The notes beneath the pieces are model-generated. The model did not search any database, had not been told where the DNA came from, and worked only from the letters and a program-made list of their open reading frames with translations. DNA of 36,384 nt from contig NZ_JAGBLU010000092.1 of NCBI RefSeq assembly GCF_017635265.1, positions 1 through 36,384 on the forward strand, given 5' to 3'. Each line of letters begins with the position of its first letter. Positions within the stretch are counted from its first letter, which is position 1. Of the stretch, positions 1 to 36,384 are shown in pieces. The stretch is from Butyrivibrio sp. (GTDB taxonomy: Bacteria > Bacillota > Clostridia > Lachnospirales > Lachnospiraceae). The position numbers and the translations under genes were made by a program.

Positions 1-168
1 AATAAGGCATCAGCCTTATTCAAGTGCGCCTAAGATAAGCTTTATCAGCCCAATTCACGTCTTTGCCCTCAAAAAAGCGTTCCAAAATGCTTTTGTTAAG
101 GTTACACCTTAACTTCTAATGAGTTTCGCAAATACCTAATAGATAATATACTTAGAAACAGACAAATA
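1..168. other. Left-edge intergenic region with two perfect hairpins
   Basis: No gene is visible here. Two perfect inverted repeats stand out: AATAAGGC/GCCTTATT with a 4-nt loop at 1-20, and GTTAAGGT/ACCTTAAC with a 3-nt loop at 95-113. Neither is followed by a clean T-run on the plus strand, so they are not convincing plus-strand terminators. The last part (about 150-192) resembles the sequence just before the second paralog (about 1385-1427), so the duplicated unit includes the 5' untranslated region. Confidence 0.4.
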
Positions 169-192
169 TTGGAATTAATTGGAGGAATTTTA

Positions 193-1311
193 ATGAGATC
201 ACATAGAAAATCATTATTAACACTTATATGTACTATAGCTGCTATTAGTATTTTAAGCGTGACATTTGCGCAGATGAGTAGCGAAGATTACTTTAGTACA
301 GAACCTGGGATGGGACTCGAACATGATATCGCTATAGAACTACAGGATATGATAGACTCCGGAATGAGCTTTCAGGACGCTTATTCTGAAATGGTTGATG
401 AAGGAAAGATTGAAACATGGGAAACAAAAAACAATGAAGTATCAGCTTCAAATACTACAGAAGTGGCTCCTACTCAACCAACCGAATCACAAGCAGAAGA
501 GATTACAACTGTTCAATCAGAAGCTATTACACAACAGTCTACCTCTGTCAATACCTATTCACACGACTTTGAAACCATAACAGAAGAGGCCAGAGAAAAC
601 TTTGTCTACTTTTCAAAAGATGGCGTAGCTGACAGTATGTACCTTAACATTAACTCTGACTCCATTGAAAACACCCTTACTGGAACAGAGCTTAATGCAA
701 CGCGCATTAATAAAGAGACCGGAGTTGTCAATTATGTGGATGTTGAAGGCAATACACTATTTAGTTGGGTAGTAGAAACATGGGAATCTGAAGACAGCTA
801 CACTCTTGACCTTACAGCTAAATTAGATGTATATGAAGCAGAAGGCGTAAACAATACTTATAAACTGTCATTGATGGACGCAACTTTGCCTGAGGGTAAC
901 AGCATAAAACTCAAAGTAAAGGTTCCCTACGATAATGACCAGGTGGTTAAGTCATTCACGCTGGATGAAAACGGGAATTATGTCAAAGGGAAATCTTGGA
1001 TAGTGGAGAATGCCTACATAGTAATCCCTTACGAAGGCGAGATCACATCATACATCTTATCAACAGATGACCTTACAGAATTGAACATTGTAGAGGCGGA
1101 GGAAGCTGCAACCGTGGCTTCCTCAGAAGAGGTTATTGAAGAGGTCGCAGAAATGGCTGAAGAAATCCCGGCTGAAGTAGAAGAGCCTGTAGTGGAAGAG
1201 GCTGCTAGGGCAGAAATTACTACTCCAAACTATACAGTTCCTATTATTATAGGATGTATAGTAGTTCTTACAGCCGCGGTCGGAATCGTGATATACAGAA
1301 ACAAACAGTGA
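193..1311 (+). CDS. Membrane-anchored surface protein, tandem paralog A
   Basis: Function not recognised. The 372-residue product starts with a Sec-type signal peptide (basic MRSHRK, hydrophobic core, likely cleavage near residues 26-27). A Ser/Thr/Gln-rich linker follows at about 65-115, then a conserved domain at about 120-300 rich in Asp, Asn and Thr with a probable beta character, a Glu/Ala/Val stalk at about 305-345, and one C-terminal transmembrane helix ending in a short basic tail. It should be an exported protein held by its C-terminal helix; there is no LPXTG motif. The start chosen is the ATG at 193 because GGAGG lies 8 nt upstream; an in-frame TTG at 169 has no such site. It is followed by a terminator and then by its paralog in the same orientation, so the two may be transcribed separately. 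Confidence 0.85.
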   Translation: MRSHRKSLLTLICTIAAISILSVTFAQMSSEDYFSTEPGMGLEHDIAIELQDMIDSGMSFQDAYSEMVDEGKIETWETKNNEVSASNTTEVAPTQPTESQAEEITTVQSEAITQQSTSVNTYSHDFETITEEARENFVYFSKDGVADSMYLNINSDSIENTLTGTELNATRINKETGVVNYVDVEGNTLFSWVVETWESEDSYTLDLTAKLDVYEAEGVNNTYKLSLMDATLPEGNSIKLKVKVPYDNDQVVKSFTLDENGNYVKGKSWIVENAYIVIPYEGEITSYILSTDDLTELNIVEAEEAATVASSEEVIEEVAEMAEEIPAEVEEPVVEEAARAEITTPNYTVPIIIGCIVVLTAAVGIVIYRNKQ

Positions 1312-1334
1312 TAGTAAAAGTAAGGAATTATAAG

Positions 1335-1379
1335 TTTAGGGAACATTAGCAAGTGATTATTGCTAAAATGTTCCCTAAA
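1335..1379 (+). terminator. Hairpin terminator between the paralogs
   Basis: TTTAGGGAACAT pairs with ATGTTCCCTAAA, with a further AGCAA/TTGCT helix inside. It starts 23 nt after the stop codon of the first paralog. The tail is A/T rich rather than a pure T-run, so termination may be partial. Confidence 0.6.
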
Positions 1380-1427
1380 TTATATCTTAGAAACAGATAA
1401 TTATTGAAATTTATTGGAGGAATTTTA

Positions 1428-2549
1428 ATGAGATCACATAAAAAACCATTACTAACGCTTATATGTACTATGGCCGTTATTAGCATTTTTAGCGTTACAT
1501 TTGTGCAGATGAGCAGCGAAGATTACTATAGTACGGAACCGGGTATGGGACTCCCTCACGAACAAGCCGATGCATTGCAGGAACTATTTGATTCAGGTAT
1601 GGATGATCAAGAGGCTGCCCAACAACTTGCAGAACAGTTTCCAGACAGCTGGGATACTAGCACATCTTATTCAGAAACGACAACAAGTCAGAATTCAGAG
1701 GCCAATTCTTCTCAATCGACACCCACAAATACTGATCAAATAGAAACTGCACAAGAAGAATCAGGCACTCAACAGACAGTATCAGTGAAAATCTATTCAC
1801 ACGACTTTGATACCATAACAGAAGAGGCTAGAGAAAACTTTGTTTACTTCTCAAAAGATGGCGTATCGAATAGCATGTATCTTAACATTAACTCAGATTC
1901 TATTGAAAACACCCTTACTGGAACTGAGCTTAATACTACCCGTATAAATAAAGAAACCGGAGTTGTTAATTATGTAAATAATGATGGTGATACGTTGTTT
2001 AGTTGGGTAGTAGAAACATGGGAATCTGAAGACAGCTACACTCTTGACCTTACAGCAAAATTAGATGCATATGAAGCAGAAAGTGTAAATAATGCTTACA
2101 AACTATCCCTGATGGATACTACTCTCCCTGAGGGTAATACCATAAAGCTCAAGGTTAAAGTTCCATATGACAATGACGAAGTTGTTAAATTGTTTACTCA
2201 GGATGAGAATGGCAATTATGTGAAAGGCTATTCCTGGATCGTAGAAGATGGATATATAACTATTCCATATGAAGGCGAGATCACATCATACATCTTATCA
2301 ACAGATGACCTTACAGAATTGAACATTTTAGAGGCGGAGGAAGCTGCAACCGTGGCTTCCTCAGAAGAGGTTATTGAAGAGGTCGCAGAAATGGCTGAAG
2401 AAATCCCGGCTGAAGTAGAAGAGCCTGTAGTGGAAGAGGCTGCTGAAGCAGAAATTACTACTCCAAGCTATACAGTTCCTATTATTATAGGATGTATAGT
2501 AGTTCTTGTAGCCGTGGCAGGAATCGTGATATACAGAAAAAAGCAGTGA
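1428..2549 (+). CDS. Membrane-anchored surface protein, tandem paralog B
   Basis: This 373-residue protein is a close relative of the preceding one with the same order of parts: signal peptide, acidic/polar spacer, Ser/Thr/Gln linker (about 70-115), conserved domain (about 120-305), Glu/Ala/Val stalk and C-terminal transmembrane helix ending RKKQ. The N-terminal 40 residues and the C-terminal 110 are almost identical between the copies, while residues about 48-112 are unrelated in sequence although alike in composition. The ATG at 1428 has the same GGAGGAATTTTA leader as paralog A. No enzymatic motif is visible; a role in adhesion or in forming a surface layer is only a guess. Confidence 0.85.
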   Translation: MRSHKKPLLTLICTMAVISIFSVTFVQMSSEDYYSTEPGMGLPHEQADALQELFDSGMDDQEAAQQLAEQFPDSWDTSTSYSETTTSQNSEANSSQSTPTNTDQIETAQEESGTQQTVSVKIYSHDFDTITEEARENFVYFSKDGVSNSMYLNINSDSIENTLTGTELNTTRINKETGVVNYVNNDGDTLFSWVVETWESEDSYTLDLTAKLDAYEAESVNNAYKLSLMDTTLPEGNTIKLKVKVPYDNDEVVKLFTQDENGNYVKGYSWIVEDGYITIPYEGEITSYILSTDDLTELNILEAEEAATVASSEEVIEEVAEMAEEIPAEVEEPVVEEAAEAEITTPSYTVPIIIGCIVVLVAVAGIVIYRKKQ

Positions 2550-2637
2550 TAGAAAAAGACTTGATATTTTGCCTGTTGCATTTATAATATCTTTATAAAA
2601 ATGTAACCAATACAACTTCAATATAACATGTCAATAT

Positions 2638-2668
2638 GAGCCTTGGAATCCACGTTCCGAGGCTTTTA
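2638..2668 (+). terminator. Terminator after surface protein paralog B
   Basis: GAGCCT-t-GGAA pairs with TTCC-g-AGGCTTTT; the hairpin ends in a short T-rich tail, 88 nt after the stop codon. Confidence 0.65.
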
Positions 2669-2741
2669 TGCACATTAAGAAAGGCTGAAAGAGGCCGGAA
2701 TAAGCAATACAATCACATGCAATTTCTGTACAGAATGCAAA

Positions 2742-2769
2742 TTGAAGATTCTGACAGATTTGCTATAAT
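2742..2769 (+). promoter_or_regulatory. Probable sigma-A promoter for the Rpn-like gene
   Basis: TTGAAG at 2742-2747 and TATAAT at 2764-2769 are separated by 16 bp. This is the best promoter match in the 340-bp gap and implies a 5' leader of about 235 nt. Confidence 0.5.
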
Positions 2770-2880
2770 GTAAGTAAAAGTAATGACAGTTAAAAAGTTA
2801 TAGTGACGGAAAGAAAAATGAAATATTTTGTTATTCCTTATCTATTTTGCCATATTTAAGGTATAACAAGGAAGAGAAAC

Positions 2881-2973
2881 GGAGAACAATTAGTTTAGTT
2901 CTCCTATTACAAGTCCATTGAGGGTACACTGATTACCGTTTTATCAGAAGATGCCCTGCATGGGTTATCTTCT
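2881..2973 (+). promoter_or_regulatory. Two hairpins in the leader of the Rpn-like gene
   Basis: GGAGAAC/GTTCTCC is a perfect 7-bp inverted repeat at 2881-2904. AGAAGAT-gCCC/GGGt-ATCTTCT at 2946-2973 is a second strong hairpin followed by GTTTCT, a weak terminator-like tail. Both lie between the predicted promoter and the start codon at 3010, so the leader could attenuate expression of a potentially toxic nuclease. This is inference from structure alone. Confidence 0.4.
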
Positions 2974-3009
2974 GTTTCTATATAAATAATTACGAAAGGA
3001 AGATAACTT

Positions 3010-3912
3010 ATGGAAAATAAGGGACAAATGACAGAGTGTGAAAAGAGAGCTCCATCAACACAAGCACAGTACAAAGACAGACTTTTTAAATTTTTGTTTG
3101 GAAGTGAGGAAAGAAAACAAAACGCGTTGGATTTGTATAATGCTATAAATGGGACTGATTATATAAATGTTGACGATTTAATGTTCAATACTATTGATGA
3201 TGTAATTTATATGGGAATGCAGAATGATGTATCTTTCATATTCCAAGATTGTCTCAATATGTATGAACAGCAATCCTCGTATAATCCAAATATGCCATTA
3301 AGAGGTCTTGTCTACACTGGATTGGCATACCATAGGTATGTTAAAGTCAACAAAATCAACTGGTATTCTTCAAAACTTAAAAAGATACCGGTTCCTGTCT
3401 TTATCGTGTTTTACAATGGCACCAAAGATGAGCCTGATGTTCAGACGTTAAGACTATCAGATGCTTTTGACGGAACGTATAAAGACAAAGAAAAGGCTTG
3501 TGTAGAGTTTGAAGCTAAGATGTACAATATTAACCACGGGCATAACAAGGGACTCCTTGACGCATGCCAAGCTCTAAAGGAATATGCGGCCTTGGTCGAA
3601 ATAGTACGTGAAAAGCTACAGACGATGGATATGGATGCTGCTATTGATGCTGCGGTCAAAGAATGTATCAGCAGGAATATTCTGAAGGATGTTCTCGAAA
3701 AATTTAGATCGGAGGTGATTGAAATGTTGTTAACTGAATACAATGAAGTTGAAATGATGAATGCCATCCGTGAAGAGACAGATGCTGAAAGACTTATTAA
3801 GGATGTCGAAGGAATTATTAAAGAATTTGATACCTCTGTAGATCGAGCATGTAAGGCATGCCGTGTTACTGTTGAGGAGTATTATGCAGCAAAAACATTA
3901 CTGAACATGTAA
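3010..3912 (+). CDS. Rpn-family recombination-promoting nuclease, PD-(D/E)XK fold
   Basis: This 300-residue cytoplasmic protein resembles the Rpn / PDDEXK-type 'putative transposase' family common in Lachnospiraceae. The nuclease core is visible as Asp73 in NDVSF, followed by Glu86 and Gln88 in NMYEQQSSYNP, matching the D-(x)n-E-x-Q arrangement, with the usual Arg-rich helix after it (MPLRGLVYTGLAYHRYV). The C-terminal third is helical and ends in a short helix-turn-helix-like segment (SVDRACKACRVTVEEYYAAK), as often seen in these proteins. In Rpn proteins of E. coli, studied members are DNA endonucleases that promote RecA-independent recombination. The start has GAAAGGAAG about 6 nt upstream. 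It is monocistronic, with its own promoter and a strong terminator. No inverted-repeat ends suggesting a transposon were found. Confidence 0.75.
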   Translation: MENKGQMTECEKRAPSTQAQYKDRLFKFLFGSEERKQNALDLYNAINGTDYINVDDLMFNTIDDVIYMGMQNDVSFIFQDCLNMYEQQSSYNPNMPLRGLVYTGLAYHRYVKVNKINWYSSKLKKIPVPVFIVFYNGTKDEPDVQTLRLSDAFDGTYKDKEKACVEFEAKMYNINHGHNKGLLDACQALKEYAALVEIVREKLQTMDMDAAIDAAVKECISRNILKDVLEKFRSEVIEMLLTEYNEVEMMNAIREETDAERLIKDVEGIIKEFDTSVDRACKACRVTVEEYYAAKTLLNM

Positions 3913-3935
3913 GGAGATTTACGACTAATGAATGC

Positions 3936-3966
3936 AATGCGCCCGCATGACGGGCGCATTTTTTGT
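3936..3966 (+). terminator. Strong intrinsic terminator
   Basis: AATGCGCCCG and CGGGCGCATT form a perfect 10-bp GC-rich stem (loop CATGA region) directly followed by TTTTTT. It closes the Rpn-like gene. Confidence 0.9.
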
Positions 3967-4438
3967 TCTATAAAGCACTGAAATAACGTGCAAATATGAG
4001 CGAAATATCCACCCATCAATCACGACCATCAATTAAGACCATCAAAACAGTTAACCATCAACAACTTTGATTACCCGAAATTATTTCAGAAGAGTTTTTC
4101 TTTTTTTCTTTGGTGGAAACTGTGGAAGATATAATGTTACAATTGCGCCAAGGAAAAACCATCTTTTGCTTTCCGTTTTGTTTTATTAAGAGAAGAATAC
4201 AGCTCGTCAAAAGTGCATGCATTTTTATCATTTTGTCCCCAAATGCATATACTCCGCCTCAGAGTGTGATATGATGGTGTTGTACTTAAACTAATGTCAC
4301 ATATTTTTTGCATACAGCAATGCAAAACATTGGAATTGTTTTTGGCTGTTTCATACGAATACGATAGTCGCAAATGTAACCTTCGCTTAACAAAAATAGC
4401 GTCGTACACCGCTGATAATCATGAAAAGGAGCAGGCTT
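3967..4438 (+). promoter_or_regulatory. Upstream region of GH13 gene with a possible promoter
   Basis: This 470-bp gap contains an ACCATCAA repeat array at 4012-4061, a pyrimidine-rich tract at 4095-4111 and a TATAAT at 4130-4135 that could be a -10 box; no good -35 was found at the usual distance. From 4137 to 4409 the sequence holds a minus-strand open frame of 90 codons without a ribosome binding site. A TTGCAT/ATGCAA inverted repeat lies near 4308. If the -10 is real, the GH13 leader is about 300 nt long. Confidence 0.35.
4012..4061 (+). repeat. Four spaced ACCATCAA repeats
   Basis: (A/C)CCATCAA occurs at 4012, 4025, 4038 and 4054, that is, with start-to-start distances of 13, 13 and 16 bp. 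Spacers differ in sequence, so the octamer is the conserved part. The array lies 70-120 bp upstream of a possible -10 box, as expected for an activator-binding array, but no regulator can be named. Confidence 0.55.
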
Positions 4439-5728
4439 ATGGCAAAAAACACATCTAAATCTCATAGAAACCAGGTGATGTATCAGATTTATGTCAGGAA
4501 TTTCAGTGAGGAAGGCACATTTAGAGCTGTTATCCCAAGCCTAAATAGAATAAAAGACCTTGGGGTTGATATTATTTGGTTTGCTCCAATTCATCCTATA
4601 GGAAAGAAAGCCAGAAAAGGGAAACTTGGCTCGCCTTATGCCATCAGTGATTATAGGGCAGTAAATCCTGAATACGGGACCATGGATGACTTTAAGGAAA
4701 CAGTAGCTGCAATACATGCTGCAGGCATGAAGTGCATGATAGACGTAGTCTACAATCATACCTCTCCTGATTCCGTCCTTTCTATGGAACACCCTGAGTG
4801 GTTTTTCCATAAAAGTGACGGCTCTTTTGGAAACAGGGTTGGAGACTGGTCTGACATTATTGATCTTGATTATTCCAATAAAGGGTTATGGGATTACCAG
4901 ATAGAGACACTTAAAATGTGGGCAGAAATAGTTGACGGCTTCAGATGTGATGTGGCGCCGCTGGTTCCGATAGATTTTTGGAAAAAAGCCAGAACTGAGG
5001 TTGAAAAGGTTCATCCGGGAGCTATATGGCTGAGCGAATCCATAGATCCTCAATTTATAATGAATATGAGAGAGCTTGGATTGGTGGCTCATTCCGATTG
5101 CGAAATGTATGATGCTTTTGATATTTTGTATGACTACGATATATATGGTCAGCTTACAGGATATGCATCAGGGACAAGAACACTTCATGATTATTCAGAT
5201 GCCATCAACAGACAGGAGTATATATATCCCGATAATTACATAAAGCTGCGCTTTTTAGAAAATCATGACCAGCCCAGAGCAAGATTTCTTTTCCCAAATG
5301 AAAAAGTATTAAGGAATGCCACTGCCTTTTTGTATTTTCAGAAGGGAATGACACTTATTTATGCCGGACAGGAGTATGGAATATCACATCTTCCCGATCT
5401 TTTTAACAAAGACTCCGTGGAATGGGAATCTGCAGAAAAGATTGATCTGACACACCTTATGAAGAAGTTATATGAGATTAAACAGGATTCTCTTTTTGCA
5501 GACAGTACATATAGGACAAAGACCTATGATGAAAATGTAATAAAGGCTATTCACAGCCGCAATGGTAAGAAGATGATTGGCATGTTTTCCTTCAAGGGAG
5601 AGCCGGGGATAATTCCTATAAACGTGGCTGATGGACGATATAAAAACCTGATTGATGGGAGTACGATAGAAGTCATGCACGGCTATGTAAGCCTTCCCGG
5701 AGATCCGGTAATCATACGTGTCAATTGA
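4439..5728 (+). CDS. GH13 (alpha-amylase family) glycoside hydrolase, cytoplasmic
   Basis: The 429-residue protein carries all four GH13 signatures: DVVYNH (102-107), GFRCD with nucleophile Asp171, WLSES with acid/base Glu200, and FLENHD with transition-state stabiliser Asp277. There is no signal peptide and no extra carbohydrate-binding module, so it should act on imported alpha-glucans or maltodextrins inside the cell. The short beta-rich C-terminal domain (about 350-429) is typical of the family. The length of about 430 is at the short end for GH13. The ATG at 4439 is chosen because AAAGGAG lies 7 nt upstream; the ATG at 4421 overlaps that site. Exact substrate cannot be read from sequence. 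A LysR gene follows after 75 bp. A second GH13 enzyme is encoded on the opposite strand at 9175-10710. Confidence 0.88.
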   Translation: MAKNTSKSHRNQVMYQIYVRNFSEEGTFRAVIPSLNRIKDLGVDIIWFAPIHPIGKKARKGKLGSPYAISDYRAVNPEYGTMDDFKETVAAIHAAGMKCMIDVVYNHTSPDSVLSMEHPEWFFHKSDGSFGNRVGDWSDIIDLDYSNKGLWDYQIETLKMWAEIVDGFRCDVAPLVPIDFWKKARTEVEKVHPGAIWLSESIDPQFIMNMRELGLVAHSDCEMYDAFDILYDYDIYGQLTGYASGTRTLHDYSDAINRQEYIYPDNYIKLRFLENHDQPRARFLFPNEKVLRNATAFLYFQKGMTLIYAGQEYGISHLPDLFNKDSVEWESAEKIDLTHLMKKLYEIKQDSLFADSTYRTKTYDENVIKAIHSRNGKKMIGMFSFKGEPGIIPINVADGRYKNLIDGSTIEVMHGYVSLPGDPVIIRVN

Positions 5729-5737
5729 AAAATAAGA

Positions 5738-5780
5738 GCCTCATTTCCTGTTTTTGAATAAGCATGAAAGGAAATGAGGC
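5738..5780. repeat. 11-bp perfect inverted repeat between GH13 and LysR genes
   Basis: GCCTCATTTCC at 5738-5748 and GGAAATGAGGC at 5770-5780 are perfectly complementary, with a 21-nt loop. It begins 9 nt after the GH13 stop codon and ends 23 nt before the LysR GTG start. There is no T-run on the plus side (GAATTAG follows), while on the minus strand the tail is TCTTATTTTTC. It may be a bidirectional or minus-facing terminator, or an RNA processing/stability element. Confidence 0.5.
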
Positions 5781-5803
5781 GAATTAGAAAGGGATTGCTT
5801 AAA

Positions 5804-6679
5804 GTGCATATAGAAAAGCTAAAATACTATATAGACCTGTATGAATGCAGAAACTTTACCGAGACGGCAAAAAGAAACTTTATTTCTCAGGCAGCGCTTA
5901 GTCAGTTTATAAGCTCTCTTGAAAAACAGTTCGGATTGCAGTTTTTTAACAGAAATGTGACTCCTATCGATCCGACGGATGCCGGAACAGCATTTTATCA
6001 AGAGAGTAAGAGTCTTTACGAGCATTATGAAAAGACTCTTTTAAACATGGCACGGATTAAGGACAATACGATGCCGCCGCTTAAGATTGCTTATTCATCT
6101 ACGGCGGACATACAGGCGCTTTTGCCGCTTATTCCCAGATTCAAAGTCAAATTCCCGGATGTTGAGCTATTGCTTAATAAAATACGATTAAAGGATGCTG
6201 CTGACTATTTAGAGAGAGGGTTGTGTGATATTGTTGTTTCTTTTTCAACAGAATTTGTTGATGATAAAAAGGTAAAGTTTAAAGTACTAAAGCAAGGGAA
6301 TTACATGGCCATGGTAGGCTTAGGCCATCCTCTTTTTGACAGAAGCAGTATAACGGCAAAAGAATTATATCAGTATCCGCTGGTTATGCTTAGCCGCAAT
6401 GTTATAGGAAATCTTTATGACATGATGGTTTCAAGGGCGGAGGAGGATGGATTTGAACCTTTAATAGAAAAGAGTGTTGAAGATATAGATACAGAGATGT
6501 TCCTGATAATTACTGAAGGATACATAGGATTTGCACCTGAAGGCCAAAGTGTTGCTGATTATGGCGATAGTATAAGACTTATTCCAATTGAAAATAGCAG
6601 TCATAAGTACAGCGTGGCAGCGGGATATAATAAGGAAAGCAAAAGTCCGACACTTAAGGCTTTTCTGAACATGATTTGA
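5804..6679 (+). CDS. LysR-family transcriptional regulator
   Basis: The 291-residue protein begins with a winged helix-turn-helix (residues 1-60; FTETAKRNFISQAALSQFISSLEKQ is unmistakably LysR, here cited as positions 14-38) and continues with a periplasmic-binding-protein-like effector domain (about 80-290). The start is taken as GTG at 5804, because AAAGGGA precedes it by about 9 nt and the protein then begins MHIEKLKYYIDLYE, where LysR proteins normally start. The upstream ATG at 5774 lies within an inverted repeat with its ribosome site too close. It lies just upstream of a QOR2-like oxidoreductase in the same direction, which makes that gene a plausible target, although LysR targets are more often divergent. 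Effector unknown. Confidence 0.85.
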   Translation: MHIEKLKYYIDLYECRNFTETAKRNFISQAALSQFISSLEKQFGLQFFNRNVTPIDPTDAGTAFYQESKSLYEHYEKTLLNMARIKDNTMPPLKIAYSSTADIQALLPLIPRFKVKFPDVELLLNKIRLKDAADYLERGLCDIVVSFSTEFVDDKKVKFKVLKQGNYMAMVGLGHPLFDRSSITAKELYQYPLVMLSRNVIGNLYDMMVSRAEEDGFEPLIEKSVEDIDTEMFLIITEGYIGFAPEGQSVADYGDSIRLIPIENSSHKYSVAAGYNKESKSPTLKAFLNMI

Positions 6680-6779
6680 TTACGTTATGATGCATTGCTT
6701 TTTTGAATTGGACGACTGATAAAAATTTAACTATCATTATATTGACCATAAATCATTGATAATTTCATAGGAGGTTAAG

Positions 6780-7724
6780 ATGGGTAAATTATTATTGACA
6801 GGCGTTGACGGAAATCTTGGTTCAGAAGCAGCAAGAGTACTTCTGACTCTTGCAAATAAGGAAGATCTTATTTTCGTAGGATATAGTGAAGCTTCACTTG
6901 AACCTTTTAAAGCACAGGGTGTTGAAACAAGAACAGCTAATTTCAATAATTATGAAGGTCTTGAGGAGGCATTTAAAGGAGCAGAGAGACTTGCTCTTAT
7001 ATCAATGCCTTTTGTAGGTGCAAAGAGACAGAATGCACATAAGAATGTAGTTGATGCTGCCAAGGCAGCCGGTGTTAAGCAGATTGTGTATACATCACTT
7101 GTAAATGCCGGAGATGAAACCAATCCAAGTGTTGAGAAAAAAGATCACATTTACACTGAAAATTATGTAAAAGATGTTGGACTTGATTACATTTTCCTTC
7201 GTAACTCTCAGTATGCTGAGGCTATGATCACAAATTATTTCACATATGTTAAAGGTGACGGAGTATTAAAGAACAGTCAGGGAGACGGAAAAATGGCATA
7301 CATCTCACGTAAGGACTGTGCTAAAGCCGTTGCATATGCACTTTTCAGGGGTGCTGAATATGATCATGCAACTCTTGATATAAATGGAGCAGAACTTATG
7401 ACAATTACCCAGTTCATTGAAATAGGTAATAAGGCTACAGGCAACCACATAACATACAAAGAGCTTACGGATGAAGAAAACTATCAGGTATTTGATGCCA
7501 TGGGTGTTCCAAGAACAACAGACGGAATATTTAAAAAAGGATCAGAAGCTCCTTTCTCATCTGATGGAATGGTAACATTTGCTCAGGCTATCCGTGAAGG
7601 CAAGATGGACACATTTACAGATGATTTCAAGAAGCTTACAGGTTCTGATCCAATGACAGTTCAGTATATGTTTGAACATTGTGATGATTTCCAGATTGGA
7701 GAGAGACATTCTAAGGATGCATAA
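6780..7724 (+). CDS. NAD(P)-binding atypical SDR, NmrA / quinone oxidoreductase 2-like
   Basis: The 314-residue protein has an N-terminal Rossmann dinucleotide-binding motif (TGVDGNLGS, about residues 7-15) and the pattern of the atypical short-chain dehydrogenases of the NmrA/HSCARG/QOR2 group, including VDAAKAAGVKQIVYTS at about 91-106 and the LDYIFLRNSQYAE segment near 137-149. Family members bind NAD(P)(H) and act either as quinone reductases or as redox sensors. The classical YxxxK catalytic pair is not obvious, which is normal for this group. The ATG at 6780 is preceded by AGGAGG. The 3' end lies only 2 bp from the convergent aldo/keto reductase gene. Confidence 0.8.
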   Translation: MGKLLLTGVDGNLGSEAARVLLTLANKEDLIFVGYSEASLEPFKAQGVETRTANFNNYEGLEEAFKGAERLALISMPFVGAKRQNAHKNVVDAAKAAGVKQIVYTSLVNAGDETNPSVEKKDHIYTENYVKDVGLDYIFLRNSQYAEAMITNYFTYVKGDGVLKNSQGDGKMAYISRKDCAKAVAYALFRGAEYDHATLDINGAELMTITQFIEIGNKATGNHITYKELTDEENYQVFDAMGVPRTTDGIFKKGSEAPFSSDGMVTFAQAIREGKMDTFTDDFKKLTGSDPMTVQYMFEHCDDFQIGERHSKDA

Positions 7725-7726
7725 TA

Positions 7727-8908
7727 TTATTTCCTTAGCATAAATGCTCTTACAACGTTTATACCGACCTTATAAGGAAGTGGACGAAGTACTTTGTCTG
7801 CTTCCTTTATTTTTTCCCGGATAGGAATGCTCTGAGGGCAGTGCTGCTCACACTTACCACAACCGATGCACTGAGTCGCAAAAGCCGGCTCCTTTTTAAG
7901 CCCGACAGTCTGAGCGTATTCAAATCTTGCAGCGGATTTACTCTCTAAAGCAGTCATATTATAAACCCTGAATAATGCCGGAATATCAACACCTTTGGGA
8001 CATGGCATGCAGTACCTGCAACCTGTGCAGCCAACAAGCTCTGATTCAGAGATGATAGCTTTGACCTTTTCGATTATTTCAAAGTCATCTTTGGAGAAAG
8101 ATCCTGCTTTTGCATCTGAAGCAATTCGGCAGTTCTCCTGAACCATTTGGATTGAATTCATTCCTGATAAAACACACGTAACCTCAGGCTGATTCCAAAG
8201 CCAGCGAAGCCCGTATTCTGCCGGAGTATATCCGCGCGGGCTTGAAGCAATAAGAACTTTTGCCTTTGGGGGAAGGAGATTTACAAGCTTTCCTCCACGA
8301 AGAGGTTCCATGATTACTACCGGAATGTTCTTTTCAGCGGCATGTTTTAGCCCCTTTAATCCTGCCTGTGAGTGTTCATCCATGTAGTTGTACTGAATTT
8401 GACAAAAATCCCAATCGTAAGCATCGAGTATTTCTATGAAATCTTCTGTGTTTCCATGGTATGAGAAACCGATGTTTCTTATCTGACCGCTACTTTTCTT
8501 TTCCTCAATCCACTCTTTTATACCAAGCCCGACCAGTTTGTCCCACTGATTGCTGGCAGTCATGTGGTGCATGAGATAGTAGTCAACATAGTCTGTGCGG
8601 AGTCTTTTTAGTTCTTCACTAAAGTATTTATCAATGGCATTTCTGCTTCCAACAAGATATTGTGGAAGCTTTGTAGCAATATTTACTTTTTCTCTTATAT
8701 GGTTACGTTCAAGTATTTCTCCAAGCGCTGCTTCGCTTCCGGGGTAAATATAAGCGGTATCATAATAATTGACACCGGCATTGTAGGCTGTCATTATCTC
8801 TTTTTCAGCCTTGGCTATGTCTATTCCACCGGGACCGCTCGTAAAACGCATGCAGCCGTAACCTAAAATTGAAATTGGTTCGCCCTTTTTATTTTGCCTG
8901 TACTCCAT
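7727..8908 (-). CDS. Aldo/keto reductase with C-terminal [4Fe-4S] ferredoxin domain
   Basis: The 393-residue cytoplasmic protein has an aldo/keto reductase barrel (1-285) with tetrad candidates Asp50, Tyr55 (DTAYIY), Lys80 (ATK) and His114/115. It is followed by two cysteine clusters, Cys294/297/300/303 (CTGCRYCMPC) and Cys347/350/353/357 (CIGCGKCEQHC), that should bind two [4Fe-4S] centres. Such AKR-ferredoxin fusions are frequent in strict anaerobes and probably couple carbonyl reduction to ferredoxin-type electron transfer; the substrate is unknown. The start is supported by GGGAG 7 nt upstream. It has its own promoter at 8969-8997 and is convergent with the SDR gene, with no recognisable terminator in the 2-bp gap. 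Confidence 0.9.
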   Translation of the reverse strand: MEYRQNKKGEPISILGYGCMRFTSGPGGIDIAKAEKEIMTAYNAGVNYYDTAYIYPGSEAALGEILERNHIREKVNIATKLPQYLVGSRNAIDKYFSEELKRLRTDYVDYYLMHHMTASNQWDKLVGLGIKEWIEEKKSSGQIRNIGFSYHGNTEDFIEILDAYDWDFCQIQYNYMDEHSQAGLKGLKHAAEKNIPVVIMEPLRGGKLVNLLPPKAKVLIASSPRGYTPAEYGLRWLWNQPEVTCVLSGMNSIQMVQENCRIASDAKAGSFSKDDFEIIEKVKAIISESELVGCTGCRYCMPCPKGVDIPALFRVYNMTALESKSAARFEYAQTVGLKKEPAFATQCIGCGKCEQHCPQSIPIREKIKEADKVLRPLPYKVGINVVRAFMLRK

Positions 8909-8968
8909 AAGAAATCTCCCTATAACTAATTGTTTGAATGATTAAATGTTAACAATTAAATTTAGTAA

Positions 8969-8997
8969 AATATAACATATTATCGTACAATGTTCAA
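8969..8997 (-). promoter_or_regulatory. Sigma-A promoter of the aldo/keto reductase gene
   Basis: Read on the minus strand, TTGAAC (8997-8992) and TATATT (8974-8969) are separated by exactly 17 bp, about 60 bp upstream of the start codon. Confidence 0.65.
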
Positions 8998-9000
8998 TAC

Positions 9001-9147
9001 GATTAGTTGGAGCAAGGATAGACCTGCGTTTCCATCAGGTTCAGTCAAGGGTGGCGGACGCAGCCGATTCACTTACGCACATACAAAGGGAGAGTATTCT
9101 AGCGCAGGAAAAATGCTTACGCTAAAATACTCTTCCTAATCTCCAAC
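9001..9147. ncRNA. Candidate structured RNA of unknown class
   Basis: This noncoding segment lies between the GH13 stop (9175) and the aldo/keto reductase promoter. AGAGTATTcTAGCG (9091-9104) pairs with CGCTAaAATACTCT (9120-9133), giving a hairpin of about 13 bp. CTGCGT (9024-9029) pairs with ACGCAG (9058-9063). GTTGGAG (9006-9012) pairs with CTCCAAC (9141-9147), closing the whole segment, and GATTAG (9001-9006) could pair with CTAATC (9136-9141) instead. It does not match a riboswitch or housekeeping RNA that I recognise. The strand is undecided. On the minus strand it would be the 3' untranslated region of the GH13 message or a separate small RNA. Confidence 0.35.
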
Positions 9148-9174
9148 GTAGGTGTCGAATCAGATAGATGAAGA

Positions 9175-10710
9175 TTAACCGATTACTGCAAACGACTGCG
9201 GAGCCATCTTAAGTTCATAATCAGAAAGCGATACTTCTCCAATTGAGTAGATACACTCGCCTTTAGACGGGAGCTTTACATAGGCTTTTTTATCGGAAGG
9301 ATTTATTGCAACCAGTAATTTTCCCCGCTTATACACAAATGGAAATGACTCGGGCTCTGCGTATACTACTTCAAAATCACCGTCAGCCTGAAGGTCTTCA
9401 TATTTGTGGCGAAGAGAAGTAAGCTCTTTTACCGTATTTAAGAGAGAATTTTTGTCATTAAGCTGATCAGCGACCGTAGGAGCATCATCTGCGTTATCAA
9501 CCGGTAAGTAAAGCCTTGAAGTGTCTGCATTTGAAAAACCGTGATTTTTACTGTTATCCCATTGCATGGGAGTTCTGGATCCGGTCCTTGTGTATCCCCC
9601 TTCCTTGGTAGGAACGTCAAGATATCTCATTCCGATTTCATCACCGTAGTAGATAAATGGAACACCGGGAAGCGTAAGGAACATGGCATATGCAACTTTA
9701 AGCTCATCCATATCAAGGGTTCTGCGTGGGCGAGGTGTATCATGATTGCAGGTAATAAAGCTTATGTAACCATCATTTTTTGTGTTGTCATATTTTGGAA
9801 GATAGTCCTGTAAAAAGCGCATAATATCGCCTTTTCCATCCTTTTTGAGAAAGCTCTTGTCACCGCCTTCTGTTTCATAATCGCGCAGAAGTGTGTTATA
9901 ACCGTTTCCGTGATGATCAAGATAGAAATCAGCATGGAAACCGTATTTTAGGGCTTGCTTCGGGTTGGACCATTCAGAGATGATTGCAGCCTCAGGATAC
10001 TCTGTATCCAGCATTTCTCTGATATTTTTCCAAATCTTTCCGGTAGCGGATTTATTTTCATCATCCTCTTTTACGAGAGAATCAGCCATATCAACCCTGA
10101 AACCATCACAGCCGTGATCAAGCCAGAAGCGCATAACGTCTTTCATAGCTTCTCTTGTAGCAATGCAGTCAGGATGATCGGGCGCAAGCTGCCAATCTTC
10201 GGTTCTGTTAAGAAAACCGTAGTTAAGAGCAGGCTGGCATTTAAAGAAGTTGAGCATATAGCAGCCGTTTCTGTCGGCTTCGCCTCCGATATAAGGATGC
10301 CCTGCAATTCCCTGAATCCAGTGATGAGTCCAAACATAGCGGTTTGTGTATTCGTTGTCGGTAGCTTTTTTGCTTTCCTTAAACCATTCATGTTCTTCGG
10401 ATGTGTGTCCGGGAACAAGGTCAAGCAAAACATGAATCCCCTTTTTGTGTGCAATCTCAAAAAGTCTGTATAAATCTTCATTGGTGCCGTAGCGTGGAGC
10501 CACTTTCTTGTAGTCCCTTACGTCGTATCCGGCATCCTTAAAAGGAGAATCATAGCAGGGATTTATCCAAAGAGCATTACACCCCAGTTCTTTGACATAA
10601 TCAAGCTTTTCGATGATTCCATTAAAATCACCGATACCATCCCCATTGGTATCTTTGAAACTTTGGGGATAAATTTCATAAAAAACGGCATCTTTTAACC
10701 AGTTAGGCAT
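9175..10710 (-). CDS. GH13 alpha-glucosidase-like enzyme
   Basis: The 511-residue cytoplasmic enzyme is of the oligo-1,6-glucosidase / alpha-glucosidase / trehalose synthase type. It has the N-terminal YEIYPQSF and the calcium-loop-like DTNGDGIGD, GFRVD with nucleophile Asp207, IISEW with acid/base Glu246, TCNHD with Asp324, and a C-terminal beta domain. Region I reads DLVPGHTS (97-104), where most GH13 enzymes have N in place of the G of PGH. The ATG at 10710 is chosen because GGAGG lies 8 nt upstream; the ATG at 10725 overlaps this site. It should split short alpha-glucosides in the cytoplasm. A LacI-type operator covers its transcription start region, consistent with induction by maltodextrins or related sugars. 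There is no obvious strong terminator downstream. Confidence 0.88.
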   Translation of the reverse strand: MPNWLKDAVFYEIYPQSFKDTNGDGIGDFNGIIEKLDYVKELGCNALWINPCYDSPFKDAGYDVRDYKKVAPRYGTNEDLYRLFEIAHKKGIHVLLDLVPGHTSEEHEWFKESKKATDNEYTNRYVWTHHWIQGIAGHPYIGGEADRNGCYMLNFFKCQPALNYGFLNRTEDWQLAPDHPDCIATREAMKDVMRFWLDHGCDGFRVDMADSLVKEDDENKSATGKIWKNIREMLDTEYPEAAIISEWSNPKQALKYGFHADFYLDHHGNGYNTLLRDYETEGGDKSFLKKDGKGDIMRFLQDYLPKYDNTKNDGYISFITCNHDTPRPRRTLDMDELKVAYAMFLTLPGVPFIYYGDEIGMRYLDVPTKEGGYTRTGSRTPMQWDNSKNHGFSNADTSRLYLPVDNADDAPTVADQLNDKNSLLNTVKELTSLRHKYEDLQADGDFEVVYAEPESFPFVYKRGKLLVAINPSDKKAYVKLPSKGECIYSIGEVSLSDYELKMAPQSFAVIG

Positions 10711-10777
10711 TTGGTAACCCTCCATATAAATCCACTGTCAAGTTAAAAACTGGCGTGGTAAGTAAAAAAATAGTTCC

Positions 10778-10818
10778 GGTAACGTTTCCATTATATATAA
10801 ATGCAGTGTTTTTGTAAA
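10778..10818 (-). promoter_or_regulatory. Promoter with LacI/CcpA-type operator for the GH13 gene
   Basis: On the minus strand, TTTACA (10818-10813) and TATAAT (10795-10790) are separated by 17 bp, followed immediately by GGAAACGTTACC (10789-10778). That is a near-perfect palindrome with the central CG of LacI-family operators, sitting over the expected transcription start. Repression by a MalR-like protein or CcpA is the usual meaning; no such regulator is encoded in this window. Confidence 0.65.
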
Positions 10819-10835
10819 TTATATCCGGTGCACTT

Positions 10836-10863
10836 GCGACAAAGATATTTATATTTTTGTCGC
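10836..10863. repeat. 8-bp inverted repeat upstream of the GH13 promoter
   Basis: GCGACAAA (10836-10843) and TTTGTCGC (10856-10863) are perfect complements across a 12-nt A/T spacer. It lies upstream of the GH13 -35 box and just beyond the end of the small membrane-protein gene. No T-run follows on either strand, so an activator-binding site is more likely than a terminator. Confidence 0.45.
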
Positions 10864-10879
10864 TAATTATAAAAAATCA

Positions 10880-11098
10880 CTATATATATACGAGAGTTGA
10901 TTTTTTAAATCCGGCTGCAATATAGTGCAGCGCGGAATAAATAAGACCTACGCTGTAGATAATAACAGCAGTATTGGTCTTTCTTATAAAAATAATGCAG
11001 CAAAGAGCAATAGTAATGCTGATTATGCCATGTACAAAATTTATAATCCAGTTTAAAGTACTGTATTTTCTCTCGATTATCGCCACAATTTTTATCAT
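10880..11098 (-). CDS. Small two-helix membrane protein
   Basis: Function unknown. The 72-residue frame encodes two hydrophobic helices (about 17-39 and 44-62) separated by a basic turn (IRKTNT), with charged ends, which is plausible for a small integral membrane protein. The ribosome binding site is weak (ATAACGG before the ATG at 11098), so the start or even the gene is uncertain. It is divergent from the FIST kinase gene. Confidence 0.4.
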   Translation of the reverse strand: MIKIVAIIERKYSTLNWIINFVHGIISITIALCCIIFIRKTNTAVIIYSVGLIYSALHYIAAGFKKSTLVYI

Positions 11099-11156
11099 AA
11101 TACCGTTATAACTATTTTATAACATTTTTTACTACGGTGTAGGATAAAATGGAAAA

Positions 11157-11195
11157 TTGTTTATGGAGCGTCGATAATACGATATAATATTATCG
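11157..11195 (+). promoter_or_regulatory. Promoter with palindrome over the -10 box, FIST kinase operon
   Basis: TATAAT at 11183-11188 lies inside the palindrome CGATAATA-N8-TATTATCG (11172-11195), whose 8-bp arms are perfect. The -35 is weak (TTGTTT at 11157 or TTTATG at 11160). A dimeric repressor bound here would block the promoter. Confidence 0.5.
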
Positions 11196-11224
11196 GTAAT
11201 GAGTTCCAAAAAAGAAAAGGATAT

Positions 11225-14200
11225 ATGCCTATGGTTCAAAAAAAGCTGGTAGTATGTGATTTAGAGGAGTTTAGTACAACATTTCCTGATTTCAGAAGAG
11301 AGACTGCGGATATTGAATATAGGCAGGTCGTGGCAGAAATCATGTTTGCCAATATACCCGAGAGTGATATTATTCAAATCCAAAGAACTCTAAAGGACAG
11401 TTTTGGAAATCTTGAGACTATAGGAATGTCTGCCGGGGGGATTCTGTCTTTTTACGGAGTGCAGAGTTTTATTATTATCAGCTTTACATTTATTAAAGAG
11501 GCGCAGGCCATACCTTTTTATAAAAAATTTGACAGAAATTCAGACGCATTAGTGCATGATGTTTTACTCTGTGCAGGGGAATTAAGAGAGGAGATATTAA
11601 AGATTCCAAATGTAAAAGCAGTTGAAATCTTTTTTGCCTGGATAAAGGCTTCTGCATCACTTTTTATAGATGAATTTTCCAAGGGACTTGAAGATATTCC
11701 GATATACGGAGCTATTGCCAATGCCAACTCGGTTGCTAATATAAACGATTTTGTTGGGGCAAGTAATAACGATACTGTAGTAATAGGGCAGGGAGAGGTA
11801 AGTCCCGGAATATCGGTGATGGTATATTCAGGAACTGATCTGTATGTTTACAGCGAATATCTTTTTGGCTGGGAACCGGTTGGAAAAGAGATGGACGTAT
11901 GCGCCTGCGATATTACCAATGAAGGCAGAACCACAGTATTTACCATAGATAATATGAAATCAACAGATATTTATGAGAAGTATCTGGGGGTTAAAACAGA
12001 TAGCATGTTTGTCCATAATATCTGTGAGTTTCCGCTTATTGTCAAAAGAAACGGTGCCTTCATCGGAAGAACTCCTTCAGGCTTTGGGGCAAATGGAGAA
12101 GTATATCTTGAAGGTGACATATTGCCCGGAGAAAAGGTAAGGTTTTCCTATGGTGAGTATGAAGATATCTTAAATGGAACAAAAAATGCTGCAGCCAGAA
12201 TGAGCGCTTTTAGTCCTGAAACCTTGTCACTTGTTATTTGCGGCAACAGAATTATTTTCCTTCAAAGCGATTATCATCTGGAAGTTGATTATTATTCTGA
12301 AGGAAGAGATGAAGAGCCTCTTCCGATTCTGGGAATGGGAGAAATCTACAGATACAAGGGGCAGGGAGGCGTTTTAAACAGCGCCCTGATTGCAACAGGA
12401 ATGAGAGAGGGGCTTGGAGAGGAAAAGTCTCACATATTACTAAAACAGACTGTTACTCATCATCATGATGATTTCATTCCGCTTTCCGAGAGATTATCAC
12501 ACTTTTTGAAAGCTGTGACAGGGGAGCTTGTGGAGGCGGTGGAGGATGCACAGGCTGCCAATGAGGCTAAAAGTGCATTTTTATCAAATATGTCCCACGA
12601 GATCAGAACCCCTATAAATGCCGTGCTTGGAATGGACGAAATGATACTGAGGGAAAGTACGCAGGACACCATTTTGGAATATGCCGAGTCTATCAGAAGT
12701 GCCGGAAATTCGCTTCTTGGTATAGTGAACGATATTTTGGATTTCTCCAAAATCGAAGCCGGAAAGATGGAAATTGTGCCGGTGGAATATGATGTGGCTT
12801 CTATCTTAAACGACCTGGTAAACATGATCAAGAAAAGAGCTGATGATAAGGGACTTAAGCTAATCGTAAAGGTGGATCCTCAGATTCCGCATCTTTTGTA
12901 TGGTGATGAGATAAGGCTTAAGCAGGTAGCTACCAACATTCTTACCAACGCTGTCAAATATACGGAAAATGGAAGTGTAACGTTATCTGTCGGGATAAGT
13001 AAAATAGAAGGTGACGAGGTTGTTTTACACTACTCTGTTAAAGATACCGGAATCGGTATCAAAGAGGAAGATCTGCCAAAGCTCTTTTCGGCTTTTGAGA
13101 GAATTGAGGAAAAAAGAAACAGGACTATTGAGGGAACCGGGCTTGGAATGCCCATAACCCGGCAGCTCTTAAAGATGATGGGAAGTGAACTCAAAGTTGA
13201 GAGTGTCTATGGAGAAGGCTCTGATTTTTCCTATGATATAGCCCAGAAGATAATTGACTCAGAACCCCTTGGAGACTACGACCTGGCACTTAAGAGGTCA
13301 ATATCCGTAAGAAAAGAGTACAAGGAAAGCTTCACGGCACCGGATGCTGATATTTTGGTTGTAGATGATACCGAGATGAATCTTACTGTTATAAAGAATC
13401 TTCTTAAGAAGACAATGGTAAGGATTGATACGGCAAGTAGCGGCGATGAGTGCCTTTCGATGATGAGGAAAAAGAAATACGACATGGTTTTTCTGGATCA
13501 CAGAATGCCGGGAAAGGATGGAATAGAGACTCTTTCAGATATTAAGAAGGATGAATGCATTGACTCAGATATTCCGATAATCGCTCTGACAGCCAATGCT
13601 GTCTCGGGCTCCAGAGATATTTATATAGGTGCGGGATTTACAGATTATTTGTCCAAGCCTATCCAGACGGATATTCTTGAAGGAATTATGTGTAAGTTCC
13701 TTCCGCAGGATAAGGTAAAAAAGACTGCCGAAACACAGCAAAGTGAAGATGAAGGTGATTATAAGCTTATTCCGGACGCCGTAAGAAATTCAAAGCTTTT
13801 TGATGTCAGACAGGCCGTTGATAACTGCGGATCAGCTGAAGGAATGATGGATGCTCTAAGGAGCTTTTACGATTCATATCAGGACAATTTCAGGCTTATA
13901 AAAGATTTCTTTGACTCCGGGAACTTTAAAGATTACACAACCAAAGTACATGCCCTTAAAAGCTCTTCAAGAATTGTGGGGCTTATGGAAATGGGAAGTC
14001 TGGCTGAGAAGCTTGAAAAAGCAGGAAATGAAGGCGATGCAGACTTTATAAGAGCCAATACCGAAAGATTGCTTGGAATGTACAAGGATACAGCAGATCT
14101 TTTGTCCGGTATATTTGATAAAAAAGAAGATGACACAGGAAAAGAGCTGATTGAGCAGGGAAAACTTAACGAGGCATATTCTGCAATGCGGGAAATTGCC

Positions 14201-14347
14201 CAGATGTTTGACTACGACAGTATTGTTATGGTACTGGATTCTGTTACCAAATACAGAATCCCGGATGAGGAAAAAGAAAAGCTGGAAAGTTTAAAGAGTG
14301 CTATAAGAAATGCTGATTGGGACAAGATAATCAGGATACTTGGATGA
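11225..14347 (+). CDS. Hybrid sensor histidine kinase with FIST sensory domain
   Basis: The 1,040-residue cytoplasmic protein has, in order, FIST N/C sensor domains (about 25-395), a linker helix (420-445), HisKA with phospho-acceptor His458 in NMSHEIRTP, HATPase_c (about 560-680; NAVKYTENG, DTGIGI, GTGLGM), a receiver domain with Asp758 in FLDHRMPG and Lys in YLSKPI, and an HPt domain with His909 in VHALKSSSR. A helical tail of about 70 residues follows. FIST domains are thought to bind small ligands such as amino acids. No transmembrane segment is seen, so it should sense a cytoplasmic signal. The full relay His-Asp-His can run within one chain and then pass to the adjacent response regulator gene, 10 nt downstream. 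Start: ATG 11225 with AAAAGG 4 nt before; ATG 11231 is possible. Confidence 0.9.
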   Translation: MPMVQKKLVVCDLEEFSTTFPDFRRETADIEYRQVVAEIMFANIPESDIIQIQRTLKDSFGNLETIGMSAGGILSFYGVQSFIIISFTFIKEAQAIPFYKKFDRNSDALVHDVLLCAGELREEILKIPNVKAVEIFFAWIKASASLFIDEFSKGLEDIPIYGAIANANSVANINDFVGASNNDTVVIGQGEVSPGISVMVYSGTDLYVYSEYLFGWEPVGKEMDVCACDITNEGRTTVFTIDNMKSTDIYEKYLGVKTDSMFVHNICEFPLIVKRNGAFIGRTPSGFGANGEVYLEGDILPGEKVRFSYGEYEDILNGTKNAAARMSAFSPETLSLVICGNRIIFLQSDYHLEVDYYSEGRDEEPLPILGMGEIYRYKGQGGVLNSALIATGMREGLGEEKSHILLKQTVTHHHDDFIPLSERLSHFLKAVTGELVEAVEDAQAANEAKSAFLSNMSHEIRTPINAVLGMDEMILRESTQDTILEYAESIRSAGNSLLGIVNDILDFSKIEAGKMEIVPVEYDVASILNDLVNMIKKRADDKGLKLIVKVDPQIPHLLYGDEIRLKQVATNILTNAVKYTENGSVTLSVGISKIEGDEVVLHYSVKDTGIGIKEEDLPKLFSAFERIEEKRNRTIEGTGLGMPITRQLLKMMGSELKVESVYGEGSDFSYDIAQKIIDSEPLGDYDLALKRSISVRKEYKESFTAPDADILVVDDTEMNLTVIKNLLKKTMVRIDTASSGDECLSMMRKKKYDMVFLDHRMPGKDGIETLSDIKKDECIDSDIPIIALTANAVSGSRDIYIGAGFTDYLSKPIQTDILEGIMCKFLPQDKVKKTAETQQSEDEGDYKLIPDAVRNSKLFDVRQAVDNCGSAEGMMDALRSFYDSYQDNFRLIKDFFDSGNFKDYTTKVHALKSSSRIVGLMEMGSLAEKLEKAGNEGDADFIRANTERLLGMYKDTADLLSGIFDKKEDDTGKELIEQGKLNEAYSAMREIAQMFDYDSIVMVLDSVTKYRIPDEEKEKLESLKSAIRNADWDKIIRILG

Positions 14348-14357
14348 GGAGAGAAAA

Positions 14358-15119
14358 ATGGAAAAGAAACTACTTTTAATAAGCAGGGGCTCTACATTTA
14401 TGGTGGATGCTATTTCCTCCAATCTTAGGGAGGCAGGTTTTACGGTAAAAAAGTGTGAACCTGCAATGAAGGAAATCGCAGAGAGTACTAAGGATATTGA
14501 TATTATTCTTTTTTATCTGGGAGATTATCTGGATGATATAAAAGAGGACATTGTTTATCTTAAGGATATTTGCATTGAAAGGGAGATAAGCCTTAGTGTC
14601 ATCGGTGATGATGCAGAGGTGAATGTCCTTAGGCAGACTGTGGCAGAGGGACAGATTGCCAATGTGTTTTCAAGGCCGCTTGATATCAAGAATCTTGTAA
14701 GTGTCATGGAAAATGTAGCACAGGGAAGAGAAGCACAGGCTCTTAAGAAAAACATTCTTTTGGTGGATGATGATGCGTCTTTTCTTAAGATGGTAAAGGA
14801 CTGGCTGTCAGATGACTACAGAGTGACCATCGTAAGCTCCGGAATGCAGGCTATAACTTATATTGCCAAGAACAGGCCGGATCTTATTCTTCTTGACTAT
14901 GAAATGCCTGTTACAAGCGGACCCCAGGCACTTGAAATGATAAGGAGCGAAGTTGGAACCTCAAACCTTCCTGTATTTTTCCTTACAGGGAAAGGTGATA
15001 AAGAGAGCGTAACCAAGGTTCTTACCTTAAAACCTGAAGGATATATATTAAAGAGCGCCGGTAAAAATGAACTGGTTTCCCAGATAAAAGACTATTTTGA
15101 GAGACATAAATCAGTATGA
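14358..15119 (+). CDS. Response regulator with degenerate and intact receiver domains
   Basis: The 253-residue protein has no DNA-binding output domain. The C-terminal half (about 130-250) is an intact receiver: acidic pair in LLVDDDAS, phospho-acceptor Asp180 in LLDYEMP, Thr in FLTGKGD and Lys in YILKSAG. The N-terminal half (about 3-120) has the length and alternation of a receiver but lacks the acidic pocket (LLISRGS) and the acceptor aspartate (ILFYLGD), so it is probably a pseudo-receiver for protein contacts. The start at 14358 follows GAGGAGAG; a TTG at 14340 overlapping the kinase gene has no such site. It is co-transcribed with the kinase. Output may be protein-protein control rather than transcription. 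Confidence 0.85.
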   Translation: MEKKLLLISRGSTFMVDAISSNLREAGFTVKKCEPAMKEIAESTKDIDIILFYLGDYLDDIKEDIVYLKDICIEREISLSVIGDDAEVNVLRQTVAEGQIANVFSRPLDIKNLVSVMENVAQGREAQALKKNILLVDDDASFLKMVKDWLSDDYRVTIVSSGMQAITYIAKNRPDLILLDYEMPVTSGPQALEMIRSEVGTSNLPVFFLTGKGDKESVTKVLTLKPEGYILKSAGKNELVSQIKDYFERHKSV

Positions 15120-15142
15120 ACAGGAATTTTCTGAAAATTGTT

Positions 15143-15172
15143 ATTGACAATTTCGGTCAATCATAATAATGT
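15143..15172 (+). promoter_or_regulatory. Promoter with MarR-like inverted repeat, ABC exporter leader
   Basis: ATTGAC-aatttcg-GTCAAT (15143-15161) is a 6-bp inverted repeat that includes the -35 box TTGACA (15144-15149). TAATGT at 15167-15172 lies 17 bp further and can be the -10. The layout resembles operators of MarR-family repressors that control drug exporters, but no MarR gene lies nearby. Confidence 0.5.
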
Positions 15173-15213
15173 ATTTATAGTCGATAAAATTACGAAAGGA
15201 GGTAAACACAATA

Positions 15214-15288
15214 ATGATTATCAGAGTAAGACTTAATAATTTAGTTAATAGGAACAATGTGGTTGCCTCGCAGGAGTTTGCTTTATAA
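15214..15288 (+). CDS. 24-residue leader peptide upstream of ABC exporter
   Basis: A 24-codon ORF starts with ATG 15214 behind a near-perfect ribosome site, AAAGGAGGT at 15195-15203 with 10-nt spacing, the strongest in the region. The peptide begins MIIRVRLNN and ends SQEFAL; it is basic at the start, rich in Asn and Val, and has no membrane helix or signal. A strong terminator begins 21 nt after its stop codon. The arrangement parallels bmrB upstream of the bmrCD multidrug exporter of Bacillus subtilis, where translation of a leader peptide controls an attenuator. A regulatory peptide is therefore the preferred reading; a function of the peptide itself is not excluded. Confidence 0.55.
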   Translation: MIIRVRLNNLVNRNNVVASQEFAL

Positions 15289-15309
15289 GTGAGCTTGAAT
15301 TGATATAGC

Positions 15310-15345
15310 AGCGCGGTTTCCACGAATGGAAATCGCGCTTTTTTT
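15310..15345 (+). terminator. Strong terminator 1 in ABC exporter leader
   Basis: GCGCGgTTTCCA pairs with TGGAAAtCGCGC (12 bp counting one G-T pair, loop CGAA), then TTTTTTT. It is an intact intrinsic terminator lying between the leader ORF and the exporter genes with no new promoter clearly in between, so exporter expression requires read-through or antitermination. Confidence 0.85.
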
Positions 15346-15373
15346 ATGCAATAAGATATATGGTGAAAGGCTA

Positions 15374-15448
15374 ATGCGTAAGGACGGTAGGATTTCCATG
15401 GGAGGTCCTATCGTTTTTTTGACAACTAGTTTTAGCAAAAGCGCTTAG
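15374..15448 (+). CDS. Possible second 24-residue leader ORF overlapping terminator 2
   Basis: ATG 15374 to TAG 15446 encodes 24 residues beginning MRKDGRISMGG and ending TSFSKSA. GAAAGG precedes the ATG but only 3 nt away, so initiation would be weak. The frame runs through the whole of the second terminator hairpin, so a translating ribosome would unfold it. It ends 20 nt before the exporter start codon. It may be chance. Confidence 0.3.
   Translation: MRKDGRISMGGPIVFLTTSFSKSA
15384..15420 (+). terminator. Terminator 2 in ABC exporter leader
   Basis: CGGTAGGA (15385-15392) pairs with TCCTATCG (15406-15413), with inner TCC/GGA pairing, and is followed by seven T residues. It is a second complete terminator within 75 bp of the first. 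Confidence 0.75.
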
Positions 15449-15468
15449 CGCAAAAGGATGTGATTTAT

Positions 15469-17223
15469 ATGAAAAAGTATATTTTAAGAAACTGGTGGAG
15501 ATATACACTTGGGGGCATATGCCTTGTATGCAGTACTTTGGTGGATATTCTCGTACCGTTTATAACACTTTCCATGGTGGATGATGTCATCGTGGGAAGA
15601 AATATGAATATATTCAGAAGAGATATTTTTCTGTATGTGGCAGCAGGTCTTGGAAGGGCAGCTTTCCAGTTTGTTAAAGAGTTTTGCTGTGATATGTCGG
15701 GATGCCGCGTGGCATCAGGCCTTAGAAAGGATATGATGAAGCATATCTTTTCACTTCACAAGGAGTATTTTGATAAACACAATACCGGTGAACTTATGGC
15801 AAGAGTTAAGGATGATGCGGGTTCGGTGTGGGACCTTACAGGCTTTGTGGGAATGCTCATGACAGAGGCTACAGTTTATTTCTTTGGGGTAATCATCTGC
15901 ATGGTGTCACTTAACTGGAAACTTAGCATTGTTCCTCTTGTTTTTATGCCGCCGCTGGCATACATAGCTCTTCATCTGGAAAAGAAACTGAATAAGGATT
16001 ATGACGATACCAGTGAGAAAAATGCCGCTCTTACCAAAGTGGTTGAAGAGAATATCTCCGGAGTAAGAACTGTGAAGGCCTTTTCAGCTGAGAGCTCAGA
16101 GCTTAAGAAATTCGACGAAAAGAACCTTGAATATGCGCAGGCAAATAAGAAGTTTGCCACAGACCTTGCAGATACAGATCCGCTTCTTGGAATGATTCCC
16201 AAGATCATGCAGACTTTCGTTGTGGCAATCGGAGGATATGCTGCGATAAAGGGAAGTATTACCTATGGAACTCTTGTGGCGTTCGTGTCTTATTCTATCA
16301 GCATTGTATGGCCCATAGAGAACCTTGGATGGATGCTGTCTCTTATTTCTCAAGGCCTTGCAGGGTATAAAAAGATTGAGAAGGTGCTGGATACAAAGCC
16401 GCAGATTACTGATGCTTTAACAGAAGCAGATGATGAAAAGAGCTTTCCTGATGCGGTAAAAGGTGATAACAGCGGCGAGATTTCTTTTGACAGTGTTAGT
16501 TTTACAATTGACGGTAAGAGAATCTTAAAGGATATTTCTTTTACCATTGAGAAGGGTAAAACTCTTGGAATCATGGGAGCTACCGGTGCAGGAAAGAGCA
16601 CAATCGTTAACCTTATTGAAAGGTTTTACGATGCTTCGGAAGGCTCTATAAGAATAAACGGAATAGACATAAGAAAAATGCCGCTTGCGGACATTAGGGC
16701 TTTTTCATCAGTAGTAACGCAGGATGTATTTCTTTTCTCTGATACCATTACTGAGAATGTGAGGCTTGGAAGCAAGGCAACTATGGATGAAATAACTGTA
16801 AGGCAGGCCATAAAAAGCGCCCACGCCAAGGATTTTGTTGAAAAGATTACTGACAGTTACGGAGCTGTAATCGGAGAGAGGGGAATCGGACTTTCAGGCG
16901 GACAAAAGCAGAGACTTTCAATTGCCAGAGCTCTTGCCAAGAGGGCAGATCTTCTTATTCTTGATGATTCCACATCGGCCCTTGATATGGAGACTGAGGC
17001 CGCCATACAAAAGGAGCTCAAGGAAAAACGCGATATGAGCAAGATTATCATCGGACATCGAATTTCTTCAGTTAAGGATGCCGATGAGATCATAGTTTTG
17101 GAAAAGGGAATGATTAAAGAAAGGGGCACTCATGCAGAACTTTTAGCCCAAAAGGGGCTATATTACAGTACCTATGAGGCTCAGTACGGAGACTACAGAA
17201 AGGCTATGGCTTCCGGAGAATAA
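15469..17223 (+). CDS. ABC multidrug-type exporter half-transporter, degenerate ATP site
   Basis: The 584-residue protein has a six-helix exporter membrane domain (about 10-300) fused to an ATPase domain (about 335-575). Walker A is GATGAGKST (370-378), the signature LSGGQ (475-479) is canonical, and Walker B reads LLILDDST with Asp499 and Asp500, where the catalytic Glu is normally at position 500. It pairs with the next gene as a heterodimer; the two proteins resemble BmrC/BmrD, LmrC/LmrD and TM287/TM288, in which one site is degenerate and one hydrolyses ATP. Start at ATG 15469, with AAGGA 10 nt upstream; the GTG at 15460 has its site too close. Substrate unknown; drugs, peptides or lipids are possible. 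Confidence 0.9.
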   Translation: MKKYILRNWWRYTLGGICLVCSTLVDILVPFITLSMVDDVIVGRNMNIFRRDIFLYVAAGLGRAAFQFVKEFCCDMSGCRVASGLRKDMMKHIFSLHKEYFDKHNTGELMARVKDDAGSVWDLTGFVGMLMTEATVYFFGVIICMVSLNWKLSIVPLVFMPPLAYIALHLEKKLNKDYDDTSEKNAALTKVVEENISGVRTVKAFSAESSELKKFDEKNLEYAQANKKFATDLADTDPLLGMIPKIMQTFVVAIGGYAAIKGSITYGTLVAFVSYSISIVWPIENLGWMLSLISQGLAGYKKIEKVLDTKPQITDALTEADDEKSFPDAVKGDNSGEISFDSVSFTIDGKRILKDISFTIEKGKTLGIMGATGAGKSTIVNLIERFYDASEGSIRINGIDIRKMPLADIRAFSSVVTQDVFLFSDTITENVRLGSKATMDEITVRQAIKSAHAKDFVEKITDSYGAVIGERGIGLSGGQKQRLSIARALAKRADLLILDDSTSALDMETEAAIQKELKEKRDMSKIIIGHRISSVKDADEIIVLEKGMIKERGTHAELLAQKGLYYSTYEAQYGDYRKAMASGE

Positions 17224-17265
17224 TTTTTAAGAACAGAAAACATAAGGCAAAAGGGAGGTGTTTAC

Positions 17266-19050
17266 ATGGCTATAAACAGCACCAGAGAAGATGAAGAACT
17301 AAAAGAGAGCATAAAGCTTGATGTCTTAAAAAGGCTTTTGGCGAATCTTCTTATATATAGAGGAAAAATTGTTTTGGTCACGCTACTCATTTTTTTGACT
17401 GTAGTGATATCGACGGTTTATCCCCTTATGATTGAAAAAGTAATTGATGATAAAATAGTAAACGGTGATGTAAGTGGGCTTTTTATTATGGCGGGAATAA
17501 TGATTGTTCTTGCCGTTGTGAGCTATTTGGCCACCAGAATCTGGAGAAGGATAATGGCGGATATTTCCAATGATATGATACTGAATATCAGGAGAAAGCT
17601 TTATATTCATATTCAGGAGCTTGGAGTTGATTTTTTTGACCAGAGACCTTCAGGTAAGATTCTTGCAAGAGTTACAGGTGATGTAAATGCGTTAAAAGAG
17701 GTCCTCTCAAGCACAGTGACGACTCTTGCCCCGGAAGCGGTGAGCCTTGTTGTTATCCTTGTGATAATGATTATAAAAAGTCCTGTACTTTCTCTGTCAG
17801 CTGCCGTGGCGGTTCCCATTATTATGTGCGGATTGTACTTTTGTGAGATTCTGGCTCATAAGAGATGGCAGATGCATAAAAAGAAAGATTCGAATATGAC
17901 GGCGTTTATTCACGAAGGCATTGAAGGGGTATCTGTTATACAGAGCTTTAACGCTGAAAAAGAGGCAGAGAGAGAGTTTAGCGGTATAGTTGATGATGTT
18001 ATCAAAGCTTTCAGGTCTGCGGTAATAATTACTGACCTTTACAGTCCTACAATTGAGATTGCAGGAGGTCTTGGAACAGCTACATTATATTATCTTGCAG
18101 TGACAAAGCTTGGAGTTACAGCAGAGTCTATAGGTACACTATCTGCATATGTACTGTATCTTGGAATGTTCTTTAATCCCATAAGGAATCTTGCCAACTA
18201 TTACAACAAGCTGATAACCAATCTTTCATCAGCAGAAAGAGTTTACGAGATAATGGACATGGAGCCTCTTGTAAAAGATAAAGAGAAGGCTGAGGATATG
18301 CCGGAAATTCAGGGAAATGTGGAGTTTGACCATGTGACCTTTGCTTATCCGGATGAGCCTGATGTTGATATCCTTCATGATGTCAGCTTTAAGGCAAAAA
18401 AAGGTGAAACCATTGCACTTGTCGGACCCACAGGTGCGGGCAAGACTACTATAGTGAGTCTTATAAGCAGATTTTATAATACCAAAAGCGGAAGAGTACT
18501 CGTTGACGGCTATGATATCAGCAAAGTAACAATACAGTCCCTCAGAAGTCAGCTGGGAATCATGACTCAGGATAACTATCTGTTTTCCGGCACCATAAGA
18601 GACAACATCAAGTATGGAAGACCTAGTGCTACCGATGAGGAAATGATAGCTGCAGCCAAAGCCGTTCATGCCCATGATTTCATCAATATGATGGAGGATG
18701 GATATGACACGGTTATAACAGAAAGAGGAGGTGGTCTCTCCAACGGTCAGAGGCAGCTGATTGCTTTTGCGAGAACTCTTTTAACCAATCCCAAGATACT
18801 GATACTTGATGAAGCTACGTCAAGCATAGATACCAAGACGGAAATTTTGGTTCAAAGAGGAATAGAAGAGCTTTTAAAGAAGCGAACCTCATTTGTTGTG
18901 GCACACAGGCTTTCAACTATAAAAAATGCTGACAGGATATTCTTTATCGATGATGGAGGAATTCTTGAGTGGGGCAATCATGAGAGCCTTATGGCAAAAA
19001 AAGGAGCTTATTACAACCTTTACGCATCGCAGTTTGTGAGTGCTTCATAA
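17266..19050 (+). CDS. ABC multidrug-type exporter half-transporter, canonical ATP site
   Basis: This 594-residue partner has the same plan: cytoplasmic N-terminal elbow helix, six transmembrane helices (about 35-325), and an ATPase domain (345-590). Walker A is GPTGAGKTT (387-395) and Walker B ILILDEAT has the catalytic Glu516. Its signature is LSNGQ (491-495), departing from LSGGQ. Across the dimer, this protein's intact Walker B faces the intact signature of the upstream partner, while its altered signature faces the partner's Asp-for-Glu site, exactly the consensus/degenerate pairing expected of heterodimeric exporters. GGGAGGTG precedes the ATG by 8 nt; the gap from the upstream gene is 42 nt. 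A strong terminator follows. Confidence 0.92.
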   Translation: MAINSTREDEELKESIKLDVLKRLLANLLIYRGKIVLVTLLIFLTVVISTVYPLMIEKVIDDKIVNGDVSGLFIMAGIMIVLAVVSYLATRIWRRIMADISNDMILNIRRKLYIHIQELGVDFFDQRPSGKILARVTGDVNALKEVLSSTVTTLAPEAVSLVVILVIMIIKSPVLSLSAAVAVPIIMCGLYFCEILAHKRWQMHKKKDSNMTAFIHEGIEGVSVIQSFNAEKEAEREFSGIVDDVIKAFRSAVIITDLYSPTIEIAGGLGTATLYYLAVTKLGVTAESIGTLSAYVLYLGMFFNPIRNLANYYNKLITNLSSAERVYEIMDMEPLVKDKEKAEDMPEIQGNVEFDHVTFAYPDEPDVDILHDVSFKAKKGETIALVGPTGAGKTTIVSLISRFYNTKSGRVLVDGYDISKVTIQSLRSQLGIMTQDNYLFSGTIRDNIKYGRPSATDEEMIAAAKAVHAHDFINMMEDGYDTVITERGGGLSNGQRQLIAFARTLLTNPKILILDEATSSIDTKTEILVQRGIEELLKKRTSFVVAHRLSTIKNADRIFFIDDGGILEWGNHESLMAKKGAYYNLYASQFVSAS

Positions 19051-19064
19051 TGATTTAGAGTAGA

Positions 19065-19108
19065 AAAAATCCGAGAGAACATAGACTGGTTCTTTCGGAT
19101 TTTTTTTC
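19065..19108 (+). terminator. Terminator after ABC exporter operon
   Basis: AAATCCGA-g-AGAAC pairs with GTTCT-t-TCGGATTT, followed by a run of T residues; it starts 15 nt after the stop codon. Confidence 0.9.
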
Positions 19109-19153
19109 CTGTATATGGTAAAAAAATGTAATTTTATATCGTGTGAAATTATA

Positions 19154-19181
19154 TTGTAATAAATATTTTATATGCTATAAT
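19154..19181 (+). promoter_or_regulatory. Promoter of binding-protein/chemoreceptor operon
   Basis: TTGTAA at 19154-19159 and TATAAT at 19176-19181 are 16 bp apart in a very A/T-rich context. The predicted leader is about 130 nt long. Confidence 0.55.
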
Positions 19182-19221
19182 GACATTCTGCTACCGTATA
19201 AATATGCGAAAAAACAATGAT

Positions 19222-19278
19222 ACAGTTGCCGGATAGTAGAAATAAAAATGCGATAACTGTGGCGCTTATCTACTTTTT
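19222..19278 (+). promoter_or_regulatory. Attenuator-like leader with alternative pairings
   Basis: Two helices interlock. ACAGTT (19222-19227) pairs with AACTGT (19255-19260). AGTAG/TAA (from 19235) pairs with TTATCTACT (19266-19274), which runs into TTTTT. The order A-B-A'-B' means the first helix either forms a pseudoknot with, or competes against, the terminator-like second one. It does not match a riboswitch class that I recognise. Confidence 0.4.
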
Positions 19279-19319
19279 GATATTTATACAGAATGTTTTT
19301 TTGCTTTAGTGGAGGAATA

Positions 19320-20786
19320 ATGAACAGGAAAGTACGGATAATTAATTCAGCCATGATATCAGCAGCTCTTTTGCTTACGGCTTGCGGAAGCTCACAGGAC
19401 ATGTCTTCTATCGGAAGAGAAGGACTGACAAAGGAAGACGTTATAGGCAGCGCCTATAATAGTGCTGTTAAACCGGAGTCTATAACCATAATGGTTGATG
19501 GGACTCTTGTAACACAGGAAAATGGCAGAGATGAGTTTGAAAAAAGGTGGGAGGACCTGACAGGAATTGATCTTGTAATAATCCAGCCTGAGCATGATGT
19601 TTACTATGAGGAAGTTTCAAAAGCATTTGAAGAGGGAAATCTTCCGGATGTGGTGCTTTTAAGTTCCAATTACTATACCACGTATGCAGCTCAGGAGCTG
19701 CTTGCAGACATAACCCCTTATTATAGCGGTTCAGATCTTGAAAAAAAGGTAAGTGAAGCAGGTAAGAGTGCTCTGATAGACGGCCTTAAGATAAACGGTA
19801 AGCTTTATGGCATATCTCCTACAAGGGGAAACGGATGTGTGACTTATATCAAGAAGGCGTGGCTTGATAACGTAGGACTTGATGTACCAACTAATTATGA
19901 TGAGTATATGGAAGTTCTTAAGGCATTTACCGAAGGCGATCCTGATGGAGACGGAATAAACGGTAACACCTACGCAGTTTCTGCAGCAGGAATAATTAAT
20001 AATGAGGCACCGTATATCAACTATTTGCCGGAGTTTTATCAGGATGCTTATCCATCATTTTATGAAAAAGAAGATGGAACCTGGGCTGACGGCTTTATGG
20101 ATGAAGAGATGAAGCAGGCTCTTGTAAGGCTTAGGGATGCATATTCAAAGGGATATCTGGATAAAGATATTGTGGATAACGGAACCGGTGATTGCAGGGA
20201 TAAGTTCTATGCCAATGAATTTGGTATTTTTACATATTGGGCAGGAACATGGGCAAAGACACTTTCCGGGAAACTTGTAGAGGCAGGTGTTGATGGAGAA
20301 CTGATTGCTATGCCCCCTATTGCAGAGACAGGTCTTTATCTTGAAAGAGTTGCACCTGTATGGTGCATAACTTCAGCTTGTGACAATCCATCAGGCGTAT
20401 ATAAATATTTCATGGAAACAATGAATGATGGAGGCGAGATTGAAGAGTTATGGACTTACAGTCCAATATCAGACAGCTTTGCCAAAAATCATATAGATCA
20501 TCTTCTTGCTACTGTAGCTCTTACAAATGATCCGGGAGCAGGCAGTATCACTGAGGATCAGGCTAAAGCGCTTCAGATTTTTAATGATAACAGTAAAATG
20601 GCAGACTTGCCATATAGTACGGATGCATATTCTCTTTATAATGAAGATTTAATGAGTCTTAAGAAAGAGTTGATAAAAAAGGTTGTTGTTGACGGTGCGG
20701 ATATTGAGACCTCCTATGCTGAATTTGCAGCAGCAAACGGAGCATATATGTCGCAGGCGATTGTGGATTCACTTAATGCGGAGTAA
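19320..20786 (+). CDS. Extracellular solute-binding lipoprotein, family 1 (sugar type)
   Basis: The 488-residue protein begins with a lipoprotein signal peptide whose lipobox LTAC places the lipidated cysteine at residue 22. The rest is a type I periplasmic-binding fold of the carbohydrate group, with a DPDGDGING loop (about 205-213 of the precursor) resembling the Ca-binding insert typical of such lipoproteins in Clostridia and Paenibacillus. It should be tethered outside the membrane and bind an oligosaccharide. No permease or ATPase gene is adjacent; instead a chemoreceptor gene follows after 12 nt. ATG 19320 has GGAGG 4 nt upstream; the frame extends upstream to 19293 without a site. Confidence 0.88.
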   Translation: MNRKVRIINSAMISAALLLTACGSSQDMSSIGREGLTKEDVIGSAYNSAVKPESITIMVDGTLVTQENGRDEFEKRWEDLTGIDLVIIQPEHDVYYEEVSKAFEEGNLPDVVLLSSNYYTTYAAQELLADITPYYSGSDLEKKVSEAGKSALIDGLKINGKLYGISPTRGNGCVTYIKKAWLDNVGLDVPTNYDEYMEVLKAFTEGDPDGDGINGNTYAVSAAGIINNEAPYINYLPEFYQDAYPSFYEKEDGTWADGFMDEEMKQALVRLRDAYSKGYLDKDIVDNGTGDCRDKFYANEFGIFTYWAGTWAKTLSGKLVEAGVDGELIAMPPIAETGLYLERVAPVWCITSACDNPSGVYKYFMETMNDGGEIEELWTYSPISDSFAKNHIDHLLATVALTNDPGAGSITEDQAKALQIFNDNSKMADLPYSTDAYSLYNEDLMSLKKELIKKVVVDGADIETSYAEFAAANGAYMSQAIVDSLNAE

Positions 20787-20798
20787 GGAGCAGAGATT

Positions 20799-22523
20799 AT
20801 GGAAAAGGGAAGAGGAATAAGATTCAGTATAAGGTCAAAAATAACTATCGGAAGTATTTTGTTAAATGTAATTATATGCGCTGTCATGGGAATCTCAATA
20901 TATCGCTTTGTTCGTGACAGTTATGTTACAAGTGCTTCGGAAAATACATTGGCAATAAGCCAGATAGCTGCAAAACAGTTAAACGGTAACCTGCTGGGAC
21001 TATTGGAAACGGGAGCTGATAACAGCTATGCCAATACAGTTATGCAGGAAGATATGGCAGAGGTAGTAAGCTCAGCCAATATAAGTTCTATTTATACCGC
21101 AGGAATGAGAAACGGAGAACTTGTATATTTATCCCGTCCTGTTTCTGACGGAATGAGTATCGGTGCTTTGGTTGAGGATGAATACAAGGAGGCTATGACA
21201 GAAGCGCTGAGTACATCAGGATATGTATCAGCCGATATCAGGAAGACAACCACCGGAGTAAGCTATATTACAGCCTATGCGCCTATTTTTAACAAGGCAG
21301 GAGAAACTGTAGGAATACTGGGAATAGATTATATTGTGGAAGAGCTTGTAAATTCTCTTAACGCTATTGTAAAAACTACAATAATAATCGGTGTGGTACT
21401 TTCAATTCTTTCGGCAATTATTTCTATTCTTCTTGCCAATGGAATTGCCAACGGACTTAGCAAGGTTGACAAGAAGATCGGAGATCTTGTAAGCAATAAC
21501 GGAGATCTTACTCAGAAGATCGAAGTCAGAGGAAATGATGAAGTTTCTGATATTGCAGATAGTATCAACAGCCTCCTTGAATACATAAGGGAGGTTGTAG
21601 GCTCAATATATACAAGCTCCAACAGGCTTTCAGGTTCAGTTGATACTGCACTTGACACCACAGTTAAGACCAATGACCAGCTTGATGGAGTATCTGCCAC
21701 TATGGAAGAAATGAGTGCTGCGATGGAAGAAACATCTGCATCACTTCAGCAGGTTCAGAGCTCAACAAGCAAGATTAAAGATGATGTACAGGACATGTAC
21801 GTAAGTGTTCGTGAAGGAACGGATTATGCAGGTAATATGGAGCAGCGTGCTATGGAAATGAGGCAGCATGCTGAGGATGAAACGAACCTGGCAAAAACAG
21901 CGGCTGATGATATGACCAATAATCTTAATGAAAAGATTGAGAAATCAAAGGCAGTTGAAGGCATCAGCAACCTTACGCAGACAATACTTGATATAGCATC
22001 TCAGACAAATCTTTTATCTCTTAACGCCAGCATAGAAGCAGCAAGAGCCGGCGAACACGGCAAGGGCTTTGCGGTTGTTGCCGGAGAGATAAGCTCACTT
22101 GCAACCAATTCTGCCGATACAGCCAAGAAGATTCAGAAGATTTCCGATGAGGTAATAGGAACTGTAAGAGAATTGGCAGAAGAAGCAACCAAAATGGTTG
22201 AATTTGTCCGTGAGAAGACAGTAGCCGGATATGTTCAGCTTATGGATACAGGGCTGCAGTATCAGGAAGATGCTCAAAAGATATCTGAAATGCTAAAAAA
22301 TGTAGAACGAGCTTCCCATAATATAGAAAGCTCAATGAATGTGGTATCAGATGCTATGACCGATGTTTCTACAGCTGTAGATGAAAGCGCAAGGGGCATC
22401 AGTGATGTGGCAGGTGCAGTTGCAGAGATGTCAGATAATATGAGACAGAACAAAGACGTTGTTAATGAAAATGCTAATATTGCACAGCAGCTTGATAGTG
22501 AAGTAAATAAGTTCAAATTCTAA
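20799..22523 (+). CDS. Methyl-accepting chemotaxis protein with Cache-like sensor
   Basis: The 574-residue receptor has transmembrane helix 1 (about 14-35), an extracellular domain of about 155 residues with Cache-like features (ending [22 protein letters not shown]), helix 2 (about 191-213), HAMP (about 214-270) and a long cytoplasmic coiled-coil signalling domain. The conserved hairpin tip is clear: [20 protein letters not shown] with [15 protein letters not shown]. It relays ligand binding to CheA/CheW and thus to flagella, implying a motile organism. It shares an operon with the binding lipoprotein upstream (12-nt gap, AAGGAG site), suggesting that the lipoprotein-ligand complex may be its stimulus. 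Terminated by a nested hairpin. Confidence 0.93.
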
Positions 22524-22530
22524 ATAAAAA

Positions 22531-22616
22531 ACAGGTCCCTGTCCTGAGGTGCCCCCAAAAGCTAGATTTTAGGTCTGACTTTTGGGGGAAGTACAGATTG
22601 GGACCTGTTTTTTTAT
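22531..22616. terminator. Nested bidirectional terminator between convergent genes
   Basis: AACAGGTCCC (22531-22540) pairs with GGGACCTGTT (22601-22610), and inside it CCCCCAAAA (22553-22561) pairs with TTTTGGGGG (22581-22589). TTTTTTT follows on the plus strand and TTTTTT on the minus strand. It serves both the chemoreceptor and the purH genes. The two-tier architecture, about 80 nt, is larger than a normal terminator. Confidence 0.8.
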
Positions 22617-22642
22617 CTGAATATCTTTGAAATTAGAAATTA

Positions 22643-23821
22643 TTAGTGATGGAAGAGGCGAAGTCCTGTGAACGCCATTACCATGTCATGGCTGTTTGCT
22701 GCCTCAATTACATTGTCATCACGAACGGAACCGCCCGGCTGTGCAACGTATTTAACACCGCTCCTGTAAGCTCTTTCGATATTGTCTCCAAATGGGAAGA
22801 ATGCATCTGAACCAAGAGCAACATCTGTGTTCTTATCAAGCCATGCTCTCTTTTCAGTTTCTGTGAATACAGGTGGCTTTTCCTTGAAGATATGTTCCCA
22901 CTTTCCATCTGCTAAAACATCCATGTAATCTGCGCCAATATAAAGGTCGATAGCGTTATCTCTGTCAGGACGTTTAATTGTATCAAGGAATGGAAGATTA
23001 AGTACCTGTGGAGCCTGACGAAGGAACCAGTTATCAGCTTTTGAACCGGCAAGTCTTGTGCAGTGGATACGGGACTGCTGGCCGGCACCGATACCTATAG
23101 CCTGTCCGCCCTTTACATAGCAAACGGAGTTGGACTGTGTGTATTTAAGGGTAATAAGAGCGATAATAAGGTCAATCTTTGCAGACTGTGGAAGGTCTTT
23201 GTTGTCTGTGACGATATTATTCAGCATATCTTCACCAATCTCAATGAAGTTATGACCTTGCTCAAATGTTATTCCGAAAACCTGTTTTTTCTCGATTTCT
23301 TCAGGAACATAGCTTTCATCTACCTTAATTACAGCATAGTTGCCGTTCTTTTTGGCCTTAAGTATTTCAAGTGCTTCATCGGTATAGCCGGGAGCTATGA
23401 TTCCGTCTGAAACTTCTCTTTTTACAAGCTTGGCTGTGTCAACGTCGCAGACATCAGATAAAGAAATGAAATCACCAAAAGAAGACATTCTGTCAGCGCC
23501 GCGGGCTCTTGCGTAAGCATTGGCAAGGGGGCTGAGTTCTCCAAGATCCTCTACCCAGTATATTTTCTTTTCTATATCTGTAAGGGGAGTTCCGACAGCA
23601 GCACCTGCAGGTGAAACGTGTTTAAAGGAAGTTGCCGCAGGAAGTCCGGTTGCTTTTTTTAACTCTGAAACAAGCTGCCATCCATTGAGCGCGTCAAGAA
23701 GGTTGATATATCCCGGTTTTCCGTTTAATACCTCAATTGGAAGATCTTTTCCGTTTTCCATATATACACGGGATGGTTTCTGATTTGGGTTACATCCGTA
23801 TTTAAGCTGAATTTCGTTCAT
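22643..23821 (-). CDS. purH: AICAR transformylase (PurH C-terminal domain only)
   Basis: The 392-residue enzyme catalyses transfer of the formyl group from 10-formyl-THF to AICAR, the ninth step of purine biosynthesis. It corresponds only to the transformylase half of bifunctional PurH: the Lys67-His68 pair in [11 protein letters not shown] matches the catalytic Lys-His of the family, and the C-terminal [13 protein letters not shown] and QPGGSVRDD motifs are present. The N-terminal IMP cyclohydrolase (MGS-like) domain is absent, and that activity is supplied by the PurO-like gene just upstream. GAGGAG precedes the ATG by 7 nt. A 128-nt gap separates it from that gene; the promoter there is unclear, so co-transcription under the ZTP riboswitch is likely. 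Confidence 0.92.
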
Positions 23822-23949
23822 GTTATTCTCCTCTGAAAATAGTTTAAATTTGATAAACTTCGATAAAACTTTTTACTGAAAGTGACTTATGCATTATGCT
23901 TTTGTGAAATTCGTAACATATGAGGATTTCTGTATTTTAGTTTAAGAAG

Positions 23950-24657
23950 TCATGCATTCTTGTTTACAATTCGTGTCTCATATTTTCCTGTAGCAATTTC
24001 AATATATCTTGTGAATAGAGATACCTTATTATCTTCATTAAGCGCATTCCATATATTTTCTGTGAAAGTATCAATATCACCTGATATATTTACTCTGGTA
24101 GGTTCGCCTTCAAAACTAGGAAGGGGATTTCCGTCCTTCATATATGTGTGGATGAAATATCCTTCGCCGGCCTTCGGATTGTCGTATGTATAGGTGAATC
24201 TAAGGCACTGGTCAGGATCGCCGTTGTTGCTTTTTAATATAGACATTGCAAAATCATATTTGCCGTTTTCTACGTTCATGAGACCTGAAATTCTGGGTGT
24301 GTAATTGGGGGCATCCGGCTCAAACTCTCTTGTTCTAAGGGATTCTTCGAAAGTCTTACCTTCTTTCATAAGATCATAGACGGTATCAGTCTGATCACCG
24401 TTTGTTACAATGGTTGAAGTACCAAGTACGCGAACAGGTGCGTAGATAATAAGACTTGGATCTTCCATCTTGGAAGGATCAAAAGCCTGTGTGCGGATTC
24501 CCTCACCGTCTTCTACAAATACGCGGTTTCTTGAGTTTTCACTTCTTCCCATGATGAAATATGCACAAACTGCATATTTTCCATCCTCTGAAGTACCGAT
24601 TACAATACCTCTCCCGGGATAGGAGGTGCTTCCGATTTCTTTTTGTAAATCTACCAT
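23950..24657 (-). CDS. PurO-type IMP cyclohydrolase
   Basis: The 235-residue protein belongs to the IMP cyclohydrolase family related to archaeal PurO (Pfam IMP_cyclohyd), recognisable from the N-terminal SYPGRGIVIG and AYFIMGRSENSRNR segments. It should close the ring of FAICAR to give IMP, the last step of the pathway, complementing the neighbouring transformylase-only PurH. The start is ATG 24657, with AAAGGA about 7 nt upstream; the frame remains open for 62 more codons upstream, but that stretch is the ZTP riboswitch and terminator, not protein. The gene context (ZTP riboswitch, purH) supports the purine assignment strongly. Confidence 0.88.
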   Translation of the reverse strand: MVDLQKEIGSTSYPGRGIVIGTSEDGKYAVCAYFIMGRSENSRNRVFVEDGEGIRTQAFDPSKMEDPSLIIYAPVRVLGTSTIVTNGDQTDTVYDLMKEGKTFEESLRTREFEPDAPNYTPRISGLMNVENGKYDFAMSILKSNNGDPDQCLRFTYTYDNPKAGEGYFIHTYMKDGNPLPSFEGEPTRVNISGDIDTFTENIWNALNEDNKVSLFTRYIEIATGKYETRIVNKNA

Positions 24658-24699
24658 TTTCTTATCCTTTCTTGTAGTTGCTAAAGAAGCTGAACACGC

Positions 24700-24744
24700 A
24701 AAAACCGCCTGAGCATTCCACTTATAAGCGGTTGCCCAGGCGGT
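24700..24744 (-). terminator. Riboswitch-controlled terminator
   Basis: On the minus strand, ACCGCCTGgGCA (24744-24733) pairs with TGCtCAGGCGGT (24715-24704), with an additional CCGCTTATAAGTGG hairpin at the apex, then TTTTT (24704-24700). The 5' arm is the conserved CCGCCTGGGC of the ZTP aptamer, so ligand binding and termination exclude each other. Confidence 0.88.
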
Positions 24745-24806
24745 CGACGATTCATAATATTTTCCATACTCCCATGTGGTTACCCACTTATCCGCCAGTT
24801 GTATGG
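24731..24806 (-). promoter_or_regulatory. ZTP (pfl) riboswitch
   Basis: Reading the minus strand, the aptamer shows the hallmark elements of the pfl motif: CTGGCGGA (24798-24791), AGTGGG-TAACCAC (24788-24776), GGGAGTATGG, and the distal CCGCCTGGGCAA (24743-24732) that forms the pseudoknot. ZTP/ZMP accumulates when 10-formyl-THF is short; binding keeps the 3' strand out of the terminator and turns on the downstream cyclohydrolase and transformylase genes, which use that cofactor and consume ZMP. Confidence 0.92.
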
Positions 24807-24839
24807 ACAAGTTAAACATACACGTTTTGATTTCAAATT

Positions 24840-24868
24840 TCAATATGGCATTTTTACCAAATGTTCAA
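24840..24868 (-). promoter_or_regulatory. Promoter of the ZTP-purine operon
   Basis: TTGAAC (24868-24863) and TATTGA (24845-24840) on the minus strand are 17 bp apart, about 35 bp before the aptamer. Confidence 0.5.
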
Positions 24869-24897
24869 AAGACCGGAAAGTTATAGAGTCTTTCGGG
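24866..24897 (-). terminator. Probable terminator of the TIGR01440 gene
   Basis: On the minus strand CCCGAAAG (24897-24890) pairs with CTTTCCGG (24880-24873) with one mismatch or bulge, then TCTTTT. It starts 11 nt after the stop codon and runs into the -35 box of the purine promoter. Confidence 0.5.
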
Positions 24898-24908
24898 ATT
24901 TAAGAATA

Positions 24909-25472
24909 TCACATGAGGTTCTCGTCATATATGGCGCGTTGGCCGCCAACGTACTTTGGACGATGGCGGGCACAGATTATAGGAGCATAACCTATCTTGC
25001 GAAGAGAGATGCGCATAGGAACTACTACGCTGTGCATGTGCATTCCTATCATTGTGCCGCCTATGTCTATTCCTGCATCAGCTCTGCCACATATGGATTC
25101 AACCAAAACAGGATCATCAAATCTTTGGTAGCTGACAGTAGCCATAGCTCCTCCTGCGTGATTAGGCTGGGGAATGGCATTAACCTGCTCAAATCCGTAT
25201 TTTTCCATTGCCTCTCTTTCAACTACAAGAGCTCTGTTTAAGTGCTCGCAGCACTGGACAGCAGCAAAAATGCCGTATTCCTTTAATACCGGAATGATTC
25301 CGTCATAGACAGCACCTGCAGAATCAAGATTAGTTGCGGTCCCTATCTGGTCACCTAAAATTTCACTTGAAGAACAACCAATAACAAATATATCGCCTTT
25401 TTTAAGCCTTGCTTTTTCAAGTATTTCTGTTACAGCCTGCCTGCTTTGGGCAGTTATTTCGTTAAAATCCAT
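24909..25472 (-). CDS. TIGR01440 / UPF0340 family protein (YwlG-like)
   Basis: The 187-residue cytoplasmic protein matches the UPF0340 (YwlG, TIGR01440) family over its full length, with the characteristic GDIFVIGCSSSEILG near the N-terminus, AVQCCEHLNRALVVE in the middle and ADAGIDIGGTMIGMHMH toward the C-terminus. The biochemical role of the family is not established. Start ATG 25472, with AAGGA 6 nt before; an ATG at 25514 gives 14 extra residues that would include this ribosome site. It is upstream of the purine operon in the same direction but separated by a probable terminator and a promoter. Confidence 0.88.
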   Translation of the reverse strand: MDFNEITAQSRQAVTEILEKARLKKGDIFVIGCSSSEILGDQIGTATNLDSAGAVYDGIIPVLKEYGIFAAVQCCEHLNRALVVEREAMEKYGFEQVNAIPQPNHAGGAMATVSYQRFDDPVLVESICGRADAGIDIGGTMIGMHMHSVVVPMRISLRKIGYAPIICARHRPKYVGGQRAIYDENLM

Positions 25473-25825
25473 GTTGAGTCCTTTCTGATAAACAGCATTG
25501 TTGTCGTAATCCATTTGATTCTGTTGCTTTTTCGTGTGGTTACTTTTTATCTGTTGCTGTGTCTGTACTTTGTCTTATAAAAAATAAGTTGAAAGAAATA
25601 TATAATAATTCTGACATTGCCAAAATATCCAAAAACAAGAATTATTATATGACCAGAATGAAGGTAGGAATTTGTTATCCGGCTTGTTGCAAATCATAAT
25701 GTAATGATAAAAAAAATCTGAAATAACGTATTATATTAATATATTAAGTCATGTTCTATGGTACAATTTATATATATGTCAAAATGTGAGAATATTGCAC
25801 CTATTAGTGCAAAATGAGGCGTTTT
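25473..25825. promoter_or_regulatory. Divergent intergenic region, A/T rich
   Basis: This 350-bp gap separates the minus-strand TIGR01440 gene from the plus-strand EAL gene, so it must hold two promoters; no -35/-10 pair stands out clearly (TACAAT at 25762 is a possible -10 for the EAL gene). It contains a 13-bp inverted repeat (25600-25650) and a small TTGCAC/GTGCAA hairpin at 25795-25812 just before the EAL ribosome site. Confidence 0.4.
25600..25650. repeat. 13-bp perfect inverted repeat, A/T rich
   Basis: ATATAATAATTCT (25600-25612) and AGAATTATTATAT (25638-25650) are perfect complements across 25 nt. No T-run follows. It may be a regulator-binding pair or an RNA hairpin in the TIGR01440 leader. 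Confidence 0.55.
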
Positions 25826-27961
25826 ATGAGCATGTTTGAACATGATGATGCTGAAGAATTCGGTCATATTGATGAATTGACAGGTCTCCATAATCTTACG
25901 GGAATATTGGATCATCTGCAGGGGCATGGTGAGTACGCAGCGTCTGAAAAAACAGTAATAATCTATCTGAATGTTATGAATTTCAAGTCCTTTAACCAAA
26001 GGTACGGGTTCTCCGGTGGAAATGAGTTTCTAAAGGGACTGGCAAATGAAATTCAAAGCATTTTTTCTGATGAGCTTGTTGCAAGAACGGGTGGAGATCA
26101 GTTTATTGTTCTTTCAAATTCAATTGAAGAGGATGTTATTTCCAAACGACTTGATATACTTCGAAGAAGCGGCCATAAGTATGAAAAAGGGCTGCGTATG
26201 CGCATTAAAGCCGGTATATATATGGCATCTGGAGATGAGACAGATCCTGTGGTAATGATAGACAGGGCAAAGATGGCATGTGATGACATAATCAGGGTAT
26301 ACGATAAGGATACTAATTATTATTCTGAAGAGTTAAGTAAAAGAAACGAACTTAGGCAATATGTTATTGATAATTTTGAAAGCGCATTTAAAAAGAGATA
26401 TTTTACGGTATATTATCAGAAAGAGGTCCGTGCACTTACAGGGAAGGTATGTGGATATGAAGCTCTGGCAAGGTGGATGGATCCTACTCGTGGAATGATA
26501 TCACCCGCTATTTTTGTTGAGGTTTTAGAGAGTGTACATCTGGTACATAAATTAGACATTTATATCATTGATATGGTTTGTGCAGATATTCGTGATGATA
26601 TTAATAGCGGTTATGCTATAGAACCGGTTTCTGTCAATTTATCACGTCTTGATTTCGAACTGTGTGATATTATGTCGGAAATTGATAAATGCAGGGAGAA
26701 GTATGACATACCCAAAAATCTTCTTAATATTGAGGTTACAGAGAGTGCAATAGCAAGTGGATCAACATTTTTGGGTGAACAGATAAAAAAGTTTAGAAAT
26801 GCCGGTTATCAGGTATGGATGGATGATTTTGGCGCAGGCTATAGCTCTTTTGGCAATCTTAAATCCTACGATTTTGATATGCTCAAAATAGATATGAGCT
26901 TTATAAGAGAATTTGAAACCAATAAAAAATCAAGAGTTATTCTTGCAACCATCGTAAATATGGCAAAAGAACTTGGAATACATACTCTGGCGGAGGGTGT
27001 TGAAACTCAGGAGCAGTATGATTTTTTGAGACGAATCGGATGCGAAAAGCTTCAGGGGTATCTTTTTGGCAAGCCTAAGCCGATGTCTGAAATTGACAGA
27101 TCAATTGAGTTAAGTGATGATGTTTGTGAGGATTTTGAATATCATGAGTATTATGATGGTATCGGTGGGATAAATTTGCTTGGAAGTACGCCGCTGCGTC
27201 CTAAGACCATGCAGGTATTTAATAACCTTCCAATAGGAATTTTGGAGTTTGTAGATGAGACGCCTGTAATTATTTACGCCAATGATGCATACAGAAACTT
27301 CCTTAGCAGTTTGGGCGTTTCAAGTGTTGAAGATGCAAATAAGAGAAATCAGACAAAAGAAATACCTGAAGTAAAATGGCTTTTGGAAATTGCAAAAAAG
27401 GCAGAATCATCAAGCGATAAGCGCTCGGAAATGGATATCGTCATTAATGGAAGTGTAGTTAATACAAAGCTCAGATTTATATCAAGAAAAGGCAATAAAG
27501 CTGCATTTGCCATAGTTTCAAGAAATGTTACCATGCATGGTGAAGCCAAAAAATCTGACAATATTCAGGTGGCTATGGCTCATGTATTTAACCAGTATTT
27601 CAGAGTTGATCTGTATGATGAAGATGGAACTGTAGAAAATATTTTCCTTAATTCGGATCAGCTGCCGGTTGCAGATATAGAGTCAGACGCAGCTAAGGCT
27701 GTTCAGATTTATTCGAATATGTATCTGTATGAACAAGACAGAGAGCGTTTTAGAAAGTTTTATGATTTTACAACTGTTTTAAAAAGAGTAAAAGAAGTTG
27801 ATAGAGACTATCTTGTTGATTATTATCATTCTGCTATTCCGGGGGATAACGGAAGAATGCAGATGTACATGATACTTCCTTTCCATTATAATGACAGATG
27901 GAAGTATATATCATGCTGCAGATATGCTGATGAAATAAGTGATGAGCAGCTATATACTTAA
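25826..27961 (+). CDS. EAL-domain c-di-GMP phosphodiesterase with degenerate GGDEF and PAS-like domain
   Basis: The 711-residue protein has no membrane helix. A GGDEF fold (about 10-165) is degenerate: the signature is GGDQF (89-93), and the metal-binding aspartates of the usual DxDxFK stretch are Asn49 and Met51 (LNVMNFK), so cyclase activity is unlikely. The EAL domain (about 180-425) is intact: EALAR (212-216), NLSRLDF, EVTES, DDFGAGYSS and EGVET. A PAS-like segment follows (about 445-560), then a C-terminal region of unknown fold. It should hydrolyse c-di-GMP, with the GGDEF and PAS parts as sensors. ATG 25826 is preferred over ATG 25814 because GAGGCG lies 5 nt upstream. The addB gene follows after 63 nt. 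Confidence 0.9.
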   Translation: MSMFEHDDAEEFGHIDELTGLHNLTGILDHLQGHGEYAASEKTVIIYLNVMNFKSFNQRYGFSGGNEFLKGLANEIQSIFSDELVARTGGDQFIVLSNSIEEDVISKRLDILRRSGHKYEKGLRMRIKAGIYMASGDETDPVVMIDRAKMACDDIIRVYDKDTNYYSEELSKRNELRQYVIDNFESAFKKRYFTVYYQKEVRALTGKVCGYEALARWMDPTRGMISPAIFVEVLESVHLVHKLDIYIIDMVCADIRDDINSGYAIEPVSVNLSRLDFELCDIMSEIDKCREKYDIPKNLLNIEVTESAIASGSTFLGEQIKKFRNAGYQVWMDDFGAGYSSFGNLKSYDFDMLKIDMSFIREFETNKKSRVILATIVNMAKELGIHTLAEGVETQEQYDFLRRIGCEKLQGYLFGKPKPMSEIDRSIELSDDVCEDFEYHEYYDGIGGINLLGSTPLRPKTMQVFNNLPIGILEFVDETPVIIYANDAYRNFLSSLGVSSVEDANKRNQTKEIPEVKWLLEIAKKAESSSDKRSEMDIVINGSVVNTKLRFISRKGNKAAFAIVSRNVTMHGEAKKSDNIQVAMAHVFNQYFRVDLYDEDGTVENIFLNSDQLPVADIESDAAKAVQIYSNMYLYEQDRERFRKFYDFTTVLKRVKEVDRDYLVDYYHSAIPGDNGRMQMYMILPFHYNDRWKYISCCRYADEISDEQLYT

Positions 27962-28024
27962 CACAGGCTGTCTGACAGGTTCATTTTCCCGGATGACAGT
28001 CAGGATGATTGTGAGTAGACAGGC

Positions 28025-31000
28025 ATGTTAAGATTTTGTTTTGGGGCATCCGGTTCGGGGAAAAGTACCGGATTGTACAGTGAAGTAATAAAAAGAAGCA
28101 TTGAAAATCCTAAGGGGTCTTATTACATAATAGTTCCCGACCAGTTTACTATGCAGACACAGAAGGACGTTGTAAAAATGCATCCTTCTCACGCTATAAT
28201 GAATATAGATGTATTGAGCTTTGGAAGGCTGTCACACAGAATATTTGAAGAGCTTTCCATAAGCTCTTTTTCTGTGCTGGATGATCTTGGCAAGAGCCTG
28301 GTTCTCAGGCGGGTGGCTGATATTCTTGGAGCTAAACTTCCCGTTATAGGCAAAAATATGCATAAACCGGGGTATATTGACGAAGTAAAGTCAACAATTT
28401 CCGAATTTATGCAATATGGTATTTCGGATGAAGCACTTTTGGTACTTGAAGAAAAAAGTGCTTCCAAAGGTGCGCTCAATTCTAAAATTAAGGATTTAAG
28501 GCTTCTTTACAGCGAGTTTTTAAAATATATTGAGGGAAAATACATAACAGCAGAAGAAACACTTGATGTACTTTGCAGAAACATTCCGGTTTCCAACCTT
28601 ATGAAGGACAGCGTCATAGTATTTGATGGATTTACCGGATTTACTCCGATTCAGTACAGAGTTATCAAAGCACTTCTGGAAGTGGCACGTGAAGTGGTTG
28701 TTTCACTTACAATAAGCCCCGATTGCGATCCCTATGATGGAAAATATGAGGAGCAGGAGCTGTTTATGCTCAGCAAAAAAACTGTTCTTGATCTGGAAAA
28801 GCTTGAATATTCGGGAAATATGAGCTTTGATGCCTGGAGAAACACAAGAAATCAGGAGATGAAAGCCGGTGCGCAGGGAGATATCTTTATCAAAGAGTCA
28901 CCGGTTAAGCGTCTTGCAAATAATAAGCCACTTTCTTTTTTGGAACAGAACCTCTTTAGATATAAGACTGCAAAATATCAGGGCGGGCAGGATAGTATTT
29001 GTATTTATACCGCTTCTTCGCCACTTGAGGAAGTAAGGCAGACTTTTATCAAAATATCAGACCTTGTAAGAGAAAAAGGATATGAATACAGAGACATAGC
29101 ACTTGTTTGCGGTGGCTTGGATAATTACAGCGACAATTTAGAGGAAGAGGCACGGAAATTTAATATACCTGTTTACATTGATAAGAATAGCAGTCTGCTG
29201 CTTAATCCATTTATTGAGTATATTACAAGTGCCATAAATATAGTTATTTCGGGATATAAGTACGAAGATGTTTTCCACTATATGAGAAGTGGAATGACAT
29301 CGTTTCCACCTGAAGATATAGATCTTTTGGAAAACTATGTAAGAGCTCTTGGCATAAAGGGCAGAAAGCAGTGGGAAGATAAGTTTTTAAGGCGAATGCC
29401 CAAGAAATTTAAGGCTTCTTCACGGAATAAGGATTCAGAAAAAGAAATTCTGCTTTTAGAGAAGCTTGAAGGAATGAGAGAGCAGATAAGCAGCAATCTC
29501 AAGCCTCTTTTTGACAGCAAAAGAGGTACAGTCAGAGAAATAACACAGGCACTTCTGACAGTTATCGAAAATGAAAAATGCAGTGAAAAACTTGATGCTT
29601 ACAAGGAAAAATTCAAAGCCTGCGGCAATGAAAAGAAGGCAAGAGAGTACGAACAGGTATATGACAAGATATTAAATCTTCTTAAGCAGATGGATGAGCT
29701 TTTAGGGGATGAGGTACTTGATCTTACAGAATACAGAGATATATTAAACGCAGGATTTTCCGAAATTGAAGTTGGAACAATTCCTCAGGATGTTGACAGA
29801 ATAATAGTAGGAGATATAGAAAGAACAAGACTAAGGGAAGTCAAGGTTTTGTTCCTGATAGGTGTCAATGATGGGTATATACCTTCGGGAGCCGGTTCCG
29901 GCGGGCTGTTATCGGATATAGACAGGCAGTTTCTTTTGGAACTTGATACCGGAGTAGAACTGGCACCAACCCCAAGACAACAGATGTATATCCAAAGGCT
30001 CTACCTGTATATGAATCTGACCAAGCCTACTGACAGGCTTTATTTGTCATATTCTGAACTGGGGGCAGATGGTAAATCACTTCGGCCGGCATATCTGATC
30101 CCCAAGCTGCTTGGAATGTTTCCTTCATTGGAAGTCCAAAGGCCTGAAGATGGAATATTTGAAGATCAGCTGGTAACAACATCTGATAGTTTTGATAAGC
30201 TATCAGAGATGATCAGAAAATATGCGTTGGGAATACTCGGAGATAGTGAAAAGGAAAATTTCATTACGCTATACAGAACTTTGGAACAGCTTTGTATTGA
30301 GGACAGTGAAACCATAAAAAAAATCACAGATGCAGCATTTAAGAGATACGAGGATAAGCCTTTGTCCAGGATGGTGGCACTTTCTTTGTACGGTGCAAAT
30401 CTGGAAAACTCCGTCAGTCGTCTGGAACAGTTTGCCGGCTGCTGCTATGCTCATTTCCTTAAGTATGGTCTTAGAGTCGAGGAGAGAAAAGAGTATGAGT
30501 TTAACGCAGCGGATCTGGGGAATGTATTTCATGAGGTTTTGGAAAAATACACCTATGAGGTAATGAAGGGACCAAAGAAGTGGGCAGACGTGACAAAAGA
30601 GGAGTCTGACGAATTGTTAAATCGTATTTTAACAGAATGTATAACAGGTTATGGTGAGACAATTCTTATGAGCAGTGCCCGCAATCAGTACATGGCAGAA
30701 CGAATAAGGCGCATACTGACAAGAACTGTGGATACTTTAAAGTATCAGGTATCGAAAGGCCACTTTGAGCCTGCATTTGTGGAAATGGATTTTAGAGATG
30801 CCGGAAATATTGACGAGATCAATGTGACTTTATCTGAAGATGAAAAGAATAATATTCTCACTAGCATGAAATTGCATGGACGCATTGACCGGGTTGATCT
30901 ATATGAAGATCCGGACCACGTTTATGTTAAGGTAATTGACTTTAAATCAAGCGGACACAAATTTAATGTGGCAGCACTCTATTATGGTCTGCAGCTGCAG

Positions 31001-31540
31001 CTTGTAATGTATATGAATGTGGCAACAGCAGCCATAAAGAAAAACAGGGGCGGAAAGGACACGATTCCCGCTGCAGTGCTCTACTATCATGTAGATGATC
31101 CTATGGCTGAGGGAAAACAGGATTTACAACCGGATGATATCAATAAAGCTATAAAAGACAAACTCAGAACGACCGGATTGGTCAATGAAAATATAGATGT
31201 GATAAATCTTCTGGATGATGGACTAAATGGTAAGTCAGATGTGATTCCGGTTGAACTAAAAAAAGACGGAACGGTATCAGCAAGGTCAACAACCGTGACT
31301 TTAGATGATTATAAAGCTATTTCCGGTTTTGTGGATTCCAAGATAAAAGAGTTCGGAAACAGGATTCTTAATGGTGAAATAAAGGTAAATCCGTATGAAA
31401 TGGGTGAAAGATCATCATGTACCTATTGTTCATACAGATCAATTTGCGGATATGATGAGAAAATTGAGGGCTATTCCATGAGACAACTTGATATAAGCAG
31501 CGATGAAGCCATGGAAAACATAAGAAATCAGAATAATTAA
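28025..31540 (+). CDS. addB: ATP-dependent helicase/nuclease subunit B
   Basis: At 1,171 residues it matches the usual AddB length (about 1,160). It has a Walker A motif at the extreme N-terminus (GASGSGKST, 7-15), a UvrD-like but inactivated helicase core, and a C-terminal RecB-type nuclease (DRVD ... VIDFKSS ... LQLVMYM, near 955-1000). Cys806/807 with Cys1132, Cys1135 and Cys1141 form the Fe-S cluster that staples the nuclease domain, as in B. subtilis AddB. With AddA it resects double-strand breaks and recognises Chi; AddB carries the Chi scanner. Start ATG 28025 has only a modest site (ACAGG). addA follows after 37 nt. Confidence 0.95.
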   Translation: MLRFCFGASGSGKSTGLYSEVIKRSIENPKGSYYIIVPDQFTMQTQKDVVKMHPSHAIMNIDVLSFGRLSHRIFEELSISSFSVLDDLGKSLVLRRVADILGAKLPVIGKNMHKPGYIDEVKSTISEFMQYGISDEALLVLEEKSASKGALNSKIKDLRLLYSEFLKYIEGKYITAEETLDVLCRNIPVSNLMKDSVIVFDGFTGFTPIQYRVIKALLEVAREVVVSLTISPDCDPYDGKYEEQELFMLSKKTVLDLEKLEYSGNMSFDAWRNTRNQEMKAGAQGDIFIKESPVKRLANNKPLSFLEQNLFRYKTAKYQGGQDSICIYTASSPLEEVRQTFIKISDLVREKGYEYRDIALVCGGLDNYSDNLEEEARKFNIPVYIDKNSSLLLNPFIEYITSAINIVISGYKYEDVFHYMRSGMTSFPPEDIDLLENYVRALGIKGRKQWEDKFLRRMPKKFKASSRNKDSEKEILLLEKLEGMREQISSNLKPLFDSKRGTVREITQALLTVIENEKCSEKLDAYKEKFKACGNEKKAREYEQVYDKILNLLKQMDELLGDEVLDLTEYRDILNAGFSEIEVGTIPQDVDRIIVGDIERTRLREVKVLFLIGVNDGYIPSGAGSGGLLSDIDRQFLLELDTGVELAPTPRQQMYIQRLYLYMNLTKPTDRLYLSYSELGADGKSLRPAYLIPKLLGMFPSLEVQRPEDGIFEDQLVTTSDSFDKLSEMIRKYALGILGDSEKENFITLYRTLEQLCIEDSETIKKITDAAFKRYEDKPLSRMVALSLYGANLENSVSRLEQFAGCCYAHFLKYGLRVEERKEYEFNAADLGNVFHEVLEKYTYEVMKGPKKWADVTKEESDELLNRILTECITGYGETILMSSARNQYMAERIRRILTRTVDTLKYQVSKGHFEPAFVEMDFRDAGNIDEINVTLSEDEKNNILTSMKLHGRIDRVDLYEDPDHVYVKVIDFKSSGHKFNVAALYYGLQLQLVMYMNVATAAIKKNRGGKDTIPAAVLYYHVDDPMAEGKQDLQPDDINKAIKDKLRTTGLVNENIDVINLLDDGLNGKSDVIPVELKKDGTVSARSTTVTLDDYKAISGFVDSKIKEFGNRILNGEIKVNPYEMGERSSCTYCSYRSICGYDEKIEGYSMRQLDISSDEAMENIRNQNN

Positions 31541-31577
31541 TTCTAAATATAATATTCAGTAATAGAAGGTTGGATAA

Positions 31578-34500
31578 ATGGGAGTTAATTTTACAGAAGA
31601 ACAGCAGGCGGTTATAGACGCCAGAAAATCTAATATACTCGTATCTGCAGCTGCCGGTTCGGGAAAGACGGCAGTACTTGTTGAGCGTATCATTCAGATG
31701 ATCAGCAGTGATACAGACATAGATCATCTCCTTGTAGTTACGTTCACTAAGGCTGCTGCATCTCAGATGAAAGAAAAAATAACGCTTGCAATTCAAAATA
31801 AACTTCAGGAAGAACCTGAAAATAAACATCTTCAGAAACAGGAGACGCTTATTCATAATGCCCAGATAACAACCATTGACTCATTTTGTCAGTATGTCAT
31901 CAGAAATAATTTCAATCATATAGGACTTGATCCATCCTTCAGAGTCGGAGATGAGGGGGAATTAAAACTTCTGATGGAGGATGTGATGTCAGATCTTCTT
32001 GAGGAAGAATATGCTCTTGCCAGAGAGGGGGAAAATGAGGATTTCCTTTATTGCATGAACTATTTTGGAACAGGCAGTAATGACAAGAAGGTTGAGGAAT
32101 ATATAAATCAGCTTTATAAGTTTTCCATGAGTATGCCATGGCCTGAGGACTGGCTTTGTGAGAGAGCGGGGGACTATTTTCTCGATGGTGAAAACTTTGA
32201 TGAATTGCCGTGGGTAAGAGATTGTATTACCTATATTCATGGTGTGTTAGAAGAAGAAGTGGATAAAATGGCTGCTGCAATTAAAATTTGCGAGGAACCC
32301 GACGGCCCGTATTTGTACGGAGATCTTTTGGAAAGTGAGAAAGACAGTATTTATGCGGCTTTACAATATAATACCTACAACGAGCTTTTTGACAGGGTTC
32401 GCAGCATTTCTTTTGGCAGACTTCCCGGAAAAAAGGACGATAGCATAGCACCTGAAAAAAAAGAATATGTTCAGAAACTCAGAAACAAGGTCAAGGAGGA
32501 TATAAAGGATCTTGTTGAGAATTATCTGGCACTGACTGCCGAAACAATAGTTGATCAGATGAAGCTCTGTGACAGGGCAGTAAGGCAGCTTTGTATGCTA
32601 ACCGTGAAATTCAAGCTTAAGTTTGATGAGAAAAAAAGGGAAAAGCAGCTGATTGATTTTTCCGATATGGAGCATTTTGCGCTCCGGATTCTTGTGGATC
32701 ACCCGGGTGATACTCCGTCAAGTGTTGCTCTTGAATATAGAGATTATTACAGGGAAGTTCTGATTGATGAGTATCAGGATTCCAATAACGTTCAGGAGCT
32801 TATCCTTAAGTCAATTTCCGGCGAAAAATGTGATAAATCAGAAAGATTTATGGTAGGTGATGTCAAGCAGAGTATCTATAAGTTCAGGCTTGCAAGACCT
32901 GAGATATTTATGGAGAAGCTTGGGACTTATAAGCGTGATACCGATTCTAAGGATCGAAGAATAGACCTTCACAAGAATTTCCGAAGCAGAAAAGAAGTTC
33001 TTGAGGGTACTAATTATATATTCAAAAAAATAATGGGAAGTGATCTTGGGGGCGTGGATTATGATAAAGACGCCGAGCTGGTGACAGGAGCTTCTTTTGA
33101 TGAGCCAAGGTTTGACATGTCACCGGAATTTCTTTTGATAGACGGAGCACCTTCAGATAACCCGGGTACACAAGGTACAGACATTGATGCATATGACTTA
33201 AAGGAAAAAGAGGCACTTGCCATATCAATCCGCATCAAAGAACTGATGAAAGCTGATCCGACTCTTAAGTTTAAGGACATTGTAATCCTTCTTAGAAGCA
33301 ATGCCGGATGGGATGATGTATTTAGAAATATTCTGGAAACCCAGGGAATACCTGCATACATAGAGTCAAAGAGCGGTTATTTTGAGACAAGTGAGATAAG
33401 TACAATGCTTAATGTACTCACAATCGTAGATAACCCTTTACAGGATATTCCGCTTATCAGCGTGATGCATTCGCCAATCGGCGATTTTACTGATGAAGAA
33501 CTGGCGGAATACAGGATAGCTATTGATAAAGACGAAGAAAATCTGTTCACTGATTCTTTTTACATGGGGTTAAAGAGATTGATGGAAAAAGATAGTGAAA
33601 GCTACCAAAAACTCACTGATTTTATGGGTTTTATCGAAAACTTAAGGGAAATGTCAGTGTATACACCTGTACATGAGCTTCTTCAGTTTATTATACGTAA
33701 GACGGGCTATGATAAATATGTGGCTGCTCTTCCTGCCGGAAGCCAGCGAAAAGCAAATCTTGATCAGCTGCTTTCAAGGGCTATTACCTTTGAAAAATCA
33801 AGCTTTAAGGGACTTTTCCACTTTATCAGGTACATTGAACATTTAAAAGTGGCTATGGTGGATTACGGTGAAGCTGGAATCATTGATGAAACTGCGGATG
33901 TAGTAAGAATCATGAGTATCCATAAAAGTAAAGGATTGGAATTTCCGGTGGTTTTTGTGGCAGGACTGTCCAAGAAATTTAATAAGATGGATACAAGGGG
34001 AGACCTTATTGCGGATATTGATCTTGGTATAGGCGTAAAATGCATAAACACTGAACTCAGGGTTAAATATGACACCTTAAAGCGCCTTATCATTGCCGAT
34101 AAAATGAAAAAAGACAGCCTGGGTGAAGAACTTAGGGTTTTATATGTTGCTCTTACAAGAGCCAGGGAAAAGCTTATTATGACAGGTGCTTGTAAAAGTC
34201 TGTCGGATAAGCTTACTTCGGTTATCCGAAATATGCAGGTCATAGCAGAAAAAGAGCTTTTGCCATATTCCATGCGAACCTCTGCAGATAGCTTTTTGGA
34301 TCTTTTATTGCCTGCGCTTATAAGGCATCCCGGTGTGGAAAAACTTATAGATAAGCTGGGAATATCCAAGGAAAATTTTATGCCTTTTGTGGATAAGAGT
34401 GCAGGAAATGTGGCTTTTGAATTTAACAGCGTAAATGATGATGATCTGGTTAAAGCTCTAAGCAGCGATGAAGTGAAGGGACTTATTCGCCTTGAGAATC

Positions 34501-35276
34501 TCAAGGGCGATTTTAGAGATTTCTTTAATAGTGAATTATCGGAAAGACTAAAAGCAAAGTTTGAAGCCGTGTATGCCCATGAAGATCTCAAAGGTCTTTT
34601 CACAAAAACTACTGTAACTGAGCTTAAAAGCAAAAAACTTCATGAAGAGGCGGAAAAGTTTACAAGAGAAGTGGATTTTTGTATTCATGAGGAAAAGGAG
34701 GCGCCTTCTGCATCAGAGGGGAGTTTGTCCGGAGCAGAGAGAGGAACTGCCTACCATAGAGTCATGGAGCTGTTGGATGATCAGATTTATGGAAGAGAAG
34801 ACCTCCTTGATAAGGATAAAAAAGAAGTCACTAAGGTGCTGAATGAATGGATGGTCCTTAAGGAAAAGGAAAAAGTGCTGCCATCCGAATATGTAAACTG
34901 CGTAAAAACTGAGGATGTTGCTGTATTCATAAAGACCGGCCTCGGAAAGCGCATGGGGATAGCTTACAGAAATGGTAAGCTCATGAGAGAAAAGCCTTTT
35001 ATGATGGGGATACCTTCAAAGGAACTGGATGAGAAGTTCCCCGAGGAGGAAATGGTACTTATACAGGGAATCATAGACGCTTTTTTCATAGAAAACGGTG
35101 AGATTGTACTTCTTGATTATAAAACCGACCATGTAAAGAGTGATGAAGAACTGATTTTACGGTATAAGGTACAGCTCGATTACTACAAAAGGGCCATTGA
35201 AGCATCTACCAATATGAAGGTAAAAGAAGTATTTATTTATTCTTTTGCTCTTGGAAAAGAAATCAAGGTCTATTGA
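31578..35276 (+). CDS. addA: ATP-dependent helicase/nuclease subunit A
   Basis: This 1,232-residue superfamily 1 helicase-nuclease has the N-terminal Q-motif (FTEEQQAVID), Walker A SAAAGSGKT (23-31), the helicase motif II DEYQDSN, motif VI VALTRAREKL, and a C-terminal RecB-like nuclease with GTAYHRVMELL, Asp1167 and Asp1180-Tyr-Lys1182 (LLDYKTD). It is the 3'-5' motor and one of the two nucleases of the AddAB complex in recombinational repair. Length and motif order are normal. GAAGG precedes the ATG by about 8 nt. The stop codon overlaps the -35 box of the thiT promoter. Confidence 0.96.
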   Translation: MGVNFTEEQQAVIDARKSNILVSAAAGSGKTAVLVERIIQMISSDTDIDHLLVVTFTKAAASQMKEKITLAIQNKLQEEPENKHLQKQETLIHNAQITTIDSFCQYVIRNNFNHIGLDPSFRVGDEGELKLLMEDVMSDLLEEEYALAREGENEDFLYCMNYFGTGSNDKKVEEYINQLYKFSMSMPWPEDWLCERAGDYFLDGENFDELPWVRDCITYIHGVLEEEVDKMAAAIKICEEPDGPYLYGDLLESEKDSIYAALQYNTYNELFDRVRSISFGRLPGKKDDSIAPEKKEYVQKLRNKVKEDIKDLVENYLALTAETIVDQMKLCDRAVRQLCMLTVKFKLKFDEKKREKQLIDFSDMEHFALRILVDHPGDTPSSVALEYRDYYREVLIDEYQDSNNVQELILKSISGEKCDKSERFMVGDVKQSIYKFRLARPEIFMEKLGTYKRDTDSKDRRIDLHKNFRSRKEVLEGTNYIFKKIMGSDLGGVDYDKDAELVTGASFDEPRFDMSPEFLLIDGAPSDNPGTQGTDIDAYDLKEKEALAISIRIKELMKADPTLKFKDIVILLRSNAGWDDVFRNILETQGIPAYIESKSGYFETSEISTMLNVLTIVDNPLQDIPLISVMHSPIGDFTDEELAEYRIAIDKDEENLFTDSFYMGLKRLMEKDSESYQKLTDFMGFIENLREMSVYTPVHELLQFIIRKTGYDKYVAALPAGSQRKANLDQLLSRAITFEKSSFKGLFHFIRYIEHLKVAMVDYGEAGIIDETADVVRIMSIHKSKGLEFPVVFVAGLSKKFNKMDTRGDLIADIDLGIGVKCINTELRVKYDTLKRLIIADKMKKDSLGEELRVLYVALTRAREKLIMTGACKSLSDKLTSVIRNMQVIAEKELLPYSMRTSADSFLDLLLPALIRHPGVEKLIDKLGISKENFMPFVDKSAGNVAFEFNSVNDDDLVKALSSDEVKGLIRLENLKGDFRDFFNSELSERLKAKFEAVYAHEDLKGLFTKTTVTELKSKKLHEEAEKFTREVDFCIHEEKEAPSASEGSLSGAERGTAYHRVMELLDDQIYGREDLLDKDKKEVTKVLNEWMVLKEKEKVLPSEYVNCVKTEDVAVFIKTGLGKRMGIAYRNGKLMREKPFMMGIPSKELDEKFPEEEMVLIQGIIDAFFIENGEIVLLDYKTDHVKSDEELILRYKVQLDYYKRAIEASTNMKVKEVFIYSFALGKEIKVY

Positions 35277-35301
35277 CAAAACTGCTGTATAAGCGTTTAA
35301 T
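35273..35301 (+). promoter_or_regulatory. Promoter of thiT overlapping the addA stop codon
   Basis: TTGACA at 35273-35278 includes the TGA stop of addA (35274-35276). TTTAAT at 35296-35301 lies 17 bp further. The TPP aptamer starts about 20 nt after the -10. Confidence 0.65.
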
Positions 35302-35323
35302 ATGATTGATTAAACAAAATATT

Positions 35324-35408
35324 ACCGCTAGGGGAGCTTTGCTGAGATCGTACATTTTTATGTCGGACCCTTATCACCTGAACCGGATAATACCGGCGTA
35401 GGGAAGCA
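35324..35408 (+). promoter_or_regulatory. TPP riboswitch (THI element)
   Basis: The aptamer shows the standard order: ACCGCTAGGGGAGC, CTGAGA at 35342-35347, ACCTGAACCGGATAATACCGG (conserved core at about 35377-35396, cited here by position) and CGTAGGGAAGC. Thiamine pyrophosphate binding should favour the terminator just downstream and shut off thiT. Confidence 0.95.
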
Positions 35409-35451
35409 ACAGATATTTATTGTTAAGCATGTTTTATTACGTGATAATGAT

Positions 35452-35501
35452 AAATCCTCCTCTTGATACGGTATTGTATTCATCAAAGGGAGGATTTTTT
35501 T
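35452..35501 (+). terminator. TPP-controlled terminator that also masks the thiT RBS
   Basis: AAATCCTCC (35452-35460) pairs with GGAGGATTT (35489-35497), with an additional TTGAT/ATCAA helix inside, then a T-run up to 35501. The 3' arm is the ribosome binding site of thiT and the T-run abuts its ATG at 35502, so the same hairpin can block both transcription and translation. Confidence 0.88.
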
Positions 35502-36194
35502 ATGGATTTATTTTTGCAGGATGTCAGTGGTGAAGGCGTATACAGCTTTACAACCGGAGGCTATGTTTTGTTTGTGGGACTGATGGTTTTAGCGCTTTTG
35601 GTGGTGAGCTACTTTGTAAACAAAGATGGTAAGGGCAAAATGAGTATTAAGCAGCTTACAACATCAGCTCTTTGCATTGCACTGGCATTTGTTTTATCAA
35701 ATGTTAAACTTTTCAAAGCACCTATGGGTGGTTCCGTTACAGCTTTTAGTATGTTCTTTATCACATTTATTGGCTATATGTATGGACCAAGAGTAAGCCT
35801 TTCGGCTGCATTTGCTTATGGACTTTTACAGATGATAGTTGATCCTTATATTGTGAGTGTTCCACAGCTTATCTGCGACTATGTTCTTGCATTTACAGCA
35901 CTAGGAATTGCAGGATTTTTCAGCAATGCCAAATATGGAATGTTCAAGGGTTATGTTGCCGGCGTGTTAGGCAGATATTTCTTTGCAGTTCTCTCAGGCG
36001 TAGTGTTCTTTGCCGATTATGCCCCTGAGGGAATGTCACCGGTTGTTTATTCTGCTCTTTACAATGGTGCTTATCTGAGCCTTGAAGCAATTCTTACTCT
36101 TGTAGTTCTCTTTGTTCCGGCAGTAAGAAATGGATTGAACCGCCTTAAAAATGAGGCAAATGAGGTCGGAGTGAGAAAAGAAGCTACTGTGTAA
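35502..36194 (+). CDS. thiT: Thiamine transporter ThiT (ECF S-component)
   Basis: The 230-residue integral membrane protein has about six hydrophobic helices and the ThiT pattern (ALCIALAFVLSNVKLF, and the QLICDYVLAFTALGIAGFF segment near 125-143). As the substrate-binding S-component it works with the shared ECF energising module (EcfA, EcfA', EcfT), which is not in this window. The upstream TPP riboswitch independently supports thiamine as substrate. The start at 35502 is fixed by GGGAGG at about 35488-35493; a frame opening at 35463 lies within the terminator hairpin and is not used. A terminator follows 23 nt after the stop. Confidence 0.93.
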   Translation: MDLFLQDVSGEGVYSFTTGGYVLFVGLMVLALLVVSYFVNKDGKGKMSIKQLTTSALCIALAFVLSNVKLFKAPMGGSVTAFSMFFITFIGYMYGPRVSLSAAFAYGLLQMIVDPYIVSVPQLICDYVLAFTALGIAGFFSNAKYGMFKGYVAGVLGRYFFAVLSGVVFFADYAPEGMSPVVYSALYNGAYLSLEAILTLVVLFVPAVRNGLNRLKNEANEVGVRKEATV

Positions 36195-36216
36195 TATAAG
36201 ACTTATATCTCTGATA

Positions 36217-36247
36217 ATCGTCGCTGCCTAAGGTAGCGGCGATTTTT
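36217..36247 (+). terminator. Terminator after thiT
   Basis: ATCGtCGCTgCC pairs with GGtAGCGgCGAT around a TAA loop, then TTTTT. The mismatched positions are wobble or weak pairs but the stem is long. Confidence 0.85.
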
Positions 36248-36261
36248 ATTGTGTAGCATCT

Positions 36262-36289
36262 TTAATAAAACCCCCTGCTATGCAGGGGG
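36262..36289 (-). terminator. Minus-strand terminator-like hairpin
   Basis: CCCCCTGC and GCAGGGGG (36271-36289) form a perfect 8-bp stem with a TAT/ATA loop. The T-run (TTTTATTAAA) follows only on the minus strand, so it would terminate a gene entering from the right edge. A minus-strand frame is open from the edge to a TAA at 36331-36329 (residues MSQNSFIQAW... at its end), which could be the tail of such a gene; it is too short to identify. Confidence 0.5.
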
Positions 36290-36296
36290 ACAACAG

Positions 36297-36384
36297 CTGC
36301 TTTAGCTTAAAGTAGAAAAACTCCGATATTACAAGATTTTTGGGTTCGCCAACCAAGCTTGAATAAAGGAGTTTTGGCTCATAT
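36297..36384 (+). promoter_or_regulatory. Possible structured leader of a gene beyond the right edge
   Basis: CTGCTTTA/TAAAGTAG form a hairpin with a 3-nt loop (36297-36315). AAAACTCC (36317-36324) is the exact complement of GGAGTTTT (36368-36375), which contains a good ribosome site AAAGGAG (36365-36371). The last two bases AT at 36383 could begin an ATG. If a plus-strand gene starts there, its ribosome site would be masked by the long-range pairing. The reading conflicts with a minus-strand gene ending here, and the window edge prevents a decision. Confidence 0.3.

Follow-up and report, generated by a model that had tools for sequence, protein, structure and literature searches.

A probable ribosome-mediated attenuator ahead of a heterodimeric ABC exporter of Butyrivibrio, with the leader ORF's own Shine-Dalgarno sequence as a predicted pairing segment

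The stretch of DNA analysed in full in this study, hereafter the window, consists of 36,384 nt of a Butyrivibrio contig, in which a two-gene ABC exporter (15469-17223 and 17266-19050) lies downstream of a leader of approximately 300 nt (15144-15468), the nearest named exporter records being those of Butyrivibrio proteoclasticus P18 and Butyrivibrio sp. Su6 and AE2015 (89-90% identity). The features recognised are listed below, with the pairing segments numbered 1 to 4 as in the trp operon.

15144-15172, forward strand: sigma-A-type promoter, TTGACA-17-TAATGT, promoter-like and recurrent in the close family
15144-15160, no strand: inverted repeat TTGA-N9-TCAA over the promoter, a possible operator, present in 13 of 24 close-family loci
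15195-15210, forward strand: segment 1, the Shine-Dalgarno sequence AAAGGAGGT (15195-15203) plus spacer of the leader ORF, complementary to segment 2
15214-15288, forward strand: leader ORF (ORF1), 24 codons, MIIRVRLNNLVNRNNVVASQEFAL, conserved among homologous loci
15223-15231, forward strand: codons R4-V5-R6, a +X+ arrest motif, found early in 21 of 22 distinct peptides
15258-15271, forward strand: segment 2, an anti-Shine-Dalgarno block inside the leader ORF (core UUGCCUC, 15263-15269)
15274-15296, forward strand: apical hairpin between segments 2 and 3, containing the leader ORF stop codon, in the minimum free energy fold of the window
15310-15345, forward strand: terminator 1, 13 pairs, dG about -20
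15311-15323, forward strand: segment 3, the 5' arm of terminator 1 together with the first base of its loop, segment 4 being the 3' arm
15326-15334, forward strand: part of the 3' side of terminator 1, complementary by duplex comparison to 15391-15399 in terminator 2
15374-15448, forward strand: ORF2, a second 24-codon ORF, probably not a gene
15383-15420, forward strand: terminator 2, 15 pairs, 3-nt loop, dG -20.2, inside ORF2
15469-17223, forward strand: ABC exporter half 1, ILDD in place of ILDE, presumably a degenerate catalytic site
17266-19050, forward strand: ABC exporter half 2, canonical ILDE

The pairing of adjacent half-transporters, one with ILDD, which we take to signify the degenerate site, and the other with ILDE, identified the exporter as heterodimeric; among solved structures both halves resembled YheI/YheH (BmrCD) and TM288, with P-glycoproteins yielding higher scores. 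The promoter form TTGACA-17-TAnnnT was present in 23 of the 24 close-family loci for which 70 nt or more of upstream sequence was available, the exception (L035) retaining the -35 element with a spacer of 18 nt. No promoter that might bypass both terminators was apparent between 15421 and 15468, TTGACA at 15419 having no fitting -10 element by eye. No Rfam family or riboswitch reached gathering score at the leader of the window or in 12 related loci, and a known riboswitch or other Rfam RNA was on these grounds rejected as the identity of the leader.

A preliminary description of this DNA had reported a 24-codon ORF with a strong ribosome site followed by a terminator, and both features were recovered, the terminator by consensus scan as well as by folding. 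The conservation of these elements was assessed at 32 homologous loci, all with upstream sequence, which were fetched by exporter protein similarity and not by motif: a strong ribosome site, a small ORF of 22-28 codons and an anti-Shine-Dalgarno block preceded the exporter gene in 31 of them, the sole miss being L053, which has no leader (L062, where upstream sequence is absent, and the weak matches L065-L068 were not counted). Such recurrence indicates that ORF, ribosome site and block together exceed chance. Of these 31 leader-bearing loci only L057 and L058 lacked a script-detected terminator 1. A conserved putative ORF with a strong Shine-Dalgarno sequence and a conserved N-terminal motif is thereby situated upstream of a terminator, and the earlier suggestion of a translated leader peptide plus attenuator before a heterodimeric exporter gains support from the conserved N-terminal part of the predicted peptide; the anti-Shine-Dalgarno block, the alternative pairing of terminator 1, the +X+ motif and the presence of the switch at other resistance-type genes had all been overlooked.

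Conservation within the leader ORF is highest at GGUUACCUCG, which is situated near the 3' end and is complementary to the ORF's own GAGGUAA. All seven pairs of the resultant helix (1:2) were kept in 18 of 19 distinct close-family leaders, L045 retaining the pairing through a both-side change at one pair and L050 losing one pair, while that of the window includes one G-U. More distant exporters have GGAGGUAGG with CCUGCCUC, likewise paired, and in one such leader GGAGGCAGG is paired with CUGCCUC; in the spacer ahead of the AUG some extra pairs also co-vary. By duplex energy helix 1:2 is not group-specific, the combination of segment 1 of the GNAT/RsgA group with segment 2 of the group designated ABC-1 giving -18.7 and the own pairing -15.1.

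Segment 3, comprising the 5' arm of terminator 1 and the first base of its loop, is complementary to the same block as well, so that three predicted helices, an anti-antiterminator (1:2), an antiterminator (2:3) and the terminator (3:4), are mutually exclusive. When applied to the antiterminator alignment RNAalifold yields only the more stable terminator, and the antiterminator helix was therefore specified explicitly for testing. In an alignment of 16 leaders (the single-terminator leaders L037 and L050 being left out) 97.5% of its 160 cells were paired, with both-side changes in three cells, all at one pair (G-C to A-U twice and to U-A once). This is the outermost pair (G-C in 11 leaders, A-U in two, U-A in one, G-U in one and broken in one), and its changes are not explained by the terminator because the 3' partner sits in the terminator loop. 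In shuffle controls three both-side cells were reached in 1 of 500 trials, and one pair with both-side changes in 208 of 500; versions of the helix slid along the alignment were 26-56% paired, a slide of three columns having two both-side pairs at 54%. The corresponding values for terminator 1 were 91.3% of 208 cells paired and nine both-side cells. L037 and L050 (the latter by eye) have a different terminator arm, which is still complementary to the block.

In a comparison of five leader groups, own 2:3 duplexes had energies of -17.3, -16.2, -11.0, -10.2 and -11.4 kcal/mol, as against -5.1 to -10.3 kcal/mol across groups. The preference for own arms is strong in ABC-1 and ABC-2 (-17.3 and -16.2), moderate in the GNAT/RsgA group and the mixed group (-11.0 and -11.4) and slight in the distal exporters (-10.2 for own arms, -9.8 with ABC-1 arms). 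Shuffled arms reached the own energy in 178/3600, 92/2400, 234/5000, 130/1200 and 110/1200 trials for the five groups. The scan beyond the ABC-1 set required GAGG(T/C) and (A/G)CCTC, and the five central pairs are consequently not independent evidence there. The 5' arm is shared, both helices are kept and own pairing exceeds crosswise pairing, as is characteristic of a mutually exclusive antiterminator and terminator.

A terminator was found under a stricter rule in 67 of 73 distinct leaders, and predicted folds of nascent RNA ending before the 3' arm of terminator 1 were compared for 67 leaders in three ribosome states. With the stretch from Shine-Dalgarno sequence to early codons masked, a state which assumes that a stalled ribosome covers the Shine-Dalgarno sequence (doubtful in the window), 2:3 formed in 62 of the 67; with the ribosome at the stop codon it formed in eight. 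In the absence of a ribosome 1:2 formed in 52, and 2:3 also reached four pairs in 26, mostly ABC-1 and ABC-2 leaders: 11 of 12 ABC-2 leaders reached four pairs of 2:3 and only five reached four pairs of 1:2. The window itself was mixed when free of ribosomes (5.6 pairs of 1:2 versus 4.8 of 2:3) and retained 6.4 pairs of 2:3 with the ribosome at the stop codon. For the full-length leader of the window the terminator was the more stable fold in both states, and the switch would therefore have to be kinetic. Apical hairpins resembling that of the window were seen by eye, uncounted, in many relatives.

From the observed conservation, exclusive complementarity, antiterminator covariation and recurrence at resistance-type genes, we infer that the leader is probably a four-segment, ribosome-mediated transcription attenuator induced by translation inhibitors; the ribosome states, the identity of the drug and antitermination itself are put forward in what follows as a proposal. 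When no ribosome occupies the start of the leader ORF, its Shine-Dalgarno sequence (segment 1) would pair with the anti-Shine-Dalgarno block (segment 2), leaving the two arms of terminator 1 (segments 3 and 4) free to form the terminator, and a ribosome reaching the stop codon would cover segment 2, with the same outcome. An inhibitor that holds the ribosome at the first codons would engage or block segment 1, whereupon segment 2 could capture segment 3 as the antiterminator, and RNA polymerase would read through into the exporter genes. Terminator 2 would be a second barrier, perhaps opened once the 3' side of terminator 1 is freed.

The nature of the signal may be sought in the N-terminal part of the leader peptide. 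Arg/Lys-X-Arg/Lys beginning at residues 3 to 5 was present in 21 of 22 distinct close-family peptides, with L045 as the exception; in the exporter family Lys and Arg are exchanged while the middle residue varies. Over 2000 shuffles the controls averaged 2.4 peptides with the motif and never exceeded eight, and the other two reading frames gave none and four. The motif is of the kind known from arrest peptides such as ErmDL (MRLR) and the TlrB leader. In 16 of 17 leaders 39 nt separate the expected P-site codon from segment 2 despite a shift in start codon, a constancy due in part to common descent, since those leaders are related. In a ribosome stalled at the motif, the Shine-Dalgarno sequence would lie 17 nt upstream of the P codon in 13 of the 17 leaders and 23 nt upstream in the remaining four, the window included; these distances coincide with or exceed the usual position of the ribosome's trailing edge, and the stalled ribosome may therefore not cover the Shine-Dalgarno sequence of the window. 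An arrest nearer the AUG would cover it.

In the tlrB leader, as described, the arrest motif is R-X-R and responds to tylosin, with toeprints placing X in the P site (PMC6851288), and ketolides are reported to stall ribosomes mainly at +X+ (PMC8298421); by its motif the predicted peptide suggests macrolides or ketolides as inducers for the exporter family. It is nevertheless quite possible, albeit short of an even chance, that the same attenuator responds to any slow or blocked initiation, as with lincosamides or pleuromutilins, the +X+ motif being incidental. Leaders with no early +X+ do have the same segment architecture, the Shine-Dalgarno sequence would lie beneath a ribosome at the AUG, though perhaps not beneath one at codon 5, and vmlR and cplR are described as answering such drugs by means of three-codon ORFs (PMC9226507, PMC10201436). 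However, retention of the motif through Lys/Arg exchange in all but one of the distinct peptides, and its fixed distance to segment 2 in all but one of the leaders compared, both argue against an incidental role.

Terminator 2, which the preliminary description had correctly located wholly inside ORF2, is absent from the consensus scan that lists terminator 1 and was revealed by folding. It is mostly conserved, being present in 15 of 18 distinct close-family leaders (16 less that of L037, a spurious row since it is located inside the ABC gene); L037 and L050 have one terminator each, and L046 has by eye a further hairpin whose U tract is poor. A relay, in which the 3' side of terminator 1, freed by 2:3 capture, invades and opens terminator 2, appears on balance rather unlikely. 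Complementarity does exist between the 3' side of terminator 1 and the 5' arm plus loop of terminator 2, and it is stronger within own leaders than crosswise (mean -16.7 versus -15.6 over 16 rows including the spurious L037), with a mean z of -3.4 relative to shuffles; the own mean was reached in 45 of 5000 permutations, which ignore relatedness, and duplication of a terminator would yield equal complementarity because the 5' arms are alike.

In L051, L052, L054 and L064, upstream of the ABC gene, the 5' arm of a second U-tract hairpin seemed by eye to lie upstream of terminator 1, such that the terminators are nested.

Control by a repressor bound to an inverted repeat over the promoter, with the remainder of the leader a constitutively leaky terminator, finds some support in the repeat noted previously, which is present at 15144-15160 over the promoter spacer and has as its immediate upstream neighbours genes for a receiver-domain protein and a hybrid histidine kinase. 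That reading is improbable: among the 24 close-family loci with sufficient upstream sequence TTGA-N9-TCAA is present in 13 and absent from 11, whereas the RNA elements occur in nearly all, and the receiver protein has no match to a Pfam DNA-binding domain. With the repeat so distributed it is not general in the close family, and general control through it was rejected.

The conservation check proposed earlier for both small peptides in orthologous leaders came out in favour of the N-terminal part of ORF1 and against ORF2. The start of ORF2 has no ribosome site (score 0), and its residues are a translation of the terminator stem itself. Among the close-family loci, only the nearest relatives L032, L055 and L061 have an open frame encoding similar residues, and there the starts differ; in L033 and L036 such a frame is interrupted, and the others have none. 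ORF2 was consequently rejected as a second leader peptide, and the idea of two independent peptide/terminator modules in series, although ORF2 does span terminator 2 in the window and shares an internal ATG with L032, fails on these counts, as well as on the one-terminator leaders L037 and L050, and deserves next to no credence.

By analogy with described systems, the attenuator preferred here has the logic of vmlR, a sensor like that of tlrB and a target like bmrCD. The vmlR leader of B. subtilis is described with the same anti-antiterminator, antiterminator and terminator logic, opened by a stall on a small ORF, and with an apical hairpin, but its ORF has three codons, its Shine-Dalgarno sequence is single-stranded ahead of the anti-antiterminator hairpin, and a hairpin partly sequesters the Shine-Dalgarno sequence of vmlR (PMC9226507). 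In tlrB (yxjB) of B. subtilis a tylosin-dependent arrest at R-X-R likewise relieves a terminator; its RYR, however, is at the C terminus of a nine-residue peptide, the stalled ribosome blocks the terminator directly, and the account identifies no overlapping antiterminator (PMC6851288). The bmrB-bmrCD system of B. subtilis shares a leader peptide before a heterodimeric ABC exporter, induction of bmrCD by ribosome inhibitors, and a terminator, anti-terminator and predicted anti-anti-terminator, but as described all three structures lie within ORF nucleotides 60-162, so that the Shine-Dalgarno sequence of bmrB takes no part, and the role of the anti-anti-terminator is described as unclear (PMC4191407), whereas it is here the predicted pairing of the Shine-Dalgarno sequence with the 3' end of the ORF. 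The cplR leader of Clostridioides difficile also has a 5' hairpin with a small ORF, a terminator and an antiterminator, before an ABC-F target; it differs in its three-codon ORF (MRI) and in a terminator that also sequesters the Shine-Dalgarno sequence of the main gene (PMC10201436). The patA attenuator of Streptococcus pneumoniae, by way of contrast, is described in an account that does not mention a leader peptide, patAB being induced by fluoroquinolones and DNA damage (PMC4319486). The apparently new feature is the predicted deployment of the leader ORF's own Shine-Dalgarno sequence as segment 1, which is absent from these descriptions of the compared systems and would give the anti-antiterminator a concrete form. 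Among the literature matches listed (titles and abstracts) there was no Butyrivibrio or Lachnospiraceae leader of this kind, which leaves its absence unproven.

The arrangement recurs before other genes. A covariance model of the stretch from Shine-Dalgarno sequence to block had matches at E 0.05 or better in 35 of 79 Butyrivibrio genomes, and a pattern of the CGAGG form was found at 56 places in 45 of the 79, as against six matches to the reversed pattern; 43 of the 56 places were read as loci. From L032 onwards, 86 distinct leader copies were recognised by script, preceding 53 ABC exporters, 15 RsgA, ten GNAT-RsgA and four GNAT genes, and one each of ABC-F, MATE, AAA P-loop and A/B-hydrolase-like protein genes; 31 of the 53 are window-family exporters, mostly fetched by exporter similarity. 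The ABC-F protein scored above the NCBIfam cut-off for ribosomal protection-like ABC-F, and the MATE protein above its own. At least four copies are held by the source genome: that of the window, two before GNAT genes (C48 and C34) and one before RsgA (C130).

Leaders were also recognised in seven sampled genomes of other genera of the family (L071, L072/L089, L081, L085, L087, L094 and L095), followed by exporters or RsgA. The exact pattern GGAGGTAA...TTACCTC had matches in 19 of 299 family genomes, but reversed-pattern controls were more frequent, and most of these matches are therefore chance; six places (L071, L072, L081, L085, L087 and L089) were taken as leaders on the strength of ORF and downstream gene, L089 resting on a weak ABC match. 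The pattern AGGAGGTAGG...GCCTGCCTC was found in two of the 299 genomes with no control matches.

We would give an even chance to a broader reading, in which these leaders constitute an RNA regulon of the Lachnospiraceae, and of Butyrivibrio above all, directed against translation inhibitors: one 'self-closing' switch, in which the Shine-Dalgarno sequence of a small ORF is captured by an anti-Shine-Dalgarno sequence in its last codons, would stand before exporter, ABC-F, MATE, GNAT and RsgA-type genes, the drug in each case being set by an N-terminal sensor peptide that can be exchanged, and two serial terminators being opened by relay in the exporter family. On this reading one mechanism would unite many putative resistance genes from bacteria of the rumen and gut, the sequence of each leader peptide would predict the drug class its gene answers, and the RsgA-type GTPases and GNAT-RsgA fusions would become candidate responders to ribosome-targeting drugs. 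RsgA and GNAT-RsgA are no more than putative resistance genes.

Several observations were made at individual loci. At L129 (399-1799) the gene behind the leader encodes an RsgA GTPase fused to an N-terminal part that resembles GNAT (weak Pfam match, E 7e-6), and the fusion is also present in L130-L132, L144, L149, L154, L157, L160 and L167. In L129-L133 a GGUCUCC-like stretch between terminator and gene is by eye complementary to the GGAGAC ribosome site of the gene, which suggests added translational control. At L117 (G007:C18, from 1513 onwards) an intact-looking leader is followed by an ABC fragment only, with no terminator found, and the fragment may be a decayed gene or an assembly error.

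Elsewhere in the window, a ZMP/ZTP riboswitch (24727-24812, reverse strand) and a TPP riboswitch (35320-35421, forward strand) were both detected at gathering score, and two closely similar tandem ORFs (169-1311 and 1404-2549), with a C-terminal hydrophobic segment, are by eye probably the product of a duplication.
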